From contig NZ_JAHRHK010000012.1 of assembly GCF_021246465.1 (NCBI RefSeq), forward strand, positions 41,508 to 105,507: a stretch of DNA of 64,000 bases, read 5' to 3'. Positions 1 through 64,000 of this stretch are shown in pieces (position 1 is the first letter of the stretch; every line of letters starts with the position of its first letter). The notes beneath the pieces were generated by a model. The model did no database searches. It was not told the origin of the DNA and saw only the letters and a program-made list of their open reading frames with translations. This DNA is from Nocardioides sp. R-C-SC26 (GTDB lineage: Bacteria; Actinomycetota; Actinomycetes; Propionibacteriales; Nocardioidaceae). Made by a program: the position numbers and the translations under genes.

Positions 1-48
1 TGGGGGCGGCCCGCGGCGCCTCGCGGGCGGTGACTGGGGTGGTGGCGC

Positions 49-1074
49 CTACGGCAGGACGACGACCTGGGCCGCGTAGGCCAGGCCGGCGCCGAAGGCG
101 ATGAGCAGGGCGACGTCGCCGCTACGGGCGTCGCCGTCCTCGTAGAGTCGCGCGAGCGCGAGGGGGACGGACGCCGCGGAGGTGTTGCCCTGGTCGGCGA
201 CATCGCGGGCGATGCGCACCGAGTCCGGCAGCTTCATCGCGCGGGCCATGGCGTCGGTGATGCGCATGTTGGCCTGATGGGGAACGAAGCAGTCGAGGTC
301 GTCGACGGTGATGCCGGCCCGGTCGAGAGCCTGCAGCCCGATCTTGGCCATCGTGAAGGAGGCCCAGCGGAACACCGCGGCGCCCTGCATCGTCAGGTGG
401 GGTGTGATCGGCGTCGGGCTGGCCATGACGTCGCGCCAGTCCTCTCGCTGGCGGATCAGGTCGAACTGCTCGCCATCGGAGCCCCAGACGACGGGCCCGA
501 TCGCGGGCACCTCGCTCGGACCGACGACGGCGGCGCCGGCGCCGTCGGCGAAGATGAACGCGGTTCCGCGGTCGGTCGCGTCGAGGATGTCGGTGAGGCG
601 CTCGACGCCGATCACGAGCACATGCCGAGCGCTGCCTCCTCGCACCATGTCGGCGGCGAGGGTGACGCCGTGGGAGAACCCGGCACAGGCCGCGGAGATG
701 TCGAACGCGGCCGGTTCCTCGCAGCCGAGCTCGGTGGCGATCGCCGGGGCGATGGCCGGGGTCTGCATGAGATGGCTCACCGTGGCGACCACGACCGCGT
801 CGATCTGGCGGGCGTCGATGCGGGCATGCGCGAGCGCCTCGCGGGCAGCCGCGACGCTCATCATCTGCACCGACTCGTCGGGTTCGGCGAAGCGCCGCGT
901 GCGGATGCCCGAGCGCTGCTGGATCCATTCGTCGCTGCTGTCGATGGCGTCGACGACCTCGGAGTTGGGCACCAGACGTCGCGGGCGGTAGGCGCCGATG
1001 CCGAGGATGCGCGCGTGCGTGCCGGTCGTGGTGGCCAGCACGCGGGGCGCGCCGGTCGCAGCGGCCTGGCTCAC
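49..1074 (-). CDS. fabH: beta-ketoacyl-ACP synthase III (KAS III)
   Basis: Starts fatty-acid chains by condensing an acyl-CoA primer with malonyl-ACP in the cytosolic type II system. The 341-residue product has the full KAS III signature: Cys130 in DISAACAGF, His266 in VPHQANMRI and Asn297 in GNTSAAS. Length is normal for the family. A longer upstream start is open, but the GTG at 1074 overlaps the fabD stop by GTGA and puts the conserved ILGIGAYRP segment near residue 23, so it is preferred. It follows fabD directly; acpP and fabF would be expected next, beyond position 1. No unusual residues were seen. Confidence 0.95.
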   Translation of the reverse strand: MSQAAATGAPRVLATTTGTHARILGIGAYRPRRLVPNSEVVDAIDSSDEWIQQRSGIRTRRFAEPDESVQMMSVAAAREALAHARIDARQIDAVVVATVSHLMQTPAIAPAIATELGCEEPAAFDISAACAGFSHGVTLAADMVRGGSARHVLVIGVERLTDILDATDRGTAFIFADGAGAAVVGPSEVPAIGPVVWGSDGEQFDLIRQREDWRDVMASPTPITPHLTMQGAAVFRWASFTMAKIGLQALDRAGITVDDLDCFVPHQANMRITDAMARAMKLPDSVRIARDVADQGNTSAASVPLALARLYEDGDARSGDVALLIAFGAGLAYAAQVVVLP

Positions 1075-2255
1075 TCCACACCGTCCGGGTGCAGTCGTAC
1101 GAGGGGCTGACCGGGGGAGACGAGATCGCCGTCCTCGACGAGCCACTCGACGACCTGACCGCCGTGCACGGCGGTCACCGGGATCCGGTCGCGCAGGCTG
1201 CTGACGCCGCCGATCTCGGCTCCCGCGTTGAGTGCCAGGGTGGCGCGGGCCTCCTCGGTGAGGTGGAAGGTGCCCTTGGCGGGCGAGACGACCATGCGCC
1301 AGGTCGGCGTGGTGTTGATCAGGGATCCCTCACCGTGTTTGTCGACGAAGGCGCGGGCGTCGTCGAGCTGGTCGGGCGTCTTCAACGCGAAGGTCTCCAC
1401 GCCCTTGAGTGCGCGCTTGGCGATCCCGGTCAGCGTGCCGGCCGGCGGCATCTCCAAGATGCCGGTGACGCCCAGGTCGGCCATCGTGTCGAGGCAGAGG
1501 TCCCACCGCACCGGGCTCGAGATCTGCGCGACGATGCGACGCAGCACTTCGCGGCCTTCGTGAAGGACGTGACCGTCGGCGTTGGAGATGATCGGGATGC
1601 GTGGGTCGTGGACCGAGACGGCGGTGGCGAGTCCGGCGACGTGACCGACCGCGGGAGCCATGTGCTCGGTGTGGAAGGCGCCCGCGACCGAGAGCGGGAT
1701 CAGGCGGGCCTTGACCGGCGGGTCGCCCGCGAGCGCCGCGAGCTGGTCCAGCGTGCCCGCTGCGACGATCTGACCCGGCCCGTTGTCGTTGGCGGGCGTC
1801 AGCCCGTGGCGCTCCAGCACCGCGAGGACCTCGTCGCGATCGCCGCCGAGGACGGCGGTCATGCCGGTCGGCGTGACCGCCGAGGCCCGCGCCATGGCCT
1901 GGCCGCGCTCGCGGACGAGCACCATCGCCTGCTCGGCGGTGATCGCGCGTGCGCCGGCTGCGGCGGCCAGTTCGCCGACGCTGTGCCCGGCGACCGCGCC
2001 GATCCGTCCGAACGCGTCGGCTGGGTGCGGGAAGAGCTCCAGCGAGGCCACGAGGGCCGTGGCCACCAGGAGTGGCTGGGCGATCTGGGTCGCGCGGATG
2101 GTCTCGGCGTCGGAGACCGAGCCGTGCTCGGCCAGGTCGATGTCGGCGACCGTCGAGAGCCAGCCCAGACGGGTGGCGAAGGTCGGGTCCTCCAGCCACG
2201 GGACGAGGAAGCCGGGGGACTGGGCACCTTGGCCGGGGGCGACGATCACGAGCAC
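1071..2255 (-). CDS. fabD: malonyl-CoA:ACP transacylase with a C-terminal biotinyl-like domain
   Basis: Moves malonyl groups from CoA to ACP to feed FabH and the elongating synthase. In the 394-residue product, GQGAQ lies near residue 9, the catalytic Ser92 in GHSVGE and His195 in GAFHTEHM. The usual enzyme ends near residue 300. Here about 90 residues follow, and residues 320-390 resemble a biotin/lipoyl carrier fold: SPAKGTF at the front, GGQVVEWLVEDGDLVSPGQP at the back. The biotin-accepting AMKM position is replaced by an SSLRDR segment, so it should not be biotinylated. The GTG at 2255 is chosen because it lies just before the conserved N-terminus; upstream ATG-like starts add non-conserved, Arg/Ser-rich residues. 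Overlaps fabH by 4 bp. Confidence 0.92.
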   Translation of the reverse strand: MLVIVAPGQGAQSPGFLVPWLEDPTFATRLGWLSTVADIDLAEHGSVSDAETIRATQIAQPLLVATALVASLELFPHPADAFGRIGAVAGHSVGELAAAAGARAITAEQAMVLVRERGQAMARASAVTPTGMTAVLGGDRDEVLAVLERHGLTPANDNGPGQIVAAGTLDQLAALAGDPPVKARLIPLSVAGAFHTEHMAPAVGHVAGLATAVSVHDPRIPIISNADGHVLHEGREVLRRIVAQISSPVRWDLCLDTMADLGVTGILEMPPAGTLTGIAKRALKGVETFALKTPDQLDDARAFVDKHGEGSLINTTPTWRMVVSPAKGTFHLTEEARATLALNAGAEIGGVSSLRDRIPVTAVHGGQVVEWLVEDGDLVSPGQPLVRLHPDGVE

Positions 2256-2324
2256 GGTTCCACTCTGGCGGTCCTGGCAGCGCGACACGGAGGTGGACGC
2301 GGACGAACTTCGGACGGTCATCTC

Positions 2325-2339
2325 TGTAGGTTTCCTACA
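2325..2339 (-). promoter_or_regulatory. candidate FasR operator upstream of fabD
   Basis: A perfect inverted repeat, TGTAGG-N3-CCTACA, lies about 70 bp upstream of the fabD start. An 11-of-12 match to its TGTAGGAAACCT core recurs in front of the fasR gene (3675). The same box before the activator gene and before its expected target suggests a binding site for the FasR-like protein. This is inference from position and symmetry only. Confidence 0.5.
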
Positions 2340-2402
2340 AGGACGGTGTGATCGATCGCGGGCCGTCCTGGCCCACATCGTGGCGAACCGCGAGGTGCGC
2401 TG

Positions 2403-3629
2403 TCAGGGTGCCGGACGCATGGCGAGGCGCCCGAGGACGAGAGCAACCTGCAGGACGAAGGCGTCCCGCGGGTCCTGGGGCGAGTAGCCGGTGATCTCGG
2501 CGATCTGGCGGAGCCGGTACCGCACGGTGTTGACGTGGACGAAGAGTGTGCGGGCGGAGCCTTCGATGGCACCGCCGTGGCCGAGGTACACCGCGAGCGT
2601 TTCGGCGAGTTCGCCGCGCGCACCGACCAGGGGGTGGTGGATCTGGTCGATCAGGAACCGGCGGGCGTGCCCGTCTCCCGCCAGGGCACGCTCGGGCAGG
2701 AGCTCGACGCTCAGTACCGGACGCGGCGCGTCCGGCCACCCGGGTGCGGCGCGATGCGCCGCCAGTGCGGCACGCGCCGAGATGTGGGCGTGCTCGAGGT
2801 CGGCGCTGACCGGCCCCGAGACGACGGGTCCGTCACCGAAGAGGTCGACGAGGCGGGCGGCGGCGGTGCGTGCGTCGTCGACCCCACCGAGGAGGACCAC
2901 CAGCCGGTCGCCCTGTGCGGCGCACAGAGCATCCATATCGGCCGCTCGGGCGGCGCGCCGCACGGCATCGAAGACGTCGGTCTCGGTGCGCTGGGCGGGG
3001 AACGAGCCCAGGACGACGGCGACATCGCCGCGCGCACTCCACCCGACGGCGCTGGCGCGGGAGAGCACTGCTTCGTCGGCCTCGCCACGCAGGACGGCAT
3101 CGACGACCAGCGCCTCGAGACGTGCGTCCCAGGCTCCACGCATCTCGGCGGCGCGGGCGTAGACCTCGGCGGTGGCGAAGGCGACCTCGCGGCCGTAGGC
3201 CAGGATCGCCGCGCGGACGTCGGCGAGGTCCTCGGGTGCGAGGAGCGCGTCGACGTCGTTCTCCACCACGGCGATGGAGAGGCGCACCAGGTCGACCGTC
3301 TGCTGCAGGCTGATCGTGCCGGCCAGGGCACGCGGTGCAGCGCCGAAGACCGATGCCGCCAGCGCGAAGGACTCGGTCCTGGTGGCACTCTCGCGGTCGG
3401 CGCTCGGGCCGACCTCGGTGGGACCCGCCTCCTCGCGGTACCAGTCGACGAACGCCCGGACCCCGGCCTGGACGATCTGGCCGACCCATGCGCGCTCCTC
3501 GGCGCCGAGCTCGGCGAACCAGGGCAGGTCGTCGTCCATCCGGGAGAGCGCTGAGCTGCACAGCGTGCCGGTGGCCCGGACGAGCGTCGTGGCCGCCCGA
3601 TCCCGGGGCGTGTCACTCGCCGTCGCCAT
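2403..3629 (-). CDS. fasR: FasR-like transcriptional activator (PucR/CdaR-type HTH)
   Basis: Likely activator of the fatty-acid synthesis genes immediately downstream, as known for fasR-fabDHPF in Streptomyces coelicolor. The 408-residue protein has no membrane segment. Its C-terminus carries the PucR-type helix-turn-helix: a LAETLAVYLGHGG segment, then FVHVNTVRYRLRQIAEITG. The middle part is the GGDEF-like CdaR region. The ATG at 3629 (MATASDTP) is preferred over a start 24 bp upstream because the extra residues are not conserved in character. A TGTAGGAA box precedes the gene, suggesting autoregulation. The family is clear; the FasR role rests on synteny. Confidence 0.85.
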   Translation of the reverse strand: MATASDTPRDRAATTLVRATGTLCSSALSRMDDDLPWFAELGAEERAWVGQIVQAGVRAFVDWYREEAGPTEVGPSADRESATRTESFALAASVFGAAPRALAGTISLQQTVDLVRLSIAVVENDVDALLAPEDLADVRAAILAYGREVAFATAEVYARAAEMRGAWDARLEALVVDAVLRGEADEAVLSRASAVGWSARGDVAVVLGSFPAQRTETDVFDAVRRAARAADMDALCAAQGDRLVVLLGGVDDARTAAARLVDLFGDGPVVSGPVSADLEHAHISARAALAAHRAAPGWPDAPRPVLSVELLPERALAGDGHARRFLIDQIHHPLVGARGELAETLAVYLGHGGAIEGSARTLFVHVNTVRYRLRQIAEITGYSPQDPRDAFVLQVALVLGRLAMRPAP

Positions 3630-3674
3630 GGGTGGAGCGTACCGTCGCGGCACGTGCGGCCCGGGGCAACCCGA

Positions 3675-3689
3675 TGTAGGAATCCTCTG
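3675..3689 (+). promoter_or_regulatory. candidate FasR box upstream of fasR
   Basis: TGTAGGAATCCT here matches the TGTAGGAAACCT core of the perfect palindrome upstream of fabD (2325-2339) at 11 of 12 positions. Its right arm is degenerate. It lies about 45 bp upstream of the fasR start, where an autoregulatory site would be expected. The rest of the 3630-3855 gap shows nothing else clear. Confidence 0.4.
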
Positions 3690-3855
3690 AATCGCCGCGG
3701 TTAGCCCGTCTCACCGTCGTCCGGATGTCAATTCCTTGTTACGGAACGGCGCGACCGCGCCCGGAGCGGGTGCGGTCGTGGTTGAATCCTGAACCGGTTC
3801 CGTGGCCGCAGCGATGCCGTCGATGGGTCCGCCGGATCCGAGGGAGGGGCTCATC

Positions 3856-4878
3856 ATGGGTGGGAGTCGAGGCGGGACGAATGTTCCGCGGCATGGCGGG
3901 CACGTGGGTGAGCGCCAGGATCCTCCGGCCGAGGTCCAGTACGTCACGTTGCACGGTCACCGCCGCGCATTCGTCAAGACCGGGTCTGGCCCCGCGGTGC
4001 TGTTGCTGCATGGCCTCGCGTGCGATCACACGACGTGGTCGCCCGTGATCGAGGCACTCGCCCAGCGCTACACGGTGATCGCCCCCGACCTCCTGGGGCA
4101 CGGCAAGTCCGCGAAGCCACGTGCTGACTACAGCGTCGGTGGCTACGCCAACGCGATGCGCGACCTGCTGACGGTGCTGGGCATCGACAAGGTCACCGTC
4201 GTCGGCCACAGCTTCGGCGGCGGCGTGGCGATGCAGTTCGCCTACCAGTTCCCCGAGCGGACCGAGCGGATGATGCTCGTCGCCTCAGGCGGACTCGGAC
4301 CCGAGGTGACGCCGATCATCCGGGCGATCACCACGCCGGGCTATCACCAGCTGGTGGGGGTGCTGACGGTCCCTGGCGTTCGGCATCTCGGTATCGCGGG
4401 CTTGCGGGGTCTGGCCTCGACCGGATGGAAGAGCACCCGCGATCTCGCAGAGATCGCCGAGATCTACGAGACCTTCCGTGATCCTGACGCGCGTGCCGCG
4501 ATCCGCCACGTCGTCCGCGCGGTGGTGGACTGGCGCGGACAGATCGTCACCATGGCCGACCGTGCCTACCTCACCGAGGCGATGCCGATGGCGGTGGTCT
4601 GGGGGCGCGACGACAAGGTGATCCCGGTGCGCCATGCCAGCAACGCCGCCGCGCTCGCGCCGAACGCCCGGATCGAGGTGATCCCCAATGCCGGACACTT
4701 CCCGCACAAGGACCACCCCGAGCGATTCGTGAAGATCCTGCATGACTGGATCTCCACGACCCGTCCGGCGGTCTACTCCCGTGCGAAGTGGCGCACGCTG
4801 CTGCGCGCGGGGCAGGTCGGTCCGCTCTCGCCGGTCGGCGGGACGGTCACCGACTTGTCGGCGCGCGTCCAGGCCTGA
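3856..4878 (+). CDS. alpha/beta-hydrolase fold enzyme
   Basis: Probable serine hydrolase; the substrate is unknown. The 340-residue product shows the oxyanion-loop HG at residues 52-53 (LLLHGLACDHTTW), the nucleophile Ser119 in VVGHSFGGG, the acid Asp252 in WGRDDKVIP and His281 in AGHFPH, so the triad is complete. Several in-frame ATGs exist from 3802; the one at 3856 is chosen because a strong GGGAGGGG Shine-Dalgarno precedes it. There is no signal peptide. The gene stands alone between fasR and aceE, with a repeat cluster directly after it. Mycobacterial proteins of this type exist, but no specific function can be assigned. Confidence 0.88.
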   Translation: MGGSRGGTNVPRHGGHVGERQDPPAEVQYVTLHGHRRAFVKTGSGPAVLLLHGLACDHTTWSPVIEALAQRYTVIAPDLLGHGKSAKPRADYSVGGYANAMRDLLTVLGIDKVTVVGHSFGGGVAMQFAYQFPERTERMMLVASGGLGPEVTPIIRAITTPGYHQLVGVLTVPGVRHLGIAGLRGLASTGWKSTRDLAEIAEIYETFRDPDARAAIRHVVRAVVDWRGQIVTMADRAYLTEAMPMAVVWGRDDKVIPVRHASNAAALAPNARIEVIPNAGHFPHKDHPERFVKILHDWISTTRPAVYSRAKWRTLLRAGQVGPLSPVGGTVTDLSARVQA

Positions 4879-4879
4879 C

Positions 4880-5045
4880 CCTCAGCCGCGACGCTTGCTC
4901 GACCACCGACGATCGCGACTCGTCCCTCAACCGTGCCGGCTGCTGTTCGACTCGCCGGGTCTCGACGCGCTTTCGCGACTTCGTTCCTCAGTCGCGACGC
5001 TTGCTCGACCACCGACGATCGCGACTTCGTTCCTCAGTCGCGATC
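4880..5045. repeat. cluster of short dispersed palindromic repeats
   Basis: The segment GCGACGCTTGCTCGACCACC occurs twice, near 4887 and 4993, each time followed by GACGATCGCGACT. Read on the minus strand, one unit (4955-5013) begins GGTGGTCGAG, contains GAGGAACGA between AGTCGCGA arms, and ends TCGAGACCC. The arms can form stem-loops just after the aceE stop, so the cluster may also end aceE transcription. Related units lie inside cobN (45453) and the chelatase gene (60626). Confidence 0.8.
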
Positions 5046-7821
5046 ACGCGTCGCCGCCCTCCTGGAGAACGCCGGCGACGGCGGTGGCGTCGTCGATGCG
5101 GTACTGCGCGGCGGCCTTGGCGACCAGGGCCGGCTCGATCTCGCCGGCGTCGGCCAGGGCCTGGAGCGCCCGGACGACGACCGACTGGGCGTCGATGCGG
5201 AAGTACCGGCGGGCGGCCGGACGGGTGTCGGCGAAGCCGAATCCGTCGGCGCCGAGCACGCAGTAGTCGCCCGGAACCCAGCGGGCGATCTGGAGCGGCA
5301 CCGCCGACATGAAGTCCGAGACGGCGACGAACGGCCCCTGGGCGCCCTCCAGTGCGCTGGTGACGTAGGGGATGCGCTGCGGTGCGTCGGCGTGGAGCAG
5401 GTTCCAGTCCTCGGCGGCCACGGCGTCGCGTGAGAGCTCGTTCCACGACGTGACCGACCAGGTGTCGGCCTGCACGCCCCACTCCTCGGCGAGCAGACGA
5501 GCAGCCTCGTCGATCCACGGATAGGCGACACCGGACGCCATCAGCTGCACCCGCGGGCCGGTGCCGTCGGCCTTCGCGACGGCGTGGAGACCGCGCAGGA
5601 TCCCCTCGACATCGACGTCGTCCGGCTCGGCCGGCTGCGTCACGGGCTCGTTGTAGACGGTGAGGTAGTAGATGACGTTCTCACCGTCGGGGTGCTCCTC
5701 GGTCGAGCCGTACATCCGCTCCAGGCCGGCTCTCATCACGTGCCCGACCTCGTAGGAGAACGCCGGGTCGTAGTGGACGACGGCTGGGTTGGTGGCGGCG
5801 AGGAGCGGCGAGTGTCCGTCGGCGTGCTGGAGCCCCTCGCCGGTCAGGGTGGTGCGGCCGGCCGTCGCCCCGATCAGGAAGCCGCGGGCGAGCTGGTCGG
5901 CCATCGCCCAGATCGAGTCACCGGTGCGCTGGAAGCCGAACATCGAGTAGAAGATGTAGAACGGGATCATGTGCTCGCCGTGGGTGGCGTAGGCCGAACC
6001 CGCCGCGGTGGCCGACGCCATCGCACCGGCCTCGGAGATGCCCTCGTGGAGCATCTGACCCTGCGGCGACATCTTGTAGGACAACAACATGTTGCGGTCG
6101 ACCGACTCGAAGGTCTGACCATGCGGGTCGTAGACCTTCGCGCTCGGGAACATCGCGTCCATGCCGAAGGTGCGGTACTCGTCCGGCGCGATCGGCACCA
6201 GGCGCGGACCGATGCCCTCGTGCTTCATCCAGTCCTTGAGCAGGCGGACGGCGGCCATGGTCGTGGCGACCTTGTTCGTGCCGGCGCCCTTCTTCAGGGC
6301 CGCGTACGTCGAGTCGTCCGGCAAGGTGAGCGGTGTGGCGCGCACGGTGCGCTGCGGCAGCGAGCCGCCGAGCTGACGACGTCGCTCGAGCATGTACTCG
6401 ATCTCGGGGGAGTCGGCACCTGGGTGGAAGAACGGAGCGGTGCCGGTGGCCTCGTAGGCGGCGTCGAGGTCGCGGTCGCTCACCGGCAGGTAGAGCCGGT
6501 CGCGGAAGCGCTTGAGGTCCTCGCGCGTGAGCTTCTTCATCTGGTGGGTGGCGTTCTTGCCCTCGAGAGCGTCGATGGTCCAGCCCTTGATGGTGTGGGC
6601 CAGGATCACCGTCGGCTGACCGACGTGCTTGGTGGCGGAGTCGAAGGCGGCGTAGACCTTGCGGTAGTCGTGCCCGCCACGCGGCAGCTTCTCGATCTGC
6701 CGGTCGGTCATGTGCTCGACCATGGCGCGCAGGCGCGGGTCGGCGCCGAAGAAGTGCTCGCGGTTGTAGGCGCCGCTCTCGACCGAGAAGGTCTGGAAGG
6801 CGCCGTCGGGAGTGGAGTTCATGGTGTTGACGAGCACGCCGTCGACGTCGCGGGCCAGCAGGGCGTCCCACTCGCGGCCCCAGACCACCTTGATGACGTT
6901 CCACCCGGCGCCGCGGAAGTTCGACTCCAGCTCCTGGATGATCTTGCCGTTGCCGTTCACCGGCCCGTCGAGCTGCTGGAGGTTGCAGTTGATGACCCAC
7001 GTGAGGTTGTCGAGCTCCTCGCGGGCGGCGATCCGGATGGCGCCCAGCGACTCCGGCTCGGCCATCTCGCCGTCACCGAGGAACGCCCACACGTGCTGGT
7101 CGGAGGTGTCCTTGATGCCGCGGTTCGCCAGGTAGCGGTTGAAGCGGGCCTGGTAGATCGAGTTGATGCCCGTCAGGCCCATCGAGACTGTCGGGAACTC
7201 CCAGAACTCGGGCATGAGCCGTGGGTGCGGGTAGGACGAGAGTCCCGCACCGGTGCCGTGCTGGACCTCTTGGCGGAAGCGGAAGAGCTGCTGCTCGTTC
7301 AGCCGGCCCTCGAGGTAGGCGCGTGCGTAGATACCCGGCGAGGCGTGACCTTGGATGAAGATCTGGTCGCCGCCGCCGGGATGCTCCTTGCCGCGGAAGA
7401 AGTGGTTGAAGCCGACCTCGTAGAGGCTGGCCGACGACTGGTAGGTCGCGATGTGGCCGCCGACCTCCAGGCCCTTGCGGTTGGCGCTCGAGACCATCAC
7501 GGCGGCGTTCCAGCGGATGAAGGCGCGGATCCGACGTTCGATGTCCTCGTCGCCGGGGAACCACGGCTCACGCTCGGGCGGGATCGTGTTGATGTAGTCG
7601 GTGCTGCGCAGGGCCGGCACGCCGACCTGGGTCTCGCGGGCGCGCTCCAACAGCCGCAGCATCACGTAGCGAGCGCGAGCGCGACCTCGTTCGTCGACCA
7701 GCGAGTCGAAGGAGTCCAGCCAGTCCTGGGTCTCGTCCGGATCGATGTCGGGCAGCTGCGTGGGCAGCCCCTCGTGGATGACCGATGGGGCCGACGGGGC
7801 GGGCGCGTTGTCTCCACTCAC
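5044..7821 (-). CDS. aceE: pyruvate dehydrogenase E1 component, homodimeric type
   Basis: Thiamine-diphosphate enzyme that decarboxylates pyruvate and passes the acetyl group to the E2 lipoyl domain of pyruvate dehydrogenase. At 925 residues it has the usual length for AceE. It contains the ThDP/Mg motif [10 protein letters not shown] followed by the [15 protein letters not shown] segment, plus the conserved KGW and [10 protein letters not shown] regions typical of the family. ATG at 7821 begins [10 protein letters not shown], a short variable leader ahead of the conserved DWLDSFD segment. It is monocistronic; divergent from it lies a DUF3052 gene, the same pairing as in mycobacteria. A small palindrome lies just upstream. 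Confidence 0.97.
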
Positions 7822-7845
7822 CCGACCATCGTGGCACGCGGGTGT

Positions 7846-7861
7846 ACTACTACGAAGTAGT
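7846..7861. promoter_or_regulatory. inverted repeat in the aceE / DUF3052 intergenic region
   Basis: ACTACT-ACGA-AGTAGT is a perfect 6-bp inverted repeat with a 4-bp spacer, 25 bp upstream of the aceE start, in an AT-richer patch. Its position suits an operator for a repressor of aceE. The regulator is unknown. The rest of the 7822-8078 gap shows only the DUF3052 ribosome binding site. Confidence 0.4.
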
Positions 7862-8078
7862 GAAGTTTATGGTCGCCGGACGGGTGATCACGTGCGGTTC
7901 GCCGACGCCGGCGCACGCCATTTCGTGGGTCGCCGGGACCGCTGTGGAAGGTGCCGGAGACGCGCCGATGCGGACCTGCGGTTGCGGAAGTCGTGCCGAC
8001 TCCGCTGGACTAGGCGGAACCCCGGGCGACTTGCACGCGGCCGGGCGCCCCAGAAGCACACAGAAACCGGAGGATCCA

Positions 8079-8528
8079 GTGAGCTCGACCGCGGGTACCG
8101 GCGCCACGTCGGCGACCGACCCGACCGCCGCATCCGGCCCCGCCCAGCGCATGGGATTCCGGGCCGGGATGGTGGTCCAGGAGCTCGGCTGGGACTCCGA
8201 CACCGACGATGCCCTGCGCGTCGCGATCGAGGACGCCATCGACGCCGACATGGTCGACGGCGACTACGGCAACGTGGTCGACGCGGTCCTGCTGTGGTGG
8301 CGCGACGACGACGGCGATCTGGTCGACGGCCTGGTGGACTCCCTGACCGACCTCGTGGGCGGCGGCGCGATCTGGCTGCTGACACCGAAGATCGGTCGTC
8401 CCAACAGCGTGGACGCTGCCGATGTCGCCGAGGCGGCACCGATCGCCGGACTCTCCCAGACCACCACGGCGTCGGTGTGCAAGGACTGGGCCGCCACCAA
8501 GCTCGTCGCGCCGAAGACGCCTGCCTGA
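8079..8528 (+). CDS. DUF3052 family protein
   Basis: A 149-residue cytosolic protein of unknown function, of the actinobacterial DUF3052 family. The hallmark segment MGFRAGMVVQELGWDSDTDD is present, followed by acidic DGDYGNVVDAVLLWWRDDDG and the QTTTASVCKDW C-terminal region. GTG at 8079 is chosen because GGAGG lies 5 bp upstream; the frame is open far upstream without conserved sequence. It is divergent from aceE, as in mycobacteria, which suggests shared control rather than a known joint function. Confidence 0.88.
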   Translation: MSSTAGTGATSATDPTAASGPAQRMGFRAGMVVQELGWDSDTDDALRVAIEDAIDADMVDGDYGNVVDAVLLWWRDDDGDLVDGLVDSLTDLVGGGAIWLLTPKIGRPNSVDAADVAEAAPIAGLSQTTTASVCKDWAATKLVAPKTPA

Positions 8529-8608
8529 TCCGCGCCCGTCCCGAGCCCTTCCGCGCCGTCACCTGATCACCCCGATCGCCCGAGCCCACGCCCCCGGATG
8601 AGCCACCG

Positions 8609-9931
8609 ATGACGGAGACGACGTCGCTGCCCCGACGCGTTCGCGTGGGCTACGGGCTCGGTTCGGTGGCGACCGGTGCCTTCGGCACCGTGCCGGGCCT
8701 GATGCTTCTCCCGTACCTGACCGACACCCTGGGTGTGACGGCTCTCGTCGCAGGTCTGGTCGTCCTGCTCCCCAAGGCCTGGGACGTCGTGCTCAATCCG
8801 ATCGCCGGTCGGATCAGCGATCGCAGTGACCATCCGCTCGGGCCGCGGCGGCCCTTCCTGCTGCGCGCCGGCCTTCCGCTGGCTCTGGCCTTCGCGCTGA
8901 TCTTCGCCTCGCCGGGCTTCTCCAACACCGTGGTCGAGACGGCGTGGGTGCTGGTGTTCTTCCTCGCTGCCGCGACGGCCTACGCGTTCTTCCAGGTGCC
9001 CTACGTCGCGATGCCGGCGGAGATGACGACGTCCTACCTCGAGCGCACCCGCCTGATGACCTGGCGGGTGGCGATCCTCGCGTCGACGATCCTGGTCGCC
9101 GGCGCCAGCGCGCCGGCCATCCGTGACGCCGTGGGAGGGCGCGACGGCTATCGCTTGATGGGCGTGGTGATGGCCGTCCTCATCCTGGCGGGCGTCATCG
9201 GGGCCTATCGCGGCACCCGCCGCGCGCCGGTGGGGCGCGCGACGCCGGGCCCGGGCACGTTGCGCGACCAGCTCCGGATCGTCGCCGAACAGCGCCAGTT
9301 CAGGCTGCTGCTCACCACGTTCGTGCTGCAGGCGCTCGCCACGGGCGCGATGCTCGCCGGGGTCGACTACCTCGCCGGCGACGTCCTCGAGCGCAGCGGT
9401 GCCGCGACGATCCTCTTCGTCTGCTTCGTCGGCCCCGCTCTCGTCCTGACACCCCTGTGGGCTCAGCTCGGCTCGCGGATCGGGAAGAAGCGCGGCTACG
9501 TGCTCTCGTCCTCGGTGCTGCTCGTCGGCGCGGTGATCGCGTCGACGGCGCAGGTCGCGCCCGCCCCCGTGGTCTTCGCGGCCGTGGGGCTGGTGGGCGT
9601 CGGCTACGCCGGCTGCCAGGTGTTCCCCCTTGCGATGCTGCCCGACGTCGCGGCGGTGGACGCGCGCACCAGCGGCACGAGCCGGGTCGGCGTCTTCACG
9701 GGCGTCTGGACGGCGGGCGAGACCCTCGGACTCGCCGTCGGGCCGGGCCTGTTCGCCGTGGTGCTCGCCGTCGGAAGCTATCGCTCGGGCACCACGGGCG
9801 ACATCGTGCAACCGGACTCCGCACTCACCGCCATCACCCTCGGCTTCTCCGTGGTGCCGGCGGCGCTGGTTCTGCTCAGCCTGTGGTGGTTGGGCCGCTA
9901 CTCCCTCGACGCCCAGGAGGTCGACCGATGA
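8609..9931 (+). CDS. GPH/MFS-type transporter
   Basis: Integral membrane transporter of 440 residues with about 12 hydrophobic segments, of the glycoside-pentoside-hexuronide type (MFS_2). Its N-terminus VGYGLGSVATGAFGTVP and the DPIAGRISDR-like loop NPIAGRISDRSDHPLGPRRP are typical. The substrate is unknown. Its stop overlaps the next gene's ATG (ATGA), so it is almost certainly co-translated with the PLP decarboxylase, which suggests the pair imports or exports that enzyme's substrate or product. Confidence 0.88.
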   Translation: MTETTSLPRRVRVGYGLGSVATGAFGTVPGLMLLPYLTDTLGVTALVAGLVVLLPKAWDVVLNPIAGRISDRSDHPLGPRRPFLLRAGLPLALAFALIFASPGFSNTVVETAWVLVFFLAAATAYAFFQVPYVAMPAEMTTSYLERTRLMTWRVAILASTILVAGASAPAIRDAVGGRDGYRLMGVVMAVLILAGVIGAYRGTRRAPVGRATPGPGTLRDQLRIVAEQRQFRLLLTTFVLQALATGAMLAGVDYLAGDVLERSGAATILFVCFVGPALVLTPLWAQLGSRIGKKRGYVLSSSVLLVGAVIASTAQVAPAPVVFAAVGLVGVGYAGCQVFPLAMLPDVAAVDARTSGTSRVGVFTGVWTAGETLGLAVGPGLFAVVLAVGSYRSGTTGDIVQPDSALTAITLGFSVVPAALVLLSLWWLGRYSLDAQEVDR

Positions 9932-11367
9932 CCGAGCAGTTGCGCCGCCGTCTGGATGAGCTGCGAGCGAACGACCTCCCGGTGCACGGGGGGCGCACGC
10001 TCGCCTATGTCTACGACTCCGGGTTGGCCGAGGTCGACGCCGTCGGCCGTGAGGCGGTCGCGGCCTTCGCGGGGACCAACGGGCTGGACCCGACGGCGTT
10101 CCCCAGCCTGCTGCGGATGGAGAACGATCTCGTCGCGATGGCCTGCGACCTCCTCGACGCACCCGCAGGCGCGGTCGGCACGGTGACCTCCGGGGGGACC
10201 GAGTCGGTGCTGCTCGCCGTCCAGGGGGCTCGTGATGCGCGCCCCGACGTGCCGGGCCGCCCGAACCTGGTCGTACCGGACACGGCGCACGCCGCGTTCC
10301 ACAAGGCCGCGCACTACTTCGGGCTCGAGACGCGCATCGTGCCGGTCGGCCCCGACCATCGGGCCGACGTGGAGGCGATGATCGCCGCGATCGACGACAG
10401 CACCGTGCTCGTGGTCGCCAGCGCGCCGTCGTACGCCCACGGGGTGATCGATCCGGTCGCCGCTCTCGCGGCCGCTGCCGCCGAACGCGGCATCCGGTGC
10501 CACGTCGACGCGTGCATCGGCGGGTGGGTGCTCGGATGGGCAGCGCGACTCGGCCGGGAGGTCGTGCCGTGGACGTTCGCCGTCGACGGCGTCACCTCGA
10601 TCTCGGTGGACCTGCACAAGTACGGCTACGCCCCCAAGGGCACCTCCTTGCTCCTGCACCGCTCGGCGGAGCTTCGTCGTCCGCAGTTCTTCGCCTGGGC
10701 GGACTGGCCGGGCTACACGATGCTCAACACCACGATGCAGTCCACGAAGTCGGGCGGTCCGCTTGCGGGTGCCTGGGCCGTCGCCCAGCACCTGGGCGAG
10801 CAGGGCTACCTCGACCTCACACGCGCAGCGCTGGACGCCACCGACGTCATCGCCGGCGTGGTGGAGCGCACCGAGCACCTGCACCTGCTGTGCCGGCCCG
10901 ATTCGACGCTGATCGCGCTGCGGACCGACGAGGCGCTCGATCCCTTCACGTTGTGCGACGAGATGGCAGCGCGCGGCTGGCACGTGCAGCCTCAGCTCTC
11001 CTACCGCACCCAGGGGCCCACGGTGCACCTCTCGGTGAGTGCGGGCACCGCCCAGCACCTCGCGGAGTTCGAGGAGGCGCTCGCCGCCGCCGTGGCCGCG
11101 TCCGTCGCCGCCGGGCCGGTGCAGGTCGACGACGGCGTGGCCGCGGTCGTCGCGGCGCTGGACCCGACGTCGCTCAGCGACGAGGACTTCGACGGTCTGC
11201 TGGCCGCCGCGGGCCTGATCGGTGATGCCCCCGGCGATGGTGGGCAGGCCCTGGCACTGCCCGAGCGGATGGCGGAGGTGAACGCGCTGCTCGACCTCGC
11301 GACGCCATCGTTGCGCGAAGCCGTCCTCGTGGCCTTCCTGGACCGTCTCAGCCGCCCGGTGGGGTAG
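9928..11367 (+). CDS. PLP-dependent group II decarboxylase, sphingosine-1-phosphate-lyase-like
   Basis: PLP enzyme of 479 residues. The cofactor lysine is Lys231 in SVDLHKYGYAPKGTS, and SGGTESVLLAV binds the phosphate. DWPGYTMLNTTMQSTKSGG matches the sphingosine-phosphate lyase branch rather than glutamate decarboxylases. The substrate is not known; an amine- or sphingoid-like phosphate is possible. About 80 C-terminal residues (from roughly 400) lie beyond the catalytic core and look Ala/Asp-rich. ATG 9928 overlaps the transporter stop by 4 bp. A longer upstream start would run through the transporter and is rejected. Confidence 0.9.
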   Translation: MTEQLRRRLDELRANDLPVHGGRTLAYVYDSGLAEVDAVGREAVAAFAGTNGLDPTAFPSLLRMENDLVAMACDLLDAPAGAVGTVTSGGTESVLLAVQGARDARPDVPGRPNLVVPDTAHAAFHKAAHYFGLETRIVPVGPDHRADVEAMIAAIDDSTVLVVASAPSYAHGVIDPVAALAAAAAERGIRCHVDACIGGWVLGWAARLGREVVPWTFAVDGVTSISVDLHKYGYAPKGTSLLLHRSAELRRPQFFAWADWPGYTMLNTTMQSTKSGGPLAGAWAVAQHLGEQGYLDLTRAALDATDVIAGVVERTEHLHLLCRPDSTLIALRTDEALDPFTLCDEMAARGWHVQPQLSYRTQGPTVHLSVSAGTAQHLAEFEEALAAAVAASVAAGPVQVDDGVAAVVAALDPTSLSDEDFDGLLAAAGLIGDAPGDGGQALALPERMAEVNALLDLATPSLREAVLVAFLDRLSRPVG

Positions 11368-11404
11368 GCGCGCTGCCGGAGGTCGATCTCCTAGTCTGGG
11401 GTCC

Positions 11405-13060
11405 GTGCCCTCCAAGATCAGCGCTGGCGTCTCCTCGGCCGGCACCTCCCTCAAGGTGCTGGGTCGTGCCGGGATCATCCGTCCGTACTCGCCACTGGTG
11501 CTCGGCCGGCTGCTGAAGACGTTGCGCGCCTGGGGTACCGGACCTGCGGGAGGTTTCACCTCTCTCGCTCTGCGGGCGCCGGACCAGGTGGGCCTCATCG
11601 ACGAGCGGGGCTCACTCACCTTCGGCGAGCTCCACTCCCGGTCGAACTCACTGGCTCGGGCCCTGCGTGAGCGCGGTGTGGGCGAAGGCGACGGCGTCGC
11701 CATCATGTGCCGCAACCACCGCGGGTTCATCGACGCGAGCATCGCGGCCGCGAAGCTCGGCGCCGACGCCCTCTACCTCAACACCGCGTTCGCGGGCCCC
11801 CAGCTGGTCGAGGTGCTCGAGCGCGACAAGCCGAGCGTCCTCATCTACGACCAGGAGTTCACCGGCCTCGTCGCGAAGGCAGACGTCGATCTCACGATCA
11901 TCGGGTGGTGCGACGATCCGGTCGACGGGGTGGACACCCTGGACGCCCTGATCGAGACCCACGACGACGCCGACCACACGCCGCCGGAGCGGCACGGTCG
12001 CACGATCATCCTGACCTCGGGCACCACCGGAACGCCCAAGGGCGCGCCGCGCAACGAGGCCGGCATCGACGCCGCCGTCTCGCTGCTCTCGGGGATCCCG
12101 CTCAAGTACGGCTGGCGCACCCACGTGGCCGCGCCGCTCTTCCATACCTGGGGGTTCGCCCACTTCGCGCTCGGCATGCTGTTGGGCTCGACCCTGGTGC
12201 TGCGGCGCAAGTTCGACCCTGAGACCTTCCTGGCGACCATCGAGGACGAGCGGTGCGACTCCGCCGTTGTCATCCCCGTGATGCTGCAGCGTGTGCTCGC
12301 GCTGCCGGAGGAGATCCAGCGCCGCTACGACGTCCCGACGCTGCAGGTGGTGGCCAGTTCGGGATCGGCGCTGCCCGGCGACCTGGCGACGACCTGGATG
12401 GACCGCTTCGGCGACAACCTCTACAGCATCTATGGCTCCACCGAGGTGGCCTACGCCGCCATCGCGGGCCCGCGCGACCTGCGCGCCGCGCCCTCCACTG
12501 CGGGCAAGCCGCCGTACGCGACCGTCGTCAAGATCCTCGACGACCAGGGCAGCGAGGTACCCGACGGCACGTCGGGCCGCATCTTCGTCGGCAACGGACT
12601 GCTCTTCGAGGGCTACGTCGGCGGGGGACACAAGGAGGTCATCGACGGCCTGATGTCCTCCGGTGACGTCGGTCGTTTCGCCGAGGACGGTCGCCTCTAC
12701 GTCGAGGGCCGTGACGACGAGATGATCGTCTCCGGCGGGGAGAACGTCTTCCCCAAGGAGGTCGAGGACTGTCTCGCGCGCCACGACGGCGTCACCGAGG
12801 TCGCCGCGATCGGCGTCGACGACGACGAGTACGGCAAGCGACTGCGTGCGTTCGTCGTGCTGGCCGAGGCGAGCGGGGTCACCGAGGACGACCTCAAGGG
12901 GTGGGTGAAGGAGAACCTCGCGCGCTACAAGGTGCCGCGGGAGATCGTCTTCCTCGAGGAGCTGCCCCGCAACGCGACCGGCAAGGTGCTGAAGCGGGAG
13001 CTCGTCCAGCACTCGGAGGAATCGAAGGACCAGGCCGACACGGGCGATCGAGACGCGTGA
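11405..13060 (+). CDS. AMP-binding acyl-CoA synthetase (FadD-like)
   Basis: Activates a carboxylic acid, probably a long-chain fatty acid, through an acyl-AMP to the CoA thioester. In 551 residues it shows the P-loop-like ILTSGTTGTPKGAPR, the YGSTEVAYAA motif, VEGRDDEMIVSGGENVFPKE and the C-terminal lysine segment LPRNATGKVLKRE. GTG 11405 is the start; upstream sequence is short and non-coding. No membrane segments. The next gene, a peroxiredoxin, starts within its stop codon (GTGA). The acyl chain length cannot be read from sequence. Confidence 0.92.
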   Translation: MPSKISAGVSSAGTSLKVLGRAGIIRPYSPLVLGRLLKTLRAWGTGPAGGFTSLALRAPDQVGLIDERGSLTFGELHSRSNSLARALRERGVGEGDGVAIMCRNHRGFIDASIAAAKLGADALYLNTAFAGPQLVEVLERDKPSVLIYDQEFTGLVAKADVDLTIIGWCDDPVDGVDTLDALIETHDDADHTPPERHGRTIILTSGTTGTPKGAPRNEAGIDAAVSLLSGIPLKYGWRTHVAAPLFHTWGFAHFALGMLLGSTLVLRRKFDPETFLATIEDERCDSAVVIPVMLQRVLALPEEIQRRYDVPTLQVVASSGSALPGDLATTWMDRFGDNLYSIYGSTEVAYAAIAGPRDLRAAPSTAGKPPYATVVKILDDQGSEVPDGTSGRIFVGNGLLFEGYVGGGHKEVIDGLMSSGDVGRFAEDGRLYVEGRDDEMIVSGGENVFPKEVEDCLARHDGVTEVAAIGVDDDEYGKRLRAFVVLAEASGVTEDDLKGWVKENLARYKVPREIVFLEELPRNATGKVLKRELVQHSEESKDQADTGDRDA

Positions 13061-13530
13061 GCATGGTGCCCGTCGGCGCGCAGGCGCCCGACTTCATGTT
13101 GCGCGACCAGTTCGGCCAGAACGTGCGGCTGCGCGACTTCCGTGGCCGCAAGTCGGTGCTGCTGCTCTTCTACCCGTTCGCGTTCTCCGGGGTGTGCACG
13201 GGCGAGATGTCGGGTGTGCGCGACCGACTCGCCGACTTCGTCACCTTCGACACCGAGGTGCTGGCGATCTCGTGCGATCCCGTCTACGCGCTGCGCACAT
13301 TCGCCGACACCGACGGCCTCAACTTCCCGTTGCTCAGCGACTTCTGGCCGCATGGTGAGGTCTCGCGCGCCTACGGGGTCTTCGACGAGGAGCGTGGAGC
13401 ACCGACGAGGTCGTCGTACGTGCTCGACTCCACTGGCGTCGTGCGATGGTCGGTGGCCAATCCGCTGCACGAGAGCCGCGACCTGCACGCACACCTGAAG
13501 GAGCTGCGCACCGCCGTCGAACCGGTCTAG
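13057..13530 (+). CDS. AhpE-like peroxiredoxin
   Basis: Thiol peroxidase reducing H2O2 or organic peroxides in the cytosol. The 157-residue protein has the thioredoxin fold start PVGAQAPDFMLRDQFGQ and the peroxidatic Cys47 in FYPFAFSGVCTGE, where the usual Thr of PxxxTxxC is Ser44. Another Cys (Cys73) lies in ISCDPVYALRTF. This resembles mycobacterial AhpE. GTG 13057 overlaps the ligase stop; an in-frame ATG at 13063 is an equally good start. A strong hairpin follows the gene. Confidence 0.92.
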   Translation: MSMVPVGAQAPDFMLRDQFGQNVRLRDFRGRKSVLLLFYPFAFSGVCTGEMSGVRDRLADFVTFDTEVLAISCDPVYALRTFADTDGLNFPLLSDFWPHGEVSRAYGVFDEERGAPTRSSYVLDSTGVVRWSVANPLHESRDLHAHLKELRTAVEPV

Positions 13531-13604
13531 ACGGGCTGGAGATTCTTGAACGAGTTCACGGGTTCTGCTGGATTCCCTCGGCAGCCCGGCTAGTATTCAA
13601 TTGT

Positions 13605-13646
13605 CGAACCGCTGGTGACCCGAGACGCCAGCGGTTCGACTCGTTT
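13605..13646 (+). terminator. stem-loop terminator after the peroxiredoxin
   Basis: CGAACCGCTGG (13605-13615) pairs perfectly with CCAGCGGTTCG (13628-13638) over a 12-nt loop and is followed by ACTCGTTTT. It lies between the ligase-peroxiredoxin operon and tRNA-Val. The U-run is short, as is common in high-GC actinobacteria. Confidence 0.75.
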
Positions 13647-13715
13647 TCGGACGCTTCTCGCCGCGCGGCCCGGTTCGTCGTGCCCGTGCTCGCCGACTAG
13701 GCTTGATGTCCGTTC

Positions 13716-13787
13716 GGACGTGTAGCTCAGCGGTAGAGCGCCTCCCTTACAAGGAGGTGGTCGGGGGTTCGATCCCCTCCGCGTCCA
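13716..13787 (+). tRNA. tRNA-Val (anticodon UAC)
   Basis: A 72-nt cloverleaf: acceptor GGACGTG pairs with CGCGTCC (one G-U), with discriminator A at 13787. The D arm is GCTCAGCGGTAGAGC, the anticodon stem CCTCC/GGAGG encloses loop CTTACAA (anticodon TAC), and the T arm contains GGTTCGATCC. CCA is not encoded. It reads GUA/GUG valine codons. Confidence 0.96.
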
Positions 13788-13820
13788 CCCAGCTCGAGGT
13801 CTTCCTGCTGCGATCGGGCC

Positions 13821-14138
13821 TCAGGAGGTACCGACCGGTGCCAGCGGCCGGAAGCGCGGCTCCGGGTCGGTGTCATCGGCAGTCGGGCGGACGAAGTCGT
13901 AGCCGGCGGTGAGCACCACCTCGGCCTCGGCCTCGGCAGCGGTCCGCGCTCGATCCAGGCACTCGGTGTGGAGCGGCGGGGAGTGGAACTCGTTGCGTGC
14001 CACTTCGCCGGCGTCGCCGAGGAACGCGATCGGCCGCCCGAGCGGCCGGCCACACGCCCCGCAGAGTCGCGCCAGGGCACACTCGGTCACCTTGCGACGT
14101 GTCAGGACGCCGTCGGGCCAGGCGAACAACGTGCTCAC
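13821..14138 (-). CDS. small protein with a CxxC zinc-ribbon-like site
   Basis: A 105-residue protein of unknown function. It carries LCGACGRPLG (CxxC) at residues about 23-30 and a second metal-ligand-like segment FHSPPLHTECLDRA, which together could bind Zn. Similar Cys/His modules occur in short actinobacterial and phage proteins. GTG at 14138 overlaps the desaturase stop (GTGA), so it is the last gene of the reductase-desaturase operon. Whether it assists the desaturase or only shares its transcript is unknown. Confidence 0.7.
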   Translation of the reverse strand: MSTLFAWPDGVLTRRKVTECALARLCGACGRPLGRPIAFLGDAGEVARNEFHSPPLHTECLDRARTAAEAEAEVVLTAGYDFVRPTADDTDPEPRFRPLAPVGTS

Positions 14139-15358
14139 CCGCGAGCGCCCTCCTTGGTGCGAGACCAGCCGCCGAGCTCGGTGCGACGTTCCTGGCGGTC
14201 CTCGTGATGCAGCCGCCCGTGCTCGATCGTGACGTCCTTGCCCGTCGGCGGCCGGTCGTCCGAGGTCATCTTGTTCGGCAGAGCGAGCTTGTGGATGGTC
14301 CGCAGCACCTGGCCGTACTGCTTGTACAGGGGGCCGGTGGTGTAGGGGATCTCGTACTTCTCGCACAGGGCGCGGATCTCGGGGGAGATCTCGGCGTAGT
14401 GGTTGCTGACGAGGTCGGGGAACAGGTGGTGCTCGATCTGGTAGCCGAGGTTTCCGCTCATGATGTGCAGCAGCTTGCCGCCCTCGAAGTTGGCCGTGCC
14501 CAGGATCTGGCGCAGGTACCACTCGGCACGCGTCTCGTCCTCGAGTTCCTCCTCGGTGAAGTGCAGGGCGCCGTCGGGGAAGTGGCCGCAGAAGATGATC
14601 AGGTACGCCCACACGTTGCGCATCACGTTGGCCGTGGCGTTGGCCTTGAGCGTCGACTTCCACTGGCGTCCGCTGAGCGCCGGGTAGAGCACGTAGTCCT
14701 TGACGATCTGGTTGCGGCCCTTCTTCAGGATCTGGCGCAGCTGGCGCTTCATCTCCTTCGGGTCCTTCTTACCCGTGCGGATCGCTTCCAGGTCGAGGTC
14801 GTGCAGTGCCACGCCCCATTGGAAGAGCCCGGCGAGCAACGCGTTGTAGACCGGCTGCCCCAGGTTGACCGGGTGCCACTTCTGCTCGCGCGCCATCCGC
14901 AGCACGCCGTAGCCGATGTCGTTGTCGTAGCCGAGCACGTTGGTGAACTGGTGGTGGATGTAGTTGTGGCTGTGCTTCCACTGCTCAGCTGGCTGCCCGG
15001 TGTCCCACTCCCAGGAGGAGGAGTGGATCTCCGGATCGTTCATCCAGTCCCACTGCCCGTGCATGACGTTGTGGCCGATCTCCATGTTCTCCAGGATCTT
15101 GGCCAGGCCCAGCGAGATCGCACTCGCCGCCAGGATCGGACGCCGGTACCGCGGCTCGAGCGGGGAACTCACGATCATCCCGATGCGGGCGGAGGCCGCC
15201 ATCCACCTCTGGGTGCGGATGACCCTCCGGATGTAGGCGGCGTCGGCGGCGCCTCGGGCCTGTTCGACACGTTCGCGGATGGCGTCGAGTTCGCGCCCGA
15301 TCGCCTCCACGTCGGTGTCGGTGAGGTGGCAGTACTCCTGGACGTCTGCGATGGCCAC
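14135..15358 (-). CDS. acyl-lipid/acyl-CoA desaturase (DesA3/FADS type)
   Basis: Membrane di-iron desaturase that introduces a double bond into fatty acyl chains using O2 and electrons from the upstream-encoded reductase. The 407-residue protein has the three His boxes: GHNVMHGQWDW, HNYIHHQFTN and YQIEHHLFPD. Short hydrophobic stretches near the boxes fit membrane embedding. ATG at 15358 gives MAIADVQEYC. It lies 33 bp after the reductase gene, the same pair as Rv3230c-Rv3229c in M. tuberculosis, where the product is a stearoyl-CoA delta-9 desaturase. The exact position of desaturation is inferred. Confidence 0.93.
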   Translation of the reverse strand: MAIADVQEYCHLTDTDVEAIGRELDAIRERVEQARGAADAAYIRRVIRTQRWMAASARIGMIVSSPLEPRYRRPILAASAISLGLAKILENMEIGHNVMHGQWDWMNDPEIHSSSWEWDTGQPAEQWKHSHNYIHHQFTNVLGYDNDIGYGVLRMAREQKWHPVNLGQPVYNALLAGLFQWGVALHDLDLEAIRTGKKDPKEMKRQLRQILKKGRNQIVKDYVLYPALSGRQWKSTLKANATANVMRNVWAYLIIFCGHFPDGALHFTEEELEDETRAEWYLRQILGTANFEGGKLLHIMSGNLGYQIEHHLFPDLVSNHYAEISPEIRALCEKYEIPYTTGPLYKQYGQVLRTIHKLALPNKMTSDDRPPTGKDVTIEHGRLHHEDRQERRTELGGWSRTKEGARG

Positions 15359-15391
15359 GTCGGTCTCCTGAGGTCGGTGAGATGTTGGTCG

Positions 15392-16498
15392 TCAGATGGC
15401 GAGCGTGCAGGGCCCGACCGGGACGGTCACGCAGGTCTGCACCTGCTCGTTGGGCTGGTTGAACTCCTCGCCGGTACGCAGGTCGCGGACGGTGCCGTTG
15501 ATCTTGGTGACGGTGCAGGTGTGGCAGATCCCGACCCGGCAGCCGTACGGCATGCCGACGCCGGCGTTCTCGCCGGCTTCGAGCACCGTCGTGGCGCCGT
15601 CGACCTCGATCTCCTTCAGCGAGTTGCGGAAGGTGATGGCACCGCCCTCGCCGCCGTCGGTCCCGAGCTGGAGGGAGAACCGCTCGAGGTGGAGCAGGTC
15701 CCCGATCTGGTGACGCTCCCAGTGCGCTTCGACGGCGTCGAGCATCGGCGCCGGACCGCAGGCCCAGGTCTCACGCTCGCGCCAGTCCGGCGCGAGGGCA
15801 TCGAGCCCGGCGAGGTCGAAGATGCCCTGGTCGTCGGAGAACCATTCGTGCACGGTCAGGCTGGCGTGCTTCTCGTGCAACGCGGCCAGCTCGCTGCGGA
15901 AGATCATCCGCTCCGGCGTCGTGGAGGCGTAGTGCAGGACGACGTCGCTCATCGTGTCGCGACGGTCCAACGTGCGCAGCATCGACATCACCGGCGTGAT
16001 CCCGGAACCGCCCACCAGGAAGAGCGACTTGGCCGGGGGCGGGTCAGGCAGCACGAAGTCGCCGCTGGGCGTCGCCAACCGCACGATGGTGCCGGGCTCG
16101 AGGCCGTTGACCAGGTGGTCGGAGAGGAAGCCCTCGGGCATCGCGCGCACGGTGATCGCGAGCGTGCGTCCCGACCTCTTCGGCGGTGAGCTGACCGAGT
16201 AGGAGCGCCAGTGGAACTTGCCGCCGATGTCCACGCCGATGCCGACGTACTGGCCGGGACGATGCTGGTAGCGCCACCCCCAGCCGGGGCGGATGACGAG
16301 CGTGGCGGCGTCGTCGGTCTCGGGGATGACCTTCTCCACCCGGCCGCGTAGCTCGCGCGAACTCCACAGCGGGTTGAGCAGCGTCAGATAGTCGTCGGGG
16401 AGCAGGGGTGTGGTGAGCTTGTCCGCACCCTTGCGGACGCGTTCCCAGGTGCCCTGCTTCGGTGCCCGCGTGTCGCTGCTCACCAGCTCAGCGAACAC
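15392..16498 (-). CDS. ferredoxin-NAD(P)H reductase with C-terminal 2Fe-2S domain
   Basis: Electron-transfer partner of the desaturase. The 368-residue protein starts with an FAD-binding module (RPGQYVGIGVDIGG and WRSYSVSSPP), continues with the NAD(P)H site (LVGGSGITPVMSML, then CGPAPMLDAVE), and ends with a plant-type 2Fe-2S domain whose Cys lie in GCRVGICHTCTV plus VQTCVT. GTG at 16498 and GTG at 16483 are both possible starts. It is first in a three-gene operon; a short palindrome overlaps its promoter region. Confidence 0.93.
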   Translation of the reverse strand: MFAELVSSDTRAPKQGTWERVRKGADKLTTPLLPDDYLTLLNPLWSSRELRGRVEKVIPETDDAATLVIRPGWGWRYQHRPGQYVGIGVDIGGKFHWRSYSVSSPPKRSGRTLAITVRAMPEGFLSDHLVNGLEPGTIVRLATPSGDFVLPDPPPAKSLFLVGGSGITPVMSMLRTLDRRDTMSDVVLHYASTTPERMIFRSELAALHEKHASLTVHEWFSDDQGIFDLAGLDALAPDWRERETWACGPAPMLDAVEAHWERHQIGDLLHLERFSLQLGTDGGEGGAITFRNSLKEIEVDGATTVLEAGENAGVGMPYGCRVGICHTCTVTKINGTVRDLRTGEEFNQPNEQVQTCVTVPVGPCTLAI

Positions 16499-16501
16499 CT
16501 A

Positions 16502-16510
16502 TTCACTGAA
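16502..16510. promoter_or_regulatory. short palindrome upstream of the reductase-desaturase operon
   Basis: TTCA-C-TGAA, nearly abutting the reductase start. TetR-type regulators of desaturase operons often bind TGAAC/GTTCA arms, so this may be part of an operator. One short palindrome is weak evidence. Apart from the TGAGAG palindrome at 16707 and a small GGCAGG/CCTGCC stem near 16565, the 16511-16809 gap shows nothing. Confidence 0.25.
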
Positions 16511-16706
16511 CGCGTCAATCACCCGGCCGCGTCAGCATCGTGTCGTCGCATCGAGATCGGCCACGGCAGGGGCCTGCCTCAGATTCCGCTCACGCGGTCC
16601 CATCCGTTCTCATCGTCGCTCCGAACGACCGGGAGAGGCCCGTGCCGGCTCCGTGGGGGTGACCGGTGCGGGCCTCGTCCGGTGTTCAGCCCGGCAACCG
16701 ACACGG

Positions 16707-16720
16707 TGAGAGCACTCTCA
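16707..16720 (+). promoter_or_regulatory. TGAGAG-N2-CTCTCA operator upstream of the acidic protein/kinase unit
   Basis: A perfect inverted repeat TGAGAG-CA-CTCTCA, 90 bp upstream of the start at 16810. The same arrangement with spacer CT occurs at 20904-20917 in front of the other acidic-protein gene. Because the two units face each other around a response regulator gene, this is the best candidate for the regulator's binding site. Confidence 0.6.
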
Positions 16721-16809
16721 TGTCGACTTCACGGCGGCCTCACGCCCGCGCGATGGAGTTCCTTCACCACACCACAGGCCGGACCCCCGGCCCGACGGAA
16801 GGAACACCC

Positions 16810-17271
16810 ATGACCAAGCGCCCCCTTCTGACCGGCGGAGCCCTCGGTGTCGCCGGGCTCGTCGCTGCCGGACTTCTCGCATGGCCGACCACAGCCACCG
16901 CCTCGGTCCAGCTCGACGACGACCAGTTCGTCAAGCGCAACGAGGACACCCCCGAGCTCGCGCTCGTCGATGACGACGACGATGACGACGACACCGGGCG
17001 TGACCGGGTCGCCGAGAGGCTCGTGCTGAAGGATGGCAAGGCGGTCGCGCGCAAGTCCGCCGACACCGATACCAACACCCGGGCGCAGACGCGTACCCGT
17101 GGCACGCGCACGTTCGACAGTCGACCCAGCCGCACCGGCGGCCGATCCGGCGTGGACGACAGCCGCGACCGTCAGGTGCGCGACTGGACCTTCGACGGCG
17201 GCGACCGCACGATCGACTGGTCGCGCCACGACACCGACGACCGCAGCCGCAACAACACCCGCGGACGCTGA
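16810..17271 (+). CDS. exported acidic Asp-rich protein
   Basis: A 153-residue protein of unknown function. The N-terminus has a basic start (MTKRP), a hydrophobic core from about residues 8 to 27 and a WPTTATAS region that could be a signal peptidase site. The mature part contains an eight-Asp run in ALVDDDDDDDDTG (about residue 50) and then many alternating Asp/Arg segments such as DDSRDRQVRDW. It has no Cys and no known domain. ATG 16810 follows AAGGAA. The kinase gene begins 1 bp after its stop. The Asp run suggests divalent-cation binding outside the membrane, but that is inference. A similar protein is encoded at 20444-20857. Confidence 0.75.
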   Translation: MTKRPLLTGGALGVAGLVAAGLLAWPTTATASVQLDDDQFVKRNEDTPELALVDDDDDDDDTGRDRVAERLVLKDGKAVARKSADTDTNTRAQTRTRGTRTFDSRPSRTGGRSGVDDSRDRQVRDWTFDGGDRTIDWSRHDTDDRSRNNTRGR

Positions 17272-17272
17272 C

Positions 17273-18244
17273 ATGACCGCCGCCCTGATGACCTCCGGAC
17301 CCGTCGTGGCGGGCGCCCGGGCCGTCGACGGAGCCGACGCCGCGGCGTCGGAGTGGCGTCTGGGCGGGGGAGATGCGATCACCCCCGAGCTGACCGCGAT
17401 GCGGCTGCTCGGGGGTGGGTCGGCCTACGAGGCCTACCTCGCGTTCGACGACGTCACCGCGCTGCCGGTCGTCGTCAAGATCGTGCGCCCCGACCAGGTA
17501 TCCGACGTCGAGACGCTCTACGGACTCGAGCGCGAGGCGATGGCCCTGACGGTCGCCAACCACCCGGTCGTGGTGCGTCACCTGCGCCACGACCTGGACG
17601 GCGAGCGCCCGCACCTGGTGCTGGAGTGCGTGGACGGCCCTCGCCTGTCGAGCCTGGTCCGCCGCCACGGACGCCTCGCGCCCCAGCAGTACCTGGCGTT
17701 GGGGATCGACGTCGCTGCGGCGCTGCACTTCTTCCGGCAGGTCGACGTGTGCCACCTCGACATCAAGCCGAGCAACATCATCATGGGCGCGCCCGCGCGG
17801 CTGATCGACCTCTCCGTGGCACGCAACAGCGCGAACGCCGCGGACCTGCGGTCGCCGATCGGCACCGATGCCTACATGGCGCCCGAGCAGGCCGTCGCAG
17901 GCACCTCGACGTCGACCGTTGGGGCTGTCGGCGCGTCAGCCGGCGTGCCGGGCTTCGCCAGCGACGTCTGGGGTCTCGGCGCGACGCTGTTCCACGCCGT
18001 CGCGGGCTATCGGCCCTTCGACGACGGCGACCGCGATGCCACGCACCTGGAAGACCGGTTCCCGCAGGTGCTCGACGAGCCGCGCGCCCTGCCCGACGAC
18101 GTCCCGGCGCCGGTCGTGGACGTCGTCCGCGCGATGCTCGCGCCTCGGCCCGAGGAGCGCCCCGAGCCACGCGAGGTGGCTGCCGCGCTGGAGCCGGTGC
18201 TGGCGGCGCAGCCGCGTGCGAAGCTCAGCTTCAAGGCGCGCTGA
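17273..18244 (+). CDS. soluble Ser/Thr protein kinase with DLS in place of DFG
   Basis: A 323-residue Hanks-type kinase with no transmembrane or PASTA region. Seen in order: Gly loop LLGGGSAYEAYLA, Lys69 in VVVKIV, catalytic HLDIKPSN (Asp163, Asn168), the Mg-binding Asp179 in LIDLSVAR where DFG has become DLS, GTDAYMAPEQ and SDVWGLGATL. All key catalytic residues are kept, so it is probably active. ATG 17273 lies 1 bp after the acidic-protein stop; translational coupling is likely. The C-terminus ends convergently 5 bp from the response regulator gene. A role in the same signalling circuit is inferred from this arrangement. Confidence 0.88.
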   Translation: MTAALMTSGPVVAGARAVDGADAAASEWRLGGGDAITPELTAMRLLGGGSAYEAYLAFDDVTALPVVVKIVRPDQVSDVETLYGLEREAMALTVANHPVVVRHLRHDLDGERPHLVLECVDGPRLSSLVRRHGRLAPQQYLALGIDVAAALHFFRQVDVCHLDIKPSNIIMGAPARLIDLSVARNSANAADLRSPIGTDAYMAPEQAVAGTSTSTVGAVGASAGVPGFASDVWGLGATLFHAVAGYRPFDDGDRDATHLEDRFPQVLDEPRALPDDVPAPVVDVVRAMLAPRPEERPEPREVAAALEPVLAAQPRAKLSFKAR

Positions 18245-18249
18245 GCCCG

Positions 18250-18924
18250 TCAGCTGTTGAACCGGTATCCCATGCCGCGCACGGTGCTGATGGAGTGTGC
18301 CCCGAACTTCTTGCGCAGGTATCCGACGTAGACGTCGACCACGTTCGAACCGGGATCGAAGTCGAGGCCCCAGACGTGGTCGAGGAGCTGCTCGCGGGAG
18401 AGCACGTGCCCCGCGTTGAGCATGAAGGTCTCGGCCAGGGTGAACTCGCGGGCGGACAGATCGACGTCGCTGCCCTCGACGCGAGCGCGCCGAGTGCGGA
18501 GGTCGAGGCTGACGCCGCCGGCCAGCAGCACGTCCGAGCGTGGCTCGGAGCCTGCTCCCGTGCCCTGCTGCCGGAGTCGGAGCCGGACGCGCGCCAGCAG
18601 CTCGGCGAAGCGGAAGGGCTTGGGCATGTAGTCGTCGGCGCCGCCCTCGAGCGCGGAGACGGTGTCGCCGACCGAGTCGCGCGCGGTCAGCACGATCACG
18701 GGCACCGTCGAACCCTGGGCACGCAGGTTCTCCAGAACCTCGAACCCGTCCATGATCGGCAGGCCGATGTCGAGCACCACCAGGTCGTGCTCGCCGCTCA
18801 GCGCCTCGTCCAGGCCGCTGTGGCCATCGGTCGCGATCGTGGCGACGTGCCCCTCGGCGCGCAGGCCCTTGGCGACGAAGGAGGCGATGCGCTCCTCGTC
18901 CTCGACGATCAGGATGCGGGCCAC
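18250..18924 (-). CDS. OmpR-family response regulator
   Basis: A 224-residue DNA-binding regulator. The receiver domain shows the acidic pair in VEDEER, phospho-acceptor Asp52 in LVVLDIGLP, Thr80 in VLTARD and Lys102 in MPKPF. The winged helix of the C-terminus includes LSAREFTLAETF, NVVDVYVGYLRKKFG and the final STVRGMGYRF. Its start lies inside the end of the histidine kinase gene (16-bp overlap). It probably controls both TGAGAG-N2-CTCTCA promoters, including its own operon's; this is inference. Confidence 0.95.
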   Translation of the reverse strand: MARILIVEDEERIASFVAKGLRAEGHVATIATDGHSGLDEALSGEHDLVVLDIGLPIMDGFEVLENLRAQGSTVPVIVLTARDSVGDTVSALEGGADDYMPKPFRFAELLARVRLRLRQQGTGAGSEPRSDVLLAGGVSLDLRTRRARVEGSDVDLSAREFTLAETFMLNAGHVLSREQLLDHVWGLDFDPGSNVVDVYVGYLRKKFGAHSISTVRGMGYRFNS

Positions 18925-20375
18925 GGGTTCTCCTGGGGGTCACGGTCGTGAGGGTGCTCGGCGCGGCCGGGCTCGGGCGCCAGGGCTCCGGCGGTGAACG
19001 GGACGGCGATCACGAAGCGCGCGCCGTCACGGTAATCGGCGTCGAGCCAGACCTGCCCGCCGTGGGCCCGCGCGATGGCGGTGACGATCGAGAGACCGAG
19101 CCCGAAGCCCTCGGTGCCCTGCTCGCGGCGTGCGCGGCCGAAGCGCTCGAAGATGCGCGCACGATCGGCCTCGGGGACGCCCGAACCGGTGTCGCGCACC
19201 CACCACAGGGCCCCGTGGGCGTCGACGGCCGAGCCGAAGGCGATCGTGTCGCTCTCGCTGGTGTGCTTGAGGGCGTTGTGGGCCAACTGCAGGAGTGCCT
19301 GGGTGACGCGCTGCTCGTCGGCCACCACGCGGGCGATGCCGGGCGGGCGTTCGTCGACGATCCAGGTCCGGTCGCCGAGCCCCGTCGCCTTCGCCAGCAC
19401 GGTCTCGGTCAGGTCGCCGACGTCGACCGACGCCGGGTGGAGGAAGTCGGGCCTCTCGGAGGCGGCGAGCAGGATGAGGTCGCCGACCAGTCGCGACATC
19501 CGGTCGACCTCGTCGAGCAGCAGCTCGCGGGTCTCCTCGACGTCGACCGGTGCGTGGGCGTCGAGCAGCTCCAGGTGTCCTTGCATGATCGTCAGGGGAG
19601 TCCGGAGCTCGTGGCCGGCGTCGTCGAGGAGGCGTCGCTGGCCGACGAAGGCCGTCTCGAGGCGTTCGAGCATGTGGTTGACCGTGTGGGTCAGCGCGGT
19701 GATGTCGTCGTTGCCCTGGACGGGCAGCCGGCGCGAGAGGTCGGTCTCGGAGATCTCCTCGGCGGTGCGCCGGAGCACCCGCAGCGGGGCGAGCAGGCGT
19801 CCGGCCTGGCTGAAGGCAAGGCCGGCCAGCATCAGCAGCGAGAGCGCGGCCACGATCGCGTAGGTGCGCATGGTGTCGAGCAGGTCGGCGTGGTCGTCGT
19901 CGAGCAGCTGGACGGCGAGCATCGCGCCCGAGACGACGGCGCCGGTCTCGTCAGGCTGACTGATCGGTTGGCTGGCCACGACGACCTCGCCCAACGGTGT
20001 CGTCAGTCGCGCCGTCCCGCCGGACTCGACCAGCGGGGTCACCTCCTCGCGAAAGGCGGGGTCGGTGGTGAGCTCGTCGGCGGCGGGGAACTGAAGTGCG
20101 GGCCCGTCGCCGATCCAGGCGATGAGGATCTCGTCGTCGTCGGGCACGTTGCGCTCCATGACGGTGCGCATCGTCGCTCGGAGCGTCGCCCCGCGGTTGC
20201 GGGTGTCGGCGACACCCTTGTCGAACTCGTCGAGCTCCTGCTGGGCCTCGGCGATGGCCTGGTCGTCGAGACGGCGCTGTTCCACGAGGTAGACGAAGAG
20301 CCCCGCGACGATGAGTCCCAAGGCAGCCAACAAGGTCACCCCGGCGGTCAGGCGTACGCGGACGGGTGTGCCCAT
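18909..20375 (-). CDS. membrane sensor histidine kinase
   Basis: A 488-residue sensor. One membrane helix (about residues 9-30) is followed by an extracytoplasmic domain of roughly 140 residues rich in acidic residues, a second helix (about 172-190), a HAMP segment, the H-box with His255 in DDAGHELRTPL, and the ATPase motifs in HNALKHT, DTGSGV and GFGLGLSIV. ATG 20375 (MGTPVRVR) places the first helix correctly; a GTG 33 bp upstream is possible. It is encoded between a small acidic protein and the response regulator. The sensed signal is unknown; cell-envelope stress or cations are possible. Confidence 0.93.
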   Translation of the reverse strand: MGTPVRVRLTAGVTLLAALGLIVAGLFVYLVEQRRLDDQAIAEAQQELDEFDKGVADTRNRGATLRATMRTVMERNVPDDDEILIAWIGDGPALQFPAADELTTDPAFREEVTPLVESGGTARLTTPLGEVVVASQPISQPDETGAVVSGAMLAVQLLDDDHADLLDTMRTYAIVAALSLLMLAGLAFSQAGRLLAPLRVLRRTAEEISETDLSRRLPVQGNDDITALTHTVNHMLERLETAFVGQRRLLDDAGHELRTPLTIMQGHLELLDAHAPVDVEETRELLLDEVDRMSRLVGDLILLAASERPDFLHPASVDVGDLTETVLAKATGLGDRTWIVDERPPGIARVVADEQRVTQALLQLAHNALKHTSESDTIAFGSAVDAHGALWWVRDTGSGVPEADRARIFERFGRARREQGTEGFGLGLSIVTAIARAHGGQVWLDADYRDGARFVIAVPFTAGALAPEPGRAEHPHDRDPQENPWPAS

Positions 20376-20443
20376 CCGACGTCGGACGGGTGGAGCGTGC
20401 ACGACCACGTCGCCGTCCTCGGTGCGGGCCGCGGGGTGGGCGG

Positions 20444-20857
20444 TCAGTCGTCGTCCTCGTCGTCGCGCCCGCGCCGGTCGTCGTCGCCGTCACGACGATC
20501 CTCGCGCTTCTCGCGGGCGTCCTCACCGCGCTCCTCGCGGGCTTCCTCACGACGCTCCTCGCGCTCCTCGCGGGCATCTTCGCGCGCGTCCTCACGATCG
20601 TCGTCGTCGCCGACCACGCCAGGGGTGGGAGGGACCAGTTCGACGTCGTCGTCGCCGTCCTCGTCGTCGTCGAGGGGGCGAGCCGGAACCGTGCGGGAGG
20701 GAGACGGCGTGCGGTCGATCGACGGGCCGGGCGAGATCACGATCGGCTCCCGACGGGGAGGCTCGTCGGCCGCGGTGGTGAGGATCGATCCGGCGGCGAA
20801 GCCGGCCACCGGCAGCACCAGCGCGCCGACCATGAGGGTCTGCCAGCGGAGGTTCAT
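20444..20857 (-). CDS. small exported or membrane-anchored acidic/charged repeat protein
   Basis: A 137-residue protein of unknown function. A hydrophobic N-terminal stretch (LMVGALVLPVAGFAAGSIL) acts as signal or anchor. The rest is charged: DDDEDGDDD near the middle, then a run of EDAR and EERR units and a DDD-rich tail, likely an extended helix or disordered. ATG 20857 is taken; a GTG 9 bp upstream is also open. It is first in the operon with the histidine kinase and response regulator and is the counterpart of the acidic protein at 16810. It could be a ligand or a buffer for the sensor; this is inference. Confidence 0.7.
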   Translation of the reverse strand: MNLRWQTLMVGALVLPVAGFAAGSILTTAADEPPRREPIVISPGPSIDRTPSPSRTVPARPLDDDEDGDDDVELVPPTPGVVGDDDDREDAREDAREEREERREEAREERGEDAREKREDRRDGDDDRRGRDDEDDD

Positions 20858-20902
20858 GAGGTCCACGATCCTGCACCAGCGTGGGGTGGGTGTGAAGTCG
20901 GG

Positions 20903-20918
20903 ATGAGAGCTCTCTCAT
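20903..20918 (-). promoter_or_regulatory. TGAGAG-N2-CTCTCA operator upstream of the acidic protein/histidine kinase operon
   Basis: ATGAGAG-CT-CTCTCAT, a perfect 7-bp inverted repeat, about 46 bp upstream of the start at 20857. Its 6-bp core is identical to the site at 16707-16720; only the 2-bp spacer differs. It also lies about 140 bp upstream of the divergent acyl-CoA ligase, which may or may not be affected. Confidence 0.6.
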
Positions 20919-21057
20919 GCTCACGCCAGCCCCTCGGGCGACTGTTCGGCGCAGATTCGCGACCGTTCGGCGCTGTCGCCGATCCGGCATCCGCCCGGGT
21001 CGGCGGACGGTCCTACAGTGGCGGCCATCACAGGTCGCGTCGCAGGAGGCAGTCTCG

Positions 21058-22611
<1,554 letters not shown>

Positions 22612-22643
22612 GCCGGGGCCGGAGCGCTCGCTACGGTGGCGTC

Positions 22644-23789
22644 GTGGCCCAGGTTCCTGCACTCGACGACGTCGTCCGCCTGCTGCATCAGTGGTACCCG
22701 CCGCACACCGCGGAATCCTGGGACGCCGTGGGGCTGGTGTGGGGGGAGCTGGATCAGCGCGTCGGGAAGATCCTCTTCGCCGTCGACCCGACGCCGGAGG
22801 TCGCGCAGGAGGCCGCGGAGTGGGGCGCGGATCTGCTGGTGGTGCACCACCCCCTCTTCCTCAAGCCGGTGCACGGAGTCGCGGCCACCACCCCCAAGGG
22901 CCGCACCCTCACCACGCTGATCAAGGCGGGCTGCGCGCTGCTCACCGCGCACACGAACGCCGATCAGGCGCTCGGCGGGGTCAGCGAGGCGCTGGCGACG
23001 GCGCTGGGCCTGGGCGAGCAGCAGCCGATCACGCCCGCCCCCGGTGACCCGGTCGACAAGCTCACCGTCTACGTGCCGACCGACGCCGCCGCGATCGTCC
23101 GCGCTGCCATCGCCGAGGCGGGGGCGGGACAGATCGGCAACTACGACTTCGCCTCGTTCTCCTCCGACGGCACGGGCCGGTTCCGCCCGCTCGACGGGGC
23201 CGAGCCGATGATCGGCACGGTCGGAGCGATCGAGGAGGTCGCCGAGGTGCGCATCGAGGCGGTGCTGCCCCGCGGCAGGCGCGCCGCGGTCGTGCGGGCG
23301 ATGCGTGCGGCGCACCCCTACGAGGAGCCCGCCTACGACGTCGTCGAGGTCGCCGACTCCGAGATCGGGGCGACGGGGACCGGTCGGATCGGCACCATCG
23401 CCCGGATGCCGCTGGGCGAGTTCGCCCAGATCGTGGCCGACGCCCTGCCGCCGACGGCGCAGGGGGTGCGTGTGGCGGGAGATCCCGCGCGCAGTGTGCG
23501 CCGGATCGCGGTGTGCGGCGGCGCGGGCGACTTCCTGCTCGACACGATCCTGCGCACCGACGCCGACGTGTACGTCACCAGCGACCTGCGCCACCATCCC
23601 GCCGCTGAGTTCCTCGAGCGTGCGGCAGGGGGCGAGGACGGCGGACCAGCTCTGATCGACGTCGCCCACTACGCCGCCGAGTCGACCTGGCTGCCGGTCG
23701 TCGAGGCTCGGCTGCGCGAGGTCCTGGGCGAGGGCGTGGAGACCCGCGTGAGCGAGATCAACACCGACCCGTGGACAATGCGCCTGTGA
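22644..23789 (+). CDS. NIF3-like dinuclear metal-center protein
   Basis: A conserved 381-residue protein of the NIF3/YqfO family, a hexameric fold with two metal ions; its reaction is unsettled. Metal-ligand segments are visible: VVHHPLFLKP, TAHTNAD near the N-terminus, then SDLRHHPAAEF and IDVAHYAAES near the C-terminus. The middle part (about residues 130-240), containing AAHPYEEPAYDV, is the PII-like insertion of the long form. GTG 22644 is chosen because upstream frame sequence belongs to the ligase gene. It overlaps the next gene by GTGA. Confidence 0.92.
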   Translation: MAQVPALDDVVRLLHQWYPPHTAESWDAVGLVWGELDQRVGKILFAVDPTPEVAQEAAEWGADLLVVHHPLFLKPVHGVAATTPKGRTLTTLIKAGCALLTAHTNADQALGGVSEALATALGLGEQQPITPAPGDPVDKLTVYVPTDAAAIVRAAIAEAGAGQIGNYDFASFSSDGTGRFRPLDGAEPMIGTVGAIEEVAEVRIEAVLPRGRRAAVVRAMRAAHPYEEPAYDVVEVADSEIGATGTGRIGTIARMPLGEFAQIVADALPPTAQGVRVAGDPARSVRRIAVCGGAGDFLLDTILRTDADVYVTSDLRHHPAAEFLERAAGGEDGGPALIDVAHYAAESTWLPVVEARLREVLGEGVETRVSEINTDPWTMRL

Positions 23790-24529
23790 AGGCCGACGCG
23801 TCCGCCCAGCTCCGACTGCTCGATCTCCAGGCGATCGACGCCCGGGTCGACCAACTGCGCCACCAGCGCTCCCACCTGCCCGAGCTCGCCGAGATCGCCA
23901 CGCTCGCCGCCTCCCGTGGCGAGGTCGAGGGGCAGCGCATCGACCACCAGATCGTCGTCGACGACCTCACGGTCGCCCAGGCCAAGGCCGACGCCGACGT
24001 CGAGCAGGTCAAGGCCCGTCGGTCCCGCGATCGTGAGCGCATCGACATGGGAATGGTCACCAGCCCCAAGGACCTCGAACACCTCCAGCACGAGCTCACC
24101 TCGCTCGAGCGACGGATCTCCGTGCTCGAGGACGAGGAGCTCGAGGTGATGGAGCAGCTGGAGAGCGCCCAGGCCGCCGTCGCGGAGCTGGAGCAGAAGC
24201 TCGCGGCCCACGACGAGCGGATCGCCGAACTGTCCTCTGTCCGCGATCAGCGGTTCGCCGAGATCGACCGCGAGCTGGAGTCGGCCATCGCCGACCGGGC
24301 GCCGGCCGTGGCAGACATCCCCGAGGCGCTGCTCGCGCTCTACGAGAGGCTGCGCGCGAGCAAGGGTGGCGTCGGTGCCGCCGAACTTCGCGCCCGTCAG
24401 TGCGGTGGATGCCGCCTCACCCTGGACAACGCCGAGCTGGCCTCGATCCGCGGACGCGCCGCGGATGACGTCGTGCGGTGCGAGGAGTGCACGCGGATCC
24501 TGGTGCGCACCGCCGAGAGCGGACTGTGA
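23786..24529 (+). CDS. zinc-ribbon coiled-coil protein (CT398/DUF164 type)
   Basis: A 247-residue cytosolic protein. A long helical hairpin (about residues 10-180, heptad-like Leu/Glu/Arg pattern such as LEQVKARRSRDRERID-like segments) is followed by a four-Cys zinc ribbon: CGGC and CEEC. The family is conserved in actinobacteria between NIF3-like and RNase H genes; its role is unclear, with nucleic-acid binding suspected. The GTG at 23786 overlaps the NIF3 stop; a GTG 15 bp upstream is also possible. It overlaps the RNase H gene by GTGA. Confidence 0.9.
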   Translation: MKADASAQLRLLDLQAIDARVDQLRHQRSHLPELAEIATLAASRGEVEGQRIDHQIVVDDLTVAQAKADADVEQVKARRSRDRERIDMGMVTSPKDLEHLQHELTSLERRISVLEDEELEVMEQLESAQAAVAELEQKLAAHDERIAELSSVRDQRFAEIDRELESAIADRAPAVADIPEALLALYERLRASKGGVGAAELRARQCGGCRLTLDNAELASIRGRAADDVVRCEECTRILVRTAESGL

Positions 24530-25794
24530 GCGAACCGACCAGCGATCCGGTCGCCGGCCCGACCGGTGGGCCGGTCATCGACGCCGTCGTCATCGAGGCC
24601 GACGGCGGCTCCCGCGGCAATCCGGGGCCGGCGGGGTACGGCGCTGTCCTCAAGGACGCGGCGACCGGTGCCGTGCTCGCCGAGGAGGGCACGACCATCG
24701 GCCGGGCGACCAACAACGTGGCCGAGTACTCCGGCCTGATCGCCGGGCTGCGCCTGGCTGCGGAGTTCGCGCCCGAGGCCGACATCGAGGTCCGGATGGA
24801 CTCCAAGCTCGTGGTCGAGCAGATGTCGGGCCGCTGGAAGATCAAGCACCCCGACATGCGGCCGTTGGCCGCCGAGGCCCACCGGCTGGCGCCCTTCGGC
24901 ACCGTCTACACCTGGATCCCGCGGGCCCAGAACAGTCACGCCGACCGGCTGGCCAACGAGGCACTCGACGGCAAGCGCTCCGGCGTCTCGGTGCCGGCCT
25001 CGACCCAGGGTGCCCTGCTCGGCGTCGAGCCCGAGCCGGCCGACTCCCTGATCGAGGAGATCCAGGAGCCGGCCACCCCCGCCTCGAGCGTGCAGCAGCA
25101 GACGCGCGGGTGGTCGGGCGCGGGGGCGACCACCACGCTGGTCGTGGTGCGCCACGGCGTCACCGTGCACACCTCGGCCAAGCGGTTCTCCGGGGGGCTC
25201 GGCGGCGACAACCCCCCGCTCAGCGACGAAGGACGGGACCAGATCCGCGCGGTCGGTTCCTGGCTGGCGCCGCTCGCCGACTCCATCGACGTCGTCGTGG
25301 CCTCGCCGGTGCGCCGCACGCGCGAGTCCGCCGACCTCATCGCGGAGGCGCTCGGCGTCGAGGTGGTCGAGGAGCCCGGCTTCGCCGAGATGGAGTTCGG
25401 TCACTGGGACGGTCTGACCTTCGGCGAGGTCGCCGAGCAGCACGGGGAGGAGCTCACCGCCTGGCTCGGCTCGTTGGACGCCGCGCCGTCGGGCGGGGAG
25501 TCGTTCCGTCAGGTGCAGGAGCGGGTGATGGCCGGCCTCGAGCGACTCCTCGCCACCCACGCCGGACGCACCGTCGTCGTGGTCAGCCATGTGACGCCGA
25601 TCAAGACGCTCGTGGCCGACGCCGTCACCGCACCGCTGGACGCGGTGTTCCGGATGGAGCTGCAGCCGGCCTCGGTCACGGTCCTGTCCTACTTCGAGTC
25701 CTCGCCGACGGGCAGGCCGGGGCCGCGTGCCTCGATGCGTCTCTTCAACGCGCTGCCGCCCTCACGGGATCCGTTCGCCGGCGGACTCTCGTAG
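24526..25794 (+). CDS. bifunctional RNase HI / alpha-ribazole phosphatase
   Basis: A two-domain protein of 422 residues. The N-terminal RNase HI domain (about 18-155) has its acidic residues in EADGGSRGNPGPAGYG, AEYSGLIAGL, RMDSKLVVEQ and NSHADRLANEA, so it should cleave RNA in RNA-DNA hybrids. After an Ala/Pro/Gln linker, a histidine phosphatase domain (from about 200) shows VVRHGVT, ASPVRRTRESAD, EMEFGHWDG and VVSHVTPIK. The known M. tuberculosis homologue Rv2228c combines both activities; the phosphatase removes the 5'-phosphate of alpha-ribazole in cobalamin assembly. It therefore complements the cobalamin locus 16 kb away. Confidence 0.94.
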   Translation: MSEPTSDPVAGPTGGPVIDAVVIEADGGSRGNPGPAGYGAVLKDAATGAVLAEEGTTIGRATNNVAEYSGLIAGLRLAAEFAPEADIEVRMDSKLVVEQMSGRWKIKHPDMRPLAAEAHRLAPFGTVYTWIPRAQNSHADRLANEALDGKRSGVSVPASTQGALLGVEPEPADSLIEEIQEPATPASSVQQQTRGWSGAGATTTLVVVRHGVTVHTSAKRFSGGLGGDNPPLSDEGRDQIRAVGSWLAPLADSIDVVVASPVRRTRESADLIAEALGVEVVEEPGFAEMEFGHWDGLTFGEVAEQHGEELTAWLGSLDAAPSGGESFRQVQERVMAGLERLLATHAGRTVVVVSHVTPIKTLVADAVTAPLDAVFRMELQPASVTVLSYFESSPTGRPGPRASMRLFNALPPSRDPFAGGLS

Positions 25795-25817
25795 CAACCA
25801 CCGTCCCAGCAGGAGGC

Positions 25818-26600
25818 TCACCCCACGTGGGTGACGACGACGTCGAGCTGGGTGCCCTTGGCGGTCGGTGCGCCGACCTCGACGTGCCAGCCGAGCTCGA
25901 TCAGCGCGGCGGCCAGTGCGGCCGGAGTGCGCGGCGTGCGGCCGTCCTCCACCAACGCCCGCACGATGCGGCCCTTGGTGGCTTTGTTGAAGTGGCTGAC
26001 CACCGACCGCTTGCCGTTCGCCTCGTGCAGCACCCGCACGGTCGCCACCCGGGACGCCATCTCCGACGGCGGGCGCCAGAACGCCGCATACATCGTGGAG
26101 CGCAGGTCGATCAGCAACCCCGAGCCGACGGCGTCCGTCACGGCCGGGCCGAGGTGCGCGCGCCAGTGCGCGGCCACCGGGCCGAGGCTGGGGAGTACCG
26201 CGTCGCCGGAGAGCCGGTAGCTCGGGATCCGGTCGCCCGGGCGCACCATCCCGAACAGCGACGAGGTGACAGCGACCCGCGCGGTCGCGCGACGCCGTGC
26301 GGCCGCATCGAGCGTGGCCAGGCCGAGGGCATCGAAGAGGACGCCGGTGTAGACGGCGTCGGCGCGGGCGGTCGCGCTGGTACGCAGGGCCGCATTGAGT
26401 GCCGTCAGCTCGGGTTGGGTGGCAGGGATGCCCAGGGTGGCGGTCGCTGTTGCGGGGTCGTCGGCGCAGAGGGCGACGAGCGCGTCGAGCACAGCCGCCC
26501 GCGCCGACGTCAGGATGGGAGAGCCGAGGGCTTCGAGCTCGAGAGGCTTGCCACGGATGGGTCGGGCCTTGCCCTCGCTCGGCGGCAGCAGGATGAGCAC
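25818..26600 (-). CDS. yaaA: YaaA family peroxide-stress protein
   Basis: A 260-residue cytosolic protein of the UPF0246/YaaA family, which in E. coli limits iron-mediated oxidative damage during H2O2 stress; the mechanism is not settled. The hallmark N-terminus MLILLPPSEGKA is present, followed by YTGVLFDALGL, SSLFGMVRPGDRIPSYRLS and VVSHFNKATKGRIVRAL near the end. Length is normal. It is transcribed towards the RNase H/phosphatase gene (23-bp gap) and away from the RNB gene, whose start is 19 bp from its own. Confidence 0.93.
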   Translation of the reverse strand: MLILLPPSEGKARPIRGKPLELEALGSPILTSARAAVLDALVALCADDPATATATLGIPATQPELTALNAALRTSATARADAVYTGVLFDALGLATLDAAARRRATARVAVTSSLFGMVRPGDRIPSYRLSGDAVLPSLGPVAAHWRAHLGPAVTDAVGSGLLIDLRSTMYAAFWRPPSEMASRVATVRVLHEANGKRSVVSHFNKATKGRIVRALVEDGRTPRTPAALAAALIELGWHVEVGAPTAKGTQLDVVVTHVG

Positions 26601-26619
26601 GGGTCGTTACGTTAGGGCC

Positions 26620-28080
26620 ATGCCGAGCAACCGACGGGTGCGGGTCCAGACCGACGACGCGGCGGCCATCGCGTTGATCCGCGAGGGCGTCACGCAGATC
26701 CGAGCCGAGCTGGGGGTCAGCGCGGACTTCCCGCCCGACGTGCTCGCCGCCGCGGCATCGGCCGTCGCGGCGCCACGACTTCCACAACTCGATCGCACCG
26801 ACCTGCCGATGGTCACGATCGACCCCGAGGGTGCCCGCGACCTCGACCAGGCGCTGCACATCGAGCGCGCCGAGGGTGGCGGCTACGTCGTGCACTACGC
26901 GATCGCCGACGTCGCGGCGTTCGTCGCGCCGGGCGACCCGATCGATCTCGAGGCGCATCGACGCGGCGAGACCCTCTACGGCGCCGACTCCAAGGTGCCT
27001 CTGCATCCTCCGCTGATCTCCGAGGACGCCGCCTCGCTCGTGCCGGACCAGGTGCGTCCGGCGCTCCTGTGGACCATCGCCGTCGATCGCTCCGGCGAGG
27101 GCACCGACGTCCGGGTCGAGCGGGCCCTCGTGCGCTCGCGTGAGCAGCTCTCCTACGAGGAGGCCCAACGACGTCTGGACTCTCCCGAGGACGGGTCTGC
27201 GAGCGAGGTGCTGGAGCTGCTGCGCGAGGTGGGGGAGTTGCGGATGGCGCGCGACGCGGCGCGGGGTGGGGTCTCGCTGCCCCTTCCCGAGCAGGTCATC
27301 GACGCCGAGGGCGGCGAATGGCACCTGGAGTTCCGCTCTCTCCTCCCGGTCGAGGAGTGGAACTCCCAGATCTCGCTGCTGACCGGTTTCGGCGCGGCGA
27401 CGCTGATGATCTACGCGCGCGTCGGCATCCTGCGCACCTTGCCACCGCCGGATCCGCGCGACGTCCAGCGCCTGCATCGGGTGGCCGCCGCACTCGGCGT
27501 CGCGTGGCCGGCCGAGACGATCTACCCGGACTTCGTGCGGGCGCTCGACCCACGGCGTCCCGACCACGCGGCGGTCATCGTGGCCAGCGCGCGGCTGCTG
27601 CGCGGCAGCGGCTACGTCGCCTTCGACGGCGAGGTGCCCGCGGAGCCGCAGCACGCGGCGCTGGCCTCGGAGTACGCCCACGTGACCGCGCCACTCCGCC
27701 GTCTGGGCGATCGGTACGCCGGCGAGGTGTGCCTGGCGATCTGTGCCGGGACCGCCGTGCCGGACTGGGTGCTCGCCGCGCTGCCGGCGCTGCCCGGCGA
27801 GCTGCAGCGATCGGCCCAACGGGCGCGCTCCTACGAGCGCGCCGTGATCGATCTCGCCGAGGCAGCGCTGCTGGCCTCCCACGTGGGTGAGGAGTTCGAC
27901 GCGGTCGTCGTGTCGGTCCGCGAGAAGGAGCCCACCACCGGTGCCGCCGTCGTCGCGGCACTCGGACTCGAGGCGCCGCTGAGCAGCGCCGGCGATCCGC
28001 TGCCGCTCGGCACCGCCGTCCGGGTGCGGCTGGCCTCGGCCGACGTCGCCACGCGCCAGGTGACGCTCACCCTGGTGTGA
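26620..28080 (+). CDS. RNB-domain ribonuclease (RNase II/R family)
   Basis: A processive 3'-5' exoribonuclease-type protein of 486 residues. The catalytic Asp cluster is in TIDPEGARDLDQAL, and further RNB hallmarks are HYAIADVAAFV, GETLYGADSKVPLHPP and the EYAHVTAPLRRLGDRYAGE segment. It is the short actinobacterial form: a brief N-terminal part without obvious cold-shock domains and a compact C-terminus. ATG 26620 lies directly upstream of the conserved start; an upstream open frame antisense to yaaA is rejected. Confidence 0.93.
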   Translation: MPSNRRVRVQTDDAAAIALIREGVTQIRAELGVSADFPPDVLAAAASAVAAPRLPQLDRTDLPMVTIDPEGARDLDQALHIERAEGGGYVVHYAIADVAAFVAPGDPIDLEAHRRGETLYGADSKVPLHPPLISEDAASLVPDQVRPALLWTIAVDRSGEGTDVRVERALVRSREQLSYEEAQRRLDSPEDGSASEVLELLREVGELRMARDAARGGVSLPLPEQVIDAEGGEWHLEFRSLLPVEEWNSQISLLTGFGAATLMIYARVGILRTLPPPDPRDVQRLHRVAAALGVAWPAETIYPDFVRALDPRRPDHAAVIVASARLLRGSGYVAFDGEVPAEPQHAALASEYAHVTAPLRRLGDRYAGEVCLAICAGTAVPDWVLAALPALPGELQRSAQRARSYERAVIDLAEAALLASHVGEEFDAVVVSVREKEPTTGAAVVAALGLEAPLSSAGDPLPLGTAVRVRLASADVATRQVTLTLV

Positions 28081-28105
28081 CCGTCGATTCAGGCTGAGCG
28101 TGGAT

Positions 28106-28555
28106 CTAGGCTGAGCCCTCGACGAACGAGCGGAGGACGGCGTCGGGGTGCTCCCAAGCGGCGCGGAACGCCGAGTGCAACGGCAGCGCGAGGACGTCGT
28201 CGACACGCACCCAGCGGTGTCCGTCGCTCTCCGAGCGGTCGCGCAGCTCGGGCAGCGACGCCGAGACGGCGAGCACCGTCTCGTAGGTCCAACCGCCGCA
28301 GTCGGCCACCCAGGAGTCGCGGATGTCGACCGAGCCCGGTTCGACGCCGAGCTCCTCGTAGGACTCCCGGACGGCGGCCTCGACCGCGCTCTCGCCCCTC
28401 TCGCGAGCGCCGCCGGGGATCGACCACGTGCCGCCCTGGTGCGCCCAGCGCGCCCGCAGCTGCAGGAGGACCGAGCCCTCGTGCGCGATGAGCAGCCCTG
28501 CGGCGCCACGTGGTCCCCAGTGGGCGTGGCCGCGATCGCATGTCGCCCAGCTCAT
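28106..28555 (-). CDS. Nudix hydrolase
   Basis: A 149-residue pyrophosphohydrolase acting on a nucleoside-diphosphate-linked substrate that cannot be named. The Nudix box runs from GGARERGESAVEAAVRES to YEELG, matching GX5EX7REUXEEXGU. ATG 28555 (MSWATCDRGH) is chosen over ATG 28564 because its AGGA-type ribosome site has better spacing. It is divergent from cydA with a perfect Rex-type operator in between, so it may be under redox control too. Confidence 0.9.
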   Translation of the reverse strand: MSWATCDRGHAHWGPRGAAGLLIAHEGSVLLQLRARWAHQGGTWSIPGGARERGESAVEAAVRESYEELGVEPGSVDIRDSWVADCGGWTYETVLAVSASLPELRDRSESDGHRWVRVDDVLALPLHSAFRAAWEHPDAVLRSFVEGSA

Positions 28556-28571
28556 ACTGTCCATCCTACCC

Positions 28572-28589
28572 TTGTGAAAACTTTCACAA
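28572..28589. promoter_or_regulatory. Rex operator (ROP) upstream of cydAB
   Basis: TTGTGAAA-AC-TTTCACAA is a perfect 8-bp inverted repeat that matches the known actinobacterial Rex consensus TGTGAAC-type sites. It is 40 bp upstream of cydA. Rex releases DNA when the NADH/NAD+ ratio rises, derepressing cytochrome bd under low oxygen, as in Streptomyces coelicolor. It is also 16 bp upstream of the Nudix start. Confidence 0.9.
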
Positions 28590-28629
28590 ACAGTGGTGGT
28601 GAGCATTCGCGCTACCTACGGTCGATGAC

Positions 28630-30033
28630 ATGGGCTCTCTGCTCGACGTCGTCGCCGTGTCACTGACCGAACCGGCCGGGCTGCTCCCCGCCCGCCAGCA
28701 GATGGCGTTCTCGCTGGGTTGGCACATCGTGCTGGCGTGTTTCGGCGTCGCGTTCCCCACGATCATCTTCGTGATGCACCTGCGGGCGATCCGCCGGCAG
28801 GACGAGGTGGCCCTGCGGTTGGCGCGACGGTGGTCGAAGGTCTCCGCCGTGCTCTTCGCGATCGGCGCAGTCTCGGGGACGGTGCTGAGCTTCGAGATGG
28901 GGCTGCTCTGGCCCGGGCTCATGAGCACCTACGGCGACGTCCTCGGGTTGGCATTCGCGTTCGAGGGTCTGGCCTTCTTCCTGGAGGCGATCTTCATCGG
29001 TCTCTATCTCTACGGATGGGATCGGATGCCACCGCGACGGCACATCTGGATGCTCGTGCCGATGGCGATCACCGGAGTGGTCGGCACGTTCTGCGTGCTT
29101 GCGGTGAACTCGTGGATGAACAACCCGACCGGATTCCGGCTGGTCGACGGCGAGGTGGTCGACGTAGATCCCTGGGCGGCGATGTTCAACCCGGGGGTCT
29201 GGACGATGTTTCTCCACATGTGGCTCGCCGCGTTCATGGTGGCCGGCTTCGCGCTCGCGGCGGTCTATGCCGCTGGCATGCTTCGCGGGCGGCGCGATGC
29301 TCATCACCGGCTGGGGTTCATCGTGCCTTTCGCCTTCGCCTCGGTGGCAGCCATCGCCCAGCCGTTCGTCGGGCACGTGCTGGGGTCGCGCCTCGCTGAG
29401 ACTCAGCCGGCCAAGCTCGCCGCCTTCGAACTGGCGACCGAGACCGAGGGCCCCGCACCGCTGCGTCTGGGGGGCATCTACGTCGACGGCGAGGTGCGCC
29501 ACTCGATCGACATTCCCGTGCTTGGTTCGTTGATCGCGCGCAACTCACTCACAGCCGAGGTGCCGGGGCTGGATCAGGTGCCGGTCGAGGATCGGCCGCC
29601 GGTGAACCTGACGCGGTGGTCGTTCCAGACGATGGTGGGTGTCGGCACGCTGCTGGCGTTGCTGAGCGCGGTGTTCTGGGTCGCGCGACGACGCGGGCGT
29701 GACCTTCTGCAACGTCGCTGGTTCCTCCGGACGGTGGTGTTGGCAGGACCGCTCTCGGTGGTTGCGCTGGAGGCAGGGTGGATCGCGACCGAGGTCGGAC
29801 GTCAGCCCTGGGTGGTCTACGGCTACCTCCGCACGGTGGACGCCGCGGGGGAGAACAGCGGACTGTGGTGGCTCTTGGGAGCGACGATGGTCCTCTACAC
29901 CGCGATGACCACCGCGGCCGTGCTGGTGCTGCGATCGATGGCTCGGCGCTGGCGAGCCGGTGAGGAGCATCTGCCCAGTCCTTACGGGCCCGAGCGCCTG
30001 GGCGAGTCGCAGACCGAGGGGGTACGAGCGTGA
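28630..30033 (+). CDS. cydA: cytochrome bd oxidase subunit I
   Basis: Quinol oxidase subunit carrying hemes b and d in the cytoplasmic membrane. The 467-residue protein has about nine hydrophobic segments, the early QQMAFSLGWHIVLACFG region with a heme-ligand His, LSFEMGLLWP, FLEAIFIGLYLYGWDR and the diagnostic GRQPWVVYGYLRT. The quinol-binding loop is short. ATG 28630 is near the Rex site. cydB follows with a GTGA overlap; no cydCD assembly genes are in the window. It supports respiration at low O2. Confidence 0.96.
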   Translation: MGSLLDVVAVSLTEPAGLLPARQQMAFSLGWHIVLACFGVAFPTIIFVMHLRAIRRQDEVALRLARRWSKVSAVLFAIGAVSGTVLSFEMGLLWPGLMSTYGDVLGLAFAFEGLAFFLEAIFIGLYLYGWDRMPPRRHIWMLVPMAITGVVGTFCVLAVNSWMNNPTGFRLVDGEVVDVDPWAAMFNPGVWTMFLHMWLAAFMVAGFALAAVYAAGMLRGRRDAHHRLGFIVPFAFASVAAIAQPFVGHVLGSRLAETQPAKLAAFELATETEGPAPLRLGGIYVDGEVRHSIDIPVLGSLIARNSLTAEVPGLDQVPVEDRPPVNLTRWSFQTMVGVGTLLALLSAVFWVARRRGRDLLQRRWFLRTVVLAGPLSVVALEAGWIATEVGRQPWVVYGYLRTVDAAGENSGLWWLLGATMVLYTAMTTAAVLVLRSMARRWRAGEEHLPSPYGPERLGESQTEGVRA

Positions 30034-31028
30034 GTCTGGAGACCGCCGTGGCGCTGGCGATGTTCGCCGGCGTCGCCTTCTACGCCCTCTTCGGGGGTGC
30101 CGACTTCGGCTCCGGCTTCTTCGACCTCACGGCGGGGGGTACCCGACGCGGTGCTGCGGTCAGGGCGCAGATCGATCGCAGCATCGGCCCGGTGTGGGAG
30201 GCCAACCACGTCTGGCTGATCTACGTCCTGGTTCTGGCCTGGACGGGGTTCCCGGTCGCTTTCGCGGCGGTCATGCAGACGCTGTTCGTGCCGCTCGTGC
30301 TGGCGCTCGTGGGAATCGTGTTGCGCGGCGCCTGCTTCGCCTTCCGCAAGTACGCCGCCACCGTCGCGCAAGCGCGAGTGTTCGGCGCGATCTTCGCGCT
30401 GTCCTCGGTCACCACGCCGTTCTTCCTCGGCGCCGTGGCCGGAGCGATCGCCTCGGGCCGGGTCCCGGCGAGCGGCGTGGGGGACCGCTGGACATCGTGG
30501 CTGGCTCCGCTGCCCCTGGTCACAGGCGTGGTGTCGGTGGGGATGTGCGCGTTCCTCGCCGGTGTCTTCCTCACCGCAGACGCCGACCGCGGTGGCCGGA
30601 TGGCGGTCGCACGATCGCTGCGACGTCGCACGCTCGCGGTGGGTGCGACCTCGGGTGCGATCGTGTTGGCGGCCCTGATCCCCGTGCGTCACGACGCTCC
30701 GACGCTGTGGTCGGGTTTCGCGGACCGCGCGGCTCCGCTGGTTTTGCTGTCGGCCGTCGCGGGCCTGACCGCATTGGTGCTGCTCGCCGCCGGACGCGCC
30801 GCCTGGGCACGGGTGGCGGCCGTCCTGGCGGTGTCGGCCGTCGTCGCCGGGTGGGCGCTGGCTCAGTCCCCGTGGCTGCTGGTCGACCAGCTCACGATCG
30901 CCGAGGCGGCCGGCCATCCCGCCACGTTGCAGGGTCTACTGGTCGCGGTGGGCCTCGCGGCCGTCCTGGTGCTGCCGAGTCTGGGCTACCTCTTCCTTCT
31001 GACGCAGAGCGAGCGGTGGAGCCGATGA
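30030..31028 (+). CDS. cydB: cytochrome bd oxidase subunit II
   Basis: Membrane partner of CydA, 332 residues with about eight to nine helices. GGADFGSGFFDLTAGG and IGPVWEANHVWLIYVLVLAWTG-like motifs near the N-terminus are family hallmarks, followed by FRKYAATVAQARVFG. GTG 30030 overlaps the cydA stop. Its last 93 bp overlap convergently with the end of the CopD-CtaG gene on the other strand, so the transcripts are complementary at their 3' ends. Confidence 0.95.
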   Translation: MSLETAVALAMFAGVAFYALFGGADFGSGFFDLTAGGTRRGAAVRAQIDRSIGPVWEANHVWLIYVLVLAWTGFPVAFAAVMQTLFVPLVLALVGIVLRGACFAFRKYAATVAQARVFGAIFALSSVTTPFFLGAVAGAIASGRVPASGVGDRWTSWLAPLPLVTGVVSVGMCAFLAGVFLTADADRGGRMAVARSLRRRTLAVGATSGAIVLAALIPVRHDAPTLWSGFADRAAPLVLLSAVAGLTALVLLAAGRAAWARVAAVLAVSAVVAGWALAQSPWLLVDQLTIAEAAGHPATLQGLLVAVGLAAVLVLPSLGYLFLLTQSERWSR

Positions 31029-33086
31029 TCGAGGCCCGCGGCCGCCGTTCCCCCCGGCGCTGATCGAGGCGAGCCACGCGTTGTACGCGGCGAGCTCTGC
31101 ATGATCGTCGCGGGCGGCCTGTCGCTCGTAGCGAGCCGCGTCGCGACGGTCGGATCGGAACCACTGGACCAGCAGGGCGACGAGCACCATGACCAGCGGC
31201 ACCTCGCTGAGTGCCCAGGTGATGGCGCCGCCGAGATTCTGGTCGGCGAGGAGGTCACGGGAGAACGGACGGTCCAGCAACTCGTAGTAGCCGCCGCCCA
31301 GCACTGTGTCGGAAGCCATGATCGCGATGGCGAAGAACGCGTGCGCGGGCATGGTCAGCACAAGCAGCCCGAGGCGCGCCAGATGCGGAAGGCGCCGGGG
31401 CAAGGGAGCGCTGCCGATGATGTTCTCGTAGAACAGCAGCCCGACCGCGAGGAAGTGCACCTCCATCGCGGCGTGGCCAAGATGCTGGCGCATCAAGAAG
31501 CCGAAGAGATCGGTGAAGTAGACGACATAGAGACTGCCGACGAACAGCGCAGCTGCGATGAGCGGATTGCTCAGCAGCCGAGCCGGCCGGGACCGTAGCG
31601 CGCCGGCCAGCAGGTGACGGGGCCCGGTGGCGCCCGGTTCGCCGCCACCGGGAAGTGCGCGTAGCGCGAGCGGGATAGGCGCCCCGAGCACCAGCAGCAG
31701 AGGTGCGATCATCGACAGCAGCATGTGGCTGACCATGTGGGCGCTGAACATGACGTGGGAGTACACCCCGACGCCGCCGCAGGTGGCGTAGGCGATCACG
31801 GCCAGGCCGGCGAACCAGGCCACCGTCGGCCCCCACGGCCAGCTCTCACCTCGCCGCCGCAACGTGATCAGCGCGACGATGTAGGCGGCCGCTCCGAGAA
31901 GCACGACGGCGAGCCCGACACCGGAGACGGTGACGCTGGTCAGCAGACGTTCGGGAGTGGGCGGAGGAGGGATCGGACCACTGAGCAGCGTCTCGGCGAG
32001 AGTGGTGTAGAGATCGCCCACGGGCGGCGGAGTGCGGGAGAGGCCGACTCCGATTCCGACAGTCGCAGCCAGGACGAGTACCTCGATCCCGGTGATCCGG
32101 GCGACGGTCGACCACGGTGGCGTGTCCACAGCCGGACGGTTCGTCCGATCGACGACTTCGTCGACGGGGCAGCTCTCCGGTGACGTGACCGTGCGTGATG
32201 CTGCCGCCAGCACGATGGCACGAGCCCGCTGCGCGACCAGCAGGACGAGGGTGAGGGTCAGTGCCTTGAGCGCGGCGATCCGTCCGTAGTCGGTCGTGGC
32301 GAACCCTGCCGCGTCGCCGACTCGGACCCAGGCGTTGATCAGTCCGCTCACGGCGACGACCCCCACGCACCAGGTGGCGAGGGCACCGAAGCGCTGCGCC
32401 GCGCGCAGGCGGATCGGCGCTGGTGCGCCGAACGACCACCACAGCGCCGCCAGGCCGGCGATCCAGACCGAGGCCGCGAGGATGTGGAGTGCGAGGCTCA
32501 CCACGGCGGTGTCGTGACTGCCACCTGACGCCGCGTGCCCTGCCGCGGCAGGGGGCAGCAATGCGACGCAAGCAGCTGCGAAGAGCCACCAGACCTCGCG
32601 CGGTGTCAGGAGCCAGCGGCTCGCGACCGCGATCAGGGTCGCGAGGCCCGCCTGGGCGAGCATCACGCGGCCGTCCTCGGTCTGGATGAGCGCACCGCGC
32701 AGGGTCGTCCACGGAAGCCGCCAGACCGGGATCGCGAACTGGTCGGACACCTGGAGGACCGCGATCGCGGCCGCGCCCACGCCCCACGTCGCGGCAGCGA
32801 GTCGCACTGACGCCAGGGCGCGCAGGGCCGGCCCCTCCACGGCGTCCTCGACCCGCAGTCCCATGAGCAGCGGGGCGAGGATCCCCGCCAGGGTCGCGAT
32901 CGCCGCCAGGTCGGTCACCGCGCCCATCACCGGCAGTCCCCACCCGGTGACCCGGCCAGGATCGGGCAGGCCTGCCGGCTCGGGCTCAGGAGCCCCGCCA
33001 CCGAGGAGGAGGACGACGATCGTCGCGGTGATGCCCACTGAGATGGCACCGACCGCGAGCAGGCGACGTCGTCGCCGCAGCCTCAT
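30936..33086 (-). CDS. CopD-CtaG fusion membrane protein
   Basis: A polytopic membrane protein of 716 residues linked to copper handling and cytochrome c oxidase assembly. The N-terminal half (about 1-320) is CopD-like, with many helices and an AAGHAASGGSHDTAV segment holding possible Cu-ligand His. The C-terminal half (about 370-660) is the caa3 assembly factor CtaG type, with HVMFSAHMVSHMLLSMIAP and RQHLGHAAMEVHFLAVG carrying conserved His. ATG 33086 overlaps the copC stop (ATGA). The last 50 residues are low-complexity and overlap cydB by 93 bp; the natural end may once have been earlier. Confidence 0.9.
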   Translation of the reverse strand: MRLRRRRRLLAVGAISVGITATIVVLLLGGGAPEPEPAGLPDPGRVTGWGLPVMGAVTDLAAIATLAGILAPLLMGLRVEDAVEGPALRALASVRLAAATWGVGAAAIAVLQVSDQFAIPVWRLPWTTLRGALIQTEDGRVMLAQAGLATLIAVASRWLLTPREVWWLFAAACVALLPPAAAGHAASGGSHDTAVVSLALHILAASVWIAGLAALWWSFGAPAPIRLRAAQRFGALATWCVGVVAVSGLINAWVRVGDAAGFATTDYGRIAALKALTLTLVLLVAQRARAIVLAAASRTVTSPESCPVDEVVDRTNRPAVDTPPWSTVARITGIEVLVLAATVGIGVGLSRTPPPVGDLYTTLAETLLSGPIPPPPTPERLLTSVTVSGVGLAVVLLGAAAYIVALITLRRRGESWPWGPTVAWFAGLAVIAYATCGGVGVYSHVMFSAHMVSHMLLSMIAPLLLVLGAPIPLALRALPGGGEPGATGPRHLLAGALRSRPARLLSNPLIAAALFVGSLYVVYFTDLFGFLMRQHLGHAAMEVHFLAVGLLFYENIIGSAPLPRRLPHLARLGLLVLTMPAHAFFAIAIMASDTVLGGGYYELLDRPFSRDLLADQNLGGAITWALSEVPLVMVLVALLVQWFRSDRRDAARYERQAARDDHAELAAYNAWLASISAGGNGGRGPRSSAPPLALRQKEEVAQTRQHQDGREAHRDQ

Positions 33087-33700
33087 GGACGGGCTCGACG
33101 GGCCACCGCACCGAGCGCGAAGGCTGCCGCGAAGAGCGCCAGCGCCACGCCGAACTGCCACGCCGCGAGGCGATCGAGCAGACCGGGTTCGGGCCGACCG
33201 GGCGATGCCGCACCCGGCTCGGACGAGGTGGCGAGCTCTGCTGCCTCCGGCTGTCCCTCGGTCGAGGAACCAGTCGAGGACGGCGCGACGTCGCTCGGTT
33301 CGCCGACGTCGAAGAACCACTCGTCGCTGACAGGATGCCCGTCCTCGGAGACGACGCGGAACGCGACGGCGTAGGTGCCTTCCATGTTCGCGGGCATCTG
33401 CTGGGTGACGGTCGTGGTGTCCAGGCTCGCCTCGGCATCGCTGCGGGTGCCGTCGGGGGCGGTGATCACCACGTAGGCGGGATCCTGCATCGGCTCGCTG
33501 AAGGAGAGGGTCACCGTGCTCGGAGCGGCGTCGAGTCTGGCGCCGGCCTCGGGCGTCGAGGAGACGAGAGCGGCGTGAGCCGCGGCGGGAGGTGCAGTGG
33601 AGAGGGTGAGCGCGGTGCCCATCGCCCAGCACATCGCCAGAGCCGATGTCAGCGATGCCGCTCGCCGACGTCGGGCGCGCGCGCCGGTGCCCGTGATCAC
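33083..33700 (-). CDS. CopC-domain copper-binding exported protein
   Basis: A 205-residue exported or membrane-anchored protein. A signal sequence ends near APPAAAHAALVSSTP; the His just after cleavage is the usual N-terminal Cu(II) ligand of CopC. The Ig-like CopC domain then shows LSFSEPMQDPAYVVI and EDGHPVSDEWFF. A Ser/Glu/Pro linker leads to one C-terminal transmembrane helix (about 180-200). GTG 33700 overlaps the VKOR stop. It probably passes copper to the CopD-CtaG protein encoded next. Confidence 0.92.
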   Translation of the reverse strand: MITGTGARARRRRAASLTSALAMCWAMGTALTLSTAPPAAAHAALVSSTPEAGARLDAAPSTVTLSFSEPMQDPAYVVITAPDGTRSDAEASLDTTTVTQQMPANMEGTYAVAFRVVSEDGHPVSDEWFFDVGEPSDVAPSSTGSSTEGQPEAAELATSSEPGAASPGRPEPGLLDRLAAWQFGVALALFAAAFALGAVARRARP

Positions 33701-34338
33701 CACAGCGTCCTCCAGTAGTCCCAGAAGCGTTCGAGGATGGCCGTCGCGATGACCAGGTACCAGGTCAGGAGGATCAGGTAGCGCACGTCCCACAGCCGCT
33801 CACCCCATCCACCGCGGCGACGTGCGAGCCCGAGCACCGTCCACACGGCGAGGAAGAGGGTGACGGCCCACACACCCAGGCACCAGGGGCAGAGGGCGCC
33901 GATCTCGTAGAGGCTCTGATAAGCCAGCCAGTGCACGAAGACGGCTCCGAGCATCGACCCCATCGCCAGTCCCGCGTGTACCCACGTCGGCAGCGGCACC
34001 CGGGCAGCGAGGAGCACGCCCATCGCGACGACGATCGCGAAGCCGGCGATGCCGATCAACGGGTTGGGGAATCCGAAGGCCTCGGCCTGATCGGTGATCA
34101 TGACCGAGCCGCAGGAGAGCACCGGATTGAGATCGCAGGCCGGCCGGAAACTCGGGTCGGCGAGGATCTTGTACTTGTCGATCGCCAGGGTCAGAGCCGC
34201 CGCCAGACCGACCGCTCCGGCGGCGACGTAGGCGACGCCGGTCGCAGAACTGGTGCTCAGTTGGCTGCGGATCGGAGCCGGCTCGGGGGAGGCGGTGTCA
34301 CCGGCATCGAAGGTGACGTCGGCTCCGGTCTCGGTCAC
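33697..34338 (-). CDS. vitamin K epoxide reductase family protein (VKOR)
   Basis: A 213-residue membrane protein with four to five helices that reoxidises DsbA-type proteins with menaquinone. The loop Cys pair is in CDLNPVLSCG and the active-site pair in CPWC within GALCPWCLGVW. GTG 34338 overlaps the stop of the DsbA-like gene; the first ~40 residues are a soluble, variable leader. Together they form a disulfide-generating pair, likely serving the exported copper proteins of the same operon. Confidence 0.94.
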   Translation of the reverse strand: MTETGADVTFDAGDTASPEPAPIRSQLSTSSATGVAYVAAGAVGLAAALTLAIDKYKILADPSFRPACDLNPVLSCGSVMITDQAEAFGFPNPLIGIAGFAIVVAMGVLLAARVPLPTWVHAGLAMGSMLGAVFVHWLAYQSLYEIGALCPWCLGVWAVTLFLAVWTVLGLARRRGGWGERLWDVRYLILLTWYLVIATAILERFWDYWRTLW

Positions 34339-35093
34339 GAGTTCTGGGCCTTCTCCACCGCGGCGCTGATCGTCGCCGGATCCGAACTCTCGAGCGTGGT
34401 CCCGTCGACGACGATGGTCGGTGTGCTGGAGATGCCGCCGGCCATGACCTGCTCGGTGGTGCGCTTGACCCACCCGCCGTAGACCTCGTCCTCGATGCAC
34501 TGGCCGAGGTCCTCCGACGTAGCGCCGGCCTCGCGGGCGATCGCGGCGATCTCCGCGTCACTCAGGCCCGCGCCGCCGTCCTCTGGCGGCTGCTGGACGA
34601 ACATCTGCTCGTGGAATGCACGCCAGACCTCGGGGCCCTCGCTCATCACACAGGCCGAGGCGTTGAGGGCGCGACTGGAGTAGCGGGTCGACGTCGCACG
34701 GTCGAGGAAGGCGATCCCGCGATAGGCGACCCGGGCGATGCCGTCGTCGATGTAGCTCCCGATCAGCTCCCCGCTCATCGCCTCGAAGGCCTTGCAGGCC
34801 GGACACTGCAGGTCCTCGACGAGTTCGATCAGCACGGGCGCGTCGGGGCTTCCGATCACGAATGCTCCCGTGTCGTCGACCTGGGTCGGAGCGGGGCCGC
34901 GGCCGGCCGCGACGTCGTCACGACGATCGCGCTCCCGGAGCACGACCACGGCGACGGTGACGACGATCGCGATGAGAACCAGGCCGATACCGGCCTGGAA
35001 CATGACGGCGCGGCGACGCTCGGCCGCCTTCTGCTGGCGCACGATCTCGGCGGCCGCAGCGCGCCGGGTGGACTTGTCGTTCTTCTTGCTCAT
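34335..35093 (-). CDS. membrane-anchored DsbA-like thiol-disulfide oxidoreductase
   Basis: A 252-residue protein with a basic N-terminus, one transmembrane anchor (about residues 31-52) and an extracytoplasmic thioredoxin fold. The active site is CPAC in VEDLQCPACKAF, and the cis-Pro loop is GISSTPTIVVDG. Two further Cys occur (SACVM and GQCIEDE). It forms disulfides in exported proteins and is recycled by VKOR. ATG 35093 has a clear AGGAG site. It lies 27 bp after the DyP gene in the copper operon. Confidence 0.94.
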   Translation of the reverse strand: MSKKNDKSTRRAAAAEIVRQQKAAERRRAVMFQAGIGLVLIAIVVTVAVVVLRERDRRDDVAAGRGPAPTQVDDTGAFVIGSPDAPVLIELVEDLQCPACKAFEAMSGELIGSYIDDGIARVAYRGIAFLDRATSTRYSSRALNASACVMSEGPEVWRAFHEQMFVQQPPEDGGAGLSDAEIAAIAREAGATSEDLGQCIEDEVYGGWVKRTTEQVMAGGISSTPTIVVDGTTLESSDPATISAAVEKAQNS

Positions 35094-35120
35094 CTGCTCG
35101 CTCCTGGAGAAGTAGTGGGA

Positions 35121-36407
35121 TCAGTCGCGGGCCGCGATGAGCGCGCGACCGAGGTAGTCCTCGCTGTCGTCACGAACCCCGGGCAGGACGGCGTAGACCG
35201 CCGAACCGATCGTGCTGATCCACTGATTGAGTCGGTCGTTCTGTGCCAAGCGCTCCTGGATAGGCACGAACTGCGTCGGCAGATCGCGAGCGAAGGCGAT
35301 GAAGATCAACCCGCTGTCCTCGCCCGTGGGGCGATCCGGATCGGGCTGGGTGTAGTTGTAGCCCCGTCGATGGAAACGCTGCCGAGGGTCGTCGGTGCGT
35401 GCTCGCCGGATGTGTGCCGCCGGGTCGATGACAGGGAAGCCGACATCGTCGGTGGCGTCGAAGTCGGGTTCGTCGAACTCGGCTCCGCCGGTCAGGGGTG
35501 CGCCGTCGGCCAAACGTCGTCCGACCGCGAACTCCCGACCGGGCCGATCGACGCGATCCCAGGTGTCCAAGTCCATCCTGACGCGGCGCACCGCCATGAA
35601 CGTCCCGCCGGCGAACGCCGCCCCGTGGTCGTCGGCTTCGGCCCACACCAGGCCGGCAAAAGCCGGGTCGGCCTCGGTCGGATTCACCGTGCCGTCGACC
35701 TGGCCCATCAGGTTGCGCATGGTCTCGGTGCCGGGGACAGAGCCATGGGCGCGGCGGAAGCCGTCTTGGACCCACCGTGTCCGCGAGAACGCCCGAGAGT
35801 CCTTGAGCAGCATCCGGCGTGCATGCGCCACCGTCACGGCGTCGTCGGCGCAGATCTGGACCACGAGGTCGCTCTGCCCCCATCGTGGCAGGAGCCTGTC
35901 GGTGGCGAAGTGCGGCAGAGCGGTCAGGTCCAGGCGTCGTGCGGTGGGGATCAGCGTGGTGGCCACGCGCGGTCCGATGCCGACGGTGACCGTGAGACGT
36001 GCGGGAACCGTCGCCAGCTCCGGTTCGGTGTCGGCCAGGGCCCGCTGGCCGGCGGTGAGCCGGGCGATGTCGTCGCTGAGGACGCGCAGCAGCCGTGCCA
36101 GCGCCGGGCCGTCGACCTCGGGAAGCAGGTCGAGGCCGAGAAGAGAGAGATGGGCCTGCGGTGGGGTCGCGACGCCCGCCTGGTGAGCGCCGTGGAACGG
36201 GACGGTGCTCTGCCCGGCCGAGGGCGAGAGCACCGTCGCTCCCGTCGTGCGTCCAGCGATTGTCTCGGTCGCTGCGGCGGCCAAGGGCGCCGAACTCCAC
36301 CCGAGACCGGCACCGCCGAGGGCGGCGGCACCGGTCTGGAGGGGGCGGGGGCGGCCGGGGGCGCCCACGCCCGCGACATCGGCTCGATGGTCGCGGGCCG
36401 AGGTCAC
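35121..36407 (-). CDS. Dyp-type heme peroxidase
   Basis: A 428-residue heme peroxidase. GQVDGTVNPT carries the distal Asp of the GXXDG motif, and AAHIRRART contains the proximal heme His. In actinobacteria such enzymes (DtpA/EfeB) work in copper- or iron-dependent oxidation outside the cell. The first ~50 residues are Ala/Gly-rich, as in a signal peptide, but the expected twin-arginine pair is degenerate (GRPRPLQTG), so Tat export is uncertain. GTG 36407 overlaps the copper chaperone stop. Linkage to PCuAC resembles the Streptomyces ECuC/DtpA system. Confidence 0.92.
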   Translation of the reverse strand: MTSARDHRADVAGVGAPGRPRPLQTGAAALGGAGLGWSSAPLAAAATETIAGRTTGATVLSPSAGQSTVPFHGAHQAGVATPPQAHLSLLGLDLLPEVDGPALARLLRVLSDDIARLTAGQRALADTEPELATVPARLTVTVGIGPRVATTLIPTARRLDLTALPHFATDRLLPRWGQSDLVVQICADDAVTVAHARRMLLKDSRAFSRTRWVQDGFRRAHGSVPGTETMRNLMGQVDGTVNPTEADPAFAGLVWAEADDHGAAFAGGTFMAVRRVRMDLDTWDRVDRPGREFAVGRRLADGAPLTGGAEFDEPDFDATDDVGFPVIDPAAHIRRARTDDPRQRFHRRGYNYTQPDPDRPTGEDSGLIFIAFARDLPTQFVPIQERLAQNDRLNQWISTIGSAVYAVLPGVRDDSEDYLGRALIAARD

Positions 36408-37018
36408 GAGGAGCTGCCGTGGTCGCCGGAGTGCTCGCCGTCCATGTCGTGCGAGTCGCCCATGTCGCCCATGTACTCCTCGTCGGCGCCGTCGAACTCC
36501 TTGACGAGGGCGTCGATCTCCATCGTCGAGCCGTCGTCGAGGGTGAGCTTGATGATCACCGACTCGCCGGGCTCGACGGCGCGGGTCAGGTCCATGATCA
36601 TCAGGTGATCACCACCGGGCTCGAGCAGATGCTCGCCGCCCGGATCGATGGTGAAGCCGCCCTCCTTCTGGCGCATCTTCATCGTGCCGTCCGCCGCCAC
36701 GGTCTCGTGGAGCTCCATCGAGGTGGTGATGTCGCTCGAGGCGCCGACGATCGTGATCGGCGCGTCGCTGGAGTTCACCAGGGTGCCGAAGGCAGCCGTC
36801 ATGCCCGACTCGGCGGCCTTGACATAGGGGTCGGTGACGCTCAGCGCGGCCGACTCGGGCGCTCGGGAGGAGGTGTCGGTGCTGCTGGACTCCTCCGAGC
36901 CCGCCGTGCTCGGGGCGGGCGCGTCATCGGAACCGCACCCGGTGAGGACGGCGAGCCCGAGGGCTGCTGTGGCCAGAGCGGAGGTCGCGCGGGCGCGCGG
37001 GGAGAGAGTGATACGCAT
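36404..37018 (-). CDS. PCuAC copper chaperone lipoprotein
   Basis: A 204-residue extracytoplasmic Cu(I) chaperone for cytochrome oxidase maturation. The signal peptide has the lipobox LTGC near residue 28. The conserved ligand pattern H-Mn-M-xn-HxM appears as MELHET, MKMRQKEGG and GDHLMIMDL. A His/Met-rich tail (MGDMGDSHDMDGEHSGDHG) could bind more copper. ATG 37018. It overlaps the DyP gene by 4 bp and lies 65 bp after the His-rich membrane protein gene. Confidence 0.94.
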   Translation of the reverse strand: MRITLSPRARATSALATAALGLAVLTGCGSDDAPAPSTAGSEESSSTDTSSRAPESAALSVTDPYVKAAESGMTAAFGTLVNSSDAPITIVGASSDITTSMELHETVAADGTMKMRQKEGGFTIDPGGEHLLEPGGDHLMIMDLTRAVEPGESVIIKLTLDDGSTMEIDALVKEFDGADEEYMGDMGDSHDMDGEHSGDHGSSS

Positions 37019-37083
37019 GGTGGATCCTTCACGGGTTCAGTGCGCTGACAGCGCACGCGAGAGGCCCTGACGGGCCGACCCCG

Positions 37084-37635
37084 TCAGGGAAGTGGGAGAA
37101 CGCGCAAGGACGCAGGCGGGCCGCGGATGCCGGCCGTGACGAACGATGCCCGGGTGATCGGTCCGTGTCGGTCCGTCCGGGCGTGTGAGGTGTCCGCGAT
37201 CGGGATCAGGATCGGCCTGGGGAGGCGCGGCAGCAGCCAGCGCACGGCTTGGGCGACGACGCGGAGGAGTGCCTGCTCGGCCCCGGCCGCCGCGATCGCC
37301 GTCACTGCAGCGATCGTCACGTGGCCCAGCAGCATGGCCCCGCCGCCGTACGGGTCTGCCGTGGTGTGGTGGTGGCCACCTGAACTGGCCAGGAGCAGGT
37401 GGCCGGAGCCCTGCACCGCGAGAGCCCCGGCCGCGGCCGCGGGCAGGCTCGGCCGCCACTGCGCGAGCCCGGCTGCGACGCCGAGGCCGATCCCGATCAG
37501 GATCAGCAGCGTCGCAGGGGACGGCTGGTGACCCGAGACGAGGCCGTGCGCCGCCCACGCGCCGAAGCCGCTGATGGACCCCGACACCATGGCGCGAGCA
37601 CTCCGCCAGCGGCGGTAGGTCTCACGGCTCGACAC
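37084..37635 (-). CDS. His-rich membrane protein, first of two paralogues
   Basis: A 183-residue protein of unknown function with about four hydrophobic segments (about 15-35, 42-60, 65-80, 98-120). The loop after AVQGSGHLLLASS holds GGHHHTTADPYGGG, a plausible Cu/Zn-binding site. A basic tail ends with GIRGPP. It shares layout, the AVQG-HLxLA-HHH segment and the RGPP ending with the protein at 38761. It is first in the PCuAC-DyP-DsbA-VKOR-CopC-CopD operon, so a role in copper handling is likely but inferred. Confidence 0.75.
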   Translation of the reverse strand: MSSRETYRRWRSARAMVSGSISGFGAWAAHGLVSGHQPSPATLLILIGIGLGVAAGLAQWRPSLPAAAAGALAVQGSGHLLLASSGGHHHTTADPYGGGAMLLGHVTIAAVTAIAAAGAEQALLRVVAQAVRWLLPRLPRPILIPIADTSHARTDRHGPITRASFVTAGIRGPPASLRVLPLP

Positions 37636-37741
37636 GGTCCATCCTTCGCTCCTCGGCGCACTCGGCGCGGGAGATCAGCCTACGGGGTGGGCAGAGCGTC
37701 GAATGTCAGGCGTCCCTGTCACGAGCCTGTGGGCGCAGGGA

Positions 37742-38002
37742 TCAGGTCAGGCTCCGCTCCAGGGTGACGCACAGATCGCGGACGCACTCGTCGAGTGACT
37801 CACCGGTGGACGTGCTCAACAGCGCCAGGGTCAGCTCGGCGACGAGGAGCGCGCCACCGGCGAGCTCGGTGGGTTCGTCGAAGGAAGCCAACATCTCCCG
37901 GGCACCCGCGTGGTCGCCCCGTCCGCGCGCGGCGAGAGCGCCCGCCACACGCTGGGCGGCCTCGACGACCGGCGCGAGCTCAGCGGCGCGTGACGTGCTC
38001 AC
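37742..38002 (-). CDS. small protein translationally coupled to the superoxide dismutase
   Basis: An 86-residue mostly helical protein of unknown function without Cys, signal or known domain. GTG 38002 overlaps the sod stop by GTGA, and the product begins VSTSRAAELAPVVEAAQ. It is Ala/Leu/Glu-rich and looks like a soluble helical bundle. The overlap is the main support for its being real. Confidence 0.6.
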   Translation of the reverse strand: MSTSRAAELAPVVEAAQRVAGALAARGRGDHAGAREMLASFDEPTELAGGALLVAELTLALLSTSTGESLDECVRDLCVTLERSLT

Positions 38003-38619
38003 GCGATGAGGCCGGTCGTCTGGGTGCGGGCCTTCTCGAAGCGCTCGGCGACGTCGGCCCAGTTCACGATGTTCCACCACTGCTGGACGAAGGTGGCCTT
38101 GTCGTTGCGGTACTGCAGGTAGTAGGTGTGCTCCCACATGTCGAGCATCAGCAGCGGCACCATGCAGACCGGCACGTTCCCCTGGTGGTCGAAGTGCTGG
38201 ATGATGTAGGGCCGCTGGGCGAGCATGTCCCAGGTCAGGACGGACCATCCCGATCCCTGCACGCCGAGTGCGTTGGCCTGGAAGTGCGCGCGGAACTTGT
38301 CGAACCCGCCGAAGAAGTCCTCGATCATCTGCGCCAACTCTCCCTCGGGCTTGTCTCCGCCGTCGGGGGACATGTTGGGCCAGAACACCGAGTGATTCAC
38401 GTGCCCGCCGAGGTGGAAGGCGAGGTTCTTCTCCAGGGTCGAGAGGCTGCCGAAGGACTCCTTCTCGCGCGCCTCCGCGAGCTGCTCGACAGCGGTGTTG
38501 ATGCCGGAGACGTAGGCGTTGTGGTGCTTGGAGTGATGCAACTCCATGATCTCGCCGGAGATGTAGGGCTCCAGGGCTGCGTAGTCGTAGGGCAGTTCGG
38601 GCAGGGCGTAAGTCGACAT
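37999..38619 (-). CDS. Fe/Mn superoxide dismutase
   Basis: Dismutates superoxide in the cytosol. The 206-residue protein has the metal ligands His28, His75, Asp159 and His163 (SKHHNAY region, GGHVNHSVFW, LDMWEHTYYLQY). The GVQGSGWSVL segment resembles the iron-dependent mycobacterial SodA. ATG 38619 with GGAGCG upstream. A perfect Nur-type box 36 bp upstream suggests repression by nickel, the known logic of Streptomyces sodF when a Ni-SOD is also present. On that basis Fe is the likelier metal, but sequence alone does not settle it. Confidence 0.95.
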   Translation of the reverse strand: MSTYALPELPYDYAALEPYISGEIMELHHSKHHNAYVSGINTAVEQLAEAREKESFGSLSTLEKNLAFHLGGHVNHSVFWPNMSPDGGDKPEGELAQMIEDFFGGFDKFRAHFQANALGVQGSGWSVLTWDMLAQRPYIIQHFDHQGNVPVCMVPLLMLDMWEHTYYLQYRNDKATFVQQWWNIVNWADVAERFEKARTQTTGLIA

Positions 38620-38654
38620 CGGCGCTCCTTGCTGGGAAAGGGGAGTCGAGCGTA

Positions 38655-38671
38655 TTGCAAGTTATTTGCAA
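38655..38671. promoter_or_regulatory. Nur (nickel-responsive Fur-family) box upstream of sod
   Basis: TTGCAA-GTTAT-TTGCAA exactly fits the known Streptomyces Nur consensus tGCaa-N5-ttGCA. It lies 36 bp upstream of the superoxide dismutase start and 90 bp from the divergent membrane-protein gene. Known logic: Ni-bound Nur represses the Fe-SOD gene. Confidence 0.85.
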
Positions 38672-38760
38672 GAACCAATAAGACGCGAGACGACGTCCCG
38701 GCACTCCCGGAGCACTGCTACGGTGCGCCCGCCGTCCCGGAGCGGATGACAGGAGCACCG

Positions 38761-39333
38761 ATGTCGCGTCTGGGATCGCCTCGACCCGCAGGAACTGCGT
38801 CCTCGACCCGGATACGCGTGGCCCGCGGCTGCTGGACCGGTCTGGTCTCCGCAGCCGGCGCGGTTATCGCCCACGGTTACGCAGCGGGCGGCGACTTCTC
38901 GGGTGGCGCGTTCGTCGCCGTAGGCTTGATCACCGCCGTTGCGGTGGCCGTCTCGTGCGCCGTGGCCCGGCGGGTGAACTCGGGATGGGTGCCGGTCGTC
39001 GTGGCGCTCGCCGTTCAGGGTGCTGCGCATCTCGCGCTCGCCGGGGGATCGCACCACCATCCTTCGGGCCCGAACTCGGCGTCGACACTGATGTTGACGT
39101 TGCATCTCAGCGTCGCCGCGCTCGCCGCCGGGCTCGCGCTGGGCGGCGACCGGGTTTTGGTGAGGGCGGCGGCTGCGGCAGTGCTCTCCTGGCTCCACCG
39201 GGTGCGCTACGACGGCTCACCGCTGATCGCGGCTCCGCTGCGCGAGGTGCGTCCGCAGGTCTACCGCATCCACGCCTCCACTGGTGTCGTCACGTTGCGA
39301 GTGACGCGCGGCCCCCCGCGACGATCTCGCTGA
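38761..39333 (+). CDS. His-rich membrane protein, second paralogue
   Basis: A 190-residue protein of unknown function with about four hydrophobic segments. LAVQGAAHLALAGGSHHHPS carries a His triplet in the same place as in the protein at 37084, and it also ends in a basic RGPP tail. ATG 38761 has AGGAG 5 bp upstream, deciding against ATG 38746. It is divergent from sod and lies 169 bp before the PepSY gene. The duplication around sod suggests a shared metal-related role; this is inference. Confidence 0.72.
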   Translation: MSRLGSPRPAGTASSTRIRVARGCWTGLVSAAGAVIAHGYAAGGDFSGGAFVAVGLITAVAVAVSCAVARRVNSGWVPVVVALAVQGAAHLALAGGSHHHPSGPNSASTLMLTLHLSVAALAAGLALGGDRVLVRAAAAAVLSWLHRVRYDGSPLIAAPLREVRPQVYRIHASTGVVTLRVTRGPPRRSR

Positions 39334-39502
39334 CCTGCTTCGACGCACGCCGCCACCCCTCCACACGAGGTCGGTGGCCGAGACGTGCATATTCACCCGA
39401 CTCATCCGACCGTCGGCCGGCGCGAGCGCCCGGCGACGTCGGACACTTCACCGCGCCCGCGCGTGCGTGCTTCGCGCCGCCGTGGGCAGAAAGCGACACG
39501 AC

Positions 39503-41029
39503 ATGGCACTACTCGACGACGCCGCTCTCGCGGCACGCGATGCGTCCGGACCTACGGAGACGCGACGCGGCAAGCGCACCAACTGGTTCGCCGCCTTCTG
39601 GAGGTGGCACTTCTACGGCTCGATCATCGTCATCCCGGTGCTGCTGGTGCTCACCATCAGCGGCATGACCTACATGTTCCGCGCCCAGATCGACGACTGG
39701 ACCCATCCGGGTGTCCTGACCGTCTCGGCGCCCGCGGGCGGGGAGAGGCTGAGTCTCGCCGAGCAGGAGGAGGCCGTCCGCGCGGCCTTCCCCGATCGGA
39801 GCATCCTCTCAGTCACCGACAATCTCGAGGAGCGCGCGACGGTCTTCGTCACCGACCTCCACGGGGAGAGCCGCAATGTCTATATCGACCCGTTCCGTGC
39901 CGAGGTGACCGGTGACCTCGCACCGGATCAGCTCGTCTCGGACTGGGCTGAGCGCATCCACGGGACCCTGCTGATCGGCGACACCGGCGACCGCATCGTC
40001 GAACTCGGGGCGAGTTGGGCGATCGTCTTGACGATCACGGGCTTCATCATCTTCTTCCTCGGACGGCGGCCGCGTGCCGGTGCACGAGCCAAGGGCCTGC
40101 GCGGAGCGCGGCTTCGCGGCACGCATGCCGTGGTGGGCCTCCCGGTCGGCCTCGGCATCCTGCTGCTGGTGGTCTCCGGGTTGCCGTGGACCGGCGTCTG
40201 GGGCGAGAAGGCGCAGAACCTGGCCGCGGACAACGGCACCTCGTTCTGGGGGGCAGACCCGGGCGCGGAGTCGACGCTCGGCGACCTGATCGAGTCAGCG
40301 GACGGAAAGTCGGGTCCGGCGGGCTGGGCGGTCGCCAACGGACCGACCGCCGAGAGCGACCCGGGGGCGCTCGCGCCCTCGGGTGAGCCTTCGACCGGTG
40401 ATGAGGACTCGGGCCACGCCGGACACGGCTCGGGGGGTGCGGATCCGTCGCCGGAGTGGAGCGGCCCGACGGTCTCGATCGACGACGCGATCGCCGCAGC
40501 CGCACAGGTCGGTGCGCCAGGCCCCTACTTCGTCACCTACCCCGGCGACGAGCGCGGAGTGTTCAGTGTCTTCGGGTGGCAGTGGTCCAACAACGGGAAC
40601 CCGGCTGCATCCGATGTCACCCAGGAGCTCACCGTCCACGTCGACCAGTACTCCGGGAACGTCGTCGGAGAGTACGGCTACGACGACTACTCGGCGCTGG
40701 CCAAGACGGTCAGCCAGGGCATCGCGTTGCATGAGGGCCGCAGGTTCGGAGCGGTCAACACAGTGATGACCACGGTGTTCTGCCTGGCGGTGATCTTCAT
40801 GTGCATCTCCGGCCCGGTCATGTGGTGGCGTCGCCGCGGCACCGCCTCGGGGCTCGCGGCTCCGCGGGCCCGCCTGCCGATCTTCGGCAACTGGCTGCTG
40901 CTGATCGCCGTCGCCGCACTGGGTGTCTTCCTGCCGCTGTTCGGGATCTCGCTGATCGCGATCCTGCTGCTCGACCAGTTGGTGATCCGACGGGTACCGG
41001 CGATGTCGAGGTACTTCGCCAGCGCCTGA
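39503..41029 (+). CDS. PepSY-domain membrane protein
   Basis: A 508-residue membrane protein of the PepSY-associated TM type, which includes proteins linked to ferric-siderophore reduction or metal handling. About four or five helices: FYGSIIVIPVLLVLTISGM near 35, WAIVLTITGFIIFFLG, VGLPVGLGILLLVVSGLPW, then MTTVFCLAVIFMCISGPVMWWRRR and a C-terminal one. Between them lie extracytoplasmic PepSY modules and a GHAGHGSGG-containing acidic linker near 310. ATG 39503 is chosen; open frame further upstream has no conserved features. It may be co-transcribed with the His-rich protein. Confidence 0.88.
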   Translation: MALLDDAALAARDASGPTETRRGKRTNWFAAFWRWHFYGSIIVIPVLLVLTISGMTYMFRAQIDDWTHPGVLTVSAPAGGERLSLAEQEEAVRAAFPDRSILSVTDNLEERATVFVTDLHGESRNVYIDPFRAEVTGDLAPDQLVSDWAERIHGTLLIGDTGDRIVELGASWAIVLTITGFIIFFLGRRPRAGARAKGLRGARLRGTHAVVGLPVGLGILLLVVSGLPWTGVWGEKAQNLAADNGTSFWGADPGAESTLGDLIESADGKSGPAGWAVANGPTAESDPGALAPSGEPSTGDEDSGHAGHGSGGADPSPEWSGPTVSIDDAIAAAAQVGAPGPYFVTYPGDERGVFSVFGWQWSNNGNPAASDVTQELTVHVDQYSGNVVGEYGYDDYSALAKTVSQGIALHEGRRFGAVNTVMTTVFCLAVIFMCISGPVMWWRRRGTASGLAAPRARLPIFGNWLLLIAVAALGVFLPLFGISLIAILLLDQLVIRRVPAMSRYFASA

Positions 41030-41043
41030 GCCCAGGAAGATGC

Positions 41044-41081
41044 GGTGCGCAGGCGGGGCGAAACGGCGTCGCCTGCGCACC
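41044..41081 (+). terminator. strong stem-loop after the PepSY gene
   Basis: GGTGCGCAGGCG (41044-41055) pairs perfectly over 12 bp with CGCCTGCGCACC (41070-41081), loop 14 nt. It directly follows the PepSY stop and precedes the riboswitch. No U-run follows, so it may be an intrinsic terminator of the high-GC type or only a transcript end. Confidence 0.6.
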
Positions 41082-41149
41082 GGCTCACGTGGAGGGCTGG
41101 CGCCCATCCAGTGGCGGCGGAGTCGGCCGCCGGCGAGGCGCTGCTAGAT

Positions 41150-41345
41150 TGCGATCGCCGTGGTGCACGGGAAGCCGGTCTGATGCCGGCGCGGCCCTCG
41201 CCACTGTAGCCGTCGAGCACGGCGACCCCTGCGGTGCGAATCAGCGCGACGAGTCTGTCGGGCCGAGGAGCACCGGGCCACTGGGCGCGAGCCTGGGAAG
41301 GTCGGTCGTCGGGTGTTGACACGGAAGCCAGGAGACCGGCCACGG
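41150..41345 (+). ncRNA. cobalamin riboswitch, btu/cob operon
   Basis: Adenosylcobalamin-sensing leader. Conserved elements appear in order: GGTGCACGGGAAGCCGGT with ATGCCGG pairing, GGCCCTCGCCACTGTAGC, CCACTGGGCGCGAGCCTGGG with AAGG, and the B12 box AGCCAGGAGACCGGCC (41326-41341). The ribosome site GGAGG and ATG 41378 follow within 40 bp, so control is probably at translation initiation or by early termination. It heads the ten-gene operon up to cobK. Confidence 0.96.
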
Positions 41346-41377
41346 CGCACGTATCCACGAGGGTTTTGGAGGAATAC

Positions 41378-42421
41378 ATGCGCAGCCGACCCCTGCCGCT
41401 TTTCAGCACCACGTCCATCCGTCGCACCGGCCTGGGGATCGTCTCCCTCGCCACGGTCCTCGCTCTCGCCGGATGTGCTGGCGAGCCCGAGGCCGACAAG
41501 ACCGCGAGCGAGCCTGGTCAGTCCGGCGTGGCAGATGCCGCCTACCCGGTGACGATCGAGAGCTGCGGTCGCAGCACCACGCTCGACGCGCCACCGACGC
41601 GTGCGGTCACGCTCAACCAGGGCGCCACCGAGGTCGCCCTCGCTCTCGGCGTCGCAGACCAGATGGCGGGTACCGCCTACATCGACGACCAGGTGGCCGA
41701 CCAGTGGGCCGATGCCTACGCCGCCGTTCCGGTGCTCTCCGCGGAGTACCCGACCGGGGAGGAGTTCCTCGCCGCCGAGCCGGACTTCGCCTACGCCTCC
41801 TACGTGAGCGCCTTCGATCGTGAGGTCGCCGGAACCCAGGACGACCTCGAGGGCGACGGCATCGCGACCTACCTCTCGCCGTTCGGCTGCGAGGACAAGG
41901 AGCTGCGTCCGGCGCCGTCCTTCGACGCCGTGTGGGACGAGATCGACACCGTCGGTGCCGCCTTCGGTGTACCCGAGCGGGCTGCTGAGCTGCGCACCGC
42001 GCAGGAGGACGCACTCGCTGCCGTGGCCGACGAGGCGAGCGGCGAGGGCGTCACGGTGCTCTGGTACGACTCCGGTACGAAGACGCCGCTCGTGGGAGCC
42101 GGTGACGGTGGCCCGGGTCTGGTGATCGAGGCGACCGGCGCGGAGAACATCTTCGCCGACCTCGAGGGCAGCTGGGCCGACGGCAACTGGGAGGACGTCG
42201 TCGAGGCCGACCCCGACGTCATCGTCCTGGTCGACGCCGCCTGGGATGCCGCCTCCGCCAAGCGCGAGCACCTCGAGAACGACCCGGTGCTGAGCAAGCT
42301 GACCGCCGTCGCGCAGGGCCGTCTGATCACGATCGCCTACTCCGAGTCGACGCCCGGGGTGCGCATGGTCGACGGCGCCCGCCATCTGGCCGAGGGCATC
42401 GCGGCACTCGACCTCGGGTGA
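41378..42421 (+). CDS. btuF: ABC transporter substrate-binding lipoprotein, corrinoid uptake
   Basis: A 347-residue lipoprotein that likely captures cobalamin or corrinoid precursors. The signal peptide ends in the lipobox LALAGC. The body is a class III binding fold: RAVTLNQGATEVALALGV, the YPTGEEFLAAEPDFAYASY segment and a long interdomain helix. It is strictly under the cobalamin riboswitch and followed by permease and ATPase genes, which supports B12 rather than iron-siderophore uptake. ATG 41378 with GGAGG upstream. Confidence 0.9.
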   Translation: MRSRPLPLFSTTSIRRTGLGIVSLATVLALAGCAGEPEADKTASEPGQSGVADAAYPVTIESCGRSTTLDAPPTRAVTLNQGATEVALALGVADQMAGTAYIDDQVADQWADAYAAVPVLSAEYPTGEEFLAAEPDFAYASYVSAFDREVAGTQDDLEGDGIATYLSPFGCEDKELRPAPSFDAVWDEIDTVGAAFGVPERAAELRTAQEDALAAVADEASGEGVTVLWYDSGTKTPLVGAGDGGPGLVIEATGAENIFADLEGSWADGNWEDVVEADPDVIVLVDAAWDAASAKREHLENDPVLSKLTAVAQGRLITIAYSESTPGVRMVDGARHLAEGIAALDLG

Positions 42422-43467
42422 GTCGAGCTCTCGCCGTTCGGACGGCGCCGGTGGCCCTGGTGGTCGTCGCTGCGCTCGCGTTGTTCGCGAGCATGGCGGT
42501 GGCCCTGGGCATCGGCGCCGTCCGCGTACCCACCGCCGATGTCGTCGAGGTGGTGCTACGCAGGCTCAACGTCGGCGACTTCGACGTCCGCCTGCTCGAC
42601 GACCAGATCGTGTGGCAGCTGCGGGTGCCACGCGGACTCGGGGCCGCCGCGGTCGGTGCCGGGCTGGCGATCTGCGGTGTCGTGCTCCAGGCACTCACCC
42701 GCAACGACCTCGCCGACCCTTACCTGCTGGGCCTCTCCAGCGGGGCGGGCGTCGGCGCCGTCACGGTGATCGTGCTCGGCGTCTCCTTCGCGGGCTTCGT
42801 CGGCTCGACGGCGGTCACGGCGGCAGCACTCGTCGGCTCGCTCGCGGCCCTGCTCCTGGTGCTGGTGATCTCCGTGGGCCGCGGTGGCGAGCTGCCCCCG
42901 GCTCGCACCGTGCTCGCCGGCGTCGCCGTGGGCCAGGTCGCGACGGCCTACACCTCGCTCATCGTCATCGTCGACGGCGACAGCCATGCCGCACGCCGCG
43001 TGCTGGAGTGGACCCTCGGCTCGGTCGCCGGCCTGCGCTGGCCGAGCGCACTCGTGGTCACCGTCGTCGCCCTGCTCGGGGTGGTCTTCTTCAGCGCCCT
43101 CGCCGACCATCTCGATGCCTTCGCCTTCGGCGAGACCGCCGCGCGCTCGTTGGGAGTCGACGTCGTGCGCCTGCGGTGGGTGCTCCTCGTCGGGACGGCG
43201 TTCGTGACGGCCGTGCTGGTGGCCTACGCGGGGGCGATCGGCTTCGTCGGCCTGGTCGTGCCGCACATGGTGCGCGCGGTCGTCGGGCCGCGACATCGCC
43301 TGCTCCTGCCGCTCTCGGCACTCGTCGGTGCCACCCTGCTCGTGCTCGCCGACCTCGGCGCGCGCACCGTCGTCGAGGGCCAGGAGGTGCCGATCGGCGT
43401 CGTCACCGCGGTGATCGGTGCCCCCTTCTTCGCGGTCCTGCTGCGCCGTAGTCGGAGCGCGACGTGA
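42418..43467 (+). CDS. btuC: ABC transporter permease (FecCD/BtuC type)
   Basis: A 349-residue membrane protein with about ten helices. RVPRGLGAAAVGAGLAICGV, then LADPYLLGLSSGAGVGA and GFVGLVVPHMVRAVVGPRHR are the family hallmarks; the last contains the ATPase-coupling loop. GTG 42418 overlaps the binding-protein stop. It forms the channel of the corrinoid importer. Confidence 0.93.
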   Translation: MSRALAVRTAPVALVVVAALALFASMAVALGIGAVRVPTADVVEVVLRRLNVGDFDVRLLDDQIVWQLRVPRGLGAAAVGAGLAICGVVLQALTRNDLADPYLLGLSSGAGVGAVTVIVLGVSFAGFVGSTAVTAAALVGSLAALLLVLVISVGRGGELPPARTVLAGVAVGQVATAYTSLIVIVDGDSHAARRVLEWTLGSVAGLRWPSALVVTVVALLGVVFFSALADHLDAFAFGETAARSLGVDVVRLRWVLLVGTAFVTAVLVAYAGAIGFVGLVVPHMVRAVVGPRHRLLLPLSALVGATLLVLADLGARTVVEGQEVPIGVVTAVIGAPFFAVLLRRSRSAT

Positions 43468-44243
43468 ACGCCCTCGTCGCACGGGACCTGACCTGGTCGG
43501 TCAAGGAGCGCACCATCGTCGACGTCGAGCACCTCGAGTTGCGGGCTGGTCGGTTGACGGGACTGCTCGGACCCAACGGCTGCGGCAAGACGTCGTTACT
43601 GCACCTGCTGGCGGGGGTGCGCCGTACCGGCGCCGGTTCGGTGCGTCTGGGAGAGACCGACGTGGTGCGGCTCTCCGCCCGCGAGCGCGCCCGCGTGCTG
43701 GCGTTGGTGGAGCAGCAGGCCGCGACCGCCCTCGACCTGACTGTCCGCCAGGTCGTCGAGCTCGGTCGCGTGCCCCACCGGATCCGCGTCGGCATCCCGG
43801 AGCGCGACGTCGGCGGGGCCGACGCCATCGCGAGGGCGGTCGAGGCGACCGACATCGCCGACCTGCTCGATCGCACCTGGCAGCACCTCTCCGGAGGCGA
43901 ACGGCAACGCGTCCACCTGGCGCGGGCGCTCGCCCAGGAGCCGCAGGTGCTGCTGCTGGACGAGCCGACCAACCACCTCGACCTTCGGCACCAGCTCACC
44001 CTGCTCACCCAGGTACGCGACGTGGGGATCACCACCGTGGCCGCGTTGCACGACCTCGACCTCGCCGCGGCGTTCTGCGACGACCTCGTCGTGATGTGTG
44101 CCGGGCGGATCGTGGCTTCGGGTCCGACGACGGAGGTCCTGACCAGCGCCCTGGTCGCCGAGGTCTACGGCGTCGCCGTCGACGTCGCGCCGCACCCGAC
44201 CCGCACGGGGATGCACGTGCGATGGTCGGGGGTGCTGGCATGA
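43464..44243 (+). CDS. btuD: ABC transporter ATP-binding protein (BtuD type)
   Basis: A 259-residue ATPase driving the importer. Walker A is GPNGCGKTS, the signature LSGGERQRVHLARALAQEP, Walker B VLLLDEPTNHLD, and the switch His is in ALHDLDLAAAF. GTG 43464 overlaps the permease stop; ATGA overlap with the following gene. Family members also serve iron-siderophores, but the riboswitch and neighbours argue for cobalamin. Confidence 0.93.
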   Translation: MNALVARDLTWSVKERTIVDVEHLELRAGRLTGLLGPNGCGKTSLLHLLAGVRRTGAGSVRLGETDVVRLSARERARVLALVEQQAATALDLTVRQVVELGRVPHRIRVGIPERDVGGADAIARAVEATDIADLLDRTWQHLSGGERQRVHLARALAQEPQVLLLDEPTNHLDLRHQLTLLTQVRDVGITTVAALHDLDLAAAFCDDLVVMCAGRIVASGPTTEVLTSALVAEVYGVAVDVAPHPTRTGMHVRWSGVLA

Positions 44244-44986
44244 CCACGGATCCGCGGGTTGTCCTGGTGGGCATGTCGCACGGCGAGGTCGCCGCACGCG
44301 CTGCGCTGCTCGAGCTCGCGCGCCCGCACGGCGCCCGTCTCGCTTATCTCCAGGCCGGCACACCGTCGGTGGTGGGGGTGCTGGACGACCTCGCCGATGC
44401 CGATGGAGCGGGGCGCCCTGCGCGCATCGTGCTCGTCGGCGTCAAGCTGGGTCGGCTCGGGCCGGGGGCATCGTGGCTGCGCAGGATCGTCGCCCACTGG
44501 TGGCGCGAGCGGACCGGGCCGCGCCCGACGCTCGACGTCGCGACCACGCTGGTCGCCGACGCCGCGGAGCTGCGCGCGGTGCTCGACCCGGCTGCCGGTC
44601 TCACCCGCGCCGTCTCCGACGGGGGAGCCGGGCTCACCTCGGCCGCCTGGGAGGACGTGCCCCAGCACCGCCACCAGGTGCTCGTCTGCCGCGGCCCCCG
44701 GTGCGCCGCCCAGGGCGCTGAGGCTGTGGCCGAAGCGCTGGCCCTGGAGCTGATGAGCCTGGGGCTGGGCGACGACGACGTGCTCGTCACCCATACCGGC
44801 TGCCAGTTCCCCTGCAACCAGGCTCCCGTCGTCACGGTGCAGCCCGACGACGTCTGGTACGGCGGGGTCGACGCGGACGTCGTCCGCGCGATCGCCCGAC
44901 AGCACCTCGCCGCGCACACACCCGTGGCATCCCACCGACTGACCCGATCGATCCGGAACACCCAGGACCCCGGGAGGGACCACTGA
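44240..44986 (+). CDS. CbiX-like chelatase domain fused to a thioredoxin-like 2Fe-2S ferredoxin domain
   Basis: A 248-residue two-domain protein. Residues about 1-115 resemble the CbiX/sirohydrochlorin chelatase fold with a possible metal His in GMSHGEVAAR, but the usual GHGSR motif is changed. Residues about 148-225 form a [2Fe-2S] domain: VLVCRGPRCAAQG followed by THTGCQFPCNQAPVV, giving four Cys. Cobalt insertion here should be by CobN, so this protein may instead deliver cobalt or electrons, for example for Co(II) reduction before adenosylation. ATG 44240 overlaps btuD; its stop overlaps the cobN start (TGATG). Confidence 0.82.
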   Translation: MTTDPRVVLVGMSHGEVAARAALLELARPHGARLAYLQAGTPSVVGVLDDLADADGAGRPARIVLVGVKLGRLGPGASWLRRIVAHWWRERTGPRPTLDVATTLVADAAELRAVLDPAAGLTRAVSDGGAGLTSAAWEDVPQHRHQVLVCRGPRCAAQGAEAVAEALALELMSLGLGDDDVLVTHTGCQFPCNQAPVVTVQPDDVWYGGVDADVVRAIARQHLAAHTPVASHRLTRSIRNTQDPGRDH

Positions 44987-47900
44987 TGCGCATCGCCCTG
45001 CTCTCCACCTCCGACACCGACCTGCTCTCGGCGCGCGCCGCGAGCCGCCTCGGTGCCGACTACGTCTACGCCAATCCCTCGCGGCCCGGACACCAGTCGA
45101 TGGCCGCGGTCATCGAGGGTTGCGACCTCGTGGTCGGACGGATCCTCGGTTCGCCCCAGGACCTGTGTGGTGGCTTCCGCCGGATCCGCGAGACCGGGAT
45201 GCCGATGGTCGTGCTCGGCGGGGAGCAGCAGCCCAGCGCGGAGCTGATGGAGCTCTCCTCGGTGCCGATCGGCATCGCCGCGCAGGCCCACCGCTACCTC
45301 GCGCAGGGTGGCCCAGAGAACCTGCGACAGTTGCACGCCTTCCTCTCCGACACGGTGCTGCTCACCGGTGACGGCTTCGAGGAGCCGGTGGAGATCCCCG
45401 AGTGGGGGTGGGCCGAGCGGGGCTCCTCCACCGCCAGCACGGCGGTGCAACCGGTGGTCGAGGAGGTCCGAGGAACGAGGACGGTCTCGAAACCCCGCGT
45501 CGGCGTCCTCTACTACCGGGCGCACGAGGCGAGCGGCAACACGGCGTTCGTCCATGCCCTCGCCGACGCCATCGACGCGACTGGGGAGGCTGTCGGGCTG
45601 CCGATCTTCGCGGGCTCGCTCCGCGCCGCCCCCGACGCTCTCTTCGCAGACCTCGGCACGCTCGACGCCCTGGTCGTCACCGTGCTCGCCGCCGGCGGCA
45701 GCACCCCGGCCGGTGCCAGTGCAGGCGAGGACGACGAGTCGTGGGACGTCGAGCGGATCGCCGCCCTGGACATCCCCGTCCTGCAGGGGCTCTGCCTGAC
45801 GTCGAGCCGCGCGGAGTGGGAGGCCAACGACGACGGCGTCACGCCTCTCGACTCCGCCACCCAGGTCGCGATCCCGGAGTTCGACGGCCGGATCATCACG
45901 GCGCCGTTCTCGTTCAAGGAGATCGATCCTGATGATCCGGCTGGTCTGCCCCGATATGTCGCCGACGCAGAGCGATGCGGTCGCGTAGCCCGGATCGCCG
46001 TCAACCACGCGCGTCTGGGCCACATCCCGGTCGAGGATCGCAAGGTGGCGCTGATGCTCTCGGCCTACCCGACCAAGCACAGCCGCGTCGGCAACGCCGT
46101 CGGCCTCGACACGCCGGTCTCGACGATCCGGCTCCTGCGCCGGATGCGCGGGGCCGGCTACGACCTCGGTGGTCCCGGCGCGATCCCGGGGCTCGACCTC
46201 GACGACGACACCGTGGCCGGTGACACGCTCATCCACGCCCTGATCGACGCCGGTGGCCAGGACGAGGAATGGCTCACCAACGCCCAGCTGACCGAAGCCC
46301 ACGTGCGGATCAGCAAGGCCTCCTACGACGCCTGGACCGCCGACCTCCCTCCCGACCTGCGCTCCGACATCGAGGAGGCCTGGGGGCCCTCGCCGGGCAC
46401 CCTGTTCGTCAACGACGCCGGCGAGATCGTGCTCGCGACGATCCAGGCGGGCAACGTGGTGCTGCTGATCCAGCCGCCGCGCGGCTTCGGGGAGAACCCG
46501 GTGGCGATCTACCACGATCCCGACCTCGCGGTGACCCACCACTACCTGGCGGCCTACCGCTGGCTCGCCGCTGCCGAAGACGACGGCGGCTTCGGAGCGC
46601 ACGCGGTGGTGCACCTGGGCAAGCACGGTTCGATGGAGTGGCTGCCGGGCAAGAACGCCGCGCTCTCGGCGTCCTGCGCCACCGACGCCGCGATCGCCGA
46701 CCTGCCGCTGATCTACCCGTTCCTGGTCAACGACCCGGGCGAGGGCGCTCAGGCCAAGCGCCGAGCGCACGCCACGATCGTGGATCACCTGATCCCGCCG
46801 ATGGCCCGAGCGGAGTCCTACGGCGACATCACCCGGCTCGAGCTGCTGCTCGACGAGTACTCCAACATCGCCGCGATGGACCCGGCCAAGCTGCCGGCGA
46901 TCCGTGGCGAGATCTGGCAGCTGATGCAGGCGGCACAGATGCATCGCGACCTCGGGCTGGAGGAGCGACCGGAGGACGACGACTTCGACGACTTCCTGCT
47001 GCACGTCGACGGTTGGCTGTGCGAGATCAAGGACGCGCAGATCCGCGACGGCCTGCACGTGCTCGGCGCCGCCCCGCAGGGCGAGGCGCGGGTCAACCTG
47101 GTGCTCGCGATCCTGCGTGCGGCCCAGGTCTGGGGCGGGCAGTCCCACGCCGTGCCCGGGTTGCGGGCAGCACTCGGCCTGAAGGAGGGAGCCGAAGCGG
47201 CGGTCGCGGTCGACGCCATCGAGGAGAAGGCGCGAGCTCTGGTGCAGGCGATGGAGGTCGCCGGCTGGGACGTCGCCGCCGCGGCCGGACTCCACCCGGA
47301 CCCGCAGGTCGTGCAGGTGCTGGAGTTCGCGGCCACCCAGGTGGTGCCGCGGCTGGCAGGCACGACCGACGAGCTCGACGCCGTGCTGCACGCCCTCGGC
47401 GGTGGCTTCGTTCCTGCCGGGCCGAGCGGGTCTCCGCTGCGGGGCCTGGTCAACGTGCTGCCGACGGGCCGCAACTTCTACACCGTCGACCCCCGTGCTG
47501 TGCCCTCGCGCCTGGCCTGGCAGACCGGTCAGGCGATGGCCGAATCGCTGCTGCAGCGCCACCTCGACGACACCGGCGAGTACCCGACGTCGGTCGGGCT
47601 CTCGGTGTGGGGCACCTCCGCGATGCGCACCAGCGGCGACGACGTCGCCGAGGTGCTCGCCCTGCTCGGCGTCCGTCCGGAGTGGGACGAGGCCTCCCGC
47701 CGCGTGCGGGACCTGACGGTCGTGCCCCTGGAGGAGCTGGGACGGCCGCGCATCGACGTCACCGTGCGGATCTCCGGTTTCTTCCGCGACGCCTTCCCGC
47801 ACGTCGTCGCGATGCTCGACGACGCCGTCGGCCTGGTCGCGTCGCTGGAGGAGCCGCTGGACCGCAACTTCGTGCGGGCCCACACCCAGGCCGACCTCGC

Positions 47901-48648
47901 CGAGCACGGCGACGAGCGCCGCGCGACCTCCCGGATCTTCGGCTCCAAGCCGGGCTCCTACGGCGCCGGCATCCTGCAGGTGATCGAGTCCGGCACCTGG
48001 CGCTCCGACGACGATCTCGCGGAGGTGTACACCGCGTGGGGCGGGTTCGCCTACGGACGCGGGCTCGACGGCGTCGCGGCGTCGGAGGACATGCGCACCA
48101 ACTACCGGCGGATCAAGGTCGCGGCCAAGAACATCGACACCCGCGAGCACGACATCGCCGACAGCGACGACTACTTCCAGTACCACGGTGGGATGGTCGC
48201 CACGATCCGAGCGCTCACGGGCTCGGAGCCGAAGGCCTACGTCGGCGACTCGACCACGCCCGACGCCGTGCGCACCCGCACCCTGCAGGAGGAGACCAAC
48301 CGCGTCTTCCGCTCGCGGGTCGTGAACCCGCGCTGGATCGCCGCGATGCAGCGGCACGGCTACAAGGGCGCGTTCGAGCTCGCCGCGACCGTCGACTACC
48401 TCTTCGGCTTCGACGCCACCGCGGGCGTCGTGCACGACTGGATGTATGAGTCGTTGGCGAAGGAGTACGTGCTCGACGAGACGAACCAGGAGTTCATGCG
48501 GACCTCGAACCCGTGGGCGTTGCGCGGCATCGTGGAGAAGCTGCACGAGGCACGCGACCGTGGCCTGTGGGCCGAGCCCGATCCGGACCTCCTGGCCGCG
48601 CTGCAACAGGTCTACCTCGACCTCGAAGGCGACCTGGAGGACCGGTGA
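44986..48648 (+). CDS. cobN: cobaltochelatase large subunit
   Basis: Inserts cobalt into hydrogenobyrinic acid a,c-diamide using ATP with the AAA+/VWA subunits; the partner here is the gene at 59771. At 1220 residues the length is normal. Family segments include LHLGKHGSMEWLPGK-like HLGKHGSMEWLPGKN, YPTKHSRVGNAVGLDTP, NVLPTGRNFYTVDPRAVP and SRIFGSKPGSYGAG. Residues about 156-170 are an insertion encoded by a dispersed repeat (45453-45494), lying in a linker before RVGVLYYRAHEASGNT. ATG 44986 overlaps the previous stop; cobF starts 4 bp before its end. Confidence 0.96.
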   Translation: MRIALLSTSDTDLLSARAASRLGADYVYANPSRPGHQSMAAVIEGCDLVVGRILGSPQDLCGGFRRIRETGMPMVVLGGEQQPSAELMELSSVPIGIAAQAHRYLAQGGPENLRQLHAFLSDTVLLTGDGFEEPVEIPEWGWAERGSSTASTAVQPVVEEVRGTRTVSKPRVGVLYYRAHEASGNTAFVHALADAIDATGEAVGLPIFAGSLRAAPDALFADLGTLDALVVTVLAAGGSTPAGASAGEDDESWDVERIAALDIPVLQGLCLTSSRAEWEANDDGVTPLDSATQVAIPEFDGRIITAPFSFKEIDPDDPAGLPRYVADAERCGRVARIAVNHARLGHIPVEDRKVALMLSAYPTKHSRVGNAVGLDTPVSTIRLLRRMRGAGYDLGGPGAIPGLDLDDDTVAGDTLIHALIDAGGQDEEWLTNAQLTEAHVRISKASYDAWTADLPPDLRSDIEEAWGPSPGTLFVNDAGEIVLATIQAGNVVLLIQPPRGFGENPVAIYHDPDLAVTHHYLAAYRWLAAAEDDGGFGAHAVVHLGKHGSMEWLPGKNAALSASCATDAAIADLPLIYPFLVNDPGEGAQAKRRAHATIVDHLIPPMARAESYGDITRLELLLDEYSNIAAMDPAKLPAIRGEIWQLMQAAQMHRDLGLEERPEDDDFDDFLLHVDGWLCEIKDAQIRDGLHVLGAAPQGEARVNLVLAILRAAQVWGGQSHAVPGLRAALGLKEGAEAAVAVDAIEEKARALVQAMEVAGWDVAAAAGLHPDPQVVQVLEFAATQVVPRLAGTTDELDAVLHALGGGFVPAGPSGSPLRGLVNVLPTGRNFYTVDPRAVPSRLAWQTGQAMAESLLQRHLDDTGEYPTSVGLSVWGTSAMRTSGDDVAEVLALLGVRPEWDEASRRVRDLTVVPLEELGRPRIDVTVRISGFFRDAFPHVVAMLDDAVGLVASLEEPLDRNFVRAHTQADLAEHGDERRATSRIFGSKPGSYGAGILQVIESGTWRSDDDLAEVYTAWGGFAYGRGLDGVAASEDMRTNYRRIKVAAKNIDTREHDIADSDDYFQYHGGMVATIRALTGSEPKAYVGDSTTPDAVRTRTLQEETNRVFRSRVVNPRWIAAMQRHGYKGAFELAATVDYLFGFDATAGVVHDWMYESLAKEYVLDETNQEFMRTSNPWALRGIVEKLHEARDRGLWAEPDPDLLAALQQVYLDLEGDLEDR
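45453..45494 (+). repeat. dispersed repeat unit inside cobN
   Basis: A 42-bp unit beginning GGTGGTCGAG, containing GAGGAACGAGG-like CGAGGAACGAGG and ending TCTCGAAACCCC. It matches the units in the 4880-5045 cluster in start, middle and end. It is read in frame as about 14 residues (VVEEVRGTRTVSKP) in a variable CobN linker, so the insertion is tolerated. Confidence 0.75.
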
Positions 48649-49380
48649 TCATCCGAGTCGTCGGCTTCGGCATGGGGCCCCAGCACGTCACGCCGGAGGC
48701 CGCGGCGGCGCTGCGGGCGTCGTCGTACGTGCTCGCGGTCAGCAAGCGGGACGACGACCCGCTGCTCGCCGTCCGCCGCGAGGTCGCCGCGGCGTACGGG
48801 CTGGACGTCGTCGCCGTCGAGGACCCTGCCCGGGACCGTGACGACCCGGCCGACTACGACGGCGCCGTCCGCGACTGGCACGAGGCGCGGTCGCACGCGT
48901 GGGGTACCGCTGTCGCGGGCCGGCCGGGCGATCCCGCCTTCCTGGTGTGGGGCGACCCCGCGCTCTACGACTCCACGCTGCGCGTGGTGGACCGGCTCGC
49001 GGCACGGCTCGACGCCGACGTCGAGGTGGTCGCCGGCATCAGCGCGCCGCAGCTGCTCGCGGCGCGGCACCGGGTGGTGCTCCACGAGGTCGGCCACCCG
49101 GTGCACGTCACCACCGAGCGTCGGCTGCGCGGCGACGGCGCGGGCCGGGCAGCGCAATCTCGTCGTGATGCTCACCAGCGGTGCCGCGTTGACGGGCCTG
49201 GAGCAGTGGTCGATCTGGTGGGGGGCCAACCTCGGTCATGGCTCGGAGCGGCTGGTCGCCGGCCGGGTCGGGCACGTGGCCGAGGAGATCGCCTCGGCTC
49301 GGGCGGCCGTGCGGGCCGGGGCCGGCTGGGTGATGGACCTCTACCTGCTCCGCGCCCCCGACCCAGGAGAGCTGCCATGA
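48645..49380 (+). pseudogene. cobF: precorrin-6A synthase (deacetylating), frameshifted
   Basis: CobF methylates C-1 of precorrin-5 and releases acetate in the oxygen-dependent pathway. GTG 48645 begins the family-like VVGFGMGPQHVTPEAAA, and the frame continues through AVAGRPGDPAFLVWGDPALY and HPVHVTTERRLRG to about 49136. From 49141 the C-terminal half continues in the +1 frame (GQRNLVVMLTSGAALTGL to the end at 49380). One extra base within about 49131-49150 (a GGCGACGGCGCGGGCC stretch) explains it. Repairing it gives about 244 residues, the normal length. Both halves keep good coding character, so this is a recent mutation, a sequence error or, less likely, programmed shifting. The downstream ATGA coupling is intact. 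Confidence 0.85.
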
Positions 49381-49724
49381 CCCGGCCCGACCGCGACGTG
49401 CTGCTCTGCCGCGACTGCTGCTGCGGCACGAGCAAGCACCCCACGACCGACCACGCCGCCCAGCGCGACGCCGTCGAGGCGTCTGCGGGGGAGTGGGACG
49501 GGGAGCGGGTGCGGGTCCGCGTCGTGGACTGCCTCGACGAGTGCGACCGCAGCAACGTCGTGCTGGTGCGCGACTTCACGGTCCCGGGACGCCGTCCGAA
49601 GGACGTCTGGCTCGGTGGTGTCCTCACCGAGGCCGCGACGTCCGCGCTGGCCACCTGGGTGCGTCGCGGCGGCCCGGTGCCCGAGGCGCTCGCTCCGCTG
49701 ATGTTCCGGGGCAAGCGCAGTTGA
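49377..49724 (+). CDS. small thioredoxin-like [2Fe-2S] ferredoxin
   Basis: A 115-residue protein with Cys in LLCRDCCCGTSKHP and VVDCLDECDRSNVV, the arrangement of the short ferredoxin-like proteins that accompany actinobacterial cobalamin genes. It resembles the C-terminal domain of the CbiX-fusion protein at 44240 and may donate electrons to a reductive step in corrin handling. ATG 49377 overlaps the cobF stop. Function is inferred from context. Confidence 0.8.
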   Translation: MTRPDRDVLLCRDCCCGTSKHPTTDHAAQRDAVEASAGEWDGERVRVRVVDCLDECDRSNVVLVRDFTVPGRRPKDVWLGGVLTEAATSALATWVRRGGPVPEALAPLMFRGKRS

Positions 49725-49777
49725 TCGCTACGATCGCCGCCCATGGACGCGCCGCAGACTTCCGTCGCGGTGCCGAC

Positions 49778-50326
49778 GTGATCGCCGCAGCCGTGCCGGC
49801 GCCTCGCCTCCCGGGCCGGGCGGTGCTGGTCGTGCCCGTGCGCGAGCTCGAGGACGTCGTGCGCGAGCGCACCGCACACCACGACGCGACGTTCCTCGGT
49901 GTGGACGACGCCTTCTGCAACGCCCACATCACGTTGCTCGGGCCCTGGCTCGATGATCCCGACGACGCCGACCTCGCCTCCGTCGGTGCGATCGCTGAGT
50001 CCACGCCGCCGTTCGACGTCACGCTCGGCCGGGTCCGGGAGTTCCCCGACGGCCTGCTCTACCTCGCGCCGGAACCCGACGCCGGGTTGCGGTCCCTGAC
50101 GGCGGCGCTGATGGCCGCGTTCCCGCAGTGCCCGCCCTACGGCGGAGCCTTTCCCGAGCCGACACCGCATCTCACGATCGAGCACCGCGCCTCCGGTCTC
50201 GACGCCGACGACGTCCGCGCGCTGCTCGGCGACCGCCTCCCGGTGACGAGCCGGGTGGAGCGGATCGACCTCCAGTGGTGGGCCAACGACGACTGTCACG
50301 TGCGGGCCTCGTGGAGGCTCGGCTGA
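49778..50326 (+). CDS. 2'-5' RNA ligase family (2H phosphoesterase) protein
   Basis: A 182-residue protein with the two HxTx motifs of the 2H superfamily: NAHITLLGPW and TPHLTIEHRA, about 80 residues apart, plus a WWANDDC segment near the end. Members ligate or hydrolyse 2'-5' or cyclic phosphodiester bonds; the substrate here is unknown. GTG 49778 is taken; a TTG at 49721 overlapping the upstream stop is possible. Its tight placement between a ferredoxin and cobQ (TGATG overlap) under the riboswitch is odd and suggests a link to nucleotide-loop or corrinoid metabolism. Confidence 0.85.
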   Translation: MIAAAVPAPRLPGRAVLVVPVRELEDVVRERTAHHDATFLGVDDAFCNAHITLLGPWLDDPDDADLASVGAIAESTPPFDVTLGRVREFPDGLLYLAPEPDAGLRSLTAALMAAFPQCPPYGGAFPEPTPHLTIEHRASGLDADDVRALLGDRLPVTSRVERIDLQWWANDDCHVRASWRLG

Positions 50327-51738
50327 TGGCCGGGCTGCTGGTCGCCGGCACCACCTCCGATGCCGGCAAGAGCGTCGTGACGACCGGCCTGTGTCGCGCG
50401 TTCGCGCGCCGCGGTGTGCGGGTGGCTCCGTACAAGGCACAGAACATGAGCAACAACTCCATGGTCGTGCGCGACGCGCGCGGGTCGACCGGCGAGATCG
50501 GTCGGGCCCAGTGGATCCAGGCGCTGGCCGCCCGCGCCACGCCCGAGGTCGCGATGAACCCGGTGCTGCTCAAACCCGGCACCGATCGCCGCAGCCACGT
50601 CGTGCTGATGGGGCAGCCCTCGGGACACGTCGACGCACGCGACTTCGTGGACGGTCGCCGTCGTCTGGCCGCCGCCGCGCACACGGCGTTCGACGACCTC
50701 GCCGCGCGCTATGAGGTCGTGGTGGCCGAGGGCGCGGGCAGTCCGGCGGAGATCAACCTGCGGGCCGGCGACTACGTCAATCTCGGCCTCGCCCGGCATG
50801 CCGACCTGCCGACCGTCGTGGTCGGCGACATCGACCGCGGTGGAGTCTTCGCCGCGTTCTACGGCACCCTGCACCTGCTCGACCCGGCCGACCAGCGGAT
50901 GATCGCCGGCTGGATCGTCAACAAGTTCCGGGGCGACGTCTCGCTGCTGCAGCCCGGCCTCGACGAGCTGAGCGCACGCACGCTGCGACCCTTCTTCGGG
51001 GTCCTGCCGTGGCACCCCGACCTGTGGCTCGACAGCGAGGACGCCCTCGATCTGGAGGGCCGCCGCGAGCACGGCGGCGCGGCGCGTGCCCGGGTCGCCG
51101 TCGTCCGGTTGCCGCGGATCTCCAACTTCACCGACGTCGACGCCCTCGGCCTCGAGCCCGACCTCGACGTCGTCTTCGCCAGCACGCCCCGCGGACTGGC
51201 CGACGCCGACCTGATCGTGCTGCCCGGCACCCGCGCGACCCTGGCCGACCTCGGCTGGCTGCGCGCGCGGGGACTCGACCGGGCCATCCTCGCTCACGCG
51301 GCCGCCGGTCGACCGGTGCTCGGCATCTGCGGCGGCTGCCAGATGCTCGGTGAGGAGATCAGCGACCCCGACGGCGTCGAGGGCCCGGGCACGGACGCAC
51401 CCGTGTCCGGACTCGGCCTGCTGCCCTTGCGCACCGTGTTCGGCGTCGAGAAGGTGCTGCGCCTGCACGAGCCCGCGGGCTACGAGATCCACCACGGCCA
51501 GGTCGGCGGAGAGCGTGTCGCCGACGCGGTCGGCGGCACGATGGTGCACGGGTCCCTCGAGGACGACGCGACCCGCGCGGGCTTCCTGCGCGACGCCCTC
51601 GGCGTCACCTCGCGCGCCTCCTTCCCGGCTGCGCGCGAGCGGCGTCTGGACCTGCTCGGCGATCTGGTCGAGCAGCACCTCGACGTGGACGCTCTGCTCG
51701 AGCTGGCCCACCGCGGCCCGAACGGACCGGGATCGTGA
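50326..51738 (+). CDS. cobQ: cobyric acid synthase
   Basis: Amidates four side chains of adenosylcobyrinic acid a,c-diamide using glutamine and ATP. The 470-residue protein starts with the dethiobiotin-synthetase-like ATP site GTTSDAGKSVVTTGL, then APYKAQNMSNNS and GDIDRGGVFAAFYG. The glutaminase half has the nucleophile Cys in GICGGCQMLGEEI and the His in YEIHHGQV. ATG 50326 overlaps the previous stop. Overlaps cobK by GTGA. Confidence 0.96.
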   Translation: MAGLLVAGTTSDAGKSVVTTGLCRAFARRGVRVAPYKAQNMSNNSMVVRDARGSTGEIGRAQWIQALAARATPEVAMNPVLLKPGTDRRSHVVLMGQPSGHVDARDFVDGRRRLAAAAHTAFDDLAARYEVVVAEGAGSPAEINLRAGDYVNLGLARHADLPTVVVGDIDRGGVFAAFYGTLHLLDPADQRMIAGWIVNKFRGDVSLLQPGLDELSARTLRPFFGVLPWHPDLWLDSEDALDLEGRREHGGAARARVAVVRLPRISNFTDVDALGLEPDLDVVFASTPRGLADADLIVLPGTRATLADLGWLRARGLDRAILAHAAAGRPVLGICGGCQMLGEEISDPDGVEGPGTDAPVSGLGLLPLRTVFGVEKVLRLHEPAGYEIHHGQVGGERVADAVGGTMVHGSLEDDATRAGFLRDALGVTSRASFPAARERRLDLLGDLVEQHLDVDALLELAHRGPNGPGS

Positions 51739-52490
51739 GGGTCCTGGTCCTGGGTGGCACCGGCGAGGCCCGCGCCCTGGCCGCGGCTCTGGTGGCCGAC
51801 GGCGACGAGGTGCTGACCTCGCTGGCGGGCCGCGTGTCGAACCCGGCGCTGCCGGTCGGCCAGGTGCGGATCGGCGGCTTCGGCGGCATCGACGGGCTAC
51901 GCGAAGCCGCGGCTGCGTTCGACGTCGTGGTCGACGCGACCCATCCGTTCGCCGCCACCATCTCCGCACATGCCGCGCTGGCCTGCCCGGAGCTGCTCCG
52001 GCTCCAACGCCCCGGCTGGGAGCCGCTCGGCGACTGGCGCGAGGTGGCCGACCACGGCGAGGCGGGCGCCGCCGCCCCGTCGGTCGCGCGCCCGGTCCTG
52101 ACGGTGGGTCGGCAGTCGCTCGCGGCCTTCCGCGACCACGTTGCCCACCGCGCAGCCCTGGTGCGCGTCGTCGAGGCACCGCCCGCGGGCGAGGTGCCGC
52201 CGGCCTGGTCGCTCCTGCGCGACCGCGGCCCCTACGACGTCGCGGGGGAGACGACGCTGATGCGCGAGCACGGCATCGACGTGCTCGTCACCAAGGACTC
52301 CGGTGGCGCGATGACGCGTCCCAAGATCGACGCCGCTGCAGCGCTCGGCGTCCCCGTGATCGTCGTCCGCCGTCCTGCCGTGCCCCCCGGAGCCACGTGC
52401 GTGGACGACGTCGCCGCCGCCAGGCGATGGGTGCGAGCGCGAGGAGGGCGGCGACCTGGACCCGTCGTGCGAGATGCCGCGCGGCCATGA
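51735..52490 (+). CDS. cobK: precorrin-6A reductase
   Basis: Reduces precorrin-6A to precorrin-6B with NADPH; it acts directly after CobF. The 251-residue protein opens with VLVLGGTGEARALAAAL (NADPH site), then VVDATHPFAATISAHA, GRQSLAAFRDH and VTKDSGGAMTRPKIDAA. GTG 51735 overlaps the cobQ stop. It is last in the plus-strand operon; its final 203 bp overlap convergently with the cbiB frame. Confidence 0.95.
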   Translation: MRVLVLGGTGEARALAAALVADGDEVLTSLAGRVSNPALPVGQVRIGGFGGIDGLREAAAAFDVVVDATHPFAATISAHAALACPELLRLQRPGWEPLGDWREVADHGEAGAAAPSVARPVLTVGRQSLAAFRDHVAHRAALVRVVEAPPAGEVPPAWSLLRDRGPYDVAGETTLMREHGIDVLVTKDSGGAMTRPKIDAAAALGVPVIVVRRPAVPPGATCVDDVAAARRWVRARGGRRPGPVVRDAARP

Positions 52491-53307
52491 GGTCCTGGGC
52501 GGAGGGCGGCCCGCCGTCGCCGAGGAGGTGCCGGTCCTCGACCCGGCCGGCGTAGACGTTCACCCCGCCCAGACGGACGCCGAGTCCGCCGGCGAAGGCG
52601 GCCTCGATCGGCCCGGCGTTCGGGCTGGGGTGGCCGGCGGCGTCGCGGCGCCACGTCCGGGCGGCGCGGCGCGGGTCGGGGCCCAGCGCCACGGCCAGCG
52701 CTGCGGTGAGCCGGGAGGCAGGCAGGTTCGCGACGTCGTCCAACCTCGCCGCCGCCCAGCCGAAGTGCCGGTAGCGCGGGCTGCGGTGGCCGATCATCGC
52801 GTCGAGGGTGTTCACGGCGCGGTAGCCGAACAGTCCGGCAGGCCCGAGCACGGCACCCCACACCAGCGGCGCGACCACGGCATCGGAGGTGTTCTCCGCG
52901 ACCGTCTCGATCGCGGCGCGCGCGACACCTGCCTCGTCGAGAGAGGCGGTCTCGCGTCCCACGATCCGTGCTACCCGACGGCGTGCTGCGGGCAGGTCGC
53001 CCGTGACCAGACGGCGCTCGACGGCTGCCGCCTCGCGGTCGAGGGTCGTACCGCCGAGCACCACCCAAGTCGCCACCGCGGTGCCGACCGTGCCCTGCGG
53101 AAACGCTCGACCGACCAGGACCGCGCCGCCCACCAGCAGCGCGACGTGGACGACGCCGTGTGCGCGGTCGTTGCCGTAGCTGCGCTGTTCGACCGCCCCG
53201 GCGAGACGGCCGAAGCCCGCCACCGGATGCCATCGGGCAGGATCGGCGAGCAGACGGTCGGCGGCGAACCCGAGCGCCAACCCGGCCCAGCGATTCCCGC
53301 GACTCAT
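52288..53307 (-). CDS. cbiB: adenosylcobinamide-phosphate synthase (CobD/CbiB)
   Basis: Attaches the aminopropanol-phosphate arm to adenosylcobyric acid; integral membrane enzyme. Recognisable segments are FAADRLLADPARWHPVAGFG, RETASLDEAGVARAAIET, VAENTSDAVVAPLVWGAVLG and FGYRAVNTLDAMIGHRSPRY. The product is 339 residues. The natural end would be just after ALLALAPIAW (about residue 303); the last ~36 residues are Arg-rich and are read antisense to cobK, giving a 203-bp convergent overlap, which suggests loss of the original stop. ATG 53307 lies only 11 bp from the divergent cobU start. Confidence 0.92.
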   Translation of the reverse strand: MSRGNRWAGLALGFAADRLLADPARWHPVAGFGRLAGAVEQRSYGNDRAHGVVHVALLVGGAVLVGRAFPQGTVGTAVATWVVLGGTTLDREAAAVERRLVTGDLPAARRRVARIVGRETASLDEAGVARAAIETVAENTSDAVVAPLVWGAVLGPAGLFGYRAVNTLDAMIGHRSPRYRHFGWAAARLDDVANLPASRLTAALAVALGPDPRRAARTWRRDAAGHPSPNAGPIEAAFAGGLGVRLGGVNVYAGRVEDRHLLGDGGPPSAQDLMAARHLARRVQVAALLALAPIAWRRRRRPRTWLRGARQDGGRRSRGRRALQRRRSWDASSRHRSPW

Positions 53308-53318
53308 CGGAGGTCTCC

Positions 53319-53840
53319 ATGCAGGTGCTCGTGACCGGCGGCGTGCGCTCGGGAAAGTCGCGCCACGCCGAGTCGCTGCTGCGCGAGCGTCCCGCCGTCC
53401 GCTACGTGGCACCGGGGCCCGTGCTCGACGACGCCGACTGGGCCGCGCGGATCGCGGCGCACCGTGCCCGCCGTCCGGCGTCGTGGGAGACGGTCGAGAC
53501 CCATGATCTCGCCGTCGCCCTGCAGACCGACGTCCCGCTGCTGATCGACTGTCTGGGCACCTGGCTGACGGCAGCCATCGACGCCGCCGACGCCTGGGAG
53601 TGGCCGGCCGACGAGCTGACGGACTGGGTGGTCGACCAGGTCGGCACCGCGCTCGCAGCCGTGCGCGGCGAGGTGGTGTGGGTGACCAACGAGGTCGGGA
53701 TGGGCGTGGTGCCCGCACACCGGTCGGGTCGCCTCTTCCGCGACCTGCTCGGCACGGTCAATCAACACATCGGCGCCGCCTGCGACGAGGTGCACCTCGT
53801 GGTCGCCGGGCGCGTACTGCGGCTTCACGAGGCCATCTAG
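53319..53840 (+). CDS. cobU: adenosylcobinamide kinase / guanylyltransferase
   Basis: Phosphorylates adenosylcobinamide and forms the GDP adduct. The 173-residue protein has the P-loop GGVRSGKS at residues 7-14, the guanylylated His within ARIAAHRARRP, LLIDCLGTWLT and VTNEVGMGVVPAHRSGRLFRD. ATG 53319; the P-loop position leaves no later start. Its TAG stop shares the palindromic CTAG with the cobS stop on the other strand. Confidence 0.96.
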   Translation: MQVLVTGGVRSGKSRHAESLLRERPAVRYVAPGPVLDDADWAARIAAHRARRPASWETVETHDLAVALQTDVPLLIDCLGTWLTAAIDAADAWEWPADELTDWVVDQVGTALAAVRGEVVWVTNEVGMGVVPAHRSGRLFRDLLGTVNQHIGAACDEVHLVVAGRVLRLHEAI

Positions 53841-54541
53841 AGCAGGCACGCCGCCGCCAGCAGCAGGGCCGCGAAGACCGTCTCCACTGCAGCGCCCATC
53901 ACGTCCCCGGTCACGCCACCGAGGCGGCGAACGCAGCGGACGATGAGCACGACCACCACCAGCGCGGGTACGACACCGAGCAGCAGCACAGCCGCGACGG
54001 CGATCGGCGTCGGGACGACACCGATGAACGAGAGCCCGAGGCCGTCGGGGCGAGCGCCAGGAACCGGGGTGGCGCAGACCAGCCACAGTGCGACCCGGGA
54101 GAGGCAGACCAGCAGCCCACCGAGCAGGGCATGCCGCAGGTCGGCGGTCAGACCCGCCAGGCAGGCCGCCTGCACGCCGAGCACCACGATGACCGCCACC
54201 GTGCCTGCGGGGCCCGACGTCCCGGACTTCATCACCGCCAGCGAGCGCTCGCGGTCGTAGGAGGAGGTCAGCCCGTCGGCGACGTCGGAGAGGCCATCCC
54301 AGTGCAGCGCACGCGTGCCGAGCGCGAGCACGCCGACGGCGATCAGGCCCACGGCGAGCGGCGCAAGGTCCAGTGCTCCGCCTGCCCACAGCACCGTCGC
54401 GACGGCGATGCCCAGCGGTAGGACGGCGAGTGGTGCGAGCAGGATCGCCCCCCGCGCGGTCGACGGCGTCACCGACCGTGGTGCCCCGACCGGCAACACC
54501 GTGAGGGTGCCGGCGGCCAGGCGCCACGCGTCGAGCGACAT
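53837..54541 (-). CDS. cobS: adenosylcobinamide-GDP ribazoletransferase (cobalamin synthase)
   Basis: Joins adenosylcobinamide-GDP with alpha-ribazole or its phosphate, the last or next-to-last step of cobalamin synthesis. A 234-residue membrane protein with about six helices; ALHWDGLSDVADGLTSS carries the metal-binding acidic motif, followed by MKSGTSGPAGTVAVI. ATG 54541 lies 11 bp after the cobT stop. It is the last gene of the cbtB-cbtA-cobT-cobS operon. Confidence 0.96.
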   Translation of the reverse strand: MSLDAWRLAAGTLTVLPVGAPRSVTPSTARGAILLAPLAVLPLGIAVATVLWAGGALDLAPLAVGLIAVGVLALGTRALHWDGLSDVADGLTSSYDRERSLAVMKSGTSGPAGTVAVIVVLGVQAACLAGLTADLRHALLGGLLVCLSRVALWLVCATPVPGARPDGLGLSFIGVVPTPIAVAAVLLLGVVPALVVVVLIVRCVRRLGGVTGDVMGAAVETVFAALLLAAACLL

Positions 54542-54552
54542 CGGATGCCGGT

Positions 54553-55551
54553 TCAGAGCAGGTCGGCGAGCAGGGCGACGTCGCGCAGGAGAGCCACGGC
54601 GCTGCGCACCACCGGGACGGCGGCGACCGCACCGCTGCCCTCGCCGAGTCGCAGGTCGAGGTCCAGCAGCGGGCGGAGACCGAGCTTCTCCAGGGCCAGG
54701 CTCTGAGCCGGTTCGGTCGAGCGGTGCCCGGCCGCGAACCACGCGGCGGCGCCGGGGTCGATCGCGTCGGCGAGCAGTGCGCAGGTGACCGCCATCAGGC
54801 CGTCCAGCAGCACCGGGACGCCGGCGCGCGCCGCCGTCACCTGGAACGCCGTCGCCGCCGTCAGGTCGGCGCTGCCCAGAGCCGTCAGGCAGGTCCGCGG
54901 GTCGTTCCCACGGTCGCCGACACGGGCCAACGCCTGGGCCACGATCGCGGTCTTGCGGATCAGGCCGTCGTCGTCGACACCCGTGCCGCGCCCGACCACG
55001 AGGTCGGCGGGCAGGCCGAGAGTGGCGGCGATCATCGCCGCCGACGGGGTCGTGTTGCCGATGCCCATATCGCCGGAGATCAGCAGGTCGGCGCCCGCCG
55101 CGATCTCCTCCTCGGCGACAGCGACGCCGACGGCCCACGCGGTGTCGTGCTGCTCGGGCGTCAGTGCGTCGTCGAGGTGGATCGGGCGCGAACCGCGGCA
55201 GACCCGCCATGGTCCGGCACGCTCGTCGTCGACCGCGACGTCGATGACGCGCACGCCGACGCCGTGTGCCCGTGCCAGCGCGTTCACTCCACCCCGGCCG
55301 GACTCGAAGGTCGCCACCATCGCTCGGGTGATCTCGGAGGGATAGGCGCTGACGCCGTGCGCCGCCACGCCGTGGTCACCGGCGAAGATCGCGAGCCGGA
55401 CGTCGTCCACCGGACGCGGCGGCACCTCGCCCTGGCACGCGGCCAGCCACACGCCGAGGTCGGCGAGCCGGCCGAGGGCCCCGGCAGGTGTCGCGAGAGC
55501 GGCGACCCGCTCCTGTGCCGCCCGCCGGGCGTGCTCGTCGGGTGCTCTCAC
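54553..55551 (-). CDS. cobT: nicotinate-nucleotide-dimethylbenzimidazole phosphoribosyltransferase
   Basis: Makes alpha-ribazole phosphate from dimethylbenzimidazole and nicotinate mononucleotide. The 332-residue protein shows LAIFAGDHGVAAHGVSAYP, VNALARAHGV, GDMGIGNTTPSAAMIA, AAGHRSTEP and the C-terminal LGEGSGAVAAVPVV, which contains the catalytic Glu. GTG 55551 overlaps the cbtA stop. It is placed behind the cobalt transporter genes under the second riboswitch. Confidence 0.96.
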   Translation of the reverse strand: MRAPDEHARRAAQERVAALATPAGALGRLADLGVWLAACQGEVPPRPVDDVRLAIFAGDHGVAAHGVSAYPSEITRAMVATFESGRGGVNALARAHGVGVRVIDVAVDDERAGPWRVCRGSRPIHLDDALTPEQHDTAWAVGVAVAEEEIAAGADLLISGDMGIGNTTPSAAMIAATLGLPADLVVGRGTGVDDDGLIRKTAIVAQALARVGDRGNDPRTCLTALGSADLTAATAFQVTAARAGVPVLLDGLMAVTCALLADAIDPGAAAWFAAGHRSTEPAQSLALEKLGLRPLLDLDLRLGEGSGAVAAVPVVRSAVALLRDVALLADLL

Positions 55552-56357
55552 AGGCTCGCGACCAGCTCGCGACGAGCCTGCTGGGCCACCGCGGCGACCT
55601 GGAGCCGGCTCACCAGGAAGGTCAGGCCGAGGCCGATGACGCTCCACATCGTGACCAGGGTGAACAGCGAGGCAAGCCGGAAGTTCCAGAGCACGTCGGC
55701 CGGGAAGGCGCCGATCTCGTTCACGGTCGGCAGGGCGGTCGTCGCGACGACCGCGACCGCCGTGTAGCCGACGACGGCGATCGCCGTGGCCAGGTAGGCG
55801 CCGAGACGCTCGTAGAGCCGGACGGCGACGACGACCGCGACGATCGCGGCCACCACGGAGATGCCGACGAGCGTGAAGTAGTCGGCCGTGCGGGCGCCGA
55901 TCGTGTCGCCGCTCCCGACCGCCGGCGGGTTCGGCGGGTACTTCAGGAACGGCACCAGGGTGTAGGCCAGGAATCCCACCCCGGCGACGAGCGTCGTCGA
56001 CTGCACCGGCGTGAGCCGGCCGAGTCGTCCGACCGCGCCGGCCGCGATCAGGGCCATCAGGCCGCCGAGCGCGACGCCGATCGCCAGGGTGCCGGTGAGC
56101 AGACCCCAGGTGCGTTGGTTGTCACGGCTGACCTCGGTGCCGGCGTCCTCGCTGTGACTGTGGCCCGCCGGTGCGTCGCCCTCGGCGTCGTCGTGGCTGT
56201 GGGCGGCGTCCTCGGGAGCCGCGGCGGCGCCGGACTCCTCGAGGGCGATGGCGGTCTCCACGTGCGGCTCGCCCACCTGGTGGGCGACGAAGAAGGAGGC
56301 CAGACCGGCCAGGAGGCCGACCAGGAGACCGCGGACCAGGAAGGCGCGAGCGTTCAT
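55548..56357 (-). CDS. cbtA: CbtA family cobalt transporter subunit
   Basis: A 269-residue membrane protein with about six helices, part of the CbtAB cobalt uptake system typically found behind B12 riboswitches. A His/Asp-rich extracytoplasmic loop (AAHSHDDAEGDAPAGHSHSE, about residues 51-70) could bind cobalt. FLKYPPNPPAVG and FPADVLWNFRLASLFT are family segments. ATG 56357 is 19 bp after the cbtB stop; its end overlaps cobT. Confidence 0.93.
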   Translation of the reverse strand: MNARAFLVRGLLVGLLAGLASFFVAHQVGEPHVETAIALEESGAAAAPEDAAHSHDDAEGDAPAGHSHSEDAGTEVSRDNQRTWGLLTGTLAIGVALGGLMALIAAGAVGRLGRLTPVQSTTLVAGVGFLAYTLVPFLKYPPNPPAVGSGDTIGARTADYFTLVGISVVAAIVAVVVAVRLYERLGAYLATAIAVVGYTAVAVVATTALPTVNEIGAFPADVLWNFRLASLFTLVTMWSVIGLGLTFLVSRLQVAAVAQQARRELVASL

Positions 56358-56376
56358 GTCTCGACTCCTGCCGTTC

Positions 56377-56601
56377 TCAGTGGCAGGGGTAGCCGAGCAG
56401 GTGGCGTCCGTCGTGGACCCACTCGTGGATGGCGTTGCCCGAGGGGATCGACACCGCGCCCTGGTCGGCGGAGATGAAGAAGATGACGATCAGCGCCAGC
56501 AGTCCGAAGAGCAGCGCCCACGGGGCGAGCTCGCGCAGCGGGATCGCCGGGATCGCGATCGGCTCGGCTGCGGGATTGACGATGGCAGAGGGAGACGACA
56601 T
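56377..56601 (-). CDS. cbtB: CbtB family cobalt transporter subunit
   Basis: A 74-residue protein with one transmembrane helix (WALLFGLLALIVIFFISA) and the diagnostic His-rich C-terminus HEWVHDGRHLLGYPCH, a likely Co(II) ligand set. ATG 56601 follows GAAGGAGGAAC-type ribosome site (AGGAGG). It is the first gene after the second cobalamin riboswitch. The longer open frame upstream would read through the riboswitch and is rejected. Confidence 0.94.
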   Translation of the reverse strand: MSSPSAIVNPAAEPIAIPAIPLRELAPWALLFGLLALIVIFFISADQGAVSIPSGNAIHEWVHDGRHLLGYPCH

Positions 56602-56639
56602 GAGTTCCTCCTTCAGGGTTCTGCGCCCTGGTCGATGCG

Positions 56640-56768
56640 GATGGATGCAGTCCGTCGGGTCTGACTCCACCGCGTCGTCGTCCCGATCGGATCGGGGCTC
56701 GGAGGCGATGTCACAGTAGCGCGACTGTGCCGGAATCCCACCGGCTTCCTCGGGGCTGCAGACGGAGC
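56640..56768 (-). ncRNA. cobalamin riboswitch, cbtBA-cobT-cobS operon (compact variant)
   Basis: On the minus strand the conserved GAGGAAGCCGGTGGGATTCC is followed by GGCACAGTCGCGCTACTGTGA. A degenerate B12 box (GGAGTCAGACCC) follows near 56658-56669. The aptamer core differs from the canonical GCCCGC form (AGTCGCG instead), a variant known before cbtAB genes. It starts at the stop of the CobC-like gene, so it separates two units on the same strand. Confidence 0.9.
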
Positions 56769-57803
56769 CTAGGGCATGGTCGGGGCGGTGCTGCAGAGGT
56801 CCGCCAGCCGGTCCAGGACGACGTCGATGACGACCGGCGGGCGCGCGGCGATTCGCACCCATGAGGCATCGAGACCGGGGAAGGTGTCGGCGCGTCGCAC
56901 CGCGATGCCGGCGTCGCGAAGCCGTGCGTGCACGCCGTCGCCGACGCGGGCGAGCACGAACGGCGCACCCGAGGGCACGTGGTGGACGCCGAGCCGGGTG
57001 AGACCCTCGGCGAGGTGGGTACGCCACAGGCGCAGCTCGGTCGCGCGTCGCTCGGACTCCGCGAGCGCCATCGGTGTCGAGCAGGCCAGCGTCGCAGCCA
57101 GAGCCGGGGTCGAAAGCGCCCACGGCGCCTGCTGCGCGCGCAGGCTCGCCACCACGGCCGCGTCGCCGACGACGTAGCCGGCACGGATGCCGGGCATCGA
57201 CCAGTGCTTGGTGAGGCTGCGACTGACCAGGAGTCCGGGCAGCTCGGAGTCGCCGGTCAGCGACGGGTGCTCGCCGGGCACGGCGTCCATGAACGCCTCG
57301 TCGACGAGCACCACCCGGCCCGGCCTCAGCAGCGCCTGGACCGTCGCTGCCGGATGAAGCACCCCCGTGGGGTTGGTCGGATTGCCCACCACGACCAGGT
57401 CGGCGTCGTCGGGCACCAGTGCGGGATCGAGGCCGAACGGCTCCGGCAGCACCACCGCGGTGACGTCGTGCCCGGCGGCGAGCAGCGCGGCGTGCGGCTC
57501 GGTGAACTGCGGGTGGACGACGACGGCGCGCTGCCAGGGGCGTGCCCGCGCGAGCAGGGTGAACGCCTCGGCGGCGCCGGCGGTGAGCAGCACGTCGTCG
57601 GGTGAACGGGCGTGGCGAGAGGCGACGGCGGCCGTCGCATCGCCGGCGTCGGGGTAGCGGGTCGAGTCGCGGATCCCCTGCAGCAGAGCCGATTCGAGCC
57701 ACTCGGGCCGGTCGCCGGAGTACACGTTGACCGCCAGGTCGAGCAACCCGGCGGTCGCCTCGGCGTCGCCGTGATGGTGCAGGTCTGGCCCGGTGCTAGC
57801 CAC
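56769..57803 (-). CDS. CobC/CobD-like PLP aminotransferase-fold enzyme
   Basis: A 344-residue fold-type I PLP enzyme of the histidinol-phosphate aminotransferase/threonine-phosphate decarboxylase group; the mycobacterial cobC (Rv2231c) is similar. Visible: VVGNPTNPTGVLHP, VVLVDEAFMDAV and the cofactor Lys in SRSLTKHWSMPGIRAGY. It would supply (R)-1-amino-2-propanol phosphate for CbiB, although decarboxylase activity cannot be confirmed by sequence. ATG 57803 overlaps cobB by 8 bp. It is the last gene of the chelatase-cobO-cobB unit. Confidence 0.9.
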   Translation of the reverse strand: MASTGPDLHHHGDAEATAGLLDLAVNVYSGDRPEWLESALLQGIRDSTRYPDAGDATAAVASRHARSPDDVLLTAGAAEAFTLLARARPWQRAVVVHPQFTEPHAALLAAGHDVTAVVLPEPFGLDPALVPDDADLVVVGNPTNPTGVLHPAATVQALLRPGRVVLVDEAFMDAVPGEHPSLTGDSELPGLLVSRSLTKHWSMPGIRAGYVVGDAAVVASLRAQQAPWALSTPALAATLACSTPMALAESERRATELRLWRTHLAEGLTRLGVHHVPSGAPFVLARVGDGVHARLRDAGIAVRRADTFPGLDASWVRIAARPPVVIDVVLDRLADLCSTAPTMP

Positions 57804-59163
57804 GGGAGCACGCCTCGGCGAAGCGCTCGGCGAGCAGCGGATGCCCGGCCCAGTGCGTGTGGAGGTAGGAGGCGTGCAGCGTGGGAGAGGCGAAGCCGGT
57901 GGGCGCGCCGTCGATCGTCCAGGCAGGAGTCGGGCCCGCGGCCGGCAGCGTCGTGGTGCGGTGGAACTCGTGGCCGGTGACCTGTTCTCCGCGTCGGGTG
58001 AGCAGCGAGTCGCCGGGCGCGTGGGCCACCGGGTAGCGCAACGTCAACCGCGGTGCCATCGCCGCCTCGACGTCGAGCGCGCCCGCCATCGCCACGCCGT
58101 CGAGACTGCGGGCGAGGTAGAGCAGGCCGGCGCACTCGGCGACCGTCGGCAGGCCGTCGCGGACGGCGTCGCGCACCTCGCGCATCAGAGCCGTGTTTCC
58201 CGACAGGTCGCCCGCGTGCATCTCCGGGAAGCCGCCGCCGAGGTAGAGCCCGGTCGTGCCGGCCGGGAGGCCCGCGTCGGTCATCGGGTCGAAGCGCACC
58301 ACCTCGCCCCCCGCCGCCCGCAGCAGCTCCTCGGTCTCGGCGTAGGTGAAGGTGAACGCACGGCCGCCGGCCATCGCGATCACTCCGCCGCGCTGGTGGT
58401 GCGTGACGACGCTCGACGCCGACCACGCCGTCGCATCGAGGTCGGGTGCGGTCGCCGCCAGGGCGAGCACGGCGTCCAGGTCGACGTGGGCGGCGACCTG
58501 ATCGGCGAGTCGGTCGAGGGCCGATGCCGACAACTCGCGCTCGTCGGCGGGCACCAGGCCGAGGTGTCGCGAGGGGGCGCTGATCGCCTCGTCGCGGGGC
58601 AGGGCACCGAGCACGGGCAGGCCCGTCCGGGCGACGGCCGAGCGCACCTCGGTCTCGAGACGTGGCGATCCGACCTGGTTGAGGATGACGCCGACGACGT
58701 CGATCGAGGCGTCCCAGGTCGCCATCCCGTGCACGACCGCGCCGAGCGATCGCGAGGAGCGCGCGACGTCGACCACCAGCACGACTGGGGTGCGGGTCAG
58801 GGCGGCGACGTGGGCGGTGGAGGAGAAGCCGTCGCCGCCGATCCGGCCGTCGAAGAGGCCCATGACGCCCTCGATCACCGCGACGTCGGCCGGCCGCGGC
58901 GTCACGGCACCGTGGACCAGCAGCGGGACGACGAGAGCCTCGCCGACCAGGTGCGGGTCGAGGTTGCGCCCCGGGCGACCGCAGGCCAGTGCGTGATAGC
59001 CGGGATCGATGTAGTCGGGGCCGACCTTGTGTCCCGAGACCTCCAGCCCGCGGCGCCGCAATGCCGCCATCAGGCCGGTCGACACGGTCGTCTTGCCCGA
59101 GCCCGTCGCCGGTGCGGCGATGACGAGTCGGGGGAGCCGGGCAGGCGCGGGTGCCGTCACCAT
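57796..59163 (-). CDS. cobB: hydrogenobyrinic/cobyrinic acid a,c-diamide synthase
   Basis: Amidates the a and c side chains before cobalt insertion. The 455-residue protein has the ATP site IAAPATGSGKTTVSTGL, HKVGPDYIDPGYH and VIEGVMGLFDG. The glutaminase domain has its Cys in VAECAGLLYLARSL and a C-terminal SYLHTHWAGHP. ATG 59163 and GTG 59160 both fit; both overlap the cobO stop. Length is normal for the oxygen-dependent enzyme. Confidence 0.96.
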   Translation of the reverse strand: MVTAPAPARLPRLVIAAPATGSGKTTVSTGLMAALRRRGLEVSGHKVGPDYIDPGYHALACGRPGRNLDPHLVGEALVVPLLVHGAVTPRPADVAVIEGVMGLFDGRIGGDGFSSTAHVAALTRTPVVLVVDVARSSRSLGAVVHGMATWDASIDVVGVILNQVGSPRLETEVRSAVARTGLPVLGALPRDEAISAPSRHLGLVPADERELSASALDRLADQVAAHVDLDAVLALAATAPDLDATAWSASSVVTHHQRGGVIAMAGGRAFTFTYAETEELLRAAGGEVVRFDPMTDAGLPAGTTGLYLGGGFPEMHAGDLSGNTALMREVRDAVRDGLPTVAECAGLLYLARSLDGVAMAGALDVEAAMAPRLTLRYPVAHAPGDSLLTRRGEQVTGHEFHRTTTLPAAGPTPAWTIDGAPTGFASPTLHASYLHTHWAGHPLLAERFAEACSRG

Positions 59164-59771
59164 TCGATGCCCGACTGGCCCTTCTGGCCGCGCTGCATCT
59201 GGTGCTTGACCAGCCCCATCTCGGTCACGCAGTCGGCGATCTCGATCAGCGCCGGGTGCGCGCGTCGCCCGGTCACGACGACGAACTGCCGGCCCGGCCG
59301 GTCGCGGAGCGTGCTCACGACGTCCTCGACGTCGACCCAGCCCCACTCCATCGGATAGGTGAACTCGTCGAGCACGTAGAGGTCATGGCGCTCCTCGGCG
59401 ATCCGGCGCTTCACCTCCGCCCAGCCCTCGGCGGCGTCGCGGGCATGGTCCTCGGCCGAGCCCTCCTTGCGCGACCACGACCAGCCCGAGCCCATCTTGT
59501 GCCACTCGACCGGCCCGCCCTCGCCGGTCTGCTCGTGCAGCTCGCCGAGCCGCTCCAGCACCGTCTGCTCTCCGATCCGCCACTTCGCCGACTTCACGAA
59601 CTGGAACACCCCGACGTTCCACCCCTGGTTCCAGGCGCGGATCGCGAGCCCGAACGCGGCCGTCGACTTGCCCTTGCCGTCTCCGGTGTTCACCAGGAGC
59701 AGCGGCAGTCGACGCCGTTGAGCGGTGGTGAGGCCGTCGTCGGGGACGACGTCGGGAACGCCGCGCGCCAT
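59157..59771 (-). CDS. cobO: corrinoid adenosyltransferase
   Basis: Transfers the 5'-deoxyadenosyl group of ATP to Co(I) of the corrin. The 204-residue protein has the P-loop NTGDGKGKSTAAFG, the VGVFQFVKS segment and LYVLDEFTYPMEWGWV, with GRRAHPALIEIAD near the end, typical of the BtuR/CobO/CobA class. ATG 59771 overlaps the chelatase stop (TGATG). Confidence 0.96.
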   Translation of the reverse strand: MARGVPDVVPDDGLTTAQRRRLPLLLVNTGDGKGKSTAAFGLAIRAWNQGWNVGVFQFVKSAKWRIGEQTVLERLGELHEQTGEGGPVEWHKMGSGWSWSRKEGSAEDHARDAAEGWAEVKRRIAEERHDLYVLDEFTYPMEWGWVDVEDVVSTLRDRPGRQFVVVTGRRAHPALIEIADCVTEMGLVKHQMQRGQKGQSGIEW

Positions 59772-61729
59772 CAGGCGACCCGCTCGCGCACGACGTCGGT
59801 CAGTGCGCTGGCGCTGACCTCGGCGAGCAGGAGGTGCTCGGCGCGGAGCCGGGCGGCCAGGATGCCGGCGAGGCCCAAGCGCATCGCACCGGACTCGCAG
59901 TCGACCACGACACCGGCCACGCCGGAGGCAGCGAGCTGGTCGGCGACGTGGTGGGCGCGGACGAGAGCATCCGCGCCCGCGTTCGCTCGGCCGTCGGTGA
60001 CGACCACCAGGAGCGCGCGCCGTCGCGGATCTCGGGTGCGCTCGACGGCGAGCAGGCGCGCCGCTTCGGCCAGTCCCTCGGCCAACGGTGTGCGGCCACC
60101 CGCGGGGAGGTCGTCGAGCCGACGCGCTGCGATGTCCACCGAGCGCGTCGGCGGCAGGGCCAGCTCGGCGTGCTGACCACGGAACGTGACCAGGCCGACC
60201 TTGTCGCGCCGCTGGTAGGCGTCCAGCAGCAGGCTGAGGATGGCGGTCTTGACCTGCTCCATCCGGCGGCGCGCGGCCATCGAGCCGGACGCGTCGACGC
60301 AGAAGAGCACCAGGTTCGACTCTCGGCCCTCACGGGTGGCCACCCGTAGATCCTCGCCGCGCAACCTCATCGGCTCACCGGTCGACGCTGCGCCCGCGGG
60401 ACGCCCGCGAGCGACCTGATGCGGCGCCGCCGCGCGGAGGGTCTCCAGCAGATGCACCGCGCCGGTGTCGCCGGGACGCGCGCCCACGCGCCGTCCGGTG
60501 TCGGTGACGGCGCGGCTACGGCGCCCCGCCTCGCCCCGACCGGCGCCGGCGACGCTGAGGAGCCGCGCGCGGAACGGGGTGCCGGCCGTGGAGGGTTGCG
60601 AAACGCTCTGGCTCGGCGCGCCCCCGTCGGTGGTCGAGGAGCGAGTGGCGTCGCTCGACTCATGCCCGGTGGGCGACTCGAGGCCCGGTGAGTCGGTCGG
60701 CCGATCGGGAGCAGCGTCCCCGTCCGGACCACCAGCACCACCAGGACCACCGGGTCCATCAGGGCCATCGGGTCCGTCGGGGTCCGGGTCCGGCTCGGGC
60801 TCCTCGCCGAGCAGCTCGTCGAGCAGCGACTCGTCCAACCCGGGGGCATCGAACGGGTTGCGGCGACGGCGATGGGGGAGCGCCAGTCGTGCGGCGACGC
60901 GGACGTCGTCCAGCGTCACCTCGCGGCGACCCTCCCAGGCGGCGTGCGCGGCGGCGGTGCGCGCCGTCACGAGATCGCCGCGCAGGCCGTCGACGTCGAA
61001 CGCCGAGCACACCTCGGCGATCCGGAGCAGCATCGCGTCGCCGAGCTCGACCTGGCCGACCGCGGTTCGGGCCTCCGCCAGTCTTGCGGTCAACTCGGTC
61101 TCGGCGTGCGCGTAGGCGGCGTGGAAGGCAGCGGGGTCGGCGTCGAAGGCCATCCGCCGTCGCACGACCTCCACCCGCAGCGCGGGGTCGCGGGGGGCGG
61201 CGACCTCGACGGTCAGCCCGAAGCGGTCGAGCAGCTGCGGGCGCAGCTCGCCCTCCTCGGGGTTCATCGTGCCCACGAGCACGAACCGCGCCTCCCGCGA
61301 GACCGACACGCCGTCCCGTTCGACGGTGCATCGCCCCATCGCGGCCGCGTCGAGCAGGACGTCGACCAGGTGGTCGTGCAGCAGGTTGACCTCGTCGACG
61401 TAGAGCAGGCCGCGGTGCGCCTTGACCAGCAGCCCGGGCTCGTACTCGGCCTTCCCCTGCGCCAGAGCCTTCTCCAGGTGCAAGGAACCGAGCACGCGGT
61501 CCTCGGTCGCGCCGACCGGCATCTCGACCAGCGGCACCGTCGTGCCGTCCGCCAGCGGTGGCAGGACGGCGGCGAGTGCGCGCACGATCGTCGACTTCGC
61601 CGTGCCCTTCTCGCCGCGCACCAGGACGCCGCCGATCTCGGGGCTGATGGTCGTGAGCACCAGCGCGAGCGACATGTCACCGGGGTCGACGACCGCGGTG
61701 AAGGGATAGGTCTGACCTGAGGCCGGCAT
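59771..61729 (-). CDS. cobaltochelatase AAA+/VWA subunit (ChlI-ChlD-type fusion)
   Basis: Motor and scaffold subunit for CobN in organisms without CobS/CobT chelatase subunits. The 652-residue protein has an N-terminal AAA+ domain (VLVRGEKGTAKSTIVRAL as Walker A near 38, LLYVDEVNLLHDHLVD as Walker B, LVGTMNPEEGELRPQLLDRF as sensor 1) and a C-terminal VWA domain with MIDAS motif CVDASGSMAA near 472. They are joined by an acidic/Pro-rich linker (about 285-400) that includes residues encoded by a dispersed repeat. It is directly under the third cobalamin riboswitch. Confidence 0.93.
   Translation of the reverse strand: MPASGQTYPFTAVVDPGDMSLALVLTTISPEIGGVLVRGEKGTAKSTIVRALAAVLPPLADGTTVPLVEMPVGATEDRVLGSLHLEKALAQGKAEYEPGLLVKAHRGLLYVDEVNLLHDHLVDVLLDAAAMGRCTVERDGVSVSREARFVLVGTMNPEEGELRPQLLDRFGLTVEVAAPRDPALRVEVVRRRMAFDADPAAFHAAYAHAETELTARLAEARTAVGQVELGDAMLLRIAEVCSAFDVDGLRGDLVTARTAAAHAAWEGRREVTLDDVRVAARLALPHRRRRNPFDAPGLDESLLDELLGEEPEPDPDPDGPDGPDGPGGPGGAGGPDGDAAPDRPTDSPGLESPTGHESSDATRSSTTDGGAPSQSVSQPSTAGTPFRARLLSVAGAGRGEAGRRSRAVTDTGRRVGARPGDTGAVHLLETLRAAAPHQVARGRPAGAASTGEPMRLRGEDLRVATREGRESNLVLFCVDASGSMAARRRMEQVKTAILSLLLDAYQRRDKVGLVTFRGQHAELALPPTRSVDIAARRLDDLPAGGRTPLAEGLAEAARLLAVERTRDPRRRALLVVVTDGRANAGADALVRAHHVADQLAASGVAGVVVDCESGAMRLGLAGILAARLRAEHLLLAEVSASALTDVVRERVA
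60626..60645 (+). repeat. dispersed repeat unit inside the chelatase gene
   Basis: GTCGGTGGTCGAGGAGCGAG matches the beginning of the repeat units at 4955-5013 (minus strand) and 45453. It is antisense to the chelatase gene and encodes part of the SSDATRSSTTDGGA stretch (about residues 357-370) in the disordered linker. Confidence 0.6.
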
Positions 61730-61764
61730 GTGAGGCTCCCGCTCGTCCGCCTGGGTGGATGGAC

Positions 61765-61885
61765 GTCGCGAGGCCGGTCTTCGGACTTCTCGGATCGACC
61801 TGCCCGATGTTCAGGGCGTGCCGTCCGAGTCACCGCAGCGGGCCTGTGCCGGACTCTCACCGGCTTCCCAGATTCTCCCCTCGAG
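61765..61885 (-). ncRNA. cobalamin riboswitch, chelatase-cobO-cobB operon
   Basis: On the minus strand: GGGAAGCCGGTGAGAGTCC, GGCACAGGCCCGCTGCGGTGA and the B12 box AGTCCGAAGACCGGCC (complement of 61771-61786). All core segments are canonical. About 35 bp separate the box from the chelatase ATG at 61729. The promoter of the divergent cobL must lie in the remaining 61886-61946 gap. Confidence 0.94.
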
Positions 61886-61946
61886 CCCGGCATCGAGCCG
61901 AGCCGTCGGGGCACCTCGCAACCAGCGCACGATAGCGTCACGGCCC

Positions 61947-63179
61947 GTGGATCCCCGACCCCCGACGCGTTCGCGGACGCCGATCGATGTCGTCGGCATC
62001 GGCGCGGAGGGCTGGTCAGGACTCAGCGTCGAGGCCCGCGAGGTGATCGCGAAGGCCCCACGTCTCCTGGGATACGGCCGCCACCTCGGGCTCGTGCCCG
62101 AGCAGGCCGGGCAGGAGCGCCGCCAGTGGGACGGCGTGGTGGACCTGGGTGCGGATCCGTGGCTGTCGACCGATCAGCCCGTGGTCGTGCTCGCCTCCGG
62201 CGACCCGCTCGTCTCGGGGATCGGCTCCGCGCTGGTCGACAGCTTCGGGGAGTGCGTCCGCATCCACCCGGCGCTCTCGTCGGTGGCGCTGGCCCGAGCG
62301 CGGATGGGCTGGCGTGCGGAGACGACCACCGTGGTGACCGTCGTCGGACGGCGGCACGAGGCCGTGCTGCGGCACCTCGCCCCCGGTCACCGCCTGCTCG
62401 TGCTGACCTCCGATGCCTCCTCCCCGGACGTCGTCGCGGCGCTGCTGCGCGACGCGGGCTACGAGCGGAGCCGTATGACCGTGCTCGGCGATCTCGGTGC
62501 TGCCTCGGAGTCACGACTCGAGGGCAGGGCCGGCGACTGGTCGCACACCTCGCCGGCCCTGCACGTGCTCGCCCTCGAGCTCGACGGTCCGTCCGTCGCC
62601 GGGTGGACGGCCGGACTCCCTGACGACGCGTTCGAGCACGACGGCCAGCTCACCAAGCGCGACGTCCGCGCCAGCGCCCTGGCCCGGCTCGCGCCACAGC
62701 CGGGTCAGGTGCTGTGGGACGTCGGCGCGGGAGCGGGTTCGATCGGCATCGAGTGGATGCGCGCCCATGCCACCTGCAGTGCCGTGGCCTTCGAGCGTCA
62801 CCCTGACCGGCGGGCTCGGATCGCCCGCAACGCGGCGCGTCTCGGCGTTCCGGGGTTGGAGGTGGCCGGTGATGCCGCCACCCTGTTCGACGTCGGGTGC
62901 GCGCACCCGGCACCCCACGCGGTCTTCGTGGGCGGTGGCGCCACCACGCCCGGCCTGATCGACCTGTGCCGCGACCGACTGCTGCCGGGGGGACGTCTCG
63001 TCGTCCACGGTGTCACCCTCGAGACGGAGCGGCTGTTGCTCGACGCCTACGCCACGCACGGTGGCGAGCTGACCCGGATCGCCGTCGAGACGACCGCTCC
63101 GATCGGGACGTTCACCGGCCGGACGCCGGCCCGCGCCGTCACGCAATGGTGCTGGACCAAGGCTGAGGAGGGCCGATGA
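61947..63179 (+). CDS. cobL: precorrin-6Y C5,15-methyltransferase (decarboxylating)
   Basis: Methylates C-5 and C-15 and decarboxylates the C-12 acetate of precorrin-6B. The 410-residue protein is a CbiE-CbiT fusion: the N-terminal part (about 12-210) begins VVGIGAEGWSGLS and has ASGDPLVSGIG; the C-terminal Rossmann part has WDVGAGAGSIGIEWMRAH. GTG 61947 is chosen because upstream sequence is the antisense riboswitch. ATGA overlap with cobM. Confidence 0.94.
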   Translation: MDPRPPTRSRTPIDVVGIGAEGWSGLSVEAREVIAKAPRLLGYGRHLGLVPEQAGQERRQWDGVVDLGADPWLSTDQPVVVLASGDPLVSGIGSALVDSFGECVRIHPALSSVALARARMGWRAETTTVVTVVGRRHEAVLRHLAPGHRLLVLTSDASSPDVVAALLRDAGYERSRMTVLGDLGAASESRLEGRAGDWSHTSPALHVLALELDGPSVAGWTAGLPDDAFEHDGQLTKRDVRASALARLAPQPGQVLWDVGAGAGSIGIEWMRAHATCSAVAFERHPDRRARIARNAARLGVPGLEVAGDAATLFDVGCAHPAPHAVFVGGGATTPGLIDLCRDRLLPGGRLVVHGVTLETERLLLDAYATHGGELTRIAVETTAPIGTFTGRTPARAVTQWCWTKAEEGR

Positions 63180-63946
63180 CGGTTCACTTCGTCGGAGCAG
63201 GCCCTGGTGCCGCCGACCTGATCACGGTGCGGGCGATGACCCTGCTGGGGCAGGCCGACGTCGTGCTCTACCCGGGTACCTACATCGACCAGGCCGTGCT
63301 CGCGCACTGCGACGGCGCCCGCGTGGTCGACACCCAGGACCTCGACCTCGAGCAGATGGTGCAGATCATGGTCGAGGCGCACGCCGCCGATCTGGACGTC
63401 GTCCGCCTCACCAGCGGCGATCCGTCGGTGTACTCGGCGCTGGCCGAGCAGACCCGTCGTCTCGACGAGGCCGGCGTGCCGTGGGACGTCACTCCGGGAG
63501 TCGCCGCCTACGCCGCCGCCGCCGCCGTGGTCGGGCGCGAGCTGACGGTGCCGCTCGTCGCCCAGTCGGTCGTGATCACGCGAGCCCAGGCGCGCTCGAC
63601 GCAGATGCCGGCGGGGGAGTCGCTGGCCGCGTTCGCCGCGACCCGGGCGACGCTGGCGGTGCACCTGGCGATCACCCGCGTCCGCGACGTCATGGACGAG
63701 GTCGTCGAGCACTACGGACCTGCCTGCCCGGTCGTCGTGGTCTACCGCGCGAGTCAGCCCGAGCAGATCGTGCTGCGCGGCACGGTCGCCGACATCGCCG
63801 ACCGGGTCGAGACCGCGGGGCTGCGGCAGGCCGCTGTGATCCTCGTGGGCGAGGCCCTGCGTCGCGACGACGTGGGCACTCCGGGTTTCAGCGGCGGGGA
63901 GTCCTACCTCTACTCGTCCACACGCGACCGGTCGACGAAACGCTAG
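63176..63946 (+). CDS. cobM: precorrin-4 C11-methyltransferase
   Basis: Adds the C-11 methyl group, converting precorrin-4 to precorrin-5, CobF's substrate. The 256-residue protein shows FVGAGPGAADLITVRAM, LTSGDPSVYSAL, DVTPGVAAYAAAAA and VVYRASQPEQIV. ATG 63176 overlaps the cobL stop. Its last 59 bp overlap convergently with the cobJ end. Confidence 0.96.
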   Translation: MTVHFVGAGPGAADLITVRAMTLLGQADVVLYPGTYIDQAVLAHCDGARVVDTQDLDLEQMVQIMVEAHAADLDVVRLTSGDPSVYSALAEQTRRLDEAGVPWDVTPGVAAYAAAAAVVGRELTVPLVAQSVVITRAQARSTQMPAGESLAAFAATRATLAVHLAITRVRDVMDEVVEHYGPACPVVVVYRASQPEQIVLRGTVADIADRVETAGLRQAAVILVGEALRRDDVGTPGFSGGESYLYSSTRDRSTKR

Positions 63947-64000
63947 TGCCGCTCGACCCCACGATCAGCAGGCACTTCATGTCGATCGTGGCGGCGTCGA
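63888..64000 (-). CDS. cobJ: precorrin-3B C17-methyltransferase, C-terminal fragment
   Basis: Only the last ~37 codons are in the window: DMKCLLIVGSSGT, then GRVWTSRGRTPRR and a TGA at 63888-63890. The MxxLxIVGSS-T pattern followed by a VWT ending is that of CobJ, or of a CobI-CobJ fusion. The gene runs off the right edge. Convergent with cobM, overlapping by 59 bp. Confidence 0.75.
   Translation of the reverse strand, partial: DAATIDMKCLLIVGSSGTSVSSTGRVWTSRGRTPRR

Follow-up and report, generated by a model that had tools for sequence, protein, structure and literature searches.

A frame break in cobF within the cobalamin gene cluster of a Nocardioides-like actinobacterium

Loss of cobF in the tuberculosis complex

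CobF is required for the oxygen-dependent route to cobalamin, in which it carries out the step from precorrin-5 to precorrin-6A, so that a lost CobF blocks this step. The anaerobic counterpart of CobF is CbiD, which catalyzes the corresponding C-1 methylation. Vitamin B12 auxotrophs can result from one missing enzyme, which leaves an incomplete corrinoid pathway and a dependence on uptake. In the Mycobacterium tuberculosis complex, cobF is deleted in all lineages except L8 (PMC7283319, PMC10924821, PMC12713380), and no cobalamin was detected in cells of M. tuberculosis (PMC8192938). An isolated loss of cobF is thus already known from this complex.

The locus described here would, if its lesion is real, be a case of that kind with a smaller lesion. 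As in the M. tuberculosis complex, cobF would have been lost from a nearly complete oxygen-dependent pathway of an actinobacterium that retains B12 uptake. However, the tuberculosis complex has lost the gene by a 4.4-kb deletion that is fixed in the lineage and accompanied by other lesions in cob genes and by adaptation to the host; here, a one-base frameshift is seen in a Nocardioides-like species, in a single draft genome. Incomplete corrinoid pathways are also known from B12 auxotrophs in general (review: PMC8123684); what sets the present case apart is that the lesion is one frameshift and that no other decay was observed. In some Nocardioides-like genomes CbiD stands in place of CobF, but the genome analyzed here does not contain CbiD and hence has no such replacement.

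The frame break and the surrounding cob genes

The analyzed stretch of 64 kb (G000:C19:41508-105507; hereafter the window) belongs to a draft genome of 3.72 Mb in 106 contigs. Its cobF, the gene of precorrin-6A synthase (48645-49380, plus strand), is split across two reading frames. It starts with a GTG at 48645, which overlaps the stop codon of cobN, and its ancestral stop is the TGA at 49378-49380. The N-terminal two thirds (48645-49143, plus strand), which exhibit the fold of SAM-dependent tetrapyrrole methylases (PF00590; matches to the PDB entries 3nd1 and 2npn), correspond to positions 3-178 of the CobF profile TIGR02434 (profile search, E 1.3e-41). The C-terminal third (49144-49380, plus strand) lies in the +1 frame, runs to the ancestral stop and corresponds to profile positions 176-249 (profile search, E 1.3e-16); a search of the whole genome gave the identical split. 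In the solved CobF structure 3nd1, the two parts match residues 26-192 and 199-273, respectively. With 142.9 bits for the N-terminal and 61 bits for the C-terminal frame, neither part reaches the curated cut-off of TIGR02434 for one uninterrupted CobF (195.8 bits), and the locus therefore represents a broken copy of the family. The complete profile is nevertheless present, in two adjacent pieces directly after cobN within the operon.

The frame switches between about 49134 and 49150 (plus strand). An unguided Viterbi scan based on codon usage placed the break at 49144 and found no other in the window. In an alignment with members of the genus, the spacing between the conserved motifs RRLR and GQRN was 16 nt in the window compared to 15 nt in the relatives, which corresponds to a net gain of one nucleotide. 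All aligned relatives pass the site in a single frame, about 140 genus members carry a full-length CobF, and the absence of the break from relatives is the pattern expected of a pseudogene formed by a recent frameshift. Profile split, alignment and scan together confirm the initial annotation, made from the letters of the window and a list of its open reading frames, in which the two parts of CobF had been assigned to different frames with a break at about 49131-49150.

That the operon is otherwise intact, as had also been proposed, holds for the neighboring genes in the window. On the plus strand, cobN (44986-48648; TIGR02257, 1072 bits), cobQ (50317-51738, start approximate; NF001989, 561 bits), cobK (51735-52490; NF005968, above cut-off) and cobM (63176-63946; TIGR01465, 263 bits, above cut-off) are intact, and cobL (61821-63179, start approximate) is open with homologues along its length in relatives. 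The window also contains open frames for cobU, cobT, cobC, cobB, cobO and an AAA/VWA chelatase subunit. It is less secure for cobG, which lies outside the window and contains an assembly gap of 10 N (L136:7990-7999; G000:C19:107989-107998) with GC-rich runs on either side and flanks in different frames. One long open frame appears to join cobG, cobI and cobJ, but as it runs across this gap, it cannot be taken to show that cobG is fused. Between the gene following cobF and cobQ, and thus inside the cob operon, a gene of the 2'-5' RNA ligase superfamily was found (PF13563; 49725-50326).

The gene following cobF (49377-49724, plus strand) overlaps the cobF stop and encodes a small Cys-rich protein, which looks ferredoxin-like by inspection and yielded no match in a Pfam search. 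In 11 of 35 relatives this gene likewise neighbors cobF, either adjacent to it or with an overlap of up to 14 nt. Ribosomes that stay in the N-terminal frame bypass the cobF stop and enter this gene in its own frame, so that one open frame of 359 codons extends from 48645 to 49724 (plus strand), composed of the CobF N-terminal part, about 77 out-of-frame residues and the next gene. The maintained coupling of the two genes had been regarded as an argument for a very recent event. This argument does not stand, as the overlap between the cobF stop and the ATG of the next gene survives in the sequence alone and N-frame ribosomes never meet that stop; the translation that would couple the two genes is, as far as can be read from the frames, changed.

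Age and origin of the break

That the break is very recent is supported on another ground, as the C-terminal part shows no decay. A branch comparison with a fixed 35-sequence tree gave a ratio of CobF to CobN tip length of 1.17 for this genome, which is mid-range (rank 15 of 35). The tip accounted for 0.370 of a total of 9.44 past the break and for 0.304 of 8.35 before it; the part behind the break has thus evolved little faster than the part in front of it, in rough agreement with the totals. Of the columns that are invariant in all other sequences, this genome has a private change at none of 22 in the C-terminal part and at one of 43 in the N-terminal part (P125A). Relaxed constraint, which would be expected for an older lesion alone, was thus not seen. 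As an out-of-frame stretch is not expected to stay clean for long, these sequence comparisons indicate that the break is either very recent or not real. The closest CobF matches among named genome contigs include several Nocardioides species, but none exceeds 66% identity, so that no near relative is at hand for dating the break by synonymous changes. The data fit either an ordinary loss of function by a very recent mutation or a minor fault of the assembly, and do not suggest any special mechanism.

We consider it reasonably probable that cobF acquired a real and very recent frameshift by the gain of one base, which inactivates precorrin-6A synthase in this strain. In favor of a real mutation, the break is an isolated one within the 477 kb scanned, the site contains no homopolymer longer than three nucleotides, and there is no run of N inside the 64-kb window. 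On the other side, a C-terminal part without any decay would be just as expected of an artefact, and the draft contains short N gaps, including one in cobG. The product would lack about 30% of the methylase at its C-terminal end and carry an unrelated tail instead, the conversion of precorrin-5 to precorrin-6A would fail, and de novo synthesis of cobalamin would stop. As the genome profile search revealed neither a second CobF nor CbiD in this genome, the loss of cobF would abolish B12 synthesis altogether, and the cell would live on imported B12, needed for its enzymes MetH and NrdJ.

It is also quite possible, if somewhat less probable, that the cobF of the strain is in frame and that the extra base is confined to the consensus of the draft. 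Besides the undecayed C-terminal part and the N gaps, the GC-rich site is in line with such an error (GC 0.77 over 60 nt, the 81st percentile of the window). However, this assembly contains few frame breaks. The Viterbi scan of a 477-kb sample of the genome gave five calls, namely cobF, the 10-N gap of cobG, a SIR2-like gene and two that proved false on inspection, one being a PVDPGP repeat (C27:143492) and the other an ordinary gene overlap (C27:250599). In two closed or near-closed relatives, the same scan gave one call in 200 kb and none in 100 kb, respectively, whereas the poor, indel-ridden assembly of genome G023 gave 21 calls in 138 kb (about 15 per 100 kb). Compared with the latter, the present draft is not generally indel-ridden, but with its short N gaps single errors are possible. 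Predicted folding at the site was unremarkable and no better than that of shuffled sequence (z 0.33), and a hairpin as the cause of a sequencing fault or of recoding was accordingly rejected. The SIR2-like protein gene (so identified by inspection, perhaps of a defence function) at about G000:C27:59098 (L161) is likewise frameshifted.

It is very unlikely that the two halves are translated separately as a split enzyme, or that the N-terminal part has taken on a new role in fusion with the next gene. The 359-codon frame would allow the latter, but in GC-rich genomes chance alone frequently leaves a shifted frame open, the 70 nt before the junction contain no ATG, GTG or TTG in the C-terminal frame, and no aligned relative is split at this site. 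Least probable of all is a programmed or spontaneous ribosomal frameshift (+1 or -2) that restores full-length CobF, since a downstream frame that is still protein-like and an N-terminal frame that is open past the site are set against relatives that are in frame there, and thus against any conserved recoding, against a site in which inspection revealed no known +1 slippery motif, and against the unremarkable fold. Of the three options offered by the initial annotation, a newly arisen null mutation and an error of sequencing or assembly are hence both still plausible, while ribosomal shifting is not supported.

Other cobF breaks in the genus and dependence on B12

Split copies across the genus number 4 of about 145 for cobF and 0 of about 143 for cobM. 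These numbers are too small for a test and hint only faintly at a recurrent loss of cobF. Moreover, at least two of the four split copies sit in error-ridden assemblies, which is in keeping with an assembly error at the present locus as well. Genome G023, in which cobN, cobF, cobK and cobC are all broken, does not count as an independent case of cobF inactivation, and neither does G192, likewise with breaks in several cob genes, nor G213, a draft of 890 contigs. That cobF is the favored first step in the loss of B12 synthesis by free-living actinobacteria, with this genome caught right after it and in parallel to the tuberculosis complex, appears unlikely. Gene breaks in G023, which is a single contig (L035, L137, L138, L189-L193), should in general not be read as pseudogenes. 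Two further single-contig relatives exhibit a cobN in two frames, one at about residue 505 (G133; L133, about 7205-7214) and the other at a different site, at about residue 537 (G101; L134, about 4305-4314).

Six genomes contain CobN without CobF (G076, G105, G107, G114, G130 and G226). They do not indicate that CobF is dispensable, as all six carry CbiD, which was found in none of the CobF-bearing genomes checked. In these six genomes (L126-L131), genes of the anaerobic type and of the late-cobalt type are mixed, in a different gene order and together with CobN. In one further genome (G006), which has no CobF and no CbiD, CobN gave only a weak match (E 1.8e-49); it possibly represents a relic of the pathway.

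The genome analyzed here carries MetH and NrdJ, and no MetE was found in it. With this set of enzymes, the strain should need B12 or methionine. The suggestion that an importer could serve as a backup fits this picture, as genes for a BtuFCD-type importer (binding protein, permease and ATPase; 41384-44243, plus strand, start approximate; open reading frames, PF01497) lie behind a cobalamin riboswitch (41144-41358, plus strand; RF00174, 68.4 bits). It is one of five cobalamin riboswitches above cut-off in the genome. Another one is located upstream of the chelatase, cobO, cobB and cobC genes (61755-61933, minus strand; RF00174, 63.8 bits), and a third (L141; G000:C49:197545-197741) precedes a second NrdJ-like gene by about 0.6 kb.

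In a survey of 216 genomes of the genus, CobN was present in 148 and none was shown in 68, while MetE was nearly absent (2 of 216). Judged by these gene counts, about a third of the genus would lack the cobalamin pathway, and a life without B12 synthesis, dependent on B12 from outside, appears to be common and ordinary in this group, which, like the MetH, NrdJ and importer genes and the missing MetE, is in line with a real loss of cobF in the present strain. For the present genome, an automated pathway call of either "complete" or "broken" hinges on one unverified base. If the frameshift is real, it would show the loss of B12 synthesis at its very first step, before any visible decay of other genes and in a bacterium in which B12-dependent enzymes still serve the synthesis of methionine and deoxynucleotides.
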